The position numbers and the translations under genes are program-made. Positions 1 through 53,296 of a DNA stretch of 53,296 nucleotides are shown in pieces. The DNA comes from Haloferax sp. Q22 (lineage in GTDB: Archaea > Halobacteriota > Halobacteria > Halobacteriales > Haloferacaceae): assembly GCF_001482285.1 (NCBI RefSeq), contig NZ_LOEP01000008.1:1-53296 (forward strand), read 5' to 3'. A model generated the notes under the pieces. That model was not told the DNA's origin and did not search any database. It saw nothing but the letters and a program-made list of their open reading frames with translations. Each line of letters starts with the position of its first letter. Positions within the stretch are counted from its first letter, which is position 1.

Positions 1-66
1 CTCGTCGTCGCAATCACCAACTACGAACGTGGAGACAATCCGGGAAGTACCGTGATCACGGTGTGA
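1..66 (+). CDS. 3' end of an unidentified gene (partial)
   Basis: An open frame enters from the left edge and ends at a TGA at 64-66, giving the tail LVVAITNYERGDNPGSTVIT plus a final V. Third codon positions are mostly G or C, as in real genes of this genome, although a few AT-ending codons occur. No domain can be recognised from 21 residues. It converges on the shortened channel gene, whose stop codon lies only 9 nt further on, so it may belong to whatever DNA replaced the end of that gene, for example a transposase. That is inference only. Confidence 0.4.
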   Translation, partial: LVVAITNYERGDNPGSTVITV

Positions 67-74
67 GAACTCTT

Positions 75-818
75 CTATGACACCCTCTCGGCGTCGTCTA
101 TCTCCACCCAGTCGCCGAGTTCGAACGGTCGAGAGAACATCAGCACGAAGCCCGCGATGAGCGACCCGAGGGTCTGTCTCGCGGCCATGCCGACCACGAT
201 GCCGAGGAAGCCCGCGCCGACGAGCAGGCCGCCGATTCGGACCTGCCAAACCGTGAGTGCCGCCATCCCGACCGCGAGGAGGACGACCAGTTGGAGGACG
301 CGGAAGACGATGCCCTGCTGGTGGGCGTTGATGTTGTCCGATGCGGTCGCGTAGGAGTCCAGTTTCTCTTCGAGGACGTTCGTCCCGACGAGCGCCCCGG
401 CGAACAGCGCGACCGTGGCCCCGAGTTTGGCGGCGTTCGGCACCGCGACGGCGAGGACCTCGGTGAGGTCCGCGGCGAGGCCGGTGTAGCCCCAGAGGAG
501 CAACAGCGACAGCGTCGCGCCGACGAAGACCGCGAGTTGGAGCGTCCGGACGACGACTGTCGCGGGAAACAGCCACGCCGCGTCGGTGACGGCGTCCGGT
601 ACCCGCGGGTGGGCCAGCACCCGCGTTCGGAACTCGGCGGTCGCCCGCGAGACGAGCCGCGGCGCGAGAAAGACCGCGATGCCGAGCGCGAGCGCCACGA
701 GCGCGGCCGAGATACCGAGTCGCTCTTCTGTCGAAACGAACTGTGCGAGCGCCGAGCGGAGGTCCTGAAGCCACGTCGTCGCCTGCCCCTGAACCGCCGC
801 ACCCCCCTGAGGTGCCAT
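75..818 (-). pseudogene. MscS-family mechanosensitive channel, C-terminally truncated
   Basis: The 247-residue product has about five hydrophobic segments (near residues 36-55, 83-108, 125-148, 170-190 and 195-225). The last is the glycine/alanine-rich pore helix typical of MscS, followed by RPFELGDWVEI, the usual entry into the cytoplasmic beta domain. In the family this domain and a further 80 or more residues follow; here the frame reads DDAERVS and stops. The membrane part is therefore complete but the cytoplasmic vestibule is missing. I chose the ATG at 816-818 because an upstream in-frame ATG adds a tail rich in Arg, His and Phe that does not look native. Such channels release solutes on osmotic downshift. 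A truncated product is probably non-functional. Loss by insertion or recombination at about position 80 is likely; a simple frameshift is less likely. Confidence 0.75.
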
Positions 819-902
819 TCTACCGTGTGCGGTGGGCCAGAAAGTAAAAGCGTGACGGAGCGACACTCAGGAGTGAGAATCGGGCGCGGGAGCCTTCGTC
901 AG

Positions 903-1038
903 CTACAGCCGCTTCGACACGTACGGGCCAGTCCCACCTTTTTCCGAGGCTCGCTACGCTCGCCTCGGAAAAATCTGGACCAAAAACTCGGACCAAAAAT
1001 CCAGGTACTCCCTACAGCCGCTTCGACACGTACGGGCC
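903..1038. repeat. 27-nt direct repeat duplicating the 3' end of elp3, with a hairpin between the copies
   Basis: Bases 903-929 and 1012-1038 are identical over 27 nt. The right copy is the last codons and stop of elp3 (coding GPYVSKRL on the minus strand); the left copy lies 109 nt beyond the stop. Between them, 940-973 is a near-perfect inverted repeat (TTTTCCGAGGC arm and its complement around a CTCGCTACGCTCG-like centre), bounded by T and A runs, and a short tandem GGACCAAAAA duplication follows at 977-1000. The hairpin with T-run could terminate elp3 transcription. Confidence 0.8.
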
Positions 1039-2670
1039 GTCCTGGTGGTAGCCGAGTTTCTGCTTGTAGTACTGCCGGACGCCGATACCCGAGATAACCG
1101 AAATCTTGTCGTAGCCGGCGTCGCGGGACAGTTCCTCGGCGTGCGCGAGGAGCTTCTTCCCGTAGCCCTTGTGCTGCCAGTCGCCGTCGGCACCGATGCC
1201 CGCCTCGGAGCCGTAGACGTGGAGTTCGCGGACGAGCGCCGCGTCCTGAAGCTCGTGGCGGACCGGGTTACCGGGGAACCGGAGGCGACAGAAGCCGACG
1301 AGCAGGTCCTCGACGGGGTCCTCGAACGAGATGAAGTGCTCGGTCCCGCCGGCGACCTCGTAGGTCATCACGTCGAGTTCGATGCGCTCTGGGTCCGGGT
1401 CGGCCTCGTTCATGCCGACCTCGCGGGCGCGGATGTCCCGCTGGACGATGCCTCGTTCCTCGGCGCGCTGGGCGGCCAGTTGTCGGAGGTTCGACTTCCA
1501 GACGCCCGCGTCGATGAAGTCCGCGGGGATGTCCCGCTGGACGCGCTGGAGACGGGTGTACTTCGGAATCATGCCCATGACCTCCGCGACGATGTCGGCT
1601 GCCTCCTCGTTGTTCAGCGGTTCGTACTCGTCGCGCCGCCACATGTCGTAGGTGATGGTGTCGCGGACGATGAGCGTCGGGTAGATCTTGAGATAGTCGG
1701 GCCGCCAGTCGCTGTTCTCGAACAGTTGGCGGAAGTCCTCCAGACACATCTCCTTGGTCATGCCCGGCTGGCCGGGCATCATGTGGAAGCCGACCTTGAA
1801 CGCCGAGTCGCGGAGCCGGCGGTTGGCGTCGATGGAGGCCTGCACGCCGTGGCCGCGGTGCATCTCGCGGTTGATGCGCTCGTAGGTCGTCTGGACGCCG
1901 ACTTCGACCTTCGTCGCGCCCAAATCGAGCATCCGGTCTATCTGCTCGGGGTCGCACCAATCCGGCTTCGTCTCGAAGGTCGTCCCGATGTTGCGGATGT
2001 CGTTCGTCTCGTTTTCCGCGATGACGTCCTCGATATACTTGAACTCGACATCCTCGGGGTCGGGTTTGAACGACCGGTCCTCGGCCGGTTCGGGCTCCTT
2101 GTCGAGGTCGTAGTCGTTCATGGCTTCGAGCGCCCGCTTGACGAACCACTCCTGGTAGTCGTGGCTCCGGGCGGTCATCGTCCCGCCCATCAAGATGAGT
2201 TCGACCTTGTCCACGGGGTGGCCGATATGTCGAAGCTGTTCGAGGCGGAGCGTGACCTGCCCGTAGGGGTCGTAGTCGTTCTGGACACCGCGGGCGGCCG
2301 CGGGCTCGTGGCCCGTGTACGACTGCGACGAGGAGAACTCGCTGGCGGGCCCGCCGGGACAGTAGAGGCACTTCCCGTGGGGGCACATGTGCGGCGAGGT
2401 CATGATGGCGACCGGCGAGACGCCGGAGGCGGTGCGGACGGGCTTGCGCTGGACGACCTCTTTGACCTCCTCACGGCGGTCTTCCGGGGCGTACTGCAGA
2501 ATCTCGGTGTTCTTCGGGACTTTCGGCGAGGAGTGTTCCGAACAGGCGTCGAGCTTTGCCGATTCGAGGTCGTCGCGGTCGACGTCGCCCGCGAGGATGC
2601 GCTCGACGAGCGCCTCGCAGGTCCGCTCGAACGCTTCGGACTCCGTCTCGGTCTCGGCGCTCACGGACAC
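1012..2670 (-). CDS. elp3: Archaeal Elp3, tRNA uridine-34 carboxymethylation enzyme
   Basis: Elp3 uses a radical-SAM [4Fe-4S] centre and an acetyl-CoA-binding domain to start cm5U-type modification of U34 in tRNA anticodons. The 552-residue protein has the cluster motif CPHGKCLYC (Cys96, Cys101, Cys104), the CPGGP stretch after it, and a radical-SAM barrel with RNIGTTFETKPDWC, VEVGVQTTYERINREMHRGH and FHMMPGQPGM. The C-terminal GNAT domain (about 400-552) ends RQYYKQKLGYHQDGPYVSKR, as is typical of archaeal and eukaryotic Elp3. Length is normal. The start MSVSAETETESE carries the acidic N-terminal extension seen in haloarchaea. The gene stands alone; archaea usually lack the other Elongator subunits, consistent with this. 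Its 3' end is duplicated just downstream. Confidence 0.97.
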   Translation of the reverse strand: MSVSAETETESEAFERTCEALVERILAGDVDRDDLESAKLDACSEHSSPKVPKNTEILQYAPEDRREEVKEVVQRKPVRTASGVSPVAIMTSPHMCPHGKCLYCPGGPASEFSSSQSYTGHEPAAARGVQNDYDPYGQVTLRLEQLRHIGHPVDKVELILMGGTMTARSHDYQEWFVKRALEAMNDYDLDKEPEPAEDRSFKPDPEDVEFKYIEDVIAENETNDIRNIGTTFETKPDWCDPEQIDRMLDLGATKVEVGVQTTYERINREMHRGHGVQASIDANRRLRDSAFKVGFHMMPGQPGMTKEMCLEDFRQLFENSDWRPDYLKIYPTLIVRDTITYDMWRRDEYEPLNNEEAADIVAEVMGMIPKYTRLQRVQRDIPADFIDAGVWKSNLRQLAAQRAEERGIVQRDIRAREVGMNEADPDPERIELDVMTYEVAGGTEHFISFEDPVEDLLVGFCRLRFPGNPVRHELQDAALVRELHVYGSEAGIGADGDWQHKGYGKKLLAHAEELSRDAGYDKISVISGIGVRQYYKQKLGYHQDGPYVSKRL

Positions 2671-2799
2671 ACCTCCCGTTCGGCGACGTGGTGGCGGTTC
2701 ATGGGCGCGAATCGGGTCGTTTCGTGGATAAGCGTGTCGCTCGGGAGGCTGGAATACAGCCCTCCGTCGAACCGCGCGAGGAGGAGTCTGGATTGCGGC

Positions 2800-5013
2800 T
2801 TAGAACTGCTCGGCGGCGGCGTCGAGGACGGCTTCGAGCGCCTCGTCGCGCGCGCCGGTCAGGAACTCGATACGACCTTCGCGGATGCCCGCGGCGGCGA
2901 GGCCGGCGGCGGGCGCTTTCTCGGCGGCCGACTCGACGACTGCGCGGAGGTCGAGGTCGCCCGTCGAGCGCAGGTAGAGTTCGTCCATGCCGAGCGCGAC
3001 GGTCACGAAGGCGTCACCCTCGCGAGTGCGGCGGTGGAGTTCGTCCACGAGCAGGCCCGTCGGCGGGAAGTCGAAGCGGTGACTGTAGGCGTCGGAGTCG
3101 AGGACGGCCGCGGAGATGGCACCGACATCGCGGCGTTCGAGGTTCGCCTGCGCCGTCTCGATTTCGTCTTCGAGCTTGATGCGGAACTGCTCGGAGACGT
3201 GGCCGGCGAGGCCCTCGTCGGCGTCGAACAGCAGGTCGGCGATGAGTTCGCGCTTGTCCTGGTACGACTGGTAGTACGCTTCCAGCGCGACGGCCTCGCG
3301 GAGTTCACGGACGCGGTCGGCGTCGAAGCCGTGGGACGCGGCGAGGTCGAGGTACTGCTGCGGGCAGTTCTCCCAGTAGCTGACGGCGGGGAGGTGCGAC
3401 ACGTCGTCGCGGATGTCCTCGTTGACGGCGACAGAAAGCGTGGAGGCGAGCGCGCCGACCGAGAGGTCGCGGGCGTCGGCTCCCTCGCGGGCGGGGTTGA
3501 CGAGCACGTCGACTTCCTCGGCGACCTCGTCGTCGGCGGGCGCGGCGTCGACGACGACGCGCTCGGAGCCGTAGACGCCGAGCAGGCCGAGACCGTCGAG
3601 GGATTCGGCGGTCGAACCGGCACCGAGGAGAAGCACGAGCGGGAGCTTCTCGTCGTGGCGGTCGCGGTCTTCGAGCATCCGCGTCACGTCGTTCGTGGCG
3701 GCGTCCATGCCGTAGACGGCCTCCTCAAGCGGGCGACGGGTGAAGTAGTGGTACTCGGCGTCGTCGCGGGGGTGCTCCTCGCGGATGAGTGGGAGCACGG
3801 CGCGCTCGACAGCGGCACCGGCGACGTAGCCGTCGGCGGTGGCCGTGTGGCGAACGACGATGGGGCGCGATTCGAGGACGGCGCGGCGGATGGCCTCCGC
3901 GGCGTCGAGCAGCGACTTGCCGACGGCGGCGACCGGCTCGTGGGCCGCGAGGGGCGCGACGGCGTCCGGGCGGGCCTCGTCCGAGAGGGCGTCCGCGAGG
4001 CGCTGGGCCACGGTGTCGGCCTCGTCGCCGTCGAGAACCGTCAGCTCCTCGGTCTCGATCTGGAGTTCGCCGCGGCGGCGCTCGACCTCGCCGTCGATGC
4101 GGACGTAGTCGCCCACTTCGACTTCGGGGTACGCGCGGACGCCGGCCTCGACGAAGGCCGCGCAGTCGGCGATGGCCGTCTCGTCGCGGAGTTCGAACAC
4201 CGTCGGGCCGCCGGTCTGGCGGACGCTTGCGATTTCGCCCTCGACGCGAATCACGTCGCCGACGCGGTCGTCGATGCTGGCGAGCGTCACGCGCTCTGCC
4301 TCGTCAGCGTCGGCGTCAGCCTCGGTCTCGGCTTCCTGCTCGGCGTCGGTGTCGTCCTGCTCGGGCTCCGACTCAGGCTCGGCCTCGCTCTCCGGTTCCG
4401 GTTCCGCTTCGACGTCCTGCTCGGACTCGCCGTTGGCGGCGATGTCGTCGACGATGTCGCCGGCGGTCGGCGCGCGGTCCTCGTCTCCGGCGTCGGACTC
4501 GGACGCGGCGTCCTGTTCGGGCTCAGATTCGGCTTCCTGTTCGGGTTCCTGTTCGGGTTCGGACTCGGCCGTCTCGGACGACGTGCTCGCGCCGACGGGC
4601 TTCGTCGTCTTGCCCGTCTTCGGGCGCGTCTTGACGGTCGCCGGGCCGCTGCTCTCGGCTTCCTGCTCGACGGGCTGGCCGTCGGCGTCGCCGTCGGGGT
4701 CGTGGATGCGAGCGCCGCGGAACTCCGAGTCGGACTGGCGAATCGACCAGCCGAGGTCGATGTTGCCGTTGTCGCGGACGTTCTTCACTTGGACGAACAC
4801 CTCGTCGCCCGGCTCCCATTCGAGGGATTCGAGGCGGCGGTCGAGTTCGCTGCGGTGCAGAAGTCCGGTCACGTTCGAAGCGAGGTCAACGAAGACACCG
4901 AAGTCGGCGTACCCGTCGACGGTGCCTTTGTAAAATCGGCCGGGGACGAGCTGGTGGGGGCTATTGCCCCGGAATTCGAACCAGACGTCCTCCTCGTGCG
5001 TAATCCAATCCAT
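2800..5013 (-). CDS. S1/OB-fold/DHH-like protein related to RecJ-Cdc45, catalytic motif degenerate
   Basis: The 737-residue protein has an S1 RNA-binding domain (about 22-92, with VPGRFYKGTVDGYADFGVFV), a long Glu/Asp/Ser/Pro/Gln linker (about 105-240), an OB-fold (about 250-330, VGDVIRVEGEIASVRQ), and a DHH-phosphoesterase-like region from about 384 to the C terminus. In active RecJ-type enzymes the first motif reads H-x-DADG and the signature reads VDHH. Here they read RHTATADG (388-395) and VVVDAAP (486-492), so metal ligands appear to be lost. The protein may bind single-stranded nucleic acid without cutting it, as proposed for Cdc45-like relatives in the replication machinery. The family assignment is firm; inactivity is inference. 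The start at 5011-5013 is supported by a TATA-like box 25 nt upstream. Confidence 0.85.
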   Translation of the reverse strand: MDWITHEEDVWFEFRGNSPHQLVPGRFYKGTVDGYADFGVFVDLASNVTGLLHRSELDRRLESLEWEPGDEVFVQVKNVRDNGNIDLGWSIRQSDSEFRGARIHDPDGDADGQPVEQEAESSGPATVKTRPKTGKTTKPVGASTSSETAESEPEQEPEQEAESEPEQDAASESDAGDEDRAPTAGDIVDDIAANGESEQDVEAEPEPESEAEPESEPEQDDTDAEQEAETEADADADEAERVTLASIDDRVGDVIRVEGEIASVRQTGGPTVFELRDETAIADCAAFVEAGVRAYPEVEVGDYVRIDGEVERRRGELQIETEELTVLDGDEADTVAQRLADALSDEARPDAVAPLAAHEPVAAVGKSLLDAAEAIRRAVLESRPIVVRHTATADGYVAGAAVERAVLPLIREEHPRDDAEYHYFTRRPLEEAVYGMDAATNDVTRMLEDRDRHDEKLPLVLLLGAGSTAESLDGLGLLGVYGSERVVVDAAPADDEVAEEVDVLVNPAREGADARDLSVGALASTLSVAVNEDIRDDVSHLPAVSYWENCPQQYLDLAASHGFDADRVRELREAVALEAYYQSYQDKRELIADLLFDADEGLAGHVSEQFRIKLEDEIETAQANLERRDVGAISAAVLDSDAYSHRFDFPPTGLLVDELHRRTREGDAFVTVALGMDELYLRSTGDLDLRAVVESAAEKAPAAGLAAAGIREGRIEFLTGARDEALEAVLDAAAEQF

Positions 5014-5033
5014 TGCGTTGAGCAAACAACCCC

Positions 5034-5043
5034 TAACTAAAAC
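5034..5043 (-). promoter_or_regulatory. TATA-like promoter of the S1/OB/DHH-like gene
   Basis: On the minus strand GTTTTAGTTA is centred about 25 nt before the chosen ATG at 5013, the spacing expected for a leaderless haloarchaeal transcript. It supports that ATG over an upstream in-frame one. Confidence 0.6.
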
Positions 5044-5139
5044 GATTGTCGAAAAACGCTCAGAGGAGAGTAGCGCGTGCACGGGCGAAAAAACGGCGCT
5101 CCGTCGGTCAAAACGCGGGAATTCGAGGCGAGGTTCGAC

Positions 5140-5742
5140 TCAGACGAGCGCGAGCGCCGCGGCGAGTTCCGAGAGGGCGCGGAAGCCGCCGAAGGCGTAG
5201 CCGAACACCACGCCGGCGGGGACGGCCGCGGCGAGCGCCGCCTTCGGAACCGTCGTCTGGTGGACCTCGCTGATGCCGACGACGAGGAGGGCCGCGCCGT
5301 AGACGGCGCACAGCGCGCGGACGCCGGGAATCGGGAGGCTGGCGAAGGCGCACGGCGCGGCGGCGTAGGCGATGACCTGCACCGTCTCGCTCACTCCCGC
5401 GCGGCGGGACAAAAGCGGGATGAGAAGCGCCGTCTGGATGGCCGCCGTCAGGTGGAGGAGCGCCGGCGCGACGAACAGCGCGACGACGAGCAGGGCGACG
5501 AGCGCGGAGACGAGCGGGCCGCCCTCGATGGCCGGAATCGTCGCCGGCGCGAGGGCGAACCCGAGCCCCTGGTAGACGAGCGCAACCGCGATGGCGAACA
5601 CCAGTCCGGGCGCTTGGTCGCCGGGCGCGACCCCGTCGCGGAAGAACTGACGAGGGCGGACGACCACGGCGAGCCACGCGCGGAGGAGACCGGTCAGCCC
5701 GCGGTCCCGGCCCTCCCGTGGGGTTTCGACCCAAGTAGTCAC
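5140..5742 (-). CDS. Yip1-domain integral membrane protein
   Basis: About 200 residues beginning MTTWVETPREGR (GTG start at 5740-5742), with an N-terminal segment rich in PRQFFRDGVAPGDQAPGL that recurs in haloarchaeal Yip1-type proteins, then about five hydrophobic segments and a C terminus ending in a hydrophobic helix. The function of archaeal Yip1-domain proteins is unknown; membrane organisation or permease roles are only guesses. The start lies 8 nt after the tdk stop on the same strand, so the two are probably co-transcribed. An alternative in-frame ATG at 5784 would overlap tdk and seems less likely. Confidence 0.8.
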   Translation of the reverse strand: MTTWVETPREGRDRGLTGLLRAWLAVVVRPRQFFRDGVAPGDQAPGLVFAIAVALVYQGLGFALAPATIPAIEGGPLVSALVALLVVALFVAPALLHLTAAIQTALLIPLLSRRAGVSETVQVIAYAAAPCAFASLPIPGVRALCAVYGAALLVVGISEVHQTTVPKAALAAAVPAGVVFGYAFGGFRALSELAAALALV

Positions 5743-5750
5743 GCTAGCCT

Positions 5751-6338
5751 CTAGTCCCGCCGGAGGGTATGACAGTTCCGGCACCGCGCCTCGTAGGACT
5801 CCTCCGCGCCGACGAGGATGGTCGGGTCGTCAACGTGGGCCGGCTCGCCGTCGATGAGCCGCTGGTTCCGGGTCGCCGGCTCGCCGCAGATGGTGCAGAT
5901 GGCCTGAAGCTTATCCACGTACTCGGCGAGCGCCATCAGTTGGGGGACCGGTTCGAACGGTTCGGCGCGGAACGTCTGGTCGGTCCCCGAGACGAGGACG
6001 CGCTTGCCGTCGGCGGCCAGCGCCTCGCACACGTCGACCAGCTCGGCCGAGAAGAAGTTCGCCTCGTCGATGGCGACCACGTCCTCGCCGTTGAGTTCCT
6101 CGGCGATTTGCCAGACGCCCTCGCCTTCGGAGGGGACGACGCTCGCCTCCCACGAGCGCCCGGCGTGAGAGCCGACCGTCGTCTCGCCGTAGCGGTCGTC
6201 GAGTTGGGGTTTGAACACCGAGATCTCCTGTCCCGCGATTTCGGCCCGGCGGAGGCGTCGAAGGAGCTCCTCCGTCTTCCCCGAGAACATAGAGCCGGAG
6301 ATGACCTCTATCCATCCGCTCTGCGTGATGGCGTGCAT
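5751..6338 (-). CDS. tdk: Thymidine kinase
   Basis: Phosphorylates thymidine to dTMP for nucleoside salvage. The 195-residue type II enzyme has the P-loop GSMFSGKT at 15-22, the catalytic DEANFF stretch, and the four-Cys zinc site formed by CTIC and CRNC near the C terminus. Length and motif order are normal. Together with thyA and hdrB elsewhere in the window it gives both salvage and de novo routes to dTMP. Confidence 0.97.
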
Positions 6339-6360
6339 ATCCTGACTGGGGGACGAGGAG

Positions 6361-6370
6361 GGTCAAAACG
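6361..6370 (-). promoter_or_regulatory. TATA-like promoter of tdk
   Basis: CGTTTTGACC on the minus strand is centred about 28 nt upstream of the tdk ATG. Confidence 0.5.
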
Positions 6371-6456
6371 ATTGTTCATCTGCCGCGACGGTCGGGAGTC
6401 GAGACGGGTCGGCCCACCGAACCGTCGCCGCGTTCGAAACAGCGCGTGACGGCGGC

Positions 6457-7035
6457 TCAGTCGTCCGCTCCGACGTTCTCGCCGCTTTCGAACGTCGGCG
6501 GCTCGGGCTCGATGTTGGCGTAGACGACCGCGTCGCGGCCGAGTCGCTCGACCCGCTTGCGCAGGTCCTCGCTCGCGAGGTCGTCGCCGTCGAACGACGA
6601 GGTGACACGGGGAATCGCGACCTGATGGGGGAGCACCCACGAGTTCAGCGACCGGCAGACCGACCGGAGGTGTTCGAGGGCGGTCACGGGGAACGAGCCG
6701 CCGGCGACGGCGAGGAGGCCCACGGTCTTCTCGCCGAACTCGTCGAAGCCGCAGTAGTCGAGGGCGTTCTTGAGGACGCCGGAGTACGAGCCGTGGTAGA
6801 CCGGCGTGCCGAGGATGACCGCGTCCGCGCCGTCGACGACGCGGCGGAGTTCGGCCGAATCCCCTTGCTCGTCGTAGTCGGCATCGAGCGGCGGAAGGTC
6901 GTACTCGCGGAGGTCCACGAGTTCCGTCGTACCGCCGGCGGCCGACGCACCGGCGAGAGCGTGTTCGAGCGCCAATCTGGTGTAGCTGTGGTCGCGGAGA
7001 CTGCCGCAGATGGCGACTACGTGTGGCTGCGTCAT
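6457..7035 (-). CDS. NADPH-dependent FMN reductase family flavoprotein
   Basis: 192 residues with a flavodoxin-like fold. The N terminus MTQPHVVAICGSLRDHSYTR is the FMN phosphate-binding loop (GSLR-x-S), and GTPVYHGSYSGVLKNALDYC is the conserved second FMN-binding segment. Such enzymes reduce FMN or quinones and chromate in other organisms; the substrate here cannot be told. The start ATG at 7033-7035 was chosen over upstream codons because it begins right at the first beta strand. It is transcribed divergently from the DsrE-like gene. Confidence 0.9.
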   Translation of the reverse strand: MTQPHVVAICGSLRDHSYTRLALEHALAGASAAGGTTELVDLREYDLPPLDADYDEQGDSAELRRVVDGADAVILGTPVYHGSYSGVLKNALDYCGFDEFGEKTVGLLAVAGGSFPVTALEHLRSVCRSLNSWVLPHQVAIPRVTSSFDGDDLASEDLRKRVERLGRDAVVYANIEPEPPTFESGENVGADD

Positions 7036-7133
7036 ACCCTGTATCTCCGAGAGCGCCGTGAAAATCTCGTCGGCCGCACTCGGCCGTGCTGGACGGACAC
7101 AACACACAGGGACCCAGGGTGCGAAAACCAACC

Positions 7134-7475
7134 GTGAACGTCGTCTTCCACGTCTCCAGCGCCGACCTCGGCGACTGGCGGCACGCCATCCGCAACGTCC
7201 GAAACCTGCTCGACGACGAGACGGTCGAGACGGGCGAGGTCACGCTCCTCGCCAACGGCGACGCGGCGCTCCTCTTTCTCGCCGACTCGCCCGTCCGCGA
7301 CCGCCTCGACCCGCTGTTCGAGGCCGGCGTTCGCTGTTGCGCCTGTCGGAACTCCCTCGATGGCCGCGGCATCGACACCGACCAACTGGCCGACGGCGTC
7401 GAGGTCGTTCCCTCGGGCGTCGGCGAACTCGTGACGCGACAGGCCGCGGGCGACGCCTATCTGAAGGTGCCGTAA
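7134..7475 (+). CDS. DsrE/DsrF-like family protein
   Basis: About 113 residues: MNVVFHVSSADLGDWRHA opens with a beta strand typical of DsrE folds, followed by VTLLANGDAALLFL, the central GVRCCACRNSL segment with three cysteines (two of them adjacent), and VVPSGVGELVTRQAAGDAYLK at the end. DsrE-type proteins take part in sulfur relay or act as small sulfur carriers; whether these cysteines carry persulfide is unknown. The start is uncertain: GTG at 7134 fits the family, while GTGs at 7119 or 7086 add 5-16 residues. Confidence 0.75.
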   Translation: MNVVFHVSSADLGDWRHAIRNVRNLLDDETVETGEVTLLANGDAALLFLADSPVRDRLDPLFEAGVRCCACRNSLDGRGIDTDQLADGVEVVPSGVGELVTRQAAGDAYLKVP

Positions 7476-7488
7476 GCGTCGGCGCGCG

Positions 7489-8133
7489 TCACCCCGAACC
7501 GACGAACTCCCGGAGCACCGTCGCCTCGGCCTTTCGGAGTAGCTCGCCGGCCGTACTCGTCGAGCAGTCGAGCGCGTCGGCCACGTCTGCGACCGACCCC
7601 TCGCGGGGGATTTCGTAGTAGCCGGTCGAGACCGCGGTCTCCAGCGCGGCCCGCTGTCGGTCGGTGAGCTGCGAGGGAGACCGCCGCCGGTCGAAGGGTT
7701 GCACGCGCTCGACCGTGAGGTCGCCGAGCGCTGCGATGTCGTCGTAAAACGCGCTGAGCGCCGACACCTCCCCGACCGCCTCGAACCGGACGGATCCGGT
7801 GGCGTGGAACACCACCGGCGGGAGGAAGATCACCCGCGAGTCGGCGATGACTCCGAGAAGCGGGTCCGCGAACTCGTAGTCGCGCTGGTGGAGGAAGCCG
7901 TAGGTCCCCTCCGCGCCCTCGACGAAGTGCGCCCGAACGAGCGAATCGACGCCCGAAACGAGCGCGTCGGCCGCGTCTCGGTCGCCGTCGAACCAGAACA
8001 GCGTCGTCGCGTCGGCCGTCGGACTCCACATCAACAGCTCCGCCCGGTCGACCGGCGAGTCGCGCATCATCCCGCGCTGGAGCGGGTGGACCAGTCGGTC
8101 CGGGTAGTCGACCGAGAACTGGGCGTGTTTCAT
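7489..8133 (-). CDS. Bacterio-opsin-activator-type HTH regulator
   Basis: 214 residues. The N-terminal part (MKHAQFSVDYPDRLVHPLQR...) is the beta-rich sensor region common to haloarchaeal Bat-like regulators, and the last 60 residues (LTDRQRAALETAVSTGYYEIPREGSVADVADALDCSTSTAGELLRKAEATVLREFV) form the HTH_10 domain. The start ATG at 8131-8133 is preceded by a TATA-like box. It follows the alpha/beta hydrolase gene on the same strand with a gap of about 34 nt, so it may regulate that gene and itself. The effector is unknown. Confidence 0.9.
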   Translation of the reverse strand: MKHAQFSVDYPDRLVHPLQRGMMRDSPVDRAELLMWSPTADATTLFWFDGDRDAADALVSGVDSLVRAHFVEGAEGTYGFLHQRDYEFADPLLGVIADSRVIFLPPVVFHATGSVRFEAVGEVSALSAFYDDIAALGDLTVERVQPFDRRRSPSQLTDRQRAALETAVSTGYYEIPREGSVADVADALDCSTSTAGELLRKAEATVLREFVGSG

Positions 8134-8145
8134 TCCGTTTCGACC

Positions 8146-8172
8146 GACCGTTTTTCGGTCCGGTATATCAAA
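8146..8172 (-). promoter_or_regulatory. Promoter of the HTH gene with an inverted repeat
   Basis: TATATCAAA at 8164-8172 (TTTGATATA on the minus strand) lies about 33 nt upstream of the ATG. GACCG-TTTTT-CGGTC at 8146-8160 is an inverted repeat at the expected transcription start, where a repressor could act. The TATA box overlaps the 3' end of the hydrolase gene. Confidence 0.5.
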
Positions 8173-9172
8173 CGCGGTGGTGCGATTCGGCGGCGGCGGT
8201 CGACCCCGGAGAGGCGTCCGAAGCATCCGGGTCGAGCGACCCCGCGGCACGGCACTGTTCGTCCAGCGCGTCGGGGACGCTCCGGAGAAGCGTCCGGAGG
8301 TGATCTGCGCCGCGCACCTCTCGAAGCCGCGCGCCGGATATCTCGGATTCGAGGCGTCTCGCGCCGGCTATCGGGACGTTCGTGTCGGCGTCGCCGTGCC
8401 ACAGAGACACGTCGGCCTCGATGTCGTCGAAGGGAATCCCCCACGGCGCGGCCGCGGCCCGGAAGTCGTCGACTACGCCCCGCCGCGAGCGACTGACCCC
8501 TGCAACGAAGTCGTCTCGCACCACTGCGGCGACCCCCTCTGGAACCGCTCCGGCCGCGTCGTCGGCCGTGTACTGCGCGACGACGACCGAGGGGTCGAGT
8601 CTGTCGGCGAGCCACGCCTGTCCGCGGAAGAGATAGCCGAGGAGCGCCGGCACGTTCGTCGCCAGCCACGACAGGAGTCGTTGCGTGCCGGGCGTCTCCT
8701 CGCGCGCTCCCGGGGGAACCGCCCCCGCGACGACGCTCACGTGCCGAACCCTGTCCGGCCGCGCCGACGCGACAGCCAACGCGTCGCGGCTCCCACCGGA
8801 GAACGCGACGACCCCCGCCGATTGCGCGCCGATGTCGTCGAGAAGCGCATCGAAGAAGTCCGCGGGTGCAAGTGCCGCGGACCGCTGGCTCGACTCGCCC
8901 GATTCCTCGGGTATCGGGCGCGGCGACGACAGCCCGTAGCCGGGTCTGTCGGGCGCGAGGACTCTGATTCCGCGCTCCTCGGCCGGCGCGTCGAACAGCG
9001 CCCCGAGCAGGCGCGACCCCGGCGCGCCGTGGAGAAACACGACCGGGATGCCGTCGGAATCGCCGTACTCGGCGTATGCGAATCGCCCTCCGCCGTCCAG
9101 CGCGAGGGTCTTCGCTTCGGCGGACTCCGCGGCTTCGCGAGGGTCGAACGACGACGCGTCGCGTGTTGCCAT
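8168..9172 (-). CDS. Alpha/beta hydrolase
   Basis: 334 residues with the alpha/beta hydrolase core: VVFLHGAPGSRLL (oxyanion HG), APDRPGYGLSSP, the nucleophile elbow FSGGSRDA (Ser in GGS), a lid region, and LWHGDADTNVPIAGAR with the acid residue, followed by a late His in VRGADHLRTLL. The substrate cannot be deduced. The ATG at 9170-9172 was chosen because a TATA-like box and a palindrome lie just upstream. It is probably paired with the downstream HTH gene. Confidence 0.88.
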   Translation of the reverse strand: MATRDASSFDPREAAESAEAKTLALDGGGRFAYAEYGDSDGIPVVFLHGAPGSRLLGALFDAPAEERGIRVLAPDRPGYGLSSPRPIPEESGESSQRSAALAPADFFDALLDDIGAQSAGVVAFSGGSRDALAVASARPDRVRHVSVVAGAVPPGAREETPGTQRLLSWLATNVPALLGYLFRGQAWLADRLDPSVVVAQYTADDAAGAVPEGVAAVVRDDFVAGVSRSRRGVVDDFRAAAAPWGIPFDDIEADVSLWHGDADTNVPIAGARRLESEISGARLREVRGADHLRTLLRSVPDALDEQCRAAGSLDPDASDASPGSTAAAESHHRV

Positions 9173-9210
9173 CGGGTGTACGTAGTCGGAACCGAGGGGT
9201 GCGACTGCTG

Positions 9211-9236
9211 CCGGACTAGTCCGGTGGGATAAATAC
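9211..9236 (-). promoter_or_regulatory. Promoter of the hydrolase gene with a perfect palindrome
   Basis: GTATTTATCC on the minus strand at 9227-9236 looks like a TATA box. CCGGACTAGTCCGG at 9211-9224 is a perfect 14-bp palindrome placed between it and the expected start of transcription, a likely operator site. Confidence 0.5.
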
Positions 9237-9280
9237 GGGCGACGAGACAACCGCGGCGAGCGCCATCAACGGAGCGCGGG

Positions 9281-10198
9281 CTACTTCGCCAGCGAGACGC
9301 GGACGCCGTCGTCGCCCTCCGCGACATCGACCAACCCGTCGGATTCGAGGTCGTCTACGAGGCCGCGAAGCCACTCTGTACCGGTGTCGCCGCCGTAATC
9401 GACGCGGACTCGCGGCCCCAACTCCGAGAGGCCGAGTTCGTCGTACTCGCCGAGAATCCTGACGACCCGGCCGCGGAACTGCCGCCGACTCCCTTCGAAA
9501 CTCGGCTGGGTCGGCACGTCGGGCGCGGTGAAGTCACCCGTCTCGTAGGCGTGACAGAACTGCCGCCACGGACAGCCGGACTCGTCGCAGGTGGGCGTCT
9601 TCCCGCAGGCGACCCCGCCGAGTTCCATGATGGCGTTGTTCCAGACGCGGGACTCGCCGTCGGGCATGAGTTCCGAGGCGGCGGCCTCGAACGCCGCGTC
9701 GTCGTCGGGGACCGCGAAGGCGCGATGGAGGACCCGCTTAACGTTGGTATCGACCACCGCGTCGCCGTTGTTGAACGCGAAGGAAGCGACCGCGTTGGCG
9801 GTGTAGGGGCCGACGCCCATCAGTTCCGAGAGGCCGTCGGGCGTCCGGGGGAACTCGCCGCCGTGGTCCTCTTCGACCTGCCGGGCGGCCTCGTGGAGGT
9901 ACTTCGCGCGGTTGTTGTAGCCCAGTCGGTGGTTCGTCCAGAAGCCCACCACGTCGGCGCGGTCGGCCGCCGCGAGGTCGGCCGTCGTCGGCCACTCGTC
10001 GAGGAACGCCTCCCACGCCTCGACCACGCGGCCGAGTTGGGTCTGCTGGCTCATCACCTCGGAGACGAGAATCTCGTAGGGGTCGTCGGTGCGCCGCCAC
10101 GGGAAGTCCCGGTGGTCGGCCTCGTACCACTCGGTGAGCGCGGACTGGACTGCTTCGCGGTCGAGGTCGGCGGGGAGTTCGGACGGCGCGTCACTCAT
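9281..10198 (-). CDS. mutY: A/G-specific adenine DNA glycosylase MutY
   Basis: Removes adenine mispaired with 8-oxoguanine in base-excision repair. The 305-residue protein has the catalytic Glu47 in YEILVSEVMSQQTQ, the helix-hairpin-helix LMGVGPYTANAVASF (127-141), the catalytic Asp150 in VVDTNVKR, and the [4Fe-4S] loop cysteines 198, 204, 209 and 215. It is shorter than bacterial MutY because the C-terminal NUDIX-like 8-oxoG-recognition domain is replaced by about 80 residues that look like a small winged domain. Confidence 0.95.
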   Translation of the reverse strand: MSDAPSELPADLDREAVQSALTEWYEADHRDFPWRRTDDPYEILVSEVMSQQTQLGRVVEAWEAFLDEWPTTADLAAADRADVVGFWTNHRLGYNNRAKYLHEAARQVEEDHGGEFPRTPDGLSELMGVGPYTANAVASFAFNNGDAVVDTNVKRVLHRAFAVPDDDAAFEAAASELMPDGESRVWNNAIMELGGVACGKTPTCDESGCPWRQFCHAYETGDFTAPDVPTQPSFEGSRRQFRGRVVRILGEYDELGLSELGPRVRVDYGGDTGTEWLRGLVDDLESDGLVDVAEGDDGVRVSLAK

Positions 10199-10343
10199 CG
10201 CCCCGGCTTGGGACGGCCCGCGTTTAGCCGTGGCGATGCCGGAGCGTCGGGGCGACTACAGCCAACGGGCGACTGTGTCTCTGCACGACGGACCGCTACC
10301 GCGGTCGAAACGCGTATCCCCGTGACGGCCCCATCGCCGGGCG

Positions 10344-10667
10344 ATGACGCTCGACGAACTCACAGACGACGTTGACGCGGCCTACGGAGACCTCGGCGAC
10401 AGCCTCGACGTGTCGCTCGACCGCGAGACGCGACACGAACTCGCCATGCTCGTCGCCCTGTTCGACCCCGACGACGCGGACGAACTCGTCCGCCGGGCGG
10501 TCCACGCGCTGTTCCAGTCGGAACTCGACCGCGGCCAACTCGACTTCCACCTCCGGCAGGGCTACGACGTGACCTACGACGAGTACCTCGCGGGGATGAC
10601 CTACGAGGAGATGACCGGGCAGTCACAGGCCCCGCCGCGGGACGACGTGCGCCGCTACCAGATGTAA
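10344..10667 (+). CDS. Haloarchaeal conserved hypothetical protein (107 aa)
   Basis: An acidic soluble protein, MTLDELTDDVDAAYGDLGDS..., mostly helical by composition, ending in PRDDVRRYQM. It has no cysteines, no membrane segment and no recognisable catalytic motif. Its codon use matches the neighbours, so it is very probably a real gene. Function unknown. It sits alone, divergent from mutY. Confidence 0.8.
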   Translation: MTLDELTDDVDAAYGDLGDSLDVSLDRETRHELAMLVALFDPDDADELVRRAVHALFQSELDRGQLDFHLRQGYDVTYDEYLAGMTYEEMTGQSQAPPRDDVRRYQM

Positions 10668-10732
10668 CCGCGGGCGAGACCGACACGCCGGGTGACGAAG
10701 CGCGCTCCGCGGTCGAGACGCAGCGACTCGGC

Positions 10733-11170
10733 TCAGACGATTTCGGCTTCGATTTCGACGCCGTCGATGCGGCGGTAGCGGTGGTCCCCGTCGTCGCCGT
10801 CGCGGACGACTTCGAACGTCCGGAGGAGCACCACCAGTCGCTCCTCGCCGAGGTTGGCGCGGAGGACGACGCCCTCGCCGGTGACGACCACGTACGGCGG
10901 GGACGCGACGGGCGGCGCAGCCATCGGTCTGCCGGTGGCCGTCACCGCGTCGGCGAGCGCCCGCGGGAGGCGAGAAAGCGCGCCGGAACCGTCGAGAGCG
11001 CGCCTGAACGGCGGCATGACGCGCTCGCGGTCCGCCACGGAGTCGCCGTCCCACTCCGCGGCGACGGCGGTGGCGCATTGGCCGACGACGGTCAGCAGTC
11101 GCTCGTGTTCGTCGCGGAGCACGCGAGCGGCCTCCTCGGCGAGTCCGTCGTGAGATGTCACGTCAGTCAC
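10733..11170 (-). CDS. Haloarchaeal conserved hypothetical protein (145 aa)
   Basis: A soluble acidic protein with an N-terminal helical part (DGLAEEAARVLRDEHERLLTVVGQCATAVAAEWDGDS) and a C-terminal beta-rich part (PPYVVVTGEGVVLRANLGEERLVVLLRTFEVVRD). I do not recognise the family. The start is taken as GTG at 11168-11170 because a TATA-like box lies 26 nt upstream; a second GTG at 11161 is possible. It is divergent from the BolA-like gene with a compact shared promoter region. Confidence 0.75.
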   Translation of the reverse strand: MTDVTSHDGLAEEAARVLRDEHERLLTVVGQCATAVAAEWDGDSVADRERVMPPFRRALDGSGALSRLPRALADAVTATGRPMAAPPVASPPYVVVTGEGVVLRANLGEERLVVLLRTFEVVRDGDDGDHRYRRIDGVEIEAEIV

Positions 11171-11191
11171 GAACCGAGGTGGGTCGTCACC

Positions 11192-11238
11192 GGATAAAAA
11201 CCTCCGCGAGTGCGCCCGGTTCCCGGACGCTTTTTGCC
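11192..11238. promoter_or_regulatory. Divergent promoters for the hypothetical protein and the BolA-like gene
   Basis: TTTTTATCC on the minus strand (11192-11200) is 26 nt before the GTG at 11170, and CTTTTTGCC on the plus strand (11230-11238) is 27 nt before the ATG at 11261. The two boxes are about 40 bp apart, back to back. Confidence 0.55.
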
Positions 11239-11260
11239 GGCGCGGGCCGCCAGTACGCAC

Positions 11261-11524
11261 ATGGAACTCGCCGCCATCGAGGAACTCATCGAATCGCACA
11301 TCGAGGACGCCGACGCGACGGTCTCGCGGCCGCGAACGGTCGACGAGAACCACGAGGATGACCACTACGCCGCCGTCGTCGTCTCGCCCGCCTTCGAGGG
11401 GAAGTCGCTGGTCAAGCAGCACCAACTCGTCTACGACGCCCTCGGCGACCACATGACGACTGACATCCACGCGATGGAACTGAAGACGTACACGCCCGAA
11501 GAGTACGCGGCGCTGGAGGAGTGA
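11261..11524 (+). CDS. BolA family protein
   Basis: 87 residues matching the BolA fold: an N-terminal helix ([23 protein letters not shown]), a central [32 protein letters not shown] and a C-terminal [14 protein letters not shown]. The conserved K-x-x-K/R-H-x-x-V-Y pattern is clear as [10 protein letters not shown]. BolA proteins often bind Fe-S clusters together with monothiol glutaredoxins; no partner is encoded next to it. The start is fixed by the TATA-like box. Confidence 0.92.
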
Positions 11525-11613
11525 GCGAACCGCCGCGAGCGACGAACTGAGGAAAAGGGACCGGACCGAAAAGCGACCGACTGACTGAACCCGACCGAAC
11601 CTGAACGGCCCGC

Positions 11614-12753
11614 TCAGAGGTTCGCTTCCGGCGCGTCGAGGTCGGCCGACTCTAACGACCGGTTCTGGAGCGTCTCGCCGGTGGTCGCGTCGAACAGGTG
11701 AACCGCGTCCTCGGGGATGCGGGCGACGACGGACTCACCGGCTTCGACCCGGCGCATGCCGCCGACGGTGGCGACGAAGCGGCGCTCGCCGCCGAGGTCG
11801 AGGTAGACCGCGTTCTCGTTACCCATCGGTTCGACCACGTCGACGGTCGTCTCGTAAGCGTGGTCCGCGGCCGCGTCGCCAATGACTTCGACGTCCTCGG
11901 GACGGATGCCGAGCGTGACGCGCTCCGAGCCCTCGACCGCCTCCGCGGACTTCGCGGAGAGGTCGTAGGAAAAGGCGTCGCCGACGAGTTCGTCGCCCTG
12001 CACGTCCATCTCGAAGAAGTTCATCGACGGCTCGCCGATGAAGCCCGCGACGAAGCGATTCGCCGGCCGGTGGTACGCCTCCAGCGGCGTGGCGACCTGC
12101 TGGAGTTCGCCGTCGTTGAGGATGGCGATGCGGTCGCCCATCGTCATCGCCTCCGTCTGGTCGTGGGTGACGTAGACGGTGGTGACGCCGAGGTCCTCCT
12201 GGAGGCGCTGGAGTTCGGTCCGCATCTGCGAGCGGAGCTTCGCGTCCAGGTTGGACAGCGGTTCGTCCATCAGGAACACCTCGGGGTCGCGCACGATTGC
12301 GCGGCCGAGGGCGACCCGCTGTTGCTGGCCGCCGGAGAGTTCGCCGGGCTTGCGGTCGAGCAGGTCGCCGATGCCGAGCATGGACGACGTCTCCTCGACG
12401 AGTTCGTCGATGTCGGCGTCGGCCATGTTGGTCGACTCCTCCAGCCCGAAGCGCATGTTCCCGCGGACGGTCATGTGGGGGTACAGCGCGTACGACTGGA
12501 ACACCATCGCGATGTCCCGGTCGCGCGGCGGGCGGTTGTCCATCCGGTCGTCGCCGAGGCGAATCTCGCCCTCGGAGACGGTCTCCAGCCCCGCAATCAT
12601 GCGGAGCGTGGTCGATTTGCCGCACCCCGAGGGACCGACGAGAACGAGGAACTCGCCGTCCTCGATGGTCACGGAGGCGTCGTCGACGGCGACGACTTTG
12701 GATCCGCCGTCGTCGAAGAACTTCGATACGTGGTCGAGCGTGAGGTCAGCCAT
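11614..12753 (-). CDS. Sugar ABC transporter ATP-binding protein (MalK/UgpC type)
   Basis: Hydrolyses ATP to drive the sugar importer encoded upstream. The 379-residue protein has Walker A GPSGCGKST (40-48), the Q-loop VFQSYALYPHM, the LSGGQ signature (139-143), Walker B VFLMDEP (159-165) and the H-loop VTHDQTEAM, then a C-terminal OB/TOBE regulatory domain (about 245-379) that includes VTLGIRPEDVEV. This arrangement is typical of carbohydrate uptake ATPases of the CUT1 class. It is the last gene of the four-gene minus-strand cluster, 93 nt after the second permease. Confidence 0.96.
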   Translation of the reverse strand: MADLTLDHVSKFFDDGGSKVVAVDDASVTIEDGEFLVLVGPSGCGKSTTLRMIAGLETVSEGEIRLGDDRMDNRPPRDRDIAMVFQSYALYPHMTVRGNMRFGLEESTNMADADIDELVEETSSMLGIGDLLDRKPGELSGGQQQRVALGRAIVRDPEVFLMDEPLSNLDAKLRSQMRTELQRLQEDLGVTTVYVTHDQTEAMTMGDRIAILNDGELQQVATPLEAYHRPANRFVAGFIGEPSMNFFEMDVQGDELVGDAFSYDLSAKSAEAVEGSERVTLGIRPEDVEVIGDAAADHAYETTVDVVEPMGNENAVYLDLGGERRFVATVGGMRRVEAGESVVARIPEDAVHLFDATTGETLQNRSLESADLDAPEANL

Positions 12754-12846
12754 GGGTCTGTGTGCGTGTCGTGGTGGTCGTCTGCGATGCGACGAGAGGG
12801 GTGCGACGGGTGCGGCAGGTGCCGAACGCGCCGCGTGCGAGTCGGC

Positions 12847-13806
12847 TCATGTGTTGCCCGCAACCCCCTTCGCGAACTTGTCCCCGAACAGGACGTAGAC
12901 GAGCAACGTCGGCAGGGCGGCGACGAACGCGCCGGCCATCTGCGTGTTGAACGTCTGGATGATGCCGCCGGTCAGTTCGTTGAGCGCGATGGTCGCCACC
13001 GCCGCGGGGCCAGACCCCGAGGGGATGATAATGAGCGCGAACAGCAGGTCGTTCCAGACCTGCGTGAACTGGTAGATGAGGGTCACCGCGAACATCGGCA
13101 TCGAAAGCGGGAGCACGATGCGGCGGTAGACGGTGAACGCGCCCGCTCCGTCGAGGCGGGCGGCCTCCAGCATCTCCGTCGAGAGCTTCTTGTAGTAGCC
13201 TCGGAACAGCAGCGTCGTGATAGGAATCCCGTACGCCGTGTGGGTGATGATGAGGTTGATGATGCTCGCGTAGTGCGGGTGCGTGGCGAGTTCGACCGTC
13301 CCGAGGACGGGTACCTGCGCCGAGAACACCGTGATGTCGAGAACCGGCGCGAGCAACGACTGCGTGTCCACGATGGCCCAGAGCCGCGACAGCGGGATGA
13401 GAACCGCCTGGTACGGGATGAAGATGCCCGCGATGAACAGCGCGACGACGCCGAGTTGGCCGCGCCACTCGAAGTTCGTGAGGCCGTACGCCGCGAAACT
13501 GCCGAACAGCGCCGACAGCACCGTCGCCGGCACGGCCAGCATGATGCTGTTGAGGATGGCCGACGACAGCGTGTCGAGGGCGACGCCGAACGGTTCGAGC
13601 GTGAAGCCTTCGACCGTCGGCGGCACGAACGGCGGCGACGTGGCGAACTCGGCTTCGGTCTTCAGCGCGGTCATCAGCCCCGATTCGAGGGGCGACAGGT
13701 AGAACGCCACCAGCCCGACGAGCGTCGCGTAGAGGGCGACGCGCAGCGGGTCGACGGCTTCGAGGTCGACGCCGACTCGCTCTGCGAGGTCGTCGCGGAC
13801 GCTCAT
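12847..13806 (-). CDS. Sugar ABC transporter permease (MalG type)
   Basis: 319 residues with six hydrophobic segments and the ATPase-contact EAA loop EAARLDGAGAFTVYRRIVLPLS, as in CUT1-class carbohydrate importers. The N terminus carries a short cytoplasmic acidic stretch. The start codon overlaps the stop of the preceding permease by 4 nt (ATGA), showing translational coupling and joint assembly as a heterodimeric channel. Confidence 0.95.
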   Translation of the reverse strand: MSVRDDLAERVGVDLEAVDPLRVALYATLVGLVAFYLSPLESGLMTALKTEAEFATSPPFVPPTVEGFTLEPFGVALDTLSSAILNSIMLAVPATVLSALFGSFAAYGLTNFEWRGQLGVVALFIAGIFIPYQAVLIPLSRLWAIVDTQSLLAPVLDITVFSAQVPVLGTVELATHPHYASIINLIITHTAYGIPITTLLFRGYYKKLSTEMLEAARLDGAGAFTVYRRIVLPLSMPMFAVTLIYQFTQVWNDLLFALIIIPSGSGPAAVATIALNELTGGIIQTFNTQMAGAFVAALPTLLVYVLFGDKFAKGVAGNT

Positions 13807-14873
13807 AGTTCACCCCGCCGGTACTCGCCGTAGAGGTACGGCGCGACCACGGTCAGTGCCACGAGGAACAGGATCACGGCGATGGCGGAGCCGTAGGCCC
13901 ACTGGTTGGCGGAGAACGCCTGTCGGTACATCATCGTCGAGAGGATGTCCGCCGTCGGCCCGGGGTTGCTCCCGAACAGGACGTACAGGAAGTCGAACGC
14001 CTTGAGCGCGAACACCATGAGGACGACCGCGGCGCTCACCGTCGAGGCGCGGAGTTGCGGCAGGATGACCCGCCGGTACATCCGCAGGATGGACGCGCCG
14101 TCGACCCGCGCGGCCTCGTACTGGTCGTTCGGAATCGCGCGGAGCCCCGCGAGGTAGACGACCATCGCGTAGCCGCTGAACTGCCAGAGCAGCGCGAAGA
14201 TGACCGCGAACAGCTTGAAGTAGAACGTGTCGGGGACGAGCGGTATCGCCCCGAGCGCGCCCGTGTCGATGCTGCCGGTGAGCCACTTCGACGCGACGAA
14301 GTCGAGGCCGATACTCCGCAGGGAGGCGTTGATGAGCCCCGAATCGAAGTTGTACATCCACCGCCAGAACACCGCCGTCACGACGAACGACAGGCTGAAC
14401 GGCAGGAGGTAGATGGTGCGGAACCAGTTTTCGAACCGGATGCCGCGGTCGACGAGGATGGCGAGGCCGAGCCCCCCGGCCAGCGAGAGGCCGGTAAACG
14501 AGATGAGGAGCACGAACGTGTTTCGGGTGGCGATCCAGAACTGGCCGTCCGAGAAGGCCCGCCGGTACATCTCCAGGTCGAACGTCGAGGGGTCGTACGT
14601 CGGCAGTGTGAGCCCGCCGAAGTCGGTGAAGGAGATGACGATGTTCCAGCTGATAGCGCCGTAGACGAAAAAGCCCATCAGCAGGAACGGCGGGAGCCAA
14701 AACGGCGCGGAGCGGACCGCGTCGCTCTCGCGGAGCGACGACAACGCCGACCCGAGGTCGGGGGCGTCCCCGGCCGTTTCACTCCCCGCGGCGGCCGTCC
14801 CGCCGTCGGTTCGAACCGGCTGGCCGTCGTCTCGCAGACGGTCCAGGAGTCGCTTGAGGATGTGTGATGACAT
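13803..14873 (-). CDS. Sugar ABC transporter permease (MalF type)
   Basis: 356 residues with an N-terminal cytoplasmic region of about 65 residues, then six hydrophobic segments. The EAA loop is YEAARVDGASILRMYRRVILPQLR. It pairs with the MalG-type permease, with which it overlaps by 4 nt. The binding-protein gene ends 24 nt upstream, so all four genes form one transcription unit. Confidence 0.95.
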   Translation of the reverse strand: MSSHILKRLLDRLRDDGQPVRTDGGTAAAGSETAGDAPDLGSALSSLRESDAVRSAPFWLPPFLLMGFFVYGAISWNIVISFTDFGGLTLPTYDPSTFDLEMYRRAFSDGQFWIATRNTFVLLISFTGLSLAGGLGLAILVDRGIRFENWFRTIYLLPFSLSFVVTAVFWRWMYNFDSGLINASLRSIGLDFVASKWLTGSIDTGALGAIPLVPDTFYFKLFAVIFALLWQFSGYAMVVYLAGLRAIPNDQYEAARVDGASILRMYRRVILPQLRASTVSAAVVLMVFALKAFDFLYVLFGSNPGPTADILSTMMYRQAFSANQWAYGSAIAVILFLVALTVVAPYLYGEYRRGEL

Positions 14874-14897
14874 AATCGGAAATGGGGGAGTGCTCCC

Positions 14898-16268
14898 TTA
14901 CTGGAACGCCGACTGGATGGCGCTGTAGGCCGCCTCCACGTCGTAGCTGGAGATGAACGAGGCCATCGCGTCCTCGAACGCGGTGAGCGCGTCGGGGGCG
15001 ACGGCGAGGCCGTGCTGAATCGACAGCGGCTGGGCCTCGGAGTTGGAGAAGTCGTCCATCTGGTTCTGGAGGAACGGCCCGAAGGCGTCCTGCGGCACGT
15101 CGGTCCGCGGCGGGATGGAGCCCTTCTTCGGGTTGAACCGCTCTTGGGCGTCGACCGAGCCGACGTAGCGGAGGAACGCCTTCGTCGCCTCGGGGGACGG
15201 GTTGTTCGTCGGCATCGGGAACGAGTCCATGTTGAGCGAGTAGAGTCCCTCAGTGCCCGGGAACGCGACGTGGTCCCAGTTGGTCTCGTACTCGAAGTCG
15301 TCCTGTGCGCGGTACATTCCCGCCGCCCAGTCACCCTGGTGGAAGAACGCCGCGTCGCCCGAGATGACCTTCGAGTTGGCGTCCTGCCACGAGATGGACC
15401 CGGCGTCGTTCGGGTAGTACTCGGAGTACTGCTTGACGATGTCGAGCGAGTCGCGGACGGCGTCCGCGTTGGCCTCGACGTTGCCGGCGGTCACGTCGGC
15501 GTACACGTCTGCGCCGTACTCGCCGAGGAGCACCTGCGCCCAGAGCTGGCCGGTCGACCACGCGGAGTTCGTCTGCTGAGCCATCCCGACGTAGCCCGCC
15601 TCGTCGACGGTCGCCATCGCGTCCACGAGGGCGCTCGGCGAGTCGATGCTCGCGGGGTCGACGCCCGCGTCCTCGACGACCTCGACGTTGTAAAAGAGGT
15701 TGTTGAGGCGGTGGATGTTCAGCGGGACCGAAACGTAGTTACCGGCCGGCTGAGCCGCCTCTTGGGGGCCGTCGAGGTAGGCGTTCTTCATGTCGTTGTG
15801 GCCCCAGACGGACTCCTCGATGTCCTCCAGTTTGTCGGCGTCCGTGAAGGGCTGGAGGTTCGCGCCGGGCCACGCCTGCCACGTGCTCGGCGGGTCGTTG
15901 TTCAGGATGCGCTTTTTGATGACCGCGCGGAGATTTTGGCCAGCGCCGCCCGCGACGGGGTTCTCCGTGAGTTCGATGTCCGGGTACTGCTCGCTGAAGC
16001 CTTCGAGGAGTGCCTGCACCGCGGCACCGCCGTCGCCGCCGGTCCACCAGTGCTGCACTTCGAGCGCGTTGTACTCCGTCGAGGAGTCGGAGTCGTCACC
16101 GCTCGTCTCCTCGGTGCTCTCGGAGTCGCCGGAACCGTCCGTGGACTCCGTCGTCGACTCTCTGCCGCCGCCGGTACAGCCCGCGAGGAAGGTCGCGGCT
16201 CCGGCACCGCCGGCGAGTTTGAGATACGTGCGTCGAGAAACGTCGTCCGAATCGGGTGTGTCAGTCAT
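14898..16268 (-). CDS. Sugar-binding lipoprotein of the ABC importer, probably glucose type
   Basis: 456 residues. The start SRRTYLKLAGGAGAATFLAGC combines a twin-arginine signal with a lipobox LAGC, so it is exported folded and lipid-anchored, usual in haloarchaea. A Ser/Glu/Thr-rich linker (about 33-65) tethers the solute-binding domain. LEVQHWWTGGDGGAAVQALL, VAGGAGQNLRAVIKKRIL and PPSTWQAWPGANLQPF resemble the glucose/mannose-binding proteins of Thermus and the TsgA group of Haloferax. Substrate assignment is from family resemblance, not proof. It is the first gene of the operon. Confidence 0.93.
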   Translation of the reverse strand: MTDTPDSDDVSRRTYLKLAGGAGAATFLAGCTGGGRESTTESTDGSGDSESTEETSGDDSDSSTEYNALEVQHWWTGGDGGAAVQALLEGFSEQYPDIELTENPVAGGAGQNLRAVIKKRILNNDPPSTWQAWPGANLQPFTDADKLEDIEESVWGHNDMKNAYLDGPQEAAQPAGNYVSVPLNIHRLNNLFYNVEVVEDAGVDPASIDSPSALVDAMATVDEAGYVGMAQQTNSAWSTGQLWAQVLLGEYGADVYADVTAGNVEANADAVRDSLDIVKQYSEYYPNDAGSISWQDANSKVISGDAAFFHQGDWAAGMYRAQDDFEYETNWDHVAFPGTEGLYSLNMDSFPMPTNNPSPEATKAFLRYVGSVDAQERFNPKKGSIPPRTDVPQDAFGPFLQNQMDDFSNSEAQPLSIQHGLAVAPDALTAFEDAMASFISSYDVEAAYSAIQSAFQ

Positions 16269-16511
16269 GATTGTTGGTCCGTGACAAGTCCAGCCAATGA
16301 ATTTTACACGATTTACTTAAGACTTTCCAAATCAACAATTCGAAATCGAGTAAATTTTTTTGTTATCAGATAACTGTTTGGTCAGAATCGGAAGACTGCA
16401 TCCACTTACGAGGACAATTAATAATTATTCAAACATGAGTTAATTTTCATGAACGAGAGTCGGACGCACGGACCAATGGATTTTACCCCCTGCCAAAACG
16501 ACCCCCGAACC
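16269..16511. promoter_or_regulatory. AT-rich divergent control region between the sugar importer and fumC
   Basis: The region is much richer in A and T than its surroundings. GTTATC-A-GATAAC at 16362-16374 is a perfect inverted repeat. On the minus strand several TATA-like candidates (for example TTAAGTAAA near 16310-16320, and GTAAAA near 16300-16306) could serve the importer. On the plus strand TTAATAATTATTC near 16420-16430 lies roughly 80 nt before the fumC start. A regulator site is plausible. I looked for the TrmB pattern TACT-N7/8-GAGTA and did not find an intact one. Confidence 0.5.
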
Positions 16512-17921
16512 ATGGGCGACGATGATTATCGAATCGAGCGGGACAGTCTCGGCGAGATGGAAGTTCCTGTCGACGCCTACTGGGGCGCACAGACCCAGCG
16601 GGCGGTCGAGAACTTCCCCATCTCCGGTATCACCTTCGGGCGGCGCTTCGTCCGCGCGCTCGGCGTGGTGAAGAAGGCCGCCGCACAGGCCAACCGCGAC
16701 CTCGGCATGATAGACGAGGACGTCGCGGCCGCCATCGTCGAGGCCGCCGACGAGGTCATCGCCGGCGAACTCGACGACCAGTTCCCCGTGGACGTGTTCC
16801 AGACCGGTTCCGGGACCTCCTCGAACATGAACGCCAACGAGGTCATCGCCAACCGCGCCGCGGAGATTATGGGCGAGGGCATCGGCGACCGCGTCGTCCA
16901 CCCGAACGACCACGTCAACTTCGGCCAGTCCTCGAACGACGTGATTCCGACCGCCATGCACGTCGCCTCCCTCGAAGCCGTCGAGAAGGACCTCCTTCCT
17001 GCGCTGGAGACGCTCGCCGAGGCGCTCGGCGACAAGGAAGACGAGTTCGACGGCGTCGTCAAGACCGGCCGCACCCACCTGCAGGACGCCACGCCCGTCC
17101 GCCTCGGACAGGAGTTCGGCGGCTACCGCACGCAGGTCGAAAAGGGCGTCCGCCGCGTCGAGAACGTGCGCGAGCACCTCGGCGAACTCGCGCTCGGCGG
17201 CACCGCGGTCGGCACGGGACTGAACACGCACCCCGAGTTCCCGGCGAAGGCCGCGGAGTACATGTCCGAGGAGACCGGCGTCGAGTTCCGCGAGGCCGAC
17301 AACCACTTCGAGGCGCAGGCGGCCCACGACGCGATGAGCGAGGCCCACGGCGCGCTCCGCACGGTCGCCGGCTCCCTCAACAAAATCGCCAATGACCTCC
17401 GCCTGCTCGCGTCCGGCCCGCGCAACGGGCTCGGCGAACTCGAACAGCCGGAGAACCAGCCCGGCTCCTCCATCATGCCCGGCAAAATCAACCCGGTCGT
17501 CGCAGAGGCCGTCAATCAGGTCCACAAGCAGGTCGTCGGCAACGACGCCGCCGTCTCCGCCGGTGCCGCGGAAGGCCAAATCGACCTCAACCTCTACAAG
17601 CCCGTCCTCGCGCACAACTTCCTCGAATCGGCGAAACTGCTGGCGAACTCCTCCGAGGTGTTCGCCGAGCGCTTCGTCGCCAAGCTCGAAGCCAACGAGG
17701 AACACTGTGAGACGCGGGTCGAACAGTCGATGGCGCTGGCGACGGCGCTCAACCCCGCAATCGGCTACGACAAGGCCTCGAAGGTCGCCAAGAAGGCGCT
17801 CGCGGACGGGAAGAGCGTCCGGCAGGTCGCCGTCGACGAAGGCTACCTCACCGAGGCGGAAGCCGACGAGGTGCTCGACCCCGAGAAGATGACCCATCGC
17901 GGTATCCTCGGCGACGACTGA
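16512..17921 (+). CDS. fumC: Class II fumarate hydratase
   Basis: Interconverts fumarate and malate in the citric acid cycle. The 469-residue protein begins MGDDDYRIERDSLGEMEVPVD and has TGSGTSSNMNANEVIANRA, HPNDHVNFGQSSNDVIPTAMH, GRTHLQDATPVRLGQEF and the family signature GSSIMPGKINPV, with the catalytic Ser loop. Length is normal. An in-frame ATG 63 nt upstream adds a tail without homology to the family, so the inner ATG was preferred. Confidence 0.96.
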   Translation: MGDDDYRIERDSLGEMEVPVDAYWGAQTQRAVENFPISGITFGRRFVRALGVVKKAAAQANRDLGMIDEDVAAAIVEAADEVIAGELDDQFPVDVFQTGSGTSSNMNANEVIANRAAEIMGEGIGDRVVHPNDHVNFGQSSNDVIPTAMHVASLEAVEKDLLPALETLAEALGDKEDEFDGVVKTGRTHLQDATPVRLGQEFGGYRTQVEKGVRRVENVREHLGELALGGTAVGTGLNTHPEFPAKAAEYMSEETGVEFREADNHFEAQAAHDAMSEAHGALRTVAGSLNKIANDLRLLASGPRNGLGELEQPENQPGSSIMPGKINPVVAEAVNQVHKQVVGNDAAVSAGAAEGQIDLNLYKPVLAHNFLESAKLLANSSEVFAERFVAKLEANEEHCETRVEQSMALATALNPAIGYDKASKVAKKALADGKSVRQVAVDEGYLTEAEADEVLDPEKMTHRGILGDD

Positions 17922-18029
17922 GCCCCGCCCGAAGAACAGTCTACTTTTTGACACACCTGGGTGACCGGGAAAGTTCCCCGATTCGAGGTGCGCGCTCGAT
18001 GGTTTCGGTCAGTTCAGCCACAGAGAGGG

Positions 18030-18106
18030 TTATATTTACTCGGCTCGCGGTAGCAATCGCACTCCTGCACCGCCGTGACATTCACCCCCAAGTGAAGAAC
18101 TGTCAC
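18030..18106 (+). ncRNA. Possible small RNA or structured leader between fumC and the zinc-finger gene
   Basis: TTATATTT at 18030-18037 is one of the strongest TATA-like boxes in the window but lies about 125 nt before the next start codon. An RNA starting near 18060 would carry a nested hairpin at 18075-18106: outer arms GTGACA and TGTCAC, inner arms TTCAC and GTGAA, loop CCCCAA. The zinc-finger gene has its own TATA-like box at 18124-18130. No coding frame starts convincingly here. Whether an RNA is made is unknown. Confidence 0.35.
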
Positions 18107-18123
18107 GAAATCTCAAAAATCGG

Positions 18124-18130
18124 TATTTTG
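18124..18130 (+). promoter_or_regulatory. TATA-like promoter of the small zinc-finger gene
   Basis: TATTTTG is centred about 31 nt before the ATG at 18158, supporting that start over an upstream extension of the frame. Confidence 0.5.
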
Positions 18131-18157
18131 AAGCCTGATTTTGACGATTATACCAGT

Positions 18158-18322
18158 ATGGCCGGACTGCAAGAGCAGCGGGCCCGCGGGCGAGACATGT
18201 TGGAGTGTCGAGGTTGTGGGGCCGTATTCCCGGAGGGACGAGCGACGAACGACGGGTGGACGTACGTCTGTCCCGAGTGTGAACAGGTCGAAGGTATCGG
18301 CGAGGGGCTTCGTCGCCTCTGA
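18158..18322 (+). CDS. Small zinc-finger protein (54 aa)
   Basis: MAGLQEQRARGRDMLECRGCGAVFPEG-type protein with two CxxC knuckles: C-R-G-C near residues 17-20 and C-P-E-C near 38-41. It is one of the small two-CxxC haloarchaeal proteins whose roles are mostly unknown. The frame is open for 70 more codons upstream but that part has poor codon use and crosses a promoter. It ends 47 nt before gatE; co-transcription is possible, although gatE has its own TATA-like box. Confidence 0.85.
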   Translation: MAGLQEQRARGRDMLECRGCGAVFPEGRATNDGWTYVCPECEQVEGIGEGLRRL

Positions 18323-18337
18323 CGGCAGACTGAATCC

Positions 18338-18345
18338 TTTTTTAC
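18338..18345 (+). promoter_or_regulatory. TATA-like promoter of gatE
   Basis: TTTTTTAC-type box centred about 29 nt before the gatE ATG at 18370. Confidence 0.5.
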
Positions 18346-18369
18346 TCCCCCCGAACGCAGGGAGTAGCA

Positions 18370-20244
18370 ATGACCGACTACGACTACGACTACGAGGACC
18401 TCGGCCTCGTGGCTGGGCTGGAGATTCACCAGCAACTCGACACCGAGACAAAGCTGTTCTGCGGGTGTCCGACCGACCTCCGCGAGCCCGACGAGGCCGC
18501 GCGCACGTTCACGCGCTTCCTCCACCCGACCAAGAGCGAACTGGGCGAACTCGACGACGCCGCGCTCGAAGAGAGCCGCGTCGAACGCGAGTTCGAGTAC
18601 CTCGCCTACGACTCGACCTGTCTGGTCGAAGAGGACGACGAGCCGCCGCACGAACTCGACCACGAGGCGCGCACGGTCGCCATGCAGATCGCCGAACTGC
18701 TCGACATGAACGTCGTCGACGAGGCGCACGTCATGCGCAAGCTCGTCATCGACGGTTCGAACACCTCAGGCTTCCAACGCTCGTCGCTCATCGCGCAGGA
18801 AGGCGAGATTCAGACCAGCGAGGGCCCCGTCTCCGTGGTCGACCTCATGCTCGAAGAGGAGTCCGCCCAGCGCGTCGAAGAGCGCGACGACGGCGTCCTC
18901 TACAGCCTCGACCGCCTCGGCATCCCGCTCGTCGAAATCGGCACCGGGCCGGACATCTCCTCGCCCGAGCAGGCACGCGAGGCGGCCCAGACCATCGGCA
19001 TGCTCCTGCGTTCGACGGGCAAGGTCAAACGCGGCCTCGGTACCATCCGACAGGACGTGAACGTCTCCATCGCCAACGGTGCGCGCGTCGAAATCAAGGG
19101 CGTGCAGGCGCTCGACCAAATCGACGAAATCGTCCGCTTCGAGGTCTGCCGACAGGCCGAACTGGTCGAGATTCGCGACGAACTCCAGTCGCGCGACGCT
19201 TCCGTCGGCGGCGTGACCGACGTGACCGACGTGTTCGAGGACTCGGACTCCGGCGTCATCCGCGGCGCGCTGGACGCCGGCGGGAAGGTCACGGCCGTTC
19301 CCCTGTACGGCTTCGACGGCCTCGTCGGCCGCGAACTCCAGCCCGACCGCCGCCTCGGTACCGAACTCTCCGACCACGCCAAGCGCCACGGCGCGGGCGG
19401 CATCTTCCACACCGACGAGCTCCCGGCCTACGGCGTCACCGAGGCCGAAGTCGAGTCGCTCCGCGACGCCGTCGACGCCGGTCCCGAGGACGCGGTCGCC
19501 ATCGTCGCCGACGACCCCGAGACGGCCGACCTCGCCATCGACGCGGTCGCAGAGCGCGCCGAAGTCGCCATCGAGGAAGTCCCCGAGGAGACCCGCGGAG
19601 CCAACGACGACGGCACGACGCGCTACCTCCGGCCGCTCCCCGGCGCGGCCCGGATGTACCCCGAGACGGACGTGCTCACCGTCGACCTCGACCCGAGCGA
19701 CGTGGAGACGCCCGAACTCCTGACCGAGAAGGTCGACCGCTACCAAGCCGAGTTCGGCCTCGACGCCGGCCTCGCGGAGCAGGTCGCCTACGGCCGGACG
19801 ATGCCGCTGTTCGAGGAGGCGGTGGACGCCGGTATCGACGCGACGTTCGCGGCCGGCCTGCTCGAATCGACGCTGACCGAACTCCGCCGCGACGACGTGG
19901 CCGTCTCCGAACTCACCGACGACCACCTGCTCGCGGTCATGCACCTCGTCGAGGACGGCGACCTCGCCAAGGAGGGCGTCAACGACGTGCTCGCCACCAT
20001 CGCCGAGAACCCGAGCCTCACGGCCGAGGAAGCCGTCGAGGAGGCCGGTCTCTCCGGCGTCTCCGAAGACGAGGTCCGAGATGCCATCGCGGAGGTCGTC
20101 GAACGCAACGCCGACCAAGTCGAACAGCAGGGCATGGGCGCGTTCTCTGCGCTCATGGGCGAGGCGATGGGCGCGCTCCGCGGCAAGGCCGACGGCGGCG
20201 TCGTCAGCGACGTGCTCCGCGAGGAGATTCAAAAGCGCGCCTGA
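18370..20244 (+). CDS. gatE: Glutamyl-tRNA(Gln) amidotransferase subunit E
   Basis: Archaea-specific enzyme that, with GatD, converts Glu-tRNA(Gln) to Gln-tRNA(Gln). The 624-residue protein starts with the GatB/GatE signature VAGLEIHQQLDTETKLFCGC, followed by LVIDGSNTSGFQRSSL, IEIGTGPDIS-like and GLGTIRQDVNVSI segments, the GAD-type insert in the middle, and the C-terminal YqeY-like helical domain ending VLREEIQKRA. Length agrees with archaeal GatE. gatD is not in the window. Confidence 0.97.
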   Translation: MTDYDYDYEDLGLVAGLEIHQQLDTETKLFCGCPTDLREPDEAARTFTRFLHPTKSELGELDDAALEESRVEREFEYLAYDSTCLVEEDDEPPHELDHEARTVAMQIAELLDMNVVDEAHVMRKLVIDGSNTSGFQRSSLIAQEGEIQTSEGPVSVVDLMLEEESAQRVEERDDGVLYSLDRLGIPLVEIGTGPDISSPEQAREAAQTIGMLLRSTGKVKRGLGTIRQDVNVSIANGARVEIKGVQALDQIDEIVRFEVCRQAELVEIRDELQSRDASVGGVTDVTDVFEDSDSGVIRGALDAGGKVTAVPLYGFDGLVGRELQPDRRLGTELSDHAKRHGAGGIFHTDELPAYGVTEAEVESLRDAVDAGPEDAVAIVADDPETADLAIDAVAERAEVAIEEVPEETRGANDDGTTRYLRPLPGAARMYPETDVLTVDLDPSDVETPELLTEKVDRYQAEFGLDAGLAEQVAYGRTMPLFEEAVDAGIDATFAAGLLESTLTELRRDDVAVSELTDDHLLAVMHLVEDGDLAKEGVNDVLATIAENPSLTAEEAVEEAGLSGVSEDEVRDAIAEVVERNADQVEQQGMGAFSALMGEAMGALRGKADGGVVSDVLREEIQKRA

Positions 20245-20283
20245 GCCAACTCTAACTGCTCTCTCCGGCCGTCTTTTTCGTTC

Positions 20284-20811
20284 TCACGTCGCCGAGCGCC
20301 CGCCGTCGCGGACGAACCGCCGCCAGCCCCATCGACCCGCGTACTCGACGCCGGCCGCGACGAGGAGAAGCACCAACAGCGCCGGCCCGACGAAGAGGAA
20401 CATCCCGAGGGCGTCCGTCTCGCCGCGGACGTGGAGGAACGCCCACCAGACGAGTTCCGTGACGCCGAACAGGCCGACGAGCGGCGCGACCAGCCCGCGG
20501 CGGGCAAACAGCAGGGCTGCAGCGACCACGAACCCGGCGAGCATGAGGAACGAGAACCCGAGGAAGCCCGCCGCGGTCAGCGGGTCTTCGACCAGTTCCG
20601 AGGGGACCGCGTCGGTGGCGAGTCGCGCCGCGGTCCAGACGGCGAGCGTGGCGAGGGCGTAGCCGCCGCCGAGGAGCGCGGGCGTCAGGGAGCCGCGGGC
20701 GCTCCGAGCGCGGGTCGCGTAGACGACGCCGACGGTGCCGAGCGCGGCGGCGACGGCGACGACGTGGGTGAGAAGCCAGTTACCGAGCACCGGGTCGGGT
20801 GAGCCGGGCAT
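20284..20811 (-). CDS. Integral membrane protein of unknown function (175 aa)
   Basis: About five hydrophobic segments (near residues 10-30, 43-60, 80-102, 105-122 and 136-156), few charges between them and a basic C-terminal tail (WGWRRFVRDGGRSAT). No signature motif is recognised. Its ATG lies one base after the stop of the M48 protease gene, so the two are surely co-transcribed and may act together in the membrane. Confidence 0.8.
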   Translation of the reverse strand: MPGSPDPVLGNWLLTHVVAVAAALGTVGVVYATRARSARGSLTPALLGGGYALATLAVWTAARLATDAVPSELVEDPLTAAGFLGFSFLMLAGFVVAAALLFARRGLVAPLVGLFGVTELVWWAFLHVRGETDALGMFLFVGPALLVLLLVAAGVEYAGRWGWRRFVRDGGRSAT

Positions 20812-20812
20812 C

Positions 20813-21766
20813 TCACCGCACCTCGATTCGCGTCATCGACTCGTCGGCCATCGCGGCCAGTCGCTCGACGCGCTCGTCGGTCGAGGGGTGGGTCGAAAGC
20901 AGGTCCGACACCGGGTCTTCGACCTCGACCTCGCCGTACACCCACAGCGGCGACAGGCCGAGTTGCGGCCGGGCGGCCCGGTCTAACTTCCGCAGGGCCG
21001 ACGCGAGCGCCATCGGCTTGCCCGTCACCTCGGCGGCCCGCGCGTCGGCCGCGAACTCCCGCTTTCTCGACTGCGACCGGACGAACACGGTGAGGCCGAA
21101 GCCGAACAGACCGACGAACTCGTCCAGCCGGAGGCGAATCCGGCCGGCGAACGTCTCGGGCCACGACTTCGGCCGGCCGCGCATCCACGCCGAACCGAGG
21201 GCGACGCCCGTCGTCAGGAACGTCACGGGCGAGACGAACAGGTAGCCGACGCCGACGACCGTCTGGAGGACGCTCGCCACGAGCGACTGGACCAGCCCGT
21301 CTTTCCGTTCGAGGTGCGCGAGTTCGTGCGCGAGCAGCGCCTCGAACTCGTCGGTGTCGAGGAGGCGGAACAGCGCGGCGTCGAGGACGACCACGTCGCG
21401 GCCCATCGGGTCGAGCGCCAGCGCGTTCGGCGCGGAGAAACGCGCGAGTTTCAGCGTCGGCGGGTCGAGGTCCATCCGCTCGGCGAGGCGGTCTCGCAGG
21501 CGGTGGACTGACGGCGACTCCGCGGGCGACATGTCCCGCGCGTCGAGTTGGCTGAGCAGTCGCACCGTACCGAAGCGGAAGCTCAGATAGCCGAGGACGA
21601 CGGCGACTGCGACGGCGACGACGGCGGCGGTCACGGGGTCGGGACGGAGCCGCCAGAGCGTCACCACCGCGAACGCGCTGAGCGCGCTGAGCGAGAGGTA
21701 GAACGCGAGGACGACGGCGCCGACGACGATCATCGGGAGGCGAGAGCGGCGCGGGGGCGATGCCAT
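20813..21766 (-). CDS. Membrane-bound M48 zinc metalloprotease, HtpX-like
   Basis: 317 residues. Two N-terminal transmembrane segments (about 11-38 and 45-62) are followed by the protease domain with HELAH at 147-151 (zinc ligands and catalytic Glu148), and REFAADARAAEVTGKP carrying the third ligand Glu. A further hydrophobic pair lies between these (about 160-190). The C terminus STHPSTDERVERLAAM is the usual M48B ending. Such proteases degrade damaged membrane proteins. The start at 21764-21766 was preferred; an upstream ATG adds 10 residues. Confidence 0.92.
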   Translation of the reverse strand: MASPPRRSRLPMIVVGAVVLAFYLSLSALSAFAVVTLWRLRPDPVTAAVVAVAVAVVLGYLSFRFGTVRLLSQLDARDMSPAESPSVHRLRDRLAERMDLDPPTLKLARFSAPNALALDPMGRDVVVLDAALFRLLDTDEFEALLAHELAHLERKDGLVQSLVASVLQTVVGVGYLFVSPVTFLTTGVALGSAWMRGRPKSWPETFAGRIRLRLDEFVGLFGFGLTVFVRSQSRKREFAADARAAEVTGKPMALASALRKLDRAARPQLGLSPLWVYGEVEVEDPVSDLLSTHPSTDERVERLAAMADESMTRIEVR

Positions 21767-21914
21767 CTCGCGTGACGATAGGGCGTCGGGTCGCAAAAGC
21801 TGTCTGGCGCGTCGGGGGAGGGGGATCGAAGTCGTGGAACGCGCCCGGGCGAGCGTGCCGCGCCCGGACCGCCGCCACCGCTACTTTCTCCACGGGTCCG
21901 GCCGAAGGGGAGTC

Positions 21915-22373
21915 ATGCAGTTCTTCGAGGATTTCGCGGTCGGCGACACCCACGAGTTCGGCGCGTACGACGTGACCGAATCGGAGATTCTGGCGTTCGC
22001 CGAGCAGTACGACCCGCAGTGGTTCCACACCGACCCGGAGCGCGCCGAGTCCGAGTCGATGTACGGCGGCGTCATCGCCAGCGGCTGGCACACCACATCG
22101 ATGACGATGCGCCTGCTCGTGGACGGCTTTCTCGCCGACTCGGCGTCCCTCGGCGCGAAGGGCGTCGACGAACTTCGCTGGTGGAAGCCGGTGTACCCGG
22201 GCGACACGCTCGTCGTGGAAACCGAGGTGCTGGACACGACCGCCGAGACCGACAGTCGCGGCCTCGTGGAGATTCGGACGACGACCCGCGCCGAGCGCGA
22301 GTCGGGCGAGGTGGAGAAGGTCTGTTCGTTCGTGAGCTACGTGATGTTCGCCCGGCGAGACGGCGAGGAGTAG
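21915..22373 (+). CDS. MaoC-like hot-dog dehydratase
   Basis: 152 residues: MQFFEDFAVGDTHEFGAYDVTESEILAFAEQYDPQWFHTDPERA contains the hydratase Asp-x-x-x-x-His pattern, followed by GGVIASGWHTTSMTMRL, and LRWWKPVYPGDTLVVETEV. The family hydrates enoyl-CoA or related thioesters in fatty-acid, propionyl-CoA or methylaspartate routes. The exact substrate is unknown, and no other CoA enzyme flanks it. The ATG at 21915 sits right at the family-typical N terminus. Confidence 0.92.
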   Translation: MQFFEDFAVGDTHEFGAYDVTESEILAFAEQYDPQWFHTDPERAESESMYGGVIASGWHTTSMTMRLLVDGFLADSASLGAKGVDELRWWKPVYPGDTLVVETEVLDTTAETDSRGLVEIRTTTRAERESGEVEKVCSFVSYVMFARRDGEE

Positions 22374-22384
22374 CGCAGAGCGCG

Positions 22385-23164
22385 TCAGTTCTCGTCGTCG
22401 CGGAAGCGGTCCGGGTCGCGGACGGCCTCGGCGGCGCGGCGGAACACGCCCGTCAGCGTCGCCGCCTCGCGCTCGGTCGGGTGGGCGCGGCCGAGCAGCC
22501 GGCGCATCATCCGCGAGGTCTTGGTCCGCTTGTGCTCGCGGTAGTCCACGGCGTCGAGCAGTTCGTCGAAAAAGCGGTAGACGACCTCGATTTCGGCCTC
22601 GGAAGCGCGCTCGCGCTCCACGTCGGGGAGCTGTGTCTCCTCGACGGTAAACCGGCGAAGCTCGTACATGAGAAGCGTCGCCGCCTGCCCGAGGTTGAGC
22701 ACGGGGTAGCGGTCGTCGGCGGGGATGCAACAGACCTCGTCGAGCATCGCCAACTCCTCGTTGTCGAGGCCGGTGCCCTCGCGGCCGAAGACGAGCGCGG
22801 TCTTCGTTTCCACCGACTCCAGCGAGTCGGCGATTTCGACCGGCGTCTTGAACGGGTAACGGATGTGCCGGGTGGAGTCCTCGTGGGAGACCGCGGTCGT
22901 CCCGATGGTGTGGAACTCCTCGACGACCTCCTCTAAGGTCGTCTCGGTGGCGTTCGGGAGCACGTCCTCGCGGGCGTGGCCGGCGAAGCCGTAGGCCTCG
23001 CCGTCGGGGTCGAGCGGCGGTGGGTTGACGAGGCGGAGGTCGTAGATGCCGAAGTTCTTCATCGCCCGCGCGATGGTCCCGACGTTGCCGGGCGTCTCGG
23101 GTTCGACGACGACGACGACGAACTCGCGGTCCCCGGCGGCACCGGCGTCTGGGTCGTCGCTCAT
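22385..23164 (-). CDS. SPOUT RNA methyltransferase, TrmJ/TrmH type
   Basis: 259 residues. FVVVVVEPETPGNVGTIARAMKNFG is the N-terminal SPOUT signature with the RNA-binding Asn, and FGREGTGLDNEELAML and RYPVLNLGQAATLLMYELRR form the trefoil knot that binds S-adenosylmethionine. A C-terminal helical region of about 80 residues follows, as in TrmJ (2'-O-methylation at tRNA position 32). The fit to TrmJ is by order and length; other RNA targets are possible. Its start overlaps the stop of the preceding gene by 4 nt. Confidence 0.92.
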   Translation of the reverse strand: MSDDPDAGAAGDREFVVVVVEPETPGNVGTIARAMKNFGIYDLRLVNPPPLDPDGEAYGFAGHAREDVLPNATETTLEEVVEEFHTIGTTAVSHEDSTRHIRYPFKTPVEIADSLESVETKTALVFGREGTGLDNEELAMLDEVCCIPADDRYPVLNLGQAATLLMYELRRFTVEETQLPDVERERASEAEIEVVYRFFDELLDAVDYREHKRTKTSRMMRRLLGRAHPTEREAATLTGVFRRAAEAVRDPDRFRDDEN

Positions 23165-23748
23165 TTCGTCGGGTAGTCCGTGTCGAGGTCGACGCCGTCG
23201 AGGTCGTCTTCGGTCAGGGGCGTCGCGTCCTCGTCGTCCGCGCCGGGGCCGTAGTCGCGGAGATTGATTCGCTCGCCCTCGACGAAGTTCTCCTCCAGCC
23301 GGCGCTGAATCTCGTTGGCGTCCGGCGGCGACGGCAGTTCGTCGGGTTCGGTGTCGACGTACTCCAGTCCGCCGTAGCCGTCGGGGGCGCGGCCGTCGCC
23401 GGCGAACCACTCGTGGAACGCGTCGGCGAACACCGCGTCGCCGACGAGGTCGCGGCCGTCCTCCTCGCGGAACCAGTAGAGGAAGTCCGGTTCGTGCTGC
23501 TCGCAGAGGAGCACTTCCTCGCGGGGCTCGCCGTAGACGATGGACGCCTGTCGGCACTGCTGTATCTCCTCGTCGCCGTGGACCAGATAGCAGGCGTCGC
23601 ACGGTTCCTCGACGAGCGAGACGAGGCGCATGAGTCGCTCCCGCGGGTCCTCGGGAATCTCGTCGAGCGGTTTGAACTCGCCCTCGTCGGTGAATATCTC
23701 GGACTCTTCGAACCGCCATCCGCGGAGTCCGACGCTGACCTTCGCCAT
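23161..23748 (-). CDS. Haloarchaeal conserved protein with Cys pairs (195 aa)
   Basis: An acidic soluble protein beginning MAKVSVGLRGWRFEESEIF. The middle part contains CDACYLVHGDEEIQQC and VLLCEQHEPDFLYWF, which could bind a metal ion; the C-terminal third is Asp-rich and ends DLDTDYPTK. I do not recognise a named family. It is cotranscribed with the SPOUT methyltransferase (4-nt overlap), which suggests a link with RNA modification, but this is inference. A TATA-like box 27 nt upstream fixes the start. Confidence 0.8.
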   Translation of the reverse strand: MAKVSVGLRGWRFEESEIFTDEGEFKPLDEIPEDPRERLMRLVSLVEEPCDACYLVHGDEEIQQCRQASIVYGEPREEVLLCEQHEPDFLYWFREEDGRDLVGDAVFADAFHEWFAGDGRAPDGYGGLEYVDTEPDELPSPPDANEIQRRLEENFVEGERINLRDYGPGADDEDATPLTEDDLDGVDLDTDYPTK

Positions 23749-23769
23749 GGGCCGAGGTAGCCGAGCGGC

Positions 23770-23869
23770 GGATAAAAATGGCGTGATGCCGGTCAGCCGT
23801 CCGCGAGAGACGGCGAGCTGCCACCACGGGGCGACCCGACGTGTCTTCCGCGACCGGTCGGCATATGTT
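23770..23869. promoter_or_regulatory. Divergent promoters for the 195-aa gene and folP
   Basis: ATTTTTATCC on the minus strand (23770-23779) is about 27 nt before the ATG at 23748. GCATATGTT on the plus strand (23861-23869) is about 26 nt before the ATG at 23891. Confidence 0.55.
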
Positions 23870-23890
23870 CGTGTGGTCCAACCGACGGGT

Positions 23891-25030
23891 ATGCGAACCG
23901 TCGATGCGGCAGGACTCGAAATCGGCGACGACCACCCGCCGCGAATCATGGGTGTGCTGAACGTCTCCAAGGAGTCCCCGTACAAGCCGAGCGTGTTCAA
24001 CGACCCGAGCGAGGCCGCCGAGTACGTCGACCGCGAACTCATCGACGAGGGGGCCGACATCGTCGACGTCGGCCTCGAATCCGCGAACAAGCGCCTCGAC
24101 GTGCTGTCGGCCGAAGACGAACTCGACCGGCTCGACACGGCGCTTTCGGTCCTCGACAGCGTCTCCGGCGACGCCGTCTTTTCCATCGAGACGCGCTACC
24201 ACGAGGTCGCCGAGGCGGCGCTCGACGGCGGCTTCGACATGGTCAACGACATCTGCGGCTTCGCCGACCCGGAGATGCCCCGCGTCTGCGAGGAGTTCGA
24301 CGCCGCCGTCGCCAAGATGGCCAGTCCCCCGGACCTCACTCGCCCCGGTGCGATAGCGGAAGTCGACGACATCTACGACGCCCTCGAACTGAATGGATTC
24401 ACCGACAAGACCATCCTCGACCCCGCCTTCGGCGGCTGGTCGGAGGCGAAGACGCTCGAACACGACCGCGAGACGTTCGACCGCCTGCGGGAGTTCCGCG
24501 GCTACGGCTACCCCATCTTGGTCTCCATCAACCGCAAGAACTTCCTCCGCAACGTGGCCGGCCGTTCGACCGAGGAAGCGCTGCCCGTCAGCCTCGCCGC
24601 CACCTCGATGGCAGTCGAACGCGGCGCACACGTGGTCCGGACCCACGACGTGAAAGAGACCCGTGACGCCGCCCTCATCGGCCACGAGTTCAAGCGCCGT
24701 CGCGTCCGCGAACCCGGAGACGTGTCGGTCGAGGAACTCGACGTGACGACGCCCGGCGAGGCCGCCAGACACCTCGACCGCGTCGGCGCGAACCGCGAGG
24801 TCGCAACCGAGAGCGTCACGCGCGTCTTCGAACTGGAGGGGCTCGGCCCCGACGACCGGGAGTCCCTCGCCGCTGCGGCCGGCGATGCGGGAGCCGTCCT
24901 CGCCGCCGGTGACACCGGTGCGCTTCTGGTCGGGAGTCCCGCCGCGCTCGCCCGGCTTCCGACGCTCGTCACGGACGCCTCAGATGCCCTCGAAGCCGCT
25001 TTACAGACCGTCGAGCGGGCGACGAACTAA
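23891..25030 (+). CDS. folP: Dihydropteroate synthase, archaeal type
   Basis: Joins a pterin pyrophosphate to an aminobenzoate in folate-type cofactor synthesis. The 379-residue protein has the TIM-barrel start RIMGVLNVSKESPYKPSVF, corresponding to the bacterial GVLNVTPDSF motif. GADIVDVGLESANKR replaces the usual DIGGESTRPG, and MVNDICGFADPEM, ILDPAFGGWSE and LVSINRKNFLR follow. The last 120 residues have no bacterial counterpart; they look like a second small domain. The divergent pterin-site sequence makes the exact substrate uncertain. It precedes mptE, another pterin enzyme, which supports the call. Confidence 0.85.
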   Translation: MRTVDAAGLEIGDDHPPRIMGVLNVSKESPYKPSVFNDPSEAAEYVDRELIDEGADIVDVGLESANKRLDVLSAEDELDRLDTALSVLDSVSGDAVFSIETRYHEVAEAALDGGFDMVNDICGFADPEMPRVCEEFDAAVAKMASPPDLTRPGAIAEVDDIYDALELNGFTDKTILDPAFGGWSEAKTLEHDRETFDRLREFRGYGYPILVSINRKNFLRNVAGRSTEEALPVSLAATSMAVERGAHVVRTHDVKETRDAALIGHEFKRRRVREPGDVSVEELDVTTPGEAARHLDRVGANREVATESVTRVFELEGLGPDDRESLAAAAGDAGAVLAAGDTGALLVGSPAALARLPTLVTDASDALEAALQTVERATN

Positions 25031-25107
25031 CCGGTACGCTATCCCGTACCAGACCCGTCGATTCGTCTGACGTTCGGCAGACGTTGACCGTTCTACTAAG
25101 AGAAAAC

Positions 25108-25184
25108 TTATACCATCCGACCCTAAAACGGTCCTGTGGACGCCGGAAGGGCACGCGGGTAGGGGTACACGAGTGCCATTCCGG
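25108..25184 (+). promoter_or_regulatory. Strong promoter followed by a long hairpin upstream of mptE
   Basis: AGAAAACTTATACC (BRE plus TATA, core 25108-25115) should start RNA near 25136. From there a stem-loop occupies 25143-25184: CCGGAA pairs with TTCCGG, a G/A mismatch follows, GGCAC pairs with GTGCC, and the loop is 18 nt. The mptE ATG is at 25219. This is either a structured 5' leader that controls mptE or a separate small RNA. A weaker TATA-like stretch near 25190-25200 could give a leaderless mptE message. Confidence 0.45.
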
Positions 25185-25218
25185 CCCATACAGTTACATT
25201 CTGAGCGACAGCTACACC

Positions 25219-25902
25219 ATGGATTTCACCACGTGGGAACCCGTCTACGAACGGATTCTCGATGATTTCGGCTTCGAACGAACCGGCGACGAGCGCGCCA
25301 GAGACGCGCTCGCCGACCTCGTGAGTCCCTTCGACCGCGACCGACTGGACTGGGCGGACGCGACCGTCGCCGTCTGCGGGGCGGCCCCGACGCTCGAGGA
25401 CGAACTCGACCGACTCGACGACCCCGACGTGGACGTGGTCGTCGCCGCCTCCACCGCCGCCGACGCGGTCCGAGCCGCCGGATTCGACCTCGATTTGATG
25501 GTGACCGACCTCGACAAGAACCCCGAGACGGCGGTCGAACTGACCGAATCCGGCGTCCCCGTCGCGGCCCACGCCCACGGCGACAACCTCCCCGCGGTCC
25601 GCGAGTGGGTGCCGCGGTTCGACGCCGACCACGTCCTCGGGACGACGCAGGCGGCCCCGGTCGGCCCCGTGGTCAACTGGGGCGGCTTCACCGACGGCGA
25701 CCGGGCCGCCTTCATCGCCGACGAACTCGGGGCGAAACGGCTCGTCTTCGCCGGCTGGGACTTCGACGACCCGGCCGTAGACGCGATGAAAGCACAGAAG
25801 CTCAGGTGGGCAGAGCGCCTGCTCCGGTGGCTCGAACGACGCCGCGGAGAGCGCTTTTCGGTTCTCGACGGCCGGCGCGACGGCATCGACTCGCTCCCCT
25901 GA
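25219..25902 (+). CDS. mptE: 6-hydroxymethylpterin diphosphokinase, MptE type
   Basis: Activates 6-hydroxymethyl-7,8-dihydropterin with ATP for the dihydropteroate synthase step. The 227-residue protein starts MDFTTWEPVYERILDDFGF and has the family hallmarks VAVCGAAPTLEDEL, VVVAASTAADAV, MVTDLDKNPETAVEL and AAHAHGDNL, and GFTDGDRAAFIADELGAKRLVFAGWDFDDP. Length is normal for archaeal MptE, which replaces bacterial FolK. It follows folP, so the pair supplies tetrahydrofolate-type cofactor precursors that also matter to thyA and hdrB. Confidence 0.93.
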   Translation: MDFTTWEPVYERILDDFGFERTGDERARDALADLVSPFDRDRLDWADATVAVCGAAPTLEDELDRLDDPDVDVVVAASTAADAVRAAGFDLDLMVTDLDKNPETAVELTESGVPVAAHAHGDNLPAVREWVPRFDADHVLGTTQAAPVGPVVNWGGFTDGDRAAFIADELGAKRLVFAGWDFDDPAVDAMKAQKLRWAERLLRWLERRRGERFSVLDGRRDGIDSLP

Positions 25903-25954
25903 AAATCCCGCTCACGCGGGTCGGCGGCGCGGCGTTCTCGCGCTCGCGCCTCGC

Positions 25955-26785
25955 TTACCGCGTGTTCTGCGGATGCACGCCGGCACCCTCGTCGGATCCG
26001 GACTGTTCGGCCGACGACTCCTCGACCACGCCGTCGAACAGCGAGGCGTCGCACCCGCGGCAGGTCGCCGAGACGCGTCGCTTCGTCCGCCCGCTGTCGG
26101 GCCGTGCAACCCGTTCGCTCTCGACCGCGACTGTACCGTCGCAGGTCGGGCACGTTCGGAGACACAACCGAAGGGCGCCGAGGACGCGGTTCCGGTCCGC
26201 CGTCGGGAGCCGCCACCACTCGGGGTAGTATCGGCGGAACGTCGCGACCGCCGTGAGGTCGGCGACGAACGCGGCGCGGGAGGCCCACTGGCCGACGGTT
26301 CCGCGGTCGAGTCGCGCGAACAGCCCCCGCTCGTTCCACCCCATCTCGATTCTGTCCGGGTCGACACCGAGGAGCTCCGCGAGGGCCTCGCGGTCGTGGC
26401 TTCTGCCCTCGGTTTCGAGCATGCGGTCGCGCCAGTCCTCGGCGAACCGCGGCGACAGCGAGAGGTTGTCGTCCGCGTCGGTCGCGAAGATGCCCGCGCC
26501 GTGTAGCGCGGCGGCGAGGTCGACGCGGCCGTCGAGTGAGAGCGGCGGCGAGGGACGCGCCGACGGAAGCATCGGCGGCGACGGCGAGGTCGGCGAGAGT
26601 TCGGCGAACGCGAAGCCGAAGACGACCAGGGGCGGAAGTACGCCGAGGAACACGCCGTAGGGAGCCCAGACGAGCCAGCCGAGCGTCCCGCAGACGAACG
26701 TCAAGAGGAGGAGCGGAAACACGAGTGGGGAGCGGAGACGCGGCTGTCGGACCGCGGAGTCAGGAAGGAAGCGATGCCCGGACAT
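25955..26785 (-). CDS. Two-TM membrane protein with C-terminal zinc ribbon (paralogue A)
   Basis: 276 residues with two hydrophobic segments (about 21-40 and 43-61), a Pro/Ser-rich linker, and a cytoplasmic part of about 190 residues. That part has GVDPDRIEMGWNERGLFARLDRGTVGQWASRAAFVAD, and two CxxC knuckles (Cys212/215 and Cys242/245) that could bind zinc. No named family is recognised. The arrangement of motifs is the same as in the protein at 38827-39651, which lies in the accessory region, so the two are paralogues. Here it stands alone, convergent with mptE. Confidence 0.8.
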   Translation of the reverse strand: MSGHRFLPDSAVRQPRLRSPLVFPLLLLTFVCGTLGWLVWAPYGVFLGVLPPLVVFGFAFAELSPTSPSPPMLPSARPSPPLSLDGRVDLAAALHGAGIFATDADDNLSLSPRFAEDWRDRMLETEGRSHDREALAELLGVDPDRIEMGWNERGLFARLDRGTVGQWASRAAFVADLTAVATFRRYYPEWWRLPTADRNRVLGALRLCLRTCPTCDGTVAVESERVARPDSGRTKRRVSATCRGCDASLFDGVVEESSAEQSGSDEGAGVHPQNTR

Positions 26786-27111
26786 ACCAGAACCGTGGGT
26801 ACGACGCGGTATAGGTATGAACTGGGTACACCAGATAGCAAGAACGTAAACGTGCTCCCGTCCCTGAATTCGGTCGATAACATCACATTACCCGAGACAG
26901 TCGCGCCAACCCGAGGGTCGGTCATCGTACCATATCCATGCCAACAGGTGTCCGAAAACGGCCGAATGACCGCCGTTGGGCGCGGTAGGTAGTCATGTCC
27001 AGCGTCTCCGGGCGATTAAGTTCGTTCGAACGGACGGGTCGGTCGGTTTTACTTGCGAGTCGAGGTCGGACTGCCGCTACATTGACATAGCCGCCGTCCT
27101 GAGGCGCGGCT
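26786..27111. other. Intergenic region before the photolyase gene
   Basis: No credible gene is seen in these 326 bases. CCTATACC on the minus strand (26808-26815) is a TATA-like box 26 nt before the ATG at 26785. On the plus strand TTTTACTT near 27046 or TACATTGA near 27078 may drive phr. CGTTCGAACG at 27023-27032 is a perfect 10-bp palindrome and could be an operator for phr. Short frames here have no supporting codon pattern. Confidence 0.5.
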
Positions 27112-28560
27112 ATGCAACTGCACTGGCACCGCCGGGACCTGCGAGTCGCGGACAACCGCGGCCTCGCGACGGCCGCCGAAGCGGGCCCCGTCGCCCCGCT
27201 TTTCGTCTTCGACCGGGACGTGCTCGACCACGCCGGCGTGCCCCGCGTCAGGTACTTACTCGACGCGCTCGCCGAGCTCCGCGACGCGTACCGAGAGCGC
27301 GGGAGCGACCTGCTCGTCGCCCGCGGCGACCCCCGAGCGGTCGTCCCGGCGGTGGCGGCGGCGCTCGACGCCGAGCGAGCCACCTGGGGTATCGATTACT
27401 CCGGACTCGCCCGCGAGCGCGACGCCGACGTGCGGCTCGCCCTCGACGACGCTGGCGTCGCCCGCGAGTCGGTCCACGACGCCATCTTCCACCCGCCGGG
27501 GAGCATCACGACCAACGCGGGCGACACCTACTCAGTCTACACCTACTTCTGGAAGAAGTGGCGCGACCGCGACAAACCCGACCCCTATCCGGAACCGGAC
27601 GCCGACGACCTCGCCGACGCCGGCACGCTCGAAACCGCGGCAGAGAGCCTCTCCGACGCCGAGTTCGACGTTGCCGTCGGCAACCTCCCGACAATCGCTG
27701 AACTCGGGTTCGAGGAGCCGACAGCGGCGGTCCAATCGGCGGGGACCGAGGCGGCCCGCGAGCGCCTGTCGTCGTTCTGCGCGGACGCCATCTACCGCTA
27801 CGCCGACGACCGCGACTACCCGACGCGGGACGCCACGTCCCGGCTCTCGACGGACCTCAAGTTCGGAACTATCGGCATCCGCGAGGTGTACGCGGCGACC
27901 GCCGCGGCCCGCGAGGGCGTCGGCGGCGAGAAAGACGAGTCGGTCGAGGAGTTCCAGTCGCAGTTGGCGTGGCGGGAGTTCTACGCCCACGTCCTCCGGG
28001 AGCACCCGAACGTCGTCACGGAGAACTACAAGGAGTACGAAAACGACATCGCGTGGTGCGACGACGCCGAGGAACTGGCGGCGTGGAAGGAGGGGAAAAC
28101 CGGCTACCCCATCGTCGACGCCGGGATGCGACAGCTCCGCGAGGAGGCGTACATGCACAACCGCGTCCGGATGATTGTCGCGTCGTTCCTCACGAAGGAC
28201 CTCCTGTGCGACTGGCGACACGGCTACGCGCACTTCCGCGAGCACCTCGCGGACCACGACACCGCAAACGACAACGGCGGCTGGCAGTGGGCCGCCTCGA
28301 CTGGGACCGACGCGCAACCGTACTTCCGCATCTTCAACCCGATGACGCAGGGCGAGCGCTACGACCCCGACGGCGAGTATATCAAGCGGCACGTCCCCGA
28401 GCTCTCGGACGTGACGGCCAACACCATCCACGAGTGGCACGAACTGACCGACCTCGAACGCGAGCGCCTCGCACCCGACTACCCGGAGCCAATCGTGGAC
28501 CACTCCGAGCGCCGCGAGCGGGCGATTTCGATGTTCGAGGCCGCCCGGGGCGACGACTGA
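27112..28560 (+). CDS. phr: Deoxyribodipyrimidine photolyase
   Basis: Repairs UV-induced cyclobutane pyrimidine dimers using blue light, FADH- and an antenna pigment. The 482-residue class I protein starts MQLHWHRRDLRVADNRGLA, typical of the N-terminal antenna domain. The FAD-binding helical domain contains LAWREFYAHVLREHPNV, YPIVDAGMRQLREEAYMHNRVRM and GGWQWAASTGTDAQPYFRIFNP, which includes the FAD-contact residues and part of the electron-transfer Trp chain. A light-driven repair enzyme fits life in sunlit brine. Confidence 0.95.
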   Translation: MQLHWHRRDLRVADNRGLATAAEAGPVAPLFVFDRDVLDHAGVPRVRYLLDALAELRDAYRERGSDLLVARGDPRAVVPAVAAALDAERATWGIDYSGLARERDADVRLALDDAGVARESVHDAIFHPPGSITTNAGDTYSVYTYFWKKWRDRDKPDPYPEPDADDLADAGTLETAAESLSDAEFDVAVGNLPTIAELGFEEPTAAVQSAGTEAARERLSSFCADAIYRYADDRDYPTRDATSRLSTDLKFGTIGIREVYAATAAAREGVGGEKDESVEEFQSQLAWREFYAHVLREHPNVVTENYKEYENDIAWCDDAEELAAWKEGKTGYPIVDAGMRQLREEAYMHNRVRMIVASFLTKDLLCDWRHGYAHFREHLADHDTANDNGGWQWAASTGTDAQPYFRIFNPMTQGERYDPDGEYIKRHVPELSDVTANTIHEWHELTDLERERLAPDYPEPIVDHSERRERAISMFEAARGDD

Positions 28561-28644
28561 GCGACGACTGACCCCGCCTGCTGTTTTTTGCCCTCGGTCG
28601 CCGCGGCACGAACGGCTTTCTGCCCGGGGAGCGACCTCGGAGAC

Positions 28645-29250
28645 ATGCACGTCGCTGTTATCCTCTACGACGGCTTCGACGAACTCGACGCCGTCGCGCC
28701 GTTCGAGGTGTTCCAGAACGCCGGCGCGGCCGGGGCCGACTGCGAGGCCGAACTCGTCGCGCTTGACGACCGCGAGTTCGTGACCGCGAGCCACGGGATG
28801 CGCGTCGGCGTCGACCGCGTCCTCGACCCCGAGACCGACCGCCCGGACCTCCTCGTCGTCCCCGGCGGCGGCTGGAACTCCCGCGCGGAACAGAGCGCGT
28901 GGGCGGAGGCCGAGAAAGGCGAAATTCCCGACGCCATCGCGGCGCTCCATGAGGCCGGAACAACCGTCGCCGGCGTCTGTACCGGCGGTATGCTCCTCGC
29001 TCGCGCCGGCATTCTCGACGGCCGCCCCGCGGTCACTCACGGCGGCGCGCTCTCGGACCTCCGCGAGACGGCCGCGGAAGTCGTCGAAGCGCGCGTCGTC
29101 GACGACGGCGACGTGCTCACCGCGGGCGGCGTCACCTCCGGACTGGACCTCTCGTTACACCTCGTCGAACGGGAGTTCGGGGCAGATATCGCCGACGCCG
29201 TCTCGACCGAAATCGAGTACAAGCGCAGGACTGACCCGTTCGACGGCTGA
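28645..29250 (+). CDS. DJ-1/PfpI family protein
   Basis: 201 residues. MHVAVILYDGFDELDAVAPFEVFQNAG opens the class I glutamine amidotransferase-like fold with the conserved acidic residues, LLVVPGGGWNSRAEQ forms the oxyanion loop, and VAGVCTGGMLLARAGIL carries the nucleophile Cys in its strained turn, followed by VTHGGALSDL. The order resembles the N-terminal domain of AraC-type DJ-1 regulators, and no HTH follows here. The substrate is unknown; the family includes isocyanide hydratases, deglycases and proteases. Confidence 0.9.
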   Translation: MHVAVILYDGFDELDAVAPFEVFQNAGAAGADCEAELVALDDREFVTASHGMRVGVDRVLDPETDRPDLLVVPGGGWNSRAEQSAWAEAEKGEIPDAIAALHEAGTTVAGVCTGGMLLARAGILDGRPAVTHGGALSDLRETAAEVVEARVVDDGDVLTAGGVTSGLDLSLHLVEREFGADIADAVSTEIEYKRRTDPFDG

Positions 29251-29320
29251 CACGCTCGCGCGAACCGGCGTTTCTCGAATCGGAGAAATCGACCGACAGC
29301 GACCCGCACGCCGTGGTTTG

Positions 29321-29379
29321 TGCTAGCATACCTCTCCTCAAGTTTTAACAGGATTCCGCCCGACCCGTGATACGGAGGT
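29321..29379 (+). promoter_or_regulatory. Promoter and Shine-Dalgarno site of the superoxide dismutase gene
   Basis: TGCTAGCA at 29321-29328 is a short palindrome, TTTTAA at 29343-29348 is a TATA-like box, and GGAGGT at 29374-29379 is a full Shine-Dalgarno match 8 nt before the ATG at 29388. A short leader with a ribosome site is unusual in this genome, where most starts look leaderless. Confidence 0.55.
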
Positions 29380-29387
29380 TACACATT

Positions 29388-29987
29388 ATGAGCTACGAAC
29401 TCGACCCGCTTCCGTACGAGTACGACGCCCTTGAACCGCACATCTCCGAGCAGGTGCTGACGTGGCATCACGACACCCACCACCAGGGCTACGTCAACGG
29501 CTGGAACGCAGCCGAGGAGACCCTCGCCGAGAACCGCGAAGCAGGCGAGTTCGGCTCGTCCGCCGGCGCGCTGCGCAACGTCACCCACAACGGCTCGGGA
29601 CATATTCTGCACGACCTGTTCTGGCAGAACATGTCGCCGGAAGGCGGCGACGAGCCTGAAGGCGCGCTCGCAGAGCGCATCGCCGAGGACTTCGGCTCCT
29701 ACGAAGCCTGGAAGGGCGAATTCGAAGCGGCGGCCGGCGCGGCCGGCGGCTGGGCGCTTCTCGTCTACGACTCGTTCTCGAACCAGCTTCGGAACGTCGT
29801 CGTCGATAAGCACGACCAGGGCGCACTCTGGGGCTCTCACCCCATCCTCGCGCTCGACGTCTGGGAGCACTCGTACTACCACGACTACGGCCCGGCCCGC
29901 GGCGACTTCGTCTCCGCGTTCTTCGAGGTCGTCGACTGGGACGAGCCCGCCGCCCGCTACGACCAGGCCGTCGAACTCTTCGAGTAG
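29388..29987 (+). CDS. sod: Superoxide dismutase, Mn/Fe type
   Basis: Converts superoxide to hydrogen peroxide and oxygen. The 199-residue protein has metal ligands His27 (in LTWHHDTHHQGYVNG), His75 (GHILHDLFW), Asp157 and His161 (LDVWEHSYYHDY). It matches the haloarchaeal manganese enzymes in order and length. It carries its own strong promoter. Its neighbours photolyase and DJ-1-type protein suggest a local group for light and oxidative stress, though each seems to have its own transcription start. Confidence 0.97.
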   Translation: MSYELDPLPYEYDALEPHISEQVLTWHHDTHHQGYVNGWNAAEETLAENREAGEFGSSAGALRNVTHNGSGHILHDLFWQNMSPEGGDEPEGALAERIAEDFGSYEAWKGEFEAAAGAAGGWALLVYDSFSNQLRNVVVDKHDQGALWGSHPILALDVWEHSYYHDYGPARGDFVSAFFEVVDWDEPAARYDQAVELFE

Positions 29988-30102
29988 ACCCGGTACATCC
30001 CGACTTTTCTTTCGGACGCGACGTTGCCAGCGGCGGCACTCTCGGCATTGAATCGAGTGCTGAGGATTGTCAGAGCCGTCTCTCGCGAGTGCGGTCCGCC
30101 GC

Positions 30103-30528
30103 TCAGGGCTGGCGGTCGCGGGCAGTCGGGTCGCTGAACAGTTCCGCCCCGGCGAACTCGTCGTTCAGCGCGCTGACCCGGTCGTTCAGCGCGGCGAAGT
30201 CTCGGCCGTCCGTCCCGCGGTCGAAGCTGGCGAGGACGCCGGTCGGTCGGTCGCCGACGAAGGTCCGGAACTGCTCGAAGGAGTCGAATCCGCGGACCGT
30301 GTAGCCGTAGTCCGCGTAGTACAGCGTCTCGTAGGTGTCTCTCGTGACGTACCCGAATCGCTCGTTGTCGATGAATCGGGAGACGTCGAGGCATTCGAGC
30401 GCGTCCGAGACGTCCGCCCGGAGATAGAGGTGCTCGTAGCCGTGGTGGTCGAAAATCCAGAGGTCTCGAAGGTCGTCCCCACCGAAGTCTCGGAAGGTCT
30501 CGACGAGTCGTGCGGCGGCGTCGCTCAT
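30103..30528 (-). CDS. Haloarchaeal conserved hypothetical protein (141 aa)
   Basis: An acidic soluble protein starting MSDAAARLVETFRDFGGDDLRDLWIFDHHGYEHLYLRADV, with many aromatic residues (YVTRDTYETLYYADYGYTVRGF). It resembles the widespread haloarchaeal family of small proteins with a conserved LRDLW-x-FD start; no function is known to me. The frame extends 38 codons further upstream, but the chosen ATG fits the family N terminus. Confidence 0.78.
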   Translation of the reverse strand: MSDAAARLVETFRDFGGDDLRDLWIFDHHGYEHLYLRADVSDALECLDVSRFIDNERFGYVTRDTYETLYYADYGYTVRGFDSFEQFRTFVGDRPTGVLASFDRGTDGRDFAALNDRVSALNDEFAGAELFSDPTARDRQP

Positions 30529-30692
30529 CGTTTCGGGTCTCGCGTCGCGCCTGATAAGCCTACTCATGGGGCCATCGAGGCCTGTGCGGGGGCTATGTGC
30601 GCGCTCGTCAGTCGCACTACTGTCGCGCCCCGCGACCGTCACCCGCCGCCCGCGGTCGTCGGGGTTTTGCCCGTCGGCCGAGAAGCGTGAGT

Positions 30693-30983
30693 ATGCCCAA
30701 GCCGAAAGACGAGTTCGACACCCTCTACGGGTATCTCCTGTACGAACCCGCGGATATCCTCGACCCCGACTACATGTACACCGTGGGCGAAATCGCCCGC
30801 CTCATGCAGGGGCTGTCGCCGCAGGACGACCTCAGCGAGGAGACCGAAGACCGCATCGTCCAGTGGACGATTCCGTGGATCGTCGCCAATCAGGAGGACT
30901 TCGTCATCAACGACCCCCGGAGCGACGAACCGGGCTACTTCGGCCTCCACCCCGACGCCGTCCCCGAAGAAGACGAAGAGTAA
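30693..30983 (+). CDS. Haloarchaeal conserved hypothetical protein (96 aa)
   Basis: A soluble protein, MPKPKDEFDTLYGYLLYEPADILDPDYMYTVGEIARLMQ, with an aromatic-rich acidic body and an acidic tail PEEDEE. No Cys and no membrane segment. The compact, strongly biased codon use argues that it is a real gene. The function is unknown to me. Confidence 0.78.
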   Translation: MPKPKDEFDTLYGYLLYEPADILDPDYMYTVGEIARLMQGLSPQDDLSEETEDRIVQWTIPWIVANQEDFVINDPRSDEPGYFGLHPDAVPEEDEE

Positions 30984-31087
30984 CCACGGTCACGCCCTCC
31001 TTCGCGCTGGTCGGCGTCCGCGACGTTCTTCCGACGTGAGAGTCGCACGAACGGTTATCTGTCAGGTAGTTGCTTCCTCTAGGTACT

Positions 31088-31846
31088 ATGGCTCAGTTCG
31101 ACACAGAAGTCGCGGTCGTAACCGGTGCTGGCTCGGGGATCGGTCGCGCGACGGCGGAGGCGTTCGCCGCCGAGGGTGCGCGGGTCGTCGTCTCCGACGT
31201 GAACGTCGAGGGAGGCGAGGAGACCGTCGCGCGCATCGAGGAGGCTGGCGGAACGGCGACGTTCGTCGAGACGGACGTGACAGACGGCGACGCCGTCGCC
31301 GCGATGGTCGAAACGGCGGTTTCGGAGTACGGGCGACTCGACTTCGCCTGCAACAACGCGGGCGTCGGCGGCGCGCAGAAACCGGCCGCGGACCTCTCGT
31401 TCGACGAGTGGCAACAAGTCATCGACGTGAACCTCAACGGCGTCTGGCGGTCGATGCGGCACGAGATTCCCGCGATGCTCGACGGTGACGGGGGCGTCGT
31501 CGTCAACATGGCGTCGATTCTCGGGAAGGTCGGCTTCGCGAACGCGAGCCACTACGTCGCCGCGAAGCACGGCGTCCTCGGACTGACGAAGAGCGCGGCC
31601 ATCGAGTACGCCGAACAGGGCGTCCGCGTCAACGCGGTGTGTCCGGGGTTCGTCGATACGCCGTTACTCAGCGAGGGCGGCCTTGACGACCCCGAAGCCC
31701 GGAAGGGCATCGAGTCGCTCCACCCGATGAACCGCCTCGGCGACGTGGACGAAATCGCCTCCGCGGTCGTCTGGCTCTGTTCCGACGGCGCGTCGTTCAC
31801 GACGGGCGAGGCGCTCACCGTCGACGGCGGCTACACGAGCAGATAG
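31088..31846 (+). CDS. Short-chain dehydrogenase/reductase
   Basis: 252 residues with the classical SDR layout: TGAGSGIG (12-19) binds the nucleotide, FACNNAGVGG follows strand 4, the catalytic Ser lies in NMASILGK and the Tyr/Lys pair in YVAAK, then PGFVDTPLL, and the C-terminal TTGEALTVDGGYTSR. An Asp in VVVSDVNVEGG at the end of strand 2 predicts NAD rather than NADP. The substrate cannot be told. The start ATG at 31088 was preferred because it precedes the first strand directly. Confidence 0.93.
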   Translation: MAQFDTEVAVVTGAGSGIGRATAEAFAAEGARVVVSDVNVEGGEETVARIEEAGGTATFVETDVTDGDAVAAMVETAVSEYGRLDFACNNAGVGGAQKPAADLSFDEWQQVIDVNLNGVWRSMRHEIPAMLDGDGGVVVNMASILGKVGFANASHYVAAKHGVLGLTKSAAIEYAEQGVRVNAVCPGFVDTPLLSEGGLDDPEARKGIESLHPMNRLGDVDEIASAVVWLCSDGASFTTGEALTVDGGYTSR

Positions 31847-31903
31847 GAGAGCGATTGGGCGGCGTCGAGGCCGGTTGAGCGGCGGCAAGGCCGAGTGGGT
31901 GAC

Positions 31904-32482
31904 TCACCTCGTCCGCGCCGCACGCGCCGCGAGTTCGAGGTCTTCGCTCGGGCGAGTCGTGACGCTCGGTCCGTGGCCGGTGTGGAGTTCGGTCAGGTCG
32001 TCGCCGACCACCTCGCGCAGGCGGTCGATGCTCTCGACGAGCGCGCCGCGGTCGCCCTCGGGGAGGTCGGTCCGGCCGAATCCGCCGTTGGCGAAGACGA
32101 GGTCACCCGCGAAACAGACGCCCGACCCGCGGGAGAAAAAGCACAGGTGGTCGTCCTTGTGACCCGGCGTGTGGACCGCCTCGAACACGTCGTCGCCGAT
32201 TTGGACGCGCTCGCCGTCGTCGATGCGCTTGTCCACGGCGAGGTTGCCGGTGTCGTAGCCCCACGTCTGCACGTCGAACGCCTCGCGGACAGCGTCGACG
32301 TTTCCGATGTGGTCCGGGTGGGTGTGCGTGAGGTACACCGCGTCGAGCGAGTCCGTGAACTCACGGACCTTCGGCACTACGTCGAAGTTCGCGCCGGCGT
32401 CGACGAGCGCGGTGGTCTCGCCGTCGACGAGAAAGACGTTGCTCGTGAAGACTCGGATTCCCTGCGCGAGGTTGCGAATCAT
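31904..32482 (-). CDS. Metallo-beta-lactamase-fold hydrolase (glyoxalase II-like)
   Basis: 192 residues. HTHPDHIGN is the zinc-binding motif, HTPGHKDDHLCF and FAGDLVFANGGFGRTDL supply the later ligands, and TGHGPSVTTRP the last His. This order is that of the small glyoxalase II/persulfide-dioxygenase-like group. The real substrate is unknown. It runs divergently from thyA. Confidence 0.92.
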   Translation of the reverse strand: MIRNLAQGIRVFTSNVFLVDGETTALVDAGANFDVVPKVREFTDSLDAVYLTHTHPDHIGNVDAVREAFDVQTWGYDTGNLAVDKRIDDGERVQIGDDVFEAVHTPGHKDDHLCFFSRGSGVCFAGDLVFANGGFGRTDLPEGDRGALVESIDRLREVVGDDLTELHTGHGPSVTTRPSEDLELAARAARTR

Positions 32483-32590
32483 GGGCACAGGTACGAAAAG
32501 CGGGCTATTCGGTGTTGCGGGCGCTGTGGACCTGAGCCGAAAAGCGAAAGAACTCGCAACCGAGAGCAACACCCAACCAGGACACCTCTC

Positions 32591-33589
32591 ATGCGCCAAT
32601 ATCTCGACCTCGTGACAGACGTTCTCGGCACCGGACAACACAAACCCAACCGAACCGGCGTAGACACCATCTCGGGCTTCTCGAAGCACTACACCGTCGA
32701 TCTTCAGGAGGGCTTCCCGCTTCTCACGACCAAGGACCTCTCGGGCTTCCGCTGGAACTCCCTCATCCACGAACTGCTGTGGTACCTCTCCGGCGAGGAA
32801 CACATCCGCACCCTGCGCGAGGAGACGGGCATCTGGGACGCGTGGGCCGACGAGGAGGGCCACCTCGACACGGCCTACGGTCGGTTCTGGCGGCGCTACC
32901 CGGTCCCCGAGGAAGGGCTTGCGGGCGAGGCGTGGCCCGAAGACGACCACCGCTGGATGAACGACGAGGGGACGTTCGACCAGCTCGCGTACGTCCTCGA
33001 CACGCTCGACGAGAACCCGAACTCGCGCCGGCTGGTCATCAACGCGTGGCACCCCGCGAACGCGGCCGTCTCGACGCTTCCGCCGTGTCACTACACCTTC
33101 GTCTTCAACGTACAGGGCGACGAACTCAACCTCCATCTGACCCAGCGCTCGGGCGACATCGCGCTCGGCGTCCCGTTCAACCTCGCGGCGTACGCCATCC
33201 TCGCGCAGGTCGTCGCCCAGCGCGCCGGCTTCGAACTCGGGTCGTTCGCCCACACCATCGTCGACGCCCACGTCTACTGCGGCACCGGCGAGCGCGGCGC
33301 GTGGTACGGCGACCACCTCGATGAACTCCAGACCCGCCTCGCCGACGTGGAGTCCCCCGAAGGATACCTCGACGTACGCGAGTGGCTCCTCGACGCGGCA
33401 CCCGAGGAAGCCGAGGGCGAGGAGGACTACGACCACGTTCCCGGGCTGCTCCTGCAGGCCTCGCGCGAGCCCCGCGAGCGCCCCACGCTGGACGTGGCCG
33501 ACGTGCCGCTCGAAGACCTCTCGTTCGAGGACATCGTCCTCCGCGACTACGACCCCGCCGACGGGATTCGCTTCGCGGTGGCCGAATGA
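32591..33589 (+). CDS. thyA: Thymidylate synthase
   Basis: Methylates dUMP to dTMP with methylene-tetrahydrofolate. The 332-residue protein has RTGVDTISGFSKHY, FPLLTTKDLSGFRWNSLIHELLWYL, the nucleophile Cys166 in STLPPCHYTFVF, and LTQRSGDIALGVPFNLA with DAHVYC. It is longer than the bacterial enzyme because of acidic insertions, typical of haloarchaea. Its stop overlaps the start of hdrB by 4 nt, coupling the enzyme that produces dihydrofolate to the one that recycles it. Confidence 0.97.
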   Translation: MRQYLDLVTDVLGTGQHKPNRTGVDTISGFSKHYTVDLQEGFPLLTTKDLSGFRWNSLIHELLWYLSGEEHIRTLREETGIWDAWADEEGHLDTAYGRFWRRYPVPEEGLAGEAWPEDDHRWMNDEGTFDQLAYVLDTLDENPNSRRLVINAWHPANAAVSTLPPCHYTFVFNVQGDELNLHLTQRSGDIALGVPFNLAAYAILAQVVAQRAGFELGSFAHTIVDAHVYCGTGERGAWYGDHLDELQTRLADVESPEGYLDVREWLLDAAPEEAEGEEDYDHVPGLLLQASREPRERPTLDVADVPLEDLSFEDIVLRDYDPADGIRFAVAE

Positions 33590-34140
33590 GCGGCGAGGAG
33601 CCTGCTGGGTCTGAACCCGAGGACGACGCCGCGGTCCGGTTCGTCCTCGTCGCCGCCGTCGCCGACAACCGCGTCATCGGCCGCGACGGCGACATGCCGT
33701 GGCACCTCCCCGAGGACCTGAAACACTTCAAGCGGACGACGACCGGCCACCCGGTCGTGATGGGCCGCAAGACCTACGAGAGCATCGCCCGCCAGCTCGG
33801 CGGCCCGCTTCCGGACCGTCACAGCGTCGTCCTGACGACCCGCGACCTCGACCTCCCCGAGGGCGCGGAGGCGGTCGGTTCCGTCGAGTCCGCGGTTGCC
33901 GCCGCCGAGGACGCGGCCGACGAGATGGGCGTCGAGACCGTGTACGTCGTCGGCGGCGCGACCGTCTACGAACAGTTCCTCGACCGCGCCGCGGGGCTGA
34001 TTCTCACCGAACTCGACAAGGCTCACGAAGGCGACACGCGGTTCCCCGAGTGGGACCGCGAGGAGTGGGTCGAGACCGACCGAGACGACCGGGAGGGATT
34101 CTCGTTCGTCGTCTACGAACGTCGCGAGGTGCAATCGTGA
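33586..34140 (+). CDS. hdrB: Dihydrofolate reductase HdrB
   Basis: Reduces dihydrofolate to tetrahydrofolate with NADPH. The 184-residue protein has FVLVAAVADNRVIGRDGDMPWHLPEDLKHFKR (folate pocket with Trp and catalytic Asp/Glu region), VVMGRKTYESI for the cofactor, and VYVVGGATVYEQFLD. The location beside thyA and the acidic N-terminal extension point to the main haloarchaeal enzyme, HdrB. The stop overlaps the next start by 4 nt. Confidence 0.95.
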   Translation: MSGEEPAGSEPEDDAAVRFVLVAAVADNRVIGRDGDMPWHLPEDLKHFKRTTTGHPVVMGRKTYESIARQLGGPLPDRHSVVLTTRDLDLPEGAEAVGSVESAVAAAEDAADEMGVETVYVVGGATVYEQFLDRAAGLILTELDKAHEGDTRFPEWDREEWVETDRDDREGFSFVVYERREVQS

Positions 34141-34349
34141 GCGACGCTGGAAGTCGCTGGGAGTACAAAATCGTCCGTACGGCCGACGGTGGCCTGTTCA
34201 GCGGCGATACCTCTCCGATGGAGGACGCCCTCAACTCCCTCGGTGGCGACGGCTGGGAACTCGTGGACACGATTTCCGACTCGCGCGGTGCCGGTGCGAA
34301 CAGCGGGCAGACGGCGCTCGTGTTCAAGCGGCCGGCACCCGAGCAATAG
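34137..34349 (+). CDS. DUF4177 family small protein (70 aa)
   Basis: GTG start overlapping the hdrB stop by 4 nt. MSDAGSRWEYKIVRT opens with the WEYK motif typical of DUF4177, followed by MEDALNSLGGDGWELVDTI and TALVFKRPAPE. The fold is a small beta sheet of unknown role. It is clearly the third gene of the thyA-hdrB operon. Confidence 0.88.
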   Translation: MSDAGSRWEYKIVRTADGGLFSGDTSPMEDALNSLGGDGWELVDTISDSRGAGANSGQTALVFKRPAPEQ

Positions 34350-34352
34350 GGA

Positions 34353-34838
34353 CTAGCCTTCCAGCGACCGGAACAGGGGGCCCGACCCGTCGTTCTCGAT
34401 GGTGACCATCTCTTCGCCGTCGAACGTCACCGTGAACGTCTCGTAGTCACTCGGAATCGTCACCACGGCGTCCATCGTCGTCCGCGGCGTGCAGTCTTCG
34501 GATGGCGTCTTCTCGCTGTCTTCGTCCGGACTCGTCGTCAGGTGGTAGACGTACTCGCCGTCTGCGACCATCTCGACGTCTCCGTCGATTCTGACGCTCG
34601 GCGTGTCGTGGGTGAACGTCCGATTGAAGGCGAACGACGTCTGCTCGCCCGCGGGCATTCGGACGGCCCACGACGAGGGGGCAGTCTCGCCATCGACGAG
34701 ACACCCAGTCGCGGCGGCTATCGAAGATGTCGGGGAGGAAGCCGTCTCCGTGGGGGTGACGAAGGTGACACCGACACCACCGAGGACGAGGCCGACGAGA
34801 AAGACGGCGACGAGTGCCGTCATCGAGTAGGAAGGCAT
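34353..34838 (-). CDS. Exported or membrane-anchored hypothetical protein (161 aa)
   Basis: One N-terminal hydrophobic segment (about 5-27, MTALVAVFLVGLVLGGVGVTFV) is followed by a beta-rich extracellular domain with two cysteines (about 46 and 116) that could pair. No lipobox. It converges with the DUF4177 gene, 3 bases apart. I recognise no family. A TATA-like box TTATTATC at 34863-34870 lies 28 nt upstream of the ATG, so it starts its own transcript. Confidence 0.75.
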   Translation of the reverse strand: MPSYSMTALVAVFLVGLVLGGVGVTFVTPTETASSPTSSIAAATGCLVDGETAPSSWAVRMPAGEQTSFAFNRTFTHDTPSVRIDGDVEMVADGEYVYHLTTSPDEDSEKTPSEDCTPRTTMDAVVTIPSDYETFTVTFDGEEMVTIENDGSGPLFRSLEG

Positions 34839-34860
34839 GCGTAATCTGACGCTTCGAAGG

Positions 34861-34870
34861 GAGATAATAA
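34861..34870 (-). promoter_or_regulatory. TATA-like promoter of the exported hypothetical gene
   Basis: TTATTATCTC on the minus strand is centred about 28 nt before the ATG at 34838. It lies 26 nt beyond the sufB stop, upstream on the same strand. Confidence 0.5.
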
Positions 34871-34895
34871 CAGAGTGAGATACGATATCGCGAGC

Positions 34896-36329
34896 CTAGC
34901 CGAGGCTCCCCTCCATCTCCAACTCGACCAGTCGGTTGAGTTCGACGGCGTACTCGATGGGGAGCTCCTTCGTGATGGGTTCTATGAACCCGGAGACGAT
35001 GAGCTGTTTCGCTTCCTCGTCGTCGAGTCCGCGAGACTGGAGATAGAAGATGTCCTCGTCGCCAATCTTCCCCACAGTCGCCTCGTGAGCGACGTCGACT
35101 CTGTTCTCGTGAATCTCTATGTGGGGCATCGTGTCCGAGGTAGACGCGTTGTCGAACATCAGTGCGTCACACTCGACGGAGCACGACGAATCGGTCGACC
35201 CGTGTGCGATACGGACGAGTCCGCGGTAGTTGGTGCGGCCGCCACCGCGAGAGATCGACTTCGAGACGATAGTCGATTTGGTCTCGGGGGCGTTGTGGTA
35301 GACTTTCGCGCCGGTGTCGATGTTTTGCCCTTCGCTGGCGAAGGCGATGGTGATGTGATTGTCGGAGGCACCGCGGCCGTTGAGAATCGTCGCGGGGTAG
35401 AGCATAGTGGCCTTCGAGCCCATCGAGCCCGAAACCCACTCCATGCGGCCGTTCTTACCGACGATAGCGCGTTTGGTGTTCAGATTGTAGGTGTTCTTCG
35501 ACCAGTTCTGGACGGTCGAATACTGCACATGGGCCCCCTCTTTGACGAACACTTCGACGCATCCCGAGTGAAGGTTGAACGCGGAGTACTTCGGTGCCGA
35601 ACAGCCCTCGATGTAGTGGACTTCGGAGTCCTTCTCCGCAACGATGAGGGTGTGTTCGAACTGGCCCATTCCAGCGGAGTTCATGCGGAAGTACGCCTGC
35701 ACCGGCATGTCGACGGTGACGCCCTCGGGGACATAGACGAACGACCCGCCGGACCAGATTGCGCCGTGGAGTGCGGCGAACTTGTTGTCGCTCGGGGGGA
35801 CGCACTTCGTCATGAAGTACTCCTCGACGAGGGCGGGGTGTTCGCGGACAGCTTTGTCCATATCCATGAAGATGACGCCCGACTTCTCCCACTCCTCGTG
35901 CATGTTCTGGTAGACGATTTCGGACTCGTACTGCGCGCCGACACCCGACAGCGCGTTCTTCTCGGCTTCCGGGATACCCAGTTTGTCGAAGGTGTCTTTG
36001 ATATCCTCCGGCAGGTCGTTCCAGTCGCGGACACCGCCGCGGACTTCGACATCGGGGCGGATGTACGGGACGATAGCGTCGACATCAACTTCCGAGAGAT
36101 CAGGTTGCCCGGGCCACCCACTCGGCATCGGCATCTGTTGGAACATCCGCAGGGCTCGAAGGCGACGCTCCAGCATCCACTCCGGTTCCCCCTTGTCCTC
36201 GGAGATGACCCGAACAGTCTCTTCGGTGAGTCCCTTCTCGGCGACGAACGCGGCCTTCTGTTCCTTCTTGAAGTCGAACCGGCTTTGAACGTCGGTTTCC
36301 TCGAAGTGCTGTTCCTCGCGTGAACTCAT
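34896..36329 (-). CDS. sufB: Fe-S cluster assembly scaffold SufB, without SufC or SufD nearby
   Basis: The 477-residue protein carries the SufB core: VGAQYESEIVYQ, TKCVPPSDNKFAALHGAIWSGGSFVYVPEGV, EGCSAPKYSAFNLHSGCVEVF, YSTVQNWSKNTYNLNTKRAIVG, and the C-terminal HEATVGKIGDEDIFYLQSRGL. The Cys in SVECDALMF and the Glu/His of AHEATVGKI match the cluster-building residues. Normally SufB acts with the ATPase SufC and its partner SufD; neither is encoded here. Haloferax has a sufCBD set elsewhere in its genome by my memory, which would make this a second copy. Codon use is somewhat less GC-biased than its neighbours. Confidence 0.93.
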   Translation of the reverse strand: MSSREEQHFEETDVQSRFDFKKEQKAAFVAEKGLTEETVRVISEDKGEPEWMLERRLRALRMFQQMPMPSGWPGQPDLSEVDVDAIVPYIRPDVEVRGGVRDWNDLPEDIKDTFDKLGIPEAEKNALSGVGAQYESEIVYQNMHEEWEKSGVIFMDMDKAVREHPALVEEYFMTKCVPPSDNKFAALHGAIWSGGSFVYVPEGVTVDMPVQAYFRMNSAGMGQFEHTLIVAEKDSEVHYIEGCSAPKYSAFNLHSGCVEVFVKEGAHVQYSTVQNWSKNTYNLNTKRAIVGKNGRMEWVSGSMGSKATMLYPATILNGRGASDNHITIAFASEGQNIDTGAKVYHNAPETKSTIVSKSISRGGGRTNYRGLVRIAHGSTDSSCSVECDALMFDNASTSDTMPHIEIHENRVDVAHEATVGKIGDEDIFYLQSRGLDDEEAKQLIVSGFIEPITKELPIEYAVELNRLVELEMEGSLG

Positions 36330-36702
36330 AACACCTAGAGAGGGGTTCCCAGCTGATATGAGGATGCCCCCTCCCTCAGAAACGAACGACAGTCCGGTCG
36401 TTCGGAGAGACTTCGAACCGGGAGAGTTCCGAAAAAATGGTTCGTTTTCGACACCTCACGGTGTTTTGTTGTAGTCCACACGACGAATTATTAATCAAGC
36501 TGATTCGCATTCAGTCAGTACACATATACTATCAGAATACGATAACATACAGACAAATCTGAAGTTAATTTCAATTAATTTGCATATACCTTCTTAAGAG
36601 TCCGTTGTACGCTGGTTATGCGATAGTACATAGAGCTGGCAGGGCTGTGGTGGCGGAGCATAGTGCCTGGAGTGGAGACACTATCAGAATAAAGATAATA
36701 AA
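36330..36702. other. Non-coding AT-rich region between sufB and the Cys-rich protein gene
   Basis: No gene was seen in these 373 bases. TCATATC on the minus strand (36355-36361) is a TATA-like box 29 nt before the sufB ATG. CGAACGAC-AGTCCG-GTCGTTCG at 36383-36404 is a perfect 8-bp-arm inverted repeat. From about 36480 the DNA becomes very AT-rich. ACTATCAGAATA occurs at 36528-36539 and again at 36680-36691, just before the ATG at 36703. CATATACC near 36583-36590 is a plausible plus-strand TATA box, which would give a leader of some 85 nt. Confidence 0.6.
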
Positions 36703-38730
36703 ATGGACGATACAACGACGAAACCGGACGACACAGAGGAGACAGAGAAGAAACGTGGATACGTACCGATAACGCGGCGGAACGTGATGAAGTCCGTCGG
36801 GGCCGTCGGTGTGCTCGGTGGGTATGCTGGGGCGGCAGGTGCGACGGTACAGGAGTGTAGTTGTGAGGGACTCGGCGGTGGGTCGAGTGCGTGTTTTACC
36901 ACCTCTGACGACGACCCGTGTTCGTACTGTAAAATCGACGACAGCGTTCTCGGGGTGGGTCAGACGTGTACCGTCCCCGGGACGAGCATCACCGTCACGC
37001 GCGAGAGCGAAGACTGCATCAGTTGGACCGACTCGAACGATGAACTAGACGATATCGCGTTGAAGGCAGGTTCAGGAGCAGAGTCCTGTACGCGCTTATC
37101 GGAGTTCGGAACAGACTCGAACGGCCAACTGTGCACACAGGACGGCAAAGACATCAGCCACATCACGGTCAGGTACAACTGTGGCGACGGCAACGGCGGA
37201 CCGACGCCGAGCGGTGAAGTCCTGACGTGTACGACCGCTGAGATAGACGTGACTGGACTACCCGCGAACGAGGACGTCACGCTCACGGTCAGCTTCTACG
37301 ACTGCGACGATTACTCGGAATCGTTCACTGCCGACAGTGACGGAAACGTCACAGCCAGTATCGACCTGACTGCCGTGGGACGCTGTTACTGCACACCCAC
37401 AGAGATGACGCTGACGGACTCGGGTGGAAACGTCCTCGTCGACAGCTTCCAATCCGGCCTCGCAGAAGGGTTCTGCGAACCCACAGTTGAGGCGACCGGT
37501 GACTGCAGTACGGTGACCGCCAGCGTGACCGACAAGATGATAGAGGGTTGCCCGGTCAACGCAACCCTTTACTTCGACGAGTGTTCGCCCACCGATTCGG
37601 TCGAACTCAACGCGAGCAATGGGTGGACCCACGACTTCACCGACTACTGCTACTGCACGCCCGACAGAGTCGTGTTCGAATACGACGCCGGGTCGCAGAC
37701 AGTTGATGTGGATCCGACCGACGAACCGTGTGAGGTCTCCGTGACCGATTCGAGCATCGAATGCTCGAACATCTCCCTCAGCGGAGATGGCGTCGGTAGT
37801 TGCCCAGTCACTATCGTCACCACGTTCGACCAAGACGGATGCGCGGACTACGAGACGACTGTCAACGCAAGCGGCGGCAAGTGGTCCGCCAGTATCGACT
37901 TGTCTGACGTTGGACGGTGCTACTGCACGCCAACGAAAGTCGACGTGTACGAGGGTGACTCGGCCAGTGGCGAGCCAGTTGACACGGTCTACCCGTCCTC
38001 TGAACTCGACTGCGAACCGACCTTCGAGGAGACGTTCTACTGTGACGCAGTGGACGTCAGCGGTACCGGCCTCGTCGAAGGCTGTGACGTCACGGCGACA
38101 GTGTACACGAAAAAGGACACCGAAGGGCACGACTTCGACGTGACCTGCGATGGTGAATACACCGCCACGCTGTCGGCGAGCAGTCCCTCGGCGACCGTCG
38201 ACCTCTCAGGTCTGCCATGTGGCTGTGAGCCAGATTACGTCGAGTACTCCTACGATGGAGTCGTCTTCGACGACGAGACGGAGTCCGCAGGTCCGCTCAA
38301 CTGCATCTGTGACGACTTCACGGACGTCTGCAAGTTCGAGTGGTACGACGACGATCGGAACGAGATACTGTTCGATACGTGGCTCGACTGTCACGGCGGA
38401 CAGGTCAGGTTCACCAACCCGACCTACAAGGACGGTGACGAACTCGTCTGCTTCGACTTCGAATCGACCTTCCCGGTCTTCGAAGTGTTCGTGAAGGGTG
38501 GTGGCGGCAAAGACGCTGGCAACACCTACACGTGGCCGTGCGGAACGATGGATTCCAGCACTGCGCCGTCGAAGATTACGGACGCGAACGGTAACGACAT
38601 CACCGATGAGTGGGACGGCCAACTCTGCGCGAACGAGCACCCGAAGAACGGCCGGCAGACGGCGGTCAGTCACGTGACCTTCCGCGTCTGCGTGGACGAA
38701 ACCCTCGATAACAAACCCTCGAACGGATAG
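36703..38730 (+). CDS. Tat-exported protein with 40 cysteines and four repeats, unknown function
   Basis: The 675-residue protein begins with a Lys/Glu/Asp-rich stretch, then a twin-arginine signal ITRRNVMKSVGAVGVLGG ending near AGA (residue 47); no lipobox. It has 40 Cys, all after the signal. Residues 173-262, 263-345, 349-440 and 442-533 are four repeats, each starting with a Cys-centred beta strand and ending in a CYCTP-type pair (Cys228/230, 316/318, 406/408, 506/508). Repeats 2-4 each have six Cys; repeat 1 lacks one. Segments at 118-160 and 594-663 both show a V/L-K-A/G-G start and end SH[IV]T[VF]R, a motif I remember from secreted bacterial surface proteins. Probably a disulfide-stabilised surface or released protein. 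No anchor or sorting signal is visible. Confidence 0.85.
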   Translation: MDDTTTKPDDTEETEKKRGYVPITRRNVMKSVGAVGVLGGYAGAAGATVQECSCEGLGGGSSACFTTSDDDPCSYCKIDDSVLGVGQTCTVPGTSITVTRESEDCISWTDSNDELDDIALKAGSGAESCTRLSEFGTDSNGQLCTQDGKDISHITVRYNCGDGNGGPTPSGEVLTCTTAEIDVTGLPANEDVTLTVSFYDCDDYSESFTADSDGNVTASIDLTAVGRCYCTPTEMTLTDSGGNVLVDSFQSGLAEGFCEPTVEATGDCSTVTASVTDKMIEGCPVNATLYFDECSPTDSVELNASNGWTHDFTDYCYCTPDRVVFEYDAGSQTVDVDPTDEPCEVSVTDSSIECSNISLSGDGVGSCPVTIVTTFDQDGCADYETTVNASGGKWSASIDLSDVGRCYCTPTKVDVYEGDSASGEPVDTVYPSSELDCEPTFEETFYCDAVDVSGTGLVEGCDVTATVYTKKDTEGHDFDVTCDGEYTATLSASSPSATVDLSGLPCGCEPDYVEYSYDGVVFDDETESAGPLNCICDDFTDVCKFEWYDDDRNEILFDTWLDCHGGQVRFTNPTYKDGDELVCFDFESTFPVFEVFVKGGGGKDAGNTYTWPCGTMDSSTAPSKITDANGNDITDEWDGQLCANEHPKNGRQTAVSHVTFRVCVDETLDNKPSNG

Positions 38731-38826
38731 TCGAGTGAACCACGGCGAGAACACGACGAAGTGTCTCTCGCACGCAACTTTATCGGTCTCAACGTCGAAC
38801 TAGAGACGAATCCAACAATTGACAAT

Positions 38827-39651
38827 ATGACACGTTTTGCAATCGTAGACAGATTCCGCCAGCCCGAATACACCGGTGAGAATCGATGCACGCCATGTAC
38901 CATCGTCAACGTGGCCATTGCGGCCGTCGCGAGCCTCGTGCTTGGCCTCGTGTGGGCCCCGCTTGTGGTGGTTTCGTTCGCCCTCTTCGTGGCCGTCATC
39001 TACACCCGTGGCTACCTCGTGCCGGGGACGCCGACACTCACGAAGACGTACTTCCCCGACCGAGTCCTCCGGTGGTTCGACAAGGAACCCGAACCCGCCT
39101 TCGCCGTCGCCGTCGACGAGGACACCGACCTCGACGTCGAAGCGGTGTTGCAAGACACCGGCGCACTCGAACCATGCGAAGACATCGAAGACCTGTGTCT
39201 GACGCCGGCGTTCGAGAGTGTGTGGAGCGACGAACTCGAGCGCACAGACGAGTCGGCGGTGCGGAACCAACTGGCCTCGATAATCGGTGTGGACCAATCG
39301 CGCATCTCGACGGCGCAAGCCGGCGAGTGGTTCGTCGCCAGACTCGATGGTGACCAAATCGGCAGGTGGGAGTCACAGGCGGCACTAGCCGCGGATATGG
39401 CCGCCGACGTGGTTCTCGCGGACCGAGTCGCCGACTGGGAGGCACTCAGCCCCGATTCCCGGAGTGCACTCGCCAGAGGTCTCCGAATCTACCTCGAACA
39501 GTGCCCCGACTGTGGCGGGGCGGTCGCGTTCGGGAAAGAGACGCGTTCGTCCTGCTGTCGGTCGTGGGAGGTGGTCGTCACTCGCTGTGACGACTGCGAC
39601 ACGAAACTCTTCGAAATCGAATCGGCACAACTCGAACAAGACGCCGCATAG
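38827..39651 (+). CDS. Membrane protein with CxxC and zinc ribbon (paralogue B)
   Basis: 274 residues. PEYTGENRCTPCTIVN places Cys21-x2-Cys24 immediately before the first of two hydrophobic segments (about 25-44 and 46-62). The rest is cytoplasmic or surface-facing, with Cys117 and Cys124, GVDQSRISTAQAGEWFVARLDGDQIGRWES, and a C-terminal ribbon with Cys226/229, Cys243/244 and Cys254/257. It repeats the layout of the gene at 25955-26785. The CxxC beside a membrane helix recalls thiol redox proteins, but no known fold is recognised. It follows the Cys-rich protein gene by 96 nt on the same strand. ATG 38827 was preferred to a GTG 66 nt upstream. Confidence 0.8.
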   Translation: MTRFAIVDRFRQPEYTGENRCTPCTIVNVAIAAVASLVLGLVWAPLVVVSFALFVAVIYTRGYLVPGTPTLTKTYFPDRVLRWFDKEPEPAFAVAVDEDTDLDVEAVLQDTGALEPCEDIEDLCLTPAFESVWSDELERTDESAVRNQLASIIGVDQSRISTAQAGEWFVARLDGDQIGRWESQAALAADMAADVVLADRVADWEALSPDSRSALARGLRIYLEQCPDCGGAVAFGKETRSSCCRSWEVVVTRCDDCDTKLFEIESAQLEQDAA

Positions 39652-39685
39652 GAGCTGACGGGCAGTCCTAGCGGTCGTCTCCCCC

Positions 39686-41785
39686 TCAGGAACTGACGTG
39701 TTCTGACCGTACTGCGCTCCGGCCACTGGCGTCGGTGACCGTCAGTTGGACCTCGAAGGTAGTCGACCCGACTTTCTTGAGTTTGAACGAATCCGACCCA
39801 CTCGCCCTGTCGCCACCGACAGACGACTGTGCCGAATCGGCCACGGACCCGCTACTATCGAGTACGTCCACGACGACGGTCGCGAGGTCACCGTCGACGT
39901 CCGCGACGGTCCAGTCCGCTGTCATCTCCGCGTGTGGGTCGCGCTTGCCCGCTTCACTCACAGCGTACGATTCGACCGTCGGGGGCGATAGCTCCGAAGC
40001 GGCGGCATCGGTCGTTAACGTGGCCGTACTACCGGTGTCAGTATCACCATCGCTCGCGGTGGCGACTGCCCGGTACTCGTAGGTGACACCGCTTTCGAGG
40101 CCGCTCAGCGATTCGCTGAACGTTCCCGTCGACGAAACCGTCTGGGTCGCAGTCGTCGACCACGACGTGGTGTCCTGTTTCCGGTAGTCGAAGGCAACGT
40201 CCGCGGAACTCGCGCCGCCGAGGTCAGAGACCGTTCCGTCGAGTGTGGCCGCCGTCTCGGTGACGTTCGTGGCCGAATCTGTCGACACGACGACGCTCGG
40301 GTCGGTAGTCGTCTCGAGCGTCACAGTAGAACCGGTGTCGGTGTCGCCGTCGCTCGCGGTGGCGGTTGCCCGGTACTCGTAGGTCGTTCCGCTTTCGAGA
40401 CCACTCAGCGTCGCTGTGAAACTTCCCGTCGAGGAAACCGTCTGGGTCGCAGTCGTCGACCACGACGTGGTGCCCTGTTTCCGGTGGTCGAAGGCAACGT
40501 CCGCGGAACTCGCGCCGCCGAGGTCGGTCAGCGTTCCGCCGAGCGTCGCCGCCGCCTCGGTGATATCAGTCGCCGTGTCCGTCGAGACGACGACTGCCGT
40601 GTCGGTGGTGTCGCTCGCTCCGACTGCCGCTTCCACGTCGAGGAGTCCGTACCCTTGATCTGAACTCGAGAGGCCGAGGTCCTCTGCCGTCTCCTGAAGT
40701 CGCGTCCGTGCCTCGGTGTTGGTGTATCCCTTCGCCATCAGCTGGCCCCCCGCGGCGGCGACGTGCGGACACGCCATCGAGGTGCCGGAGTAGTACTGGT
40801 AGCCGTCGACGATGGTCGAGTAGATGTAGGTCCCCGGTGCGGTGAGTTCGACTTCCGGCCCAGTAGAGGAAAACGAGGACAGGTCGTCGTCCATGCCGAC
40901 TGCGCTCACTGCAATCACCGTCGAGTAGGCGGCGGGATACTCCACACAGTCGGTACAGGGGCCGTCGTTGCCCGTCGCGGCGACGAGGAGGACGCCGTTG
41001 TCGTACGCGTACTGGCAGGCGTCCCGGAGGGTGCTGGACGATGACGCCGCGCCGAAACTCATGCTGGCGACGTCGTACCCGCGTTCGACGACCCACGAGA
41101 GACCGTCTGCGACGCCGGACCACGTCCCAGACCCGTACTCTCCGAGCACCTTGACGGCGTGTAACGTTGCCTCGGTGGCGACGCCGATGGTACCGTCGGT
41201 GTTGTCGACGGCACCGACGATACCCGCACAGTGGGTTCCGTGGTCGTTGTCGTCGCCCCAGGCGGCCGAACAACCGGAATCGCACGTTTCGGCCGCGTAT
41301 CCGTCACCGAGGTTCGCCTGCAGATCCGGGTGGTCGGCGTCGATACCGGTGTCGAGGATTGCGACGTGCGAACCGGAACCGGTTTCGCCCGCGCTGTGGG
41401 CGACCTCAGCGTCGACCCGGTCGATACCCCACGGGAGTTCTTCAGCGACCGCTTCCACGCGGCCGTCCGGTTCGACGTATCGGACGTCGGGGTGCGATTG
41501 GAGGGCGTCCAGTGCTTCCTGTGGGAAACGCCCTGCGACGGCGAATCCAATATCACCGAAATCTAACTCTCGGTCCACCGCGTTCGCGCGCGCTTTCGCA
41601 GCTCGAACTCCCTCCTTCGAGCGAGTACCGACGATGTATCGCCCGGGAGGGTTGCGTCCTGTTGCTTCACCCGCGAGACCAATAGTCGCAAATCCTGTCC
41701 CAACCGTTCGGAGAAGATTTCGACGGGAGACATTCAGATCATCGAGACGTTCGTTCACGTACGAACGAGTGGAAGACAGATACAT
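39686..41785 (-). CDS. Tat-exported subtilisin-like serine protease with two fibronectin-III-like repeats (halolysin type)
   Basis: The 699-residue precursor has a twin-arginine signal (SRRNLLRTVGTGFATIGLAG), an inhibitor-like propeptide (about 45-115), and a peptidase S8 domain with Asp145 (ILDTGIDADHPDL), His182 (NDHGTHCAG), oxyanion Asn273 and Ser336 (SGTSMACPHVAA). Cysteines at 168/172 and 277/280 may form disulfides. Residues 397-496 and 497-596 are two nearly identical fibronectin-III-like modules of exactly 100 residues, followed by a third beta-rich domain with the distal TWTVADVDGDLATVVVDVLD. It resembles halolysins, which usually lack such FnIII repeats. It is convergent with paralogue B, 34 nt apart. 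Confidence 0.93.
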   Translation of the reverse strand: MYLSSTRSYVNERLDDLNVSRRNLLRTVGTGFATIGLAGEATGRNPPGRYIVGTRSKEGVRAAKARANAVDRELDFGDIGFAVAGRFPQEALDALQSHPDVRYVEPDGRVEAVAEELPWGIDRVDAEVAHSAGETGSGSHVAILDTGIDADHPDLQANLGDGYAAETCDSGCSAAWGDDNDHGTHCAGIVGAVDNTDGTIGVATEATLHAVKVLGEYGSGTWSGVADGLSWVVERGYDVASMSFGAASSSSTLRDACQYAYDNGVLLVAATGNDGPCTDCVEYPAAYSTVIAVSAVGMDDDLSSFSSTGPEVELTAPGTYIYSTIVDGYQYYSGTSMACPHVAAAGGQLMAKGYTNTEARTRLQETAEDLGLSSSDQGYGLLDVEAAVGASDTTDTAVVVSTDTATDITEAAATLGGTLTDLGGASSADVAFDHRKQGTTSWSTTATQTVSSTGSFTATLSGLESGTTYEYRATATASDGDTDTGSTVTLETTTDPSVVVSTDSATNVTETAATLDGTVSDLGGASSADVAFDYRKQDTTSWSTTATQTVSSTGTFSESLSGLESGVTYEYRAVATASDGDTDTGSTATLTTDAAASELSPPTVESYAVSEAGKRDPHAEMTADWTVADVDGDLATVVVDVLDSSGSVADSAQSSVGGDRASGSDSFKLKKVGSTTFEVQLTVTDASGRSAVRSEHVSS
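39998..40597 (-). repeat. Tandem 300-bp repeat encoding the two FnIII-like modules
   Basis: Two 300-bp units, 40298-40597 and 39998-40297, encode modules of equal length (VVVSTD at residues 397 and 497). They are nearly identical over long blocks, which implies a recent duplication or gene conversion. Confidence 0.85.
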
Positions 41786-41953
41786 AAATTTCTCTGAACT
41801 TGTATTTAGAATTAATTTAAATATTTCTTATATATTCTAGCACATTCTAGTGAATACTAGTATGGTGGTGAATGAATTAATCTCTGCGACAGGTCGGCCG
41901 TCGTCCGGGAATCCCACCAAGAATATTTACTTCGTTGATATGAATTGTTCTGT
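41786..41953. promoter_or_regulatory. AT-rich control region of the protease with phased repeats
   Basis: ATTCTAG at 41834-41840 and 41844-41850 and ATACTAG at 41854-41860 form three heptamers spaced exactly 10 bp apart, one DNA turn. On the minus strand TTAAATTAAT-like sequence near 41808-41818 would be the protease TATA box, leaving the repeats 20-45 bp further upstream, where an activator would bind. On the plus strand ATATTTAC at 41923-41930 is 27 nt before the next gene. Confidence 0.55.
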
Positions 41954-42136
41954 ATGAGCAAGGCGCACTTCGAGGTGTTCGTCGACGCGGCGGACAAGTA
42001 TCGGTGGCGACTCGTCCACGACAACGGGAACATCCTCGCCGACTCCGGCGAGGGCTACGCGTCGAAACAGAAGGCGAAGCAGGGAATCGAGAGCGTGAAG
42101 CGGAACGCGCCCGACGCAGACGTGGTCGAGGAGTAA
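41954..42136 (+). CDS. DUF1508 family small protein (60 aa)
   Basis: MSKAHFEVFVDAADKYRWRLVHDNGNILADSGEGYASKQKAK contains the F-E-V-F-x-D...W-R-L-x-x-x-N-G-x-I-L-A-x-S-G-E-G-Y pattern of DUF1508. It is one module where bacterial relatives such as YegP have two. The role is unknown. It precedes the proteasome alpha gene, an order I recall from Haloferax (HVO_2922 and HVO_2923). The TATA-like box 27 nt upstream fixes the ATG. Confidence 0.92.
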   Translation: MSKAHFEVFVDAADKYRWRLVHDNGNILADSGEGYASKQKAKQGIESVKRNAPDADVVEE

Positions 42137-42203
42137 ACAACGGGCGTTGACCCGCCGGATTCGGCTGAAATCGGCGGTTCGCCCGGCGATTCGAGCGTGA
42201 ACC

Positions 42204-42241
42204 CCACACCGATGCCGGGTGTGGAGGCTTTTTCCGCCTCC
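42204..42241 (+). terminator. Two overlapping hairpins with T-run, terminator or attenuator before psmA2
   Basis: CCACACC pairs with GGTGTGG (42204-42224, 7-nt loop), and GGAGGC pairs with GCCTCC (42223-42241, loop TTTTTCC). The two stems share bases 42223-42224, so they compete. They could end the DUF1508 transcript or act as an alternative structure ahead of psmA2. The T-run in the second loop also lies where a TATA box for the leader peptide at 42260 would be. Confidence 0.45.
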
Positions 42242-42259
42242 GGAACTGACCGAAGAGTA

Positions 42260-42301
42260 ATGACGAACGTCGCCGACGCGAGCGAGGAGGTTGCACGATG
42301 A
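42260..42301 (+). CDS. Possible 13-codon leader peptide coupled to psmA2
   Basis: ATG at 42260 opens MTNVADASEEVAR and ends at a TGA that overlaps the psmA2 ATG (ATGA at 42298-42301). The codons fit normal use and a CTTTTTCC box lies about 29 nt upstream, as for a leaderless start. GGAGGT at 42286-42291, inside this frame, is a Shine-Dalgarno site 6 nt before the psmA2 ATG. It may be a translation-coupling device; it may also be chance. Confidence 0.35.
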   Translation: MTNVADASEEVAR

Positions 42302-43047
42302 ACCGAAACGACAAGCAGGCTTACGACCGCGGTACGTCGCTTTTCTCCCCCGACGGACGCATCTATCAGGTCGAGTACGCCCGCGAGGCCGTCAAGCGCG
42401 GCGCGCCGGTCCTCGGCGTGCGCACCGCCGACGGCGTCGTTCTGGCGGCCCTCCGGTCGACTCCGTCGGAACTCATGGAAGCCGAAAGCATCGAGAAGCT
42501 CCACAAGCTCGACGACGCCCTCGGCGCGGCCACGGCCGGCCACGTCGCCGACGCGCGGAAGCTCGTCGACTTCGCGCGGACGACCGCCCAGCGCGAGCAC
42601 CTGCGCTACGGCGAGCCCATCGGCGTCGAGACGCTGACGAAGACCATCACCGACAACATCCAAGAGAGCACGCAGTCCGGCGGTACCCGCCCGTACGGCG
42701 CGTCGCTTCTCATCGGCGGCGTCGAAAACGGCTCGGGCCGCCTCTTCGCGACCGACCCGTCCGGAACGCCCCAGGAGTGGAAGGCGGTCGCCATCGGCGG
42801 CCACCGCGAGGACGTGCAGGCCGCCCTCGAAGACGGGTACGCCGAGGATCTGTCGCTCGAAGACGGCCTCGCGCTCGCCGTCGAGGCGCTCGTCGCGGCC
42901 GACGACGAAATCGAGAGCGACGAGCTGAACCTCGTCACCGTCTCCGAGGCGGGCTACGAAATCGTCGACGAGGAGACCATCGCCGAGCTGTTCGCCGACG
43001 CGACCGCGGATGACGAGTCCGACGAGACGGACGAAAGTGAGGAGTAG
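42298..43047 (+). CDS. psmA2: Proteasome alpha subunit 2
   Basis: Forms the outer rings of the 20S proteasome and the gate through which unfolded proteins enter. The 249-residue protein has the N-terminal gate and signature helix YDRGTSLFSPDGRIYQVEYAREAVKRGAPVLGV, the interior beta core with GVVLAAL and PYGASLLIGGVENGSGRLFATDPSG, and an acidic C-terminal tail DDESDETDESEE that may contact regulatory ATPases. It matches the alpha 2 type of Haloferax rather than the main alpha 1 by my memory. The MOSC gene starts right after its stop. Confidence 0.94.
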   Translation: MNRNDKQAYDRGTSLFSPDGRIYQVEYAREAVKRGAPVLGVRTADGVVLAALRSTPSELMEAESIEKLHKLDDALGAATAGHVADARKLVDFARTTAQREHLRYGEPIGVETLTKTITDNIQESTQSGGTRPYGASLLIGGVENGSGRLFATDPSGTPQEWKAVAIGGHREDVQAALEDGYAEDLSLEDGLALAVEALVAADDEIESDELNLVTVSEAGYEIVDEETIAELFADATADDESDETDESEE

Positions 43048-43905
43048 ATGACAGACGGGAGCCCGACTGACGATAACACCTCAGCCGTCGCCGAGGGTGG
43101 AGCGGGCGCGACCGCCGGCGCGGCGGCCGTGACGCTCGACCGCATCGCCATCTACCCCGTGAAATCGCTCGACGCCGAGTTCGTCGATGCCGCCGATATC
43201 GTCGAGAACGGCGGGCTTCGCGGCGACCGCGAGTACGCCATCTTCGACGAAGACGGCGAGTACGTCAACGGGAAGCGCGAGCGGGCGGTCCACCGAATCC
43301 AGAGTTCCGTCTCGCTCGCCGACGGGACGGTCGAACTCTCGGCACCCGAGATGGACGACTACGACGGCTCGATAGACGATGCCGACGGCTGGCTCTCGGC
43401 GTACTTCGGCTACCCGGTCGAACTCCGACGGGACCCCGCCGGCGGGTTTCCCGACGATACCGAGGCCAGCGGGCCGACAGTCATCTCGACGGGAACGCTC
43501 GAAGCGGTCGCCTCGTGGTTCGACGGCGTCGACGCCGTCGAGATGCGCCGTCGCCTCCGGCCGAACCTCGTCTTAGACGCGACCGAACCGTTCTGGGAGG
43601 ACCACCTGTTCGACCGGCGCGGGACGGTCGTCGAGTTCGCTATCGGTGCCGCGGCCTTCGAGGGCGTCAACCCCTGCCAGCGCTGTGTCGTCCCAAGCCG
43701 CGACCCCGACACGGGTGAGGTGACGCCCGACTTCCGAACGACGTTCATGACGAAGCGTCGTGAGACGCTCCCCGAGTGGTCCGGCGGCGACTGGTTCGAC
43801 CACGACTTCCGACTCATGGTTAACACCGCCGTCCCGGAGTCGTCGTGGGGCGAGACGCTATCCGTCGGCGACGCGGTCACCGTCGGCGACGTCGTTCCCG
43901 AGTAA
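43048..43905 (+). CDS. MOSC domain protein
   Basis: 285 residues with an N-terminal beta-barrel domain (MOSC_N, about 27-125: LDRIAIYPVKSLDAEFVDAADIVENGGLRGDREYAIFDEDGEYVNGKRE), then the MOSC core with RRRLRPNLVLD and GVNPCQRCVVPSRDPDTGE, in which the conserved Cys is thought to handle sulfur or the molybdenum cofactor. The ATG directly abuts the psmA2 stop, so the two are co-transcribed, although no functional link is known. Related proteins reduce N-hydroxylated compounds. Confidence 0.92.
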   Translation: MTDGSPTDDNTSAVAEGGAGATAGAAAVTLDRIAIYPVKSLDAEFVDAADIVENGGLRGDREYAIFDEDGEYVNGKRERAVHRIQSSVSLADGTVELSAPEMDDYDGSIDDADGWLSAYFGYPVELRRDPAGGFPDDTEASGPTVISTGTLEAVASWFDGVDAVEMRRRLRPNLVLDATEPFWEDHLFDRRGTVVEFAIGAAAFEGVNPCQRCVVPSRDPDTGEVTPDFRTTFMTKRRETLPEWSGGDWFDHDFRLMVNTAVPESSWGETLSVGDAVTVGDVVPE

Positions 43906-44004
43906 GTCGGTCCGTTTTTCGTCGCGTTCGAACGCCCCGCAGTCGGGCGGTTCCACCTCGCCGACACCCGCGTCTTTACGTCGTCTCCCCCGGTTGAGAG
44001 AGCC

Positions 44005-45162
44005 ATGTTCACGCTGACCGGCGTGCGGGTCGTCGACGCCGACGGGGCCCGCGAGGCGAACGTGGTGATAGACGAGTCGACCGGGCGCATCGCGTCCGTC
44101 GGCGACGAGACCGAAGGCGAGACACGAAACCTCTCGGGCGCGGTCGTCGCGCCGGGGCTCGTCGACGCCCACGTCCACCTCATGATGGACGGCCGCCCCG
44201 ACGTGGCCGCCTACCAGTCCGAACCGGTCGAACGCGCCTGCTATCGAGCGGCGGCCAATCTCCGGAAGACGCTGGAAGCGGGCGTCACGACCGTCCGCGA
44301 CCTCGGTTCGCCCGGCGACCTCGCGACGAGTGCGAAGGCCGCAGTCGCCGACGGCGAACTCGACGGCCCGCGCGTCCTCGCCGCCGGGGAAAACATCACC
44401 ATGACCGGCGGCCACGGCCACTGGTTCGGTCGGGAGGCCGACGGCCCGAACGAGGTTCGCAAGGCCGCCCGAGAGCAACTGAAACGCGGCGCGGACGTGG
44501 TGAAGTGCATGGCGACCGGCGGCGTCCTCACGACCGGCGCGGTCACGGGCGCGCCCGAGTTCACGGAGGCGGAGATTCGCGGCCTCGTGGAGGCCGCGAG
44601 CGCGAAGGGCGTCCCGACCGCGGCCCACGCCCACGGCGAGGAAGGTATCAAAAACGCCACCCGCGCGGGGATTTCGAGCGTCGAACACGGGATGTTCATG
44701 GACGAGGAGGCCGCCGACCTCATGGTCGACCACGGCACGTACTGGGTGCCGACGGCCTCAGCGGTTCGGGAAATCGTCGAGGCGGGCGTCGAGGCCGGTA
44801 TCCCGCCCGAGGCGGTCGCGAAGGCCGAAGACGCCGCCGAGCGCTTCGAAGGCGCGTGGGAACACGCGCTCGACGCCGGCGTGAAAATCGCCATGGGGAC
44901 CGACGCGGGCACGCCGTTCAACGACCACGGCGAGAACGCGCTCCGCGAGATGGAACTGCTCGTCGAGTACGGTCTCTCGCCTACCGAGGCGCTCGAAGCC
45001 GCGACTGTCGGCGGCGCCGACCTCCTCGGACTGGACGACGTGGGGAAGGTCGCCGAGGGCTATGTCGCGGACCTCGTCGTCCTCGACGCCGACCCGAGCG
45101 AGGACGCGGGCGCGTGGCGGACAGTCCAGCAGGTGTATCGCGAGGGCGAGCAGGTCGTCTAA
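44005..45162 (+). CDS. Metal-dependent amidohydrolase (imidazolonepropionase/Xaa-Pro dipeptidase-like)
   Basis: The 385-residue protein starts with the small beta domain (FTLTGVRVVDADGAREANVVIDES), then the TIM barrel with DAHVHLMM, ADVVKCMATGGV (a carboxylated Lys site), HAHGEEGI, SSVEHG and MGTDAGTPFNDHG, followed by LVEYGLSPTEALEAATVGGADLLG and ADLVVLDADPSED. This order fits the prolidase-like amidohydrolases of archaea. The substrate is not determined. It is transcribed from its own promoter after the MOSC gene. Confidence 0.9.
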   Translation: MFTLTGVRVVDADGAREANVVIDESTGRIASVGDETEGETRNLSGAVVAPGLVDAHVHLMMDGRPDVAAYQSEPVERACYRAAANLRKTLEAGVTTVRDLGSPGDLATSAKAAVADGELDGPRVLAAGENITMTGGHGHWFGREADGPNEVRKAAREQLKRGADVVKCMATGGVLTTGAVTGAPEFTEAEIRGLVEAASAKGVPTAAHAHGEEGIKNATRAGISSVEHGMFMDEEAADLMVDHGTYWVPTASAVREIVEAGVEAGIPPEAVAKAEDAAERFEGAWEHALDAGVKIAMGTDAGTPFNDHGENALREMELLVEYGLSPTEALEAATVGGADLLGLDDVGKVAEGYVADLVVLDADPSEDAGAWRTVQQVYREGEQVV

Positions 45163-45206
45163 TCGCAACACGGCAGTCGGTATCACACCCGATTTGAAGC
45201 GACAAC

Positions 45207-45213
45207 CTTTTAC
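45207..45213 (+). promoter_or_regulatory. TATA-like promoter of tRNA-Glu
   Basis: CTTTTAC is centred about 37 nt before the mature 5' end, leaving a short 5' leader for RNase P to remove. Confidence 0.5.
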
Positions 45214-45246
45214 AATCGCGAGCAATATCTGGTGATGTACCAACGT

Positions 45247-45321
45247 GCTCTGTTGGTGTAGTCCGGCCAATCATATCACCCTCTCACGGTGATGACCAGG
45301 GTTCGAATCCCTGACGGAGCA
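45247..45321 (+). tRNA. tRNA-Glu (anticodon CUC)
   Basis: A complete cloverleaf of 75 nt. The acceptor arms GCTCTGT and ACGGAGC pair with one G-U, the anticodon stem TCACC/GGTGA surrounds the loop CTCTCAC with anticodon CTC at positions 34-36, and the T arm is CAGGG-TTCGAAT-CCCTG. The discriminator is A. The 3' CCA is not encoded. It reads GAG codons, common in this GC-rich genome. It has no intron. Confidence 0.95.
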
Positions 45322-45423
45322 CTTCTCTCAATCTTGAACCGCGAGCGGTAGCGAGCGTGTTCGGGTTCGAAATTGACGACGATTCGGATTAGCCGACGTT
45401 CGCTTCCGAGCGTCGTCGATTCC

Positions 45424-46143
45424 TTACCGATTCCGGTCGCCGAGTTTCGACATCACGAGGTCTTCGGCGGTTCGCAGTCGGTACTGAACCGTCGAGCGCG
45501 GCACGTCGAGCACCTCGCTGAGGTCCTCGACGGTCACCTTGCGCGGGCGCTCGTAGTAACCGTGTTCGACGGCGGTTTCGAGCGCCTCCCAGTGGGCCGA
45601 CGAAAGGTCGGCCGCGATTCGCGATTCGGCGTCCCAGTTGCCGGCGCTCGTGAGGTGTTCGACATCCAACTGCAGGCCCTCTCTGAGTTGCGCCTCGATG
45701 GTTTCGTACAGTTCGCCGAGCGGGTGGTCACCGGGGTAGAGGATACGCCAGCGGTACGCGCCCGCACGGCGGGATGACTCGAAGATGACGCCCGGTCCGA
45801 CGTGTTCGAGGACGTACCGTGGAATCGAGTGGCAGTTGCTCACCTCTTCGCGGTAGGTGTAGACGGTCATCGAGTTGCCCGACCGGTCGAGGACGTGGTA
45901 GTCGCGGTGGGTGTGGCAGTCGGGCGCGTCGAGACACTCGTTGCACCGCGTCTCGTCGAGGAACACCCCCTCGAACGCCGACAGCGCCTCCGGCGTGCCG
46001 ACGACGTGGTCGACCCGCCACATCACGTCCTCGGTGGACGAACAGACTGACGAACGGGACCGCAGACTCGGATACTCGTAAAACAGGTCCATCAGCTCGT
46101 CGGTGCCCTCGGAAAAGCGAACGACGAATTCGAACTCACGCAT
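45424..46143 (-). CDS. Bacterio-opsin-activator-type HTH regulator with a Cys/His cluster
   Basis: 239 residues: N-terminal sensor region, then a C-terminal HTH_10 domain (about 180-232, LSSAHWEALETAVEHGYYERPRKVTVEDLSEVLDVPRSTVQYRLRTAEDLV). The sensor contains Cys34, Cys67, Cys70 and Cys76 with His78, His80 and His83, a possible redox or metal site, as in the DmsR-like regulators of Haloferax that control DMSO reductase genes. No respiration genes are nearby, so the target is open. Two palindromes upstream suggest autoregulation. Confidence 0.9.
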   Translation of the reverse strand: MREFEFVVRFSEGTDELMDLFYEYPSLRSRSSVCSSTEDVMWRVDHVVGTPEALSAFEGVFLDETRCNECLDAPDCHTHRDYHVLDRSGNSMTVYTYREEVSNCHSIPRYVLEHVGPGVIFESSRRAGAYRWRILYPGDHPLGELYETIEAQLREGLQLDVEHLTSAGNWDAESRIAADLSSAHWEALETAVEHGYYERPRKVTVEDLSEVLDVPRSTVQYRLRTAEDLVMSKLGDRNR

Positions 46144-46446
46144 TCGGTCTCCGCTCTATCGCGAACGGACTTAGCATGTACTAATCTCGTCGGGGTGTGT
46201 TCAGGGTTCTATCCGAGCTATACATGGGTGACATTGCTCGAGTCAGGAAGGTTTAGCATATGCTAGCGTGATAGTGAGGGAAGCCGCGAACGGAGTGAGA
46301 ATCGGAGTGACGCGGGGTCCACTCGCCCCGCGGAATCGGTCCCGACCATCCACACCACCACCGCCGACCGCAACCTCACTCCAACCAACCTCGGACAGCG
46401 ACCGGGACACCACCTATTTTACGCCCGGTCGTCTACCCGCACGAGG
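46144..46446. other. Intergenic region between the HTH regulator and the deaminase-like gene
   Basis: No gene was seen in these 303 bases. TTAGCATGTACTAA at 46171-46184 and TTAGCATATGCTAG at 46253-46266 are related inverted repeats; the core TAGCATATGCTA of the second is a perfect 12-bp palindrome. The first covers the place where a TATA box for the HTH gene would sit, about 28-41 nt upstream of its ATG. ATTTTACG near 46415-46422 is a TATA-like box about 28 nt before the ATG at 46447. Confidence 0.6.
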
Positions 46447-47760
46447 ATGTTACTCGCGGGAACGGTGGTCGCCGACGCGTCCACTATCATCGAAGAGGGA
46501 GCCGTCGTCGTTGACGACGACCGCATCGCCGCGGTTGGAGAGCACGCGGACCTGACAGAGCGGTATCCCGACCACGTGCGACGCGAGTTCGACGTTATCG
46601 CGCCGGGACTGGTCGGCGGGCACGTCCACTCCGTGCAGTCGCTCGGCCGCGGCATCGCCGACGACACGTCGCTTCTCGACTGGCTCTTCGACCACGTGCT
46701 TCCGATGGAGGCCGGCCTCGACGCGGAGGGGATGCGCGTCGCCGCCGAACTCGGCTATCTCGAATGCATCGAGTCTGGGACGACAACCGTCGTTGACCAC
46801 CTCTCGGTCCGACACGCCGAAGAGGCGTTCGAGGCCGCGGGCGAGATGGGCATCCGCGGACGCATCGGTAAGGTTCTCATGGACACGAATGCGCCCGAGG
46901 GACTACAGGAAGACACCGACGCGGGCCTCGCCGAGTCCGAACGCCTCATCGAGCGCTACCACGACGGCTTCGGCGGCCGTATCCAGTACGCCGTCACACC
47001 CCGGTTCGCCGTCACCTGCTCGGAGGCGTGTCTGCGGGGCGTCCGCGAACTTGCAGACCGGTACGACGGCGTCCGCATCCACACCCACGCGAGCGAGAAC
47101 CGCGACGAAATCGCCACCGTCGAAGCGGAGACGGGCATGCGGAACATCCATTGGCTCGACGAGGTGGGCATCACCGGCGACGACGTGGTGCTCGCCCACT
47201 GCGTCCACACCGACGAGTCCGAGCGCGAAGTGCTCGCCGAGACCGGTACGCACGTCACCTACTGCCCGTCGTCGAACATGAAGCTCGCGTCGGGCATCGC
47301 GCCGATTCCGGACTACCTCGACCGCGGCATCAACGTCGCCCTCGGCAACGACGGCCCGCCGTGTAACAACACGCTCGACCCCTTCACCGAGATGCGGCAG
47401 GCCAGTCTCCTCCAGAAAGTCGACGCGCTCGACCCGACGAGTACACCCGCCGCGACCGTCTTCGAGATGGCGACCCGCAACGGCGCGAAGGCCGCCGGTT
47501 TCGACCGGGTCGGCGAGCTCCGCGAAGGATGGAAAGCCGACGTCATCGGTATCGACACCGACCTCACCCGCGCGACACCGATGCACGACGTGCTTTCGCA
47601 CCTCGTGTTCTCCGCCCACGGCGACGACGTGGTGTTCACCATGGTCGACGGCGACGTGCTCTACGACGGAGGCGAACACGTACGCGTGGACGCCGACGAC
47701 ATCTGCGAGCGGGCGCGGGCGGTCGCCGACGCCCTCGACGCGGCACCGTCGAGCGACTGA
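46447..47760 (+). CDS. Amidohydrolase of the adenosine-type deaminase family (MTA/SAH or 5'-deoxyadenosine deaminase)
   Basis: The 437-residue protein has the metal motif GHVHSVQSLGRGIADD, the mobile lid LLDWLFDHVLPMEA, HTHASENRDE, LAHCVHTDESE, CPSSNMKLASG and GNDGPPCNNTLDPFTEM, all in the order of SsnA/MtaD-type deaminases. Such enzymes remove the amino group of S-adenosylhomocysteine, methylthioadenosine or 5'-deoxyadenosine, and the last has been assigned to some archaeal members. Guanine or atrazine-like substrates are less likely. Radical-SAM enzymes such as Elp3 make 5'-deoxyadenosine. Confidence 0.88.
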   Translation: MLLAGTVVADASTIIEEGAVVVDDDRIAAVGEHADLTERYPDHVRREFDVIAPGLVGGHVHSVQSLGRGIADDTSLLDWLFDHVLPMEAGLDAEGMRVAAELGYLECIESGTTTVVDHLSVRHAEEAFEAAGEMGIRGRIGKVLMDTNAPEGLQEDTDAGLAESERLIERYHDGFGGRIQYAVTPRFAVTCSEACLRGVRELADRYDGVRIHTHASENRDEIATVEAETGMRNIHWLDEVGITGDDVVLAHCVHTDESEREVLAETGTHVTYCPSSNMKLASGIAPIPDYLDRGINVALGNDGPPCNNTLDPFTEMRQASLLQKVDALDPTSTPAATVFEMATRNGAKAAGFDRVGELREGWKADVIGIDTDLTRATPMHDVLSHLVFSAHGDDVVFTMVDGDVLYDGGEHVRVDADDICERARAVADALDAAPSSD

Positions 47761-47844
47761 GCGCCGGTTCGACCTTGAGTCGAGTCATCTGCGAGACCGG
47801 CTGCCATCGTCGCATCTTTCTCTTCGCGCGACCCTACCTGAGTC

Positions 47845-48459
47845 ATGACTGTCCGCCTCCGCGCGGCGACGGCGTCCGACCTCCCCGCGATTCGGGAGAT
47901 TTACGCGCCGTTCGTCGAGGACACCGCGATCTCGTTCGCCTACGACCCGCCGAGCGTCGCGGACCTCGAAGCGAAACTGGAGAAGAAGACCGACTACCCG
48001 TGGCTCGTCTGCGAACTCGACGGTGAGGTGGCCGGCTACGCCTACGCCGGAGCGATTCGAGAGCGCATCGCCTACCAGTGGGCCGTCGAGACCTCGATTT
48101 ACGTCCACCCGGACTTCCAGCGCCGCGGCGTCGCCCGCGGTCTCTACACGGCGCTTTTAGACCTGCTCGAACGGCAGGGCTACGTCTCGGCCGTCGCCGT
48201 CGTCACGACGCCGAACCCCGCGAGCATCGCCTTCCACGAGTCGTTCGGCTTCGAGCGCGTCGGCCGTTTCGAGCGCGTCGGCTACAAACACGACGCGTGG
48301 CACGACGTGGAGTGGTGGAGTCTCGACCTCGGCGACCGACCCGAAGAACCCCCAGCACCGCTGTCCGTAGCCGACGCTCGGGAATGCGACTGGTGGGACG
48401 ACGCGCTCGCTCGCGGCGCTGCGCTCGTCGAAGACACCGGACAGAACAGCACTCCCTGA
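47845..48459 (+). CDS. GNAT N-acetyltransferase, phosphinothricin/methionine-sulfone type
   Basis: 204 residues. TVRLRAATASDLPAIREIYAPFVEDTAISFAYDPPS and VETSIYVHPDFQRRGVARGLYTALLDLLERQGY (acetyl-CoA loop Q-R-R-G-V-A) with VAVVTTPNPASIAFHESFGFERVGRFERVGYKHDAWHDVEWW match the Pat/Bar-type enzymes that acetylate amino-acid analogues such as methionine sulfone. The physiological substrate in haloarchaea is unknown. The final 35 residues are an unusual acidic extension. Confidence 0.92.
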   Translation: MTVRLRAATASDLPAIREIYAPFVEDTAISFAYDPPSVADLEAKLEKKTDYPWLVCELDGEVAGYAYAGAIRERIAYQWAVETSIYVHPDFQRRGVARGLYTALLDLLERQGYVSAVAVVTTPNPASIAFHESFGFERVGRFERVGYKHDAWHDVEWWSLDLGDRPEEPPAPLSVADARECDWWDDALARGAALVEDTGQNSTP

Positions 48460-48504
48460 GCCGAGGTCCCTTCCCGTCTCCCGGCCCGTCGCCCGCGTCT
48501 GCGT

Positions 48505-48915
48505 TCAGACGCCGGCTTCGAGGGAGTCTTCCGTCTCGGCTTCCGCCGAGTCGCTCCCCTCGACCGCCTCGACTTCGCCGATGTCGTCAACCTCGGCGAC
48601 CGCGTCAGCGTCCGGGTCGTCGGCCCCCGCCTGTTCGAGCACGTAGCGCTCGACGCCGGCGGAGAGCATCGCCTGCCAGTCGTCGAACTCGGTGTTCGCG
48701 TCGACGTACCGGTCCAACTCGTGGGCCGGTATCGACTCGAAGGACTCCTGGTCTGCGACCGCGAAACCGCTTTCTTCGAGGAATTCACTAATCGATGCCG
48801 CCTCACAATGTGACTCGACCCACGGCGACGGGAACAAGTCGGCCAGCGTCACCTCGCCGCCGAGACCCCCAATCTCGACGTCAAGTGTCGCGGCCGTCGT
48901 TTCGGCCTCACCCAT
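48505..48915 (-). CDS. Haloarchaeal conserved hypothetical protein (136 aa)
   Basis: A soluble acidic protein: MGEAETTAATLDVEIGGLGG..., a helical middle (SIPAHELDRYVDANTEFDDWQAMLSAGVERYVLEQAG), then a tail of Asp/Glu/Ala repeats. One Cys only. The function is unknown to me. It lies between the GNAT gene (convergent) and ychF (same strand, 54 nt further), and may share a transcript with ychF. Confidence 0.75.
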   Translation of the reverse strand: MGEAETTAATLDVEIGGLGGEVTLADLFPSPWVESHCEAASISEFLEESGFAVADQESFESIPAHELDRYVDANTEFDDWQAMLSAGVERYVLEQAGADDPDADAVAEVDDIGEVEAVEGSDSAEAETEDSLEAGV

Positions 48916-48969
48916 ACCCGGGTCCTACAGCCACGGATATAACGGTGTTGCGGTTGGCGTCCGAGAGAG

Positions 48970-50160
48970 TCAGTTCGTCGAGACGATTTCGACCACGTCC
49001 CGGTGTGCGAGTTCGTGGTCCGAACCGATTTGGCGCTTCGAGTGGCAGTCGATGCCGTGGAGGAGGCCGTCGCCGATGTCCGAGTGCAGGTGGTACGCGA
49101 AGTCCTCGGTCGTCGAGCCTTCGGGGAGGATAAAGCAGTCCCGGAAGACGCCCTGCGAGTCGCTCTTGCCGTTCGCGCTCCCCGGGAAGATGGCGATGGC
49201 ACCCATCACGTCGAACAACGCGTTTTCGAGCGACTGCTGGACGCCCGTGCCGCCGAACTCCGCGACGAACTCGCGAATCTGTTCGAGACCCGCCTCCTGT
49301 TCGTCGCTCACGTCGCCGACGATGTCGAAGTCGTCGTCGCCGGGGCGGTAGTCGACGACGCCGCCCTCGTCGGCCTTCTTCAGCGCCTTCTCCGCGTGCG
49401 CCGAGGTCGGGACGAACGTTAGATGTTCGTAGTCGGCGTCGGCCGTGATTTCCTCGTAGTTCTCTTGGGAAACCGGCTTGTCCATCTTGTTCGCCGCGAT
49501 GATGATGGGCTTCGTCCGCTTTCGAATCTCGCGGGCGAGCGACTCCTTGTCTGCGTCGTCCCACTCGTCGGGGTCGAGCTCCAAGCCGAGCGAGAGGATG
49601 ATCTGCTTGATTTCGTCTTTGTTCGTCTTGAACGCGGACATCTGTTCCGCGAGGTCGACTTCGATGTCTTTGTCCTCGCCGTGGTAGCCCGAGCGGTAGC
49701 GGTCGATGCCCTTCTCGAGGACGCCGAGGTACCACATGTCCAGTTCGTTCTCGAGGAAGTCGATGTCCTCCCGGGGGTCGTGGCCCTCCGTCGCCTCGCC
49801 TTCGATGTCCGTCTCACCGGAGAAGTCCACGACGTGGACGAGCACGTCCGCCTCGTTGAGGTCGGTGAGAAACTGGTTCCCGAGGCCCTTCCCCTCGTGC
49901 GCGCCGGGGATGAGACCCGCCACGTCGACGAGTTTGACCGGGACGTATCGCATTCCGTGGTCGCAGTAGCCAACAGAGGGCGTACACGACTCGTCGAACT
50001 CCGGAGCCGCACACTCGACGCGGACGTACGCCTCGCCGATGGAGGGGTCGATGGTCGTAAACGGGTACGCGCCCTCGGGCACGTCGTTCATCGTCGCCGC
50101 GTTGAAGAAACTCGACTTCCCGACGGACGGTTTTCCGACGAGACCGATCTTGTAACTCAT
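48970..50160 (-). CDS. ychF: Redox-regulated ATPase/GTPase YchF
   Basis: 396 residues of the Obg-related P-loop family. Walker A is GKPSVGKS (9-16), followed by PFTTIDPSIGEAYVR, VDVAGLIPGAHEGKGLGNQFL (DxxG with the Gln-less switch II of YchF), and NKMDKP as the NKxD motif. The TGS-like domain follows (DCFILPEGSTTEDFAYHLHSDIGD), ending RQIGSDHELAHRDVVEIVSTN. YchF binds ATP rather than GTP in bacteria and eukaryotes and acts on ribosomes or under oxidative stress. TATA-like GTTATTAGC lies 31 nt upstream. Confidence 0.96.
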   Translation of the reverse strand: MSYKIGLVGKPSVGKSSFFNAATMNDVPEGAYPFTTIDPSIGEAYVRVECAAPEFDESCTPSVGYCDHGMRYVPVKLVDVAGLIPGAHEGKGLGNQFLTDLNEADVLVHVVDFSGETDIEGEATEGHDPREDIDFLENELDMWYLGVLEKGIDRYRSGYHGEDKDIEVDLAEQMSAFKTNKDEIKQIILSLGLELDPDEWDDADKESLAREIRKRTKPIIIAANKMDKPVSQENYEEITADADYEHLTFVPTSAHAEKALKKADEGGVVDYRPGDDDFDIVGDVSDEQEAGLEQIREFVAEFGGTGVQQSLENALFDVMGAIAIFPGSANGKSDSQGVFRDCFILPEGSTTEDFAYHLHSDIGDGLLHGIDCHSKRQIGSDHELAHRDVVEIVSTN

Positions 50161-50186
50161 TCGTTGGTCGGACTGGTGTCTCGAAC

Positions 50187-50195
50187 GCTAATAAC
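50187..50195 (-). promoter_or_regulatory. TATA-like promoter of ychF
   Basis: GTTATTAGC on the minus strand is centred about 31 nt before the ychF ATG. Confidence 0.45.
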
Positions 50196-50423
50196 CGTTC
50201 GACGTTCGTCTCTGCATGCGTGATATTCGCACGCTATCGGGGGCGAGGACGGTGATTCCCCGCACTCGACGCCCGGGTTCGAGCGCCGGAAACGCGGCTC
50301 CGTCACCGGGTTCGCGGCACGTGGTAGCCGGGTCACGCCGAGGCGTCGGTGACGACGCGCTCGTGGTTTGCCTTTCAGCTCACGTCCGGTGCATCTTTGT
50401 CTCCACGTCTCCGACAGCCGGGC

Positions 50424-50801
50424 ATGACCGACCCCGACGAGACGGCGAGCGAAACCGCGCCCGCGTCAAGCACGGACTTCGACGCGGCCGCCACCGAGCG
50501 TTCGCCGGACGATTCGACCGACGGGGACACGTTCCGCGTCGGCATCCACGTCACCGAGACCGAACTCCGGTTCGTGGTCAACGTCCCGTCCGATATCGAT
50601 TCGGGGTGGACCGACCCCGACGCGTTCCAGCGCCTCGTCGAACGCGTCACCTGGGAACAACTCGACCAGCGAGCGACGCTCCAGACCGTGGCGACCAACG
50701 CCGCCGAGGGCGAGACGGTGTTCCTCGGGACGGTGACGCTGCGACCGGACGAAACCGTCGTGGACCACACACTCCGCGTTCCGCCGCTCGACGGCGCGTG
50801 A
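50424..50801 (+). CDS. Haloarchaeal conserved hypothetical protein (125 aa)
   Basis: An N-terminal disordered Ser/Thr/Glu-rich stretch is followed by a small beta/alpha domain: FRVGIHVTETELRFVVNVPSDIDSGWTDPDAFQRLVERVTWEQLDQRATL. No Cys and no membrane segment. It is probably cotranscribed with the next gene, 21 nt away. The function is unknown. Confidence 0.78.
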   Translation: MTDPDETASETAPASSTDFDAAATERSPDDSTDGDTFRVGIHVTETELRFVVNVPSDIDSGWTDPDAFQRLVERVTWEQLDQRATLQTVATNAAEGETVFLGTVTLRPDETVVDHTLRVPPLDGA

Positions 50802-50822
50802 GCTAACTCCGTCTCACCTCCG

Positions 50823-51233
50823 ATGACCGACCCGACGGCAGAACGCGCGATTCGAGAGATTCAGGACGCCGCGCTTAGCCGCGCGCTCACCGACGACGAC
50901 CACGCGAGGCAGTCGCTCGCAGTCGCCGGCGCGCTCGAAACGGCCAGAACAGAAGCGACCGACGCGGAGTTCGACGACGGCGGCGTGACGCTCGCGGCGT
51001 CGCTCGCGTTTGTCTCGACGCTGTTCGCACACCATCGGCTCCGCGAGTCGCTCCGGTCGAACGTCCGCGCATCCGACGACTCGGCGTGGTATCCCAGCGG
51101 TGTGCCCGCTCGCGTCGACGACGACCTCGTGGTCGCAGGCGCACGGCTCGCGGTTCGACGGTTCGGCGTCGACCCGGCGCTCGTCGGCGCGCTCGGTGAC
51201 GTTTCCACAGAAAAAGTCGCGTCGGGCGAGTGA
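50823..51233 (+). CDS. Haloarchaeal conserved hypothetical protein (136 aa)
   Basis: A soluble, helical protein starting MTDPTAERAIREIQDAALSRALTDDDHARQSLAVAGALETARTEA, with SLAFVSTLFAHHRLRESL in the middle and VVAGARLAVRRFGVDPALVGALGDV near the end. No motif that I recognise. Second gene of a small operon with the 125-residue protein. Confidence 0.75.
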   Translation: MTDPTAERAIREIQDAALSRALTDDDHARQSLAVAGALETARTEATDAEFDDGGVTLAASLAFVSTLFAHHRLRESLRSNVRASDDSAWYPSGVPARVDDDLVVAGARLAVRRFGVDPALVGALGDVSTEKVASGE

Positions 51234-51330
51234 GTAGCCCGACCGTTGGGCTCTGACAACCACGGTCGGGGGCGTAAGGGATGTGGGGGGTGCCTCTGTC
51301 CACAGTACCCGCCCGGGCGCGTGCGAAGGG

Positions 51331-51366
51331 TGAAACCCAAACCCACGCTTGCTGCGTGGGAACCCG
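51331..51366 (+). mobile_element. Possible remnant of an IS200/IS605-type (TnpB) element end
   Basis: TGAAACCC is followed by the perfect hairpin CCCACGC-TTGCT-GCGTGGG at 51342-51360 and AACCC. I remember similar GTGAAACC-plus-hairpin sequences at the right ends of haloarchaeal IS1341/TnpB elements, where they form part of the guide RNA. No tnpA or tnpB is present, so if the reading is right this is a solo end. It may instead be a transcription terminator between two convergent genes. Confidence 0.35.
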
Positions 51367-51377
51367 TGTTCGATTAG

Positions 51378-52913
51378 TTAGTTGTTGTTCGCGTGCTCCG
51401 GCGGGCCACCACCGTTGCCGTTACCGTTGGACTCGTCATCGTCTTCCGACTCCTCGTCAGCGTCATCCGACTCCTCGTCAGCGTCATCGTCGGTCTCGGT
51501 ATCCTCGGCGTCGGCCTGCTCGGTCTCGGCGGTCTCCTCGTCGTCTTCGTCGCTCGCCTTGTCGTTGTTGGCGTGTTCCGGCGGGCCACCCGCGTTACCG
51601 TTCTTGGCTTTGCCGGAGTTTCCGGGAGCGTCCTCCTCGCCGTCAGCGTCGTCGCTGCTGTTCTTCGGGCCGGCGTGGTCCGGACGCTTGTCGTCGGCGT
51701 TACCCGGGTTGTTCTGGGTCACGAAGTCGGAGACGGCCTGTCCGAGCGGGCCGTCAGTACCCGTGTCCTTGAGTCGCTCGACGAAGCTGCTGACGAGTTG
51801 CCCGAACGGGTCGTCCTCGGCGACCTCACCCTGCAGGGTGGCGCTCGTCTCGGCGTTGAGGCCGTCGTACTCGGCGGTCACGTCGACCGTGACACTCTGC
51901 AGGGGCGCGATGAGTTCGACGGAACCGTTCGCGTCCGTCTCGTATTCGCCCGCGTCCGTGTAGTTGCCCTCGACCGCGACCGAGGCGTTTTCGACGGGTT
52001 CGCCGTCTTCGGTCACGGTGATGGTGACCGATTGGTTTTCGTCCTGCGAGACGGAGACGTTGAGGTCGTCAGCCTCGACCGCGACCGTGGTCTCGGCGGA
52101 GAGGCCGTCGGCCGTCGCGACGAACGTCAGGTTCGTCGTGGTCGTCGGCTCGGCGACCTCAACGGTGCCGTTGGCGTCCGTCTCGTACGTGCCGTTGTCG
52201 GCGTAGTCAGTTCCGTTGACCTGAACCGATGCGTTCTCGACCGGCTCTCCGTCCTGCGTGACGGTGGCGATGACGGTGTCGTTGGCGTCGTCAACCTCGG
52301 CGGTGACGGTGAGGTCGTCGGCCTCGACTGCGACCGTCGTCTCAGCAGTAAGGTCGCCGTCCATCGCGACGAACGTCAGGTTCGTCGTGGTCGTCGGTTC
52401 GGCAACCTCGACGGTACCGTTGGCGTCCGTCTCGTACGTACCGTTGTCGTACGCGCTCCCGTTGACCATGACAGATGCGCCCTCGACGGCGTCGCCGTAC
52501 TGGGTGACGGTGGCGATGAGCGTGTCGTTGGCGTCGTCAGCCTCGACGGAGATGTCGAGGGACTCGTCGAGCGGGACGAGGACGACGGACGTGGCGGTCG
52601 TGTTGTTCCCCTCGGTGACGGTGAACGTCGCGTTCACGCGTTCCTGCGGGTTGGGGAGGTCGACGGTGCCGTTCGCGCCCGTCGTGTACGTTCCGTTCCC
52701 GGAGTAGTTACCGCTCGATTCGACGACGACCGTCGCGTTCTCGACGGCCGTCTCGTTCCGTGTCACGGTCACTGTCGCGTCGCCCGTGTCGGCGTCCTGC
52801 GTGACGCCGACCTGGAGGGCATCGGTGCTCGCTGCACCGACGGTCCCGGGGACCATCGCGACGGCGAGCATCGCAACGACCATGACTACGGTAAGGTGTT
52901 TGCTGCCGCGCAT
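51378..52913 (-). CDS. Secreted Ig-like repeat glycoprotein, unknown function
   Basis: The 511-residue protein has a Sec-type signal (about 1-28, LTVVMVVAMLAVAMVPGTVGA), then four Ig-like beta modules at about 33-115, 119-197, 200-281 and 284-361. Modules 2 and 3 are nearly alike (NGTYETDANGTVEVAEPTTT occurs in both). Many N-x-S/T sequons suggest N-glycosylation. After a linker (365-400) comes a long disordered Asp/Glu/Asn/Ser tail with GGPPEHANN twice, the second copy close to the C terminus. No PGF anchor or lipobox is visible. Probably attached to or released at the cell surface. A Shine-Dalgarno-like GGGAGGG sits 4 nt before the ATG. Confidence 0.88.
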   Translation of the reverse strand: MRGSKHLTVVMVVAMLAVAMVPGTVGAASTDALQVGVTQDADTGDATVTVTRNETAVENATVVVESSGNYSGNGTYTTGANGTVDLPNPQERVNATFTVTEGNNTTATSVVLVPLDESLDISVEADDANDTLIATVTQYGDAVEGASVMVNGSAYDNGTYETDANGTVEVAEPTTTTNLTFVAMDGDLTAETTVAVEADDLTVTAEVDDANDTVIATVTQDGEPVENASVQVNGTDYADNGTYETDANGTVEVAEPTTTTNLTFVATADGLSAETTVAVEADDLNVSVSQDENQSVTITVTEDGEPVENASVAVEGNYTDAGEYETDANGSVELIAPLQSVTVDVTAEYDGLNAETSATLQGEVAEDDPFGQLVSSFVERLKDTGTDGPLGQAVSDFVTQNNPGNADDKRPDHAGPKNSSDDADGEEDAPGNSGKAKNGNAGGPPEHANNDKASDEDDEETAETEQADAEDTETDDDADEESDDADEESEDDDESNGNGNGGGPPEHANNN

Positions 52914-53255
52914 GCAACCCTCCCTTCTAACCCAGATACGGTAAAAGGGGAGAATCGTAACCCCGGTTTTCGCTGAATTTCACCCCAATCAACGTGTTCG
53001 AAATCGGGCTTTCGTCTGTCGATTTCGTCGAGTTTCGAGTCGAACGACTGTCCGGATCCCGCCGAAACACCATCACGGTCGAAGGCGAGTGGTGTCGGCG
53101 GAACCGATGCGTTCGACGAGAGCGTTGCCACTCTCGGGCGTTTTCGCTGTCTCGACCGAGGGAGCGGTCGCTGTCTGTGCAGTGCGCGAGCGATTGCCGC
53201 TCGCCGTAAATGAAAAAAGCCCACTGGACCGAAGTCCAGTGGGCTCTGTATGAGT
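52914..53255. other. Intergenic region between the rRNA terminator and the Ig-repeat gene
   Basis: CTTTTACC on the minus strand (52941-52948) is a TATA-like box about 32 nt before the ATG at 52913. Between about 52950 and 53210 I see no convincing gene; frames there that cross into 53256-53296 overlap rRNA and cannot be coding. The DNA is moderately GC-rich with no notable repeat. Confidence 0.6.
53213..53245 (-). terminator. Transcription terminator of the rRNA operon
   Basis: Bases 53218-53245 form a perfect 12-bp stem AGCCCACTGGAC / GTCCAGTGGGCT. On the minus strand the loop is TTCG, a very stable tetraloop, and the stem is followed by TTTTTT (53218-53213). It lies about 10 nt after the 5S rRNA 3' end, so it should end the ribosomal transcript. 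Confidence 0.85.
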
Positions 53256-53296
53256 GGGGGCGGCGAACTGGATTTCCCAGAGGATCGCTCACTCCA
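53256..53296 (-). rRNA. 3' end of 5S rRNA (partial)
   Basis: On the minus strand the last 41 bases read TGGAGTGAGCGATCCTCTGG and then GAAATCCAGTTCGCCGCCCC plus C. This matches the 3' part of haloarchaeal 5S rRNA, which ends with UUCGCCGCC pairing with its 5' GGCGGC. The 5' part lies outside the window. The exact 3' end is uncertain by a few bases. No tRNA-Cys lies between it and the terminator, although some haloarchaeal rRNA operons have one. Confidence 0.85.

Follow-up and report, generated by a model that had tools for sequence, protein, structure and literature searches.

Background

Extracellular proteins composed of immunoglobulin-like (Ig) repeats are often adhesive or structural. In the fibronectin type III (FN3) form of this fold, one pole of the domain carries the AB, CC' and EF loops, and the BC loop is found at the opposite pole, beside the preceding linker. 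Among haloarchaea, the precursors of halocin C8 are exported through the twin-arginine (Tat) pathway (PMC11509114). Our sequence counts give these precursors about 10 cysteines.

The protein described here touches on both systems. It is encoded in the window, which is the whole 53,296-nucleotide stretch of Haloferax sp. Q22 that was analysed, at positions 36703..38730 of the forward strand (ATG start, stop codon included), and comprises 675 residues with 40 cysteines. Its likeness to the bacterial Ig-like domain group 3 (Pfam Big_3_5) and fibronectin type III families lies in a predicted tandem beta-sandwich, with sequence matches in its siblings and fold matches for the 675-residue protein, while its extra loop cysteines set it apart from them. 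With the halocin C8 precursors it shares a cysteine-rich, Tat-exported haloarchaeal character, but the domains are different, no common sequence was found and the two are not generally linked in genomes. The reading that we favour, with somewhat better than even confidence, is that of a disulfide-rigidified, Tat-exported extracellular Ig-repeat protein that is a cysteine-enriched member of an unnamed haloarchaeal family.

Export signal and cysteine content

The gene opens with a twin-arginine signal region (36703..36846, forward strand, residues 1-48; ITRRNVMKSVGAVGVLGG) carrying the Tat-type signal PITRRNVMKSVGAVGVLGGYAGAAGA, to which the RR signals of relatives align. The first cysteine is residue 52, and the translated reading frame agrees with the first-pass annotation in placing all 40 cysteines C-terminal to the signal. 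No lipobox was seen by eye in the signal region; Tat would be expected to export the protein, non-lipidated, to the cell exterior. Cysteine makes up 5.9% of the protein, against a median of 0.8% for 959 gene calls in the fetched haloarchaeal loci and 1.0% for the 148 Tat-like calls among them, all made heuristically by our own method. The protein and its orthologue in a congener (G004) have the two highest cysteine fractions of these 148, in keeping with the earlier claim that such a content is exceptional for a haloarchaeal exported protein.

Repeat architecture and predicted fold

Between two cysteine-bearing end domains lie four alignable repeats of about 90 residues each, as had been proposed from the letters alone. 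The N-terminal domain (36847..37200, forward strand, residues 49-166) contains 10 cysteines, and its relatives show the pattern ...LKAG..C...FC...DISNATFY.C. It is followed on the same strand by R1 (37204..37473, residues 168-257; Cys 176, 201, 228 and 230), R2 (37474..37728, residues 258-342; Cys 258, 268, 283, 294, 316 and 318), R3 (37729..38010, residues 343-436; Cys 343, 354, 367, 380, 406 and 408) and R4 (38011..38301, residues 437-533; Cys 437, 447, 461, 482, 506 and 508). The six cysteines ascribed to each of repeats 2-4 are therefore present. When R1-R4 were aligned with the two repeats of the G004 orthologue, four cysteine columns were invariant, and the units were 30-40% identical to R2. 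The CYCTP-type ending attributed to all four repeats holds for R1 (residues 228-232), R2 (316-320) and R3 (406-410); R4 instead has CGCEP.

The C-terminal domain (38302..38727, forward strand, residues 534-675) has 8 cysteines and reads ...FPVFEVFVKGGGG...AVSHVTFRVC. The motifs SHITVR (residues 152-157) and SHVTFR (656-661) had been suggested as possible marks of a single flanking domain at both ends. In favour of this idea, the two end segments have a K[AG]G...SH[IV]T pattern in common, and relatives of each also finish with a similar strand, but hhalign of the two short alignments returned a probability of 0.4%. Stretches similar to the C-terminal domain were found at five other loci (L006, L011, L015, L155 and L156), and in siblings L200-L206 and L209 the C-terminal stretch resembles, in a weak alignment, that of the 675-residue protein.

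AlphaFold models were built for residues 46-345 (pLDDT 76.7) and residues 343-675 (pLDDT 80.2), using alignments of 19 and 24 rows. Almost all of the structure is predicted as beta, and block values lie at about 87-95 across R3. The best Foldseek matches of these predicted models were solved fibronectin-III tandems (E 2e-6 and 4e-6); since whole-model TM-scores were low, at about 0.2-0.3, the fold can be matched for individual domains at most. Of the 19 aligned family members, 10 matched Pfam Big_3_5 (best 4.5e-7); the bit scores available, 30.3 and 25.7 in siblings, fall short of the curated cut-off of 35.5, and Pfam gave no Big_3_5 match in the 675-residue protein itself. The fold is predicted to be a chain of tandem Ig/FN3-like beta-sandwich domains.

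A scattered haloarchaeal family

Searches of Pfam, NCBIfam and PHROGs with the 675-residue protein returned no named family above cut-off, sequence searches of solved structures gave no credible match, and plasmid and phage searches gave none; weak matches to FlgF/FlgE were judged to be chance. Among 59 relatives a clear orthologue was present in one, the congener G004, where a 492-residue protein with 30 cysteines and two repeats is encoded at the equivalent position, with a sufB copy on one side and the same downstream gene on the other. Other matches among the 59 spanned some 60 residues at the end bearing the signal, and contig scans with the two-sequence alignment confirmed nothing. A profile of the repeat retrieved four haloarchaeal proteins that combine a Tat signal and two-cysteine repeats with the same N-terminal domain. 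A second profile made from those four and the two orthologues recovered more members, about 20 of which carried the N-terminal motif after extraction. The family, which the first-pass annotation did not recognise, can therefore be found by profile search, with some 20 Tat-signal relatives within the order.

Members found by contig scan come from Natronococcus, Natrialba, Natronobiforma, Haladaptatus, Halocatena, Halogranum, Halalkalicoccus, Natrinema and Halobiforma. The sole member looked up in an annotated record, WP_227777636.1 from Haladaptatus pallidirubidus, is annotated as a hypothetical protein. The family plan consists of a Tat signal, an N-terminal ...LKAG...ISNATFY.C domain, two or three repeats and, in some members, a C-terminal domain. 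Weaker relatives include the SipW-like proteins L210 and L211; at L210:6053-10609, two tandem SipW-like Tat proteins contain the family N-terminal domain, and the first of them also matches Laminin_B. In three genomes of one genus (L191, L192 and L194), a radical SAM-like gene lies directly downstream of the family member.

The 675-residue protein shares with its siblings (L191-L207) the Tat signal, the N-terminal cysteine domain with its conserved cysteines, KAG and IS[NH].T, and tandem Ig-like repeats that can be aligned family-wide, the C-terminal domain being shared with some of them. KAG, IS and several N-domain cysteine columns are invariant across the aligned family. It differs in sequence, being 22-27% identical to the siblings over the aligned part; many siblings also have a Lys- or His-rich tail. 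The clearest difference concerns the repeats: 33 of 35 sibling units contain two cysteines and the other two contain three, whereas R1 has four and R2-R4 have six each, so that the cysteine content of the repeat domains is about three times that of the relatives. Because the family was delimited in this analysis, with two cysteines per unit a usual trait of the siblings and not a criterion fixed beforehand, the 675-residue protein is treated as a variant within it despite the extra cysteines, and not as an outsider. Judged by its sequence, it is a cysteine-enriched member of a scattered, unnamed family of putatively exported haloarchaeal proteins. The N-terminal domain bears cysteines in the relatives too; cysteine-rich Tat export is therefore not unique to this protein.

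Proposed cysteine pairing and disulfide formation

In the predicted strands of R3, Cys 354 falls between A and B, Cys 367 just before C, Cys 380 between C and C', and Cys 406 and 408 before F. Across the six units compared, the five that are preceded by a linker cysteine (R2, R3, R4 and both orthologue repeats) all have a cysteine in the BC loop. R1 is the sole unit whose preceding linker is without cysteine, and it is likewise without a BC-loop cysteine. This co-occurrence, which rests on one unit devoid of both, suggests that the linker cysteine pairs with the BC loop of the following domain, with candidate disulfides at 258-283, 343-367 and 437-461. Taken together, the cysteine pattern and the strand order suggest staples between loops within each domain and a further staple joining each linker to the domain that follows. 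In the siblings, the two cysteines of a unit could pair with each other, which would compete for the linker cysteine.

An alternative is that the CxC pairs and the other cysteines hold zinc, copper or another metal in place of disulfides, making this a secreted metal-binding or sequestering protein. CxC in every repeat, the cysteine-rich end domains and CxxC motifs in the downstream gene product would suit such a role. We consider it improbable, given that cysteine totals are even in both orthologues (40 and 30), that the extra cysteines map to loops of the predicted Ig fold, a frequent site of disulfides, and that the genome encodes DsbA-like proteins (PF13462) and a member of the DsbB family. 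One of the DsbA-like proteins shows, by eye, a lipobox and a CPHC motif; VKOR was not found in the genome. With DsbA- and DsbB-type genes present, no unusual disulfide chemistry is needed, contrary to what the first-pass annotation had supposed for a Tat substrate.

The favoured disulfide-bonded protein would have an N-terminal cysteine domain and a C-terminal beta domain, with the four Ig/FN3-like repeats forming a rod between them. Four loop cysteines at one pole of each repeat (in AB, in CC' and in the CxC before strand F) would form two disulfides, and pairing of each linker cysteine with the BC loop of the following repeat would staple neighbours into a stiff rod. Disulfide state, pairing and stiffness are all deduced here from pattern and model, and the function outside the cell is probably adhesive, structural or ligand-binding. 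A stronger version, in which this is an extracellular archaeal rod with each Ig-like domain covalently stapled to the preceding linker and exported folded and oxidised via Tat, strikes us as rather unlikely. A serial inter-domain disulfide design of this kind is not known to have been described for archaeal surface proteins.

Genomic context

The gene lies in a candidate imported segment (34335..41950) together with a second sufB-like gene, the downstream gene and a halolysin-like protease gene. The left border falls between 34334 and 34810 and the right border at about 41930-41952, giving a length of about 7.1-7.6 kb, and GC content is 54-65% inside against 63-71% outside. Both flanks align at about 87-97% with five close relatives (G001, G003, G006, G007 and G014). 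At this locus those five are without the sufB copy, the 675-residue protein gene and the halolysin-like gene, and their allele of the downstream gene is divergent. In a psmA tree this genome groups with these five (100/100), whereas in the downstream-gene tree it groups with G004, G005, G010 and G013 (100/100) on a long branch. Because it is missing from the five close relatives and its tree is discordant with the flank, the segment was probably imported, most simply from a G004-like congener.

The second sufB-like gene (34896-36329) encodes a protein 85% identical to that of the other copy (G000:C26:105716-107140); a weaker SufB/D-like match comes after that other copy. The halolysin-like subtilase (39686-41785, reverse strand) has a Tat signal and FN3-like stretches, and occurs at this locus in one of ten genomes compared, namely this one.

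Probable import and low GC, along with some phage tail proteins among the Foldseek matches, could be read as signs of a tail-fibre-like structural protein of a virus or mobile element. We give this very little credence: phage and viral collections and PHROGs returned no match, the protein has a Tat signal, a sufB copy and a protease are encoded in the segment as well, and Ig-like folds recur everywhere.

The downstream gene (38761..39651, forward strand) begins 31 bp from the 675-residue protein gene and also adjoins the orthologue in G004; its true start may be a later ATG. Its product, a probable membrane protein, has CTPCT ahead of the first hydrophobic stretch and a C-terminal CPDCGG...C..C. 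The family occurs in 51 of the 59 relatives, often in multiple copies and in varied surroundings. A general link to cysteine-rich Tat proteins was dropped: in the DNA flanking 90 family members, near regions totalling 442 kb had 15 cysteine-rich Tat-like open reading frames and far regions totalling 556 kb had 13, some of these frames looking spurious. Elsewhere in this genome (L126:4837-5973, reverse strand), a Tat-signal protein with a very cysteine-rich hydrophobic C-terminus is divergent from another copy of the family.

In a congener (L139:6846-7880, reverse strand), a halocin C8-like precursor lies 10 bp upstream of a downstream-gene family copy. That neighbourhood, and the Tat export and cysteine richness common to both proteins, would fit a secreted precursor of a halocin C8-type antimicrobial. 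We find this scarcely credible for the 675-residue protein, whose C-terminal sequence contains no hydrophobic 10-cysteine peptide of the type that marks the halocin C8 family and whose parts are Ig-like domains common to another family. Moreover, no member of the downstream-gene family lies within about 5 kb of any of 13 further halocin C8-like loci, and a HalC8-like query against this genome had no match listed at 1e-6.

Implications

This analysis delimits an unannotated haloarchaeal exported family. Within it, relatives with two cysteines per unit and a lineage with up to six offer a system in which cysteine gain by a repeat domain can be tested. Should the disulfides be in place before export, the protein would also be informative about the handling of oxidised proteins by haloarchaeal Tat.
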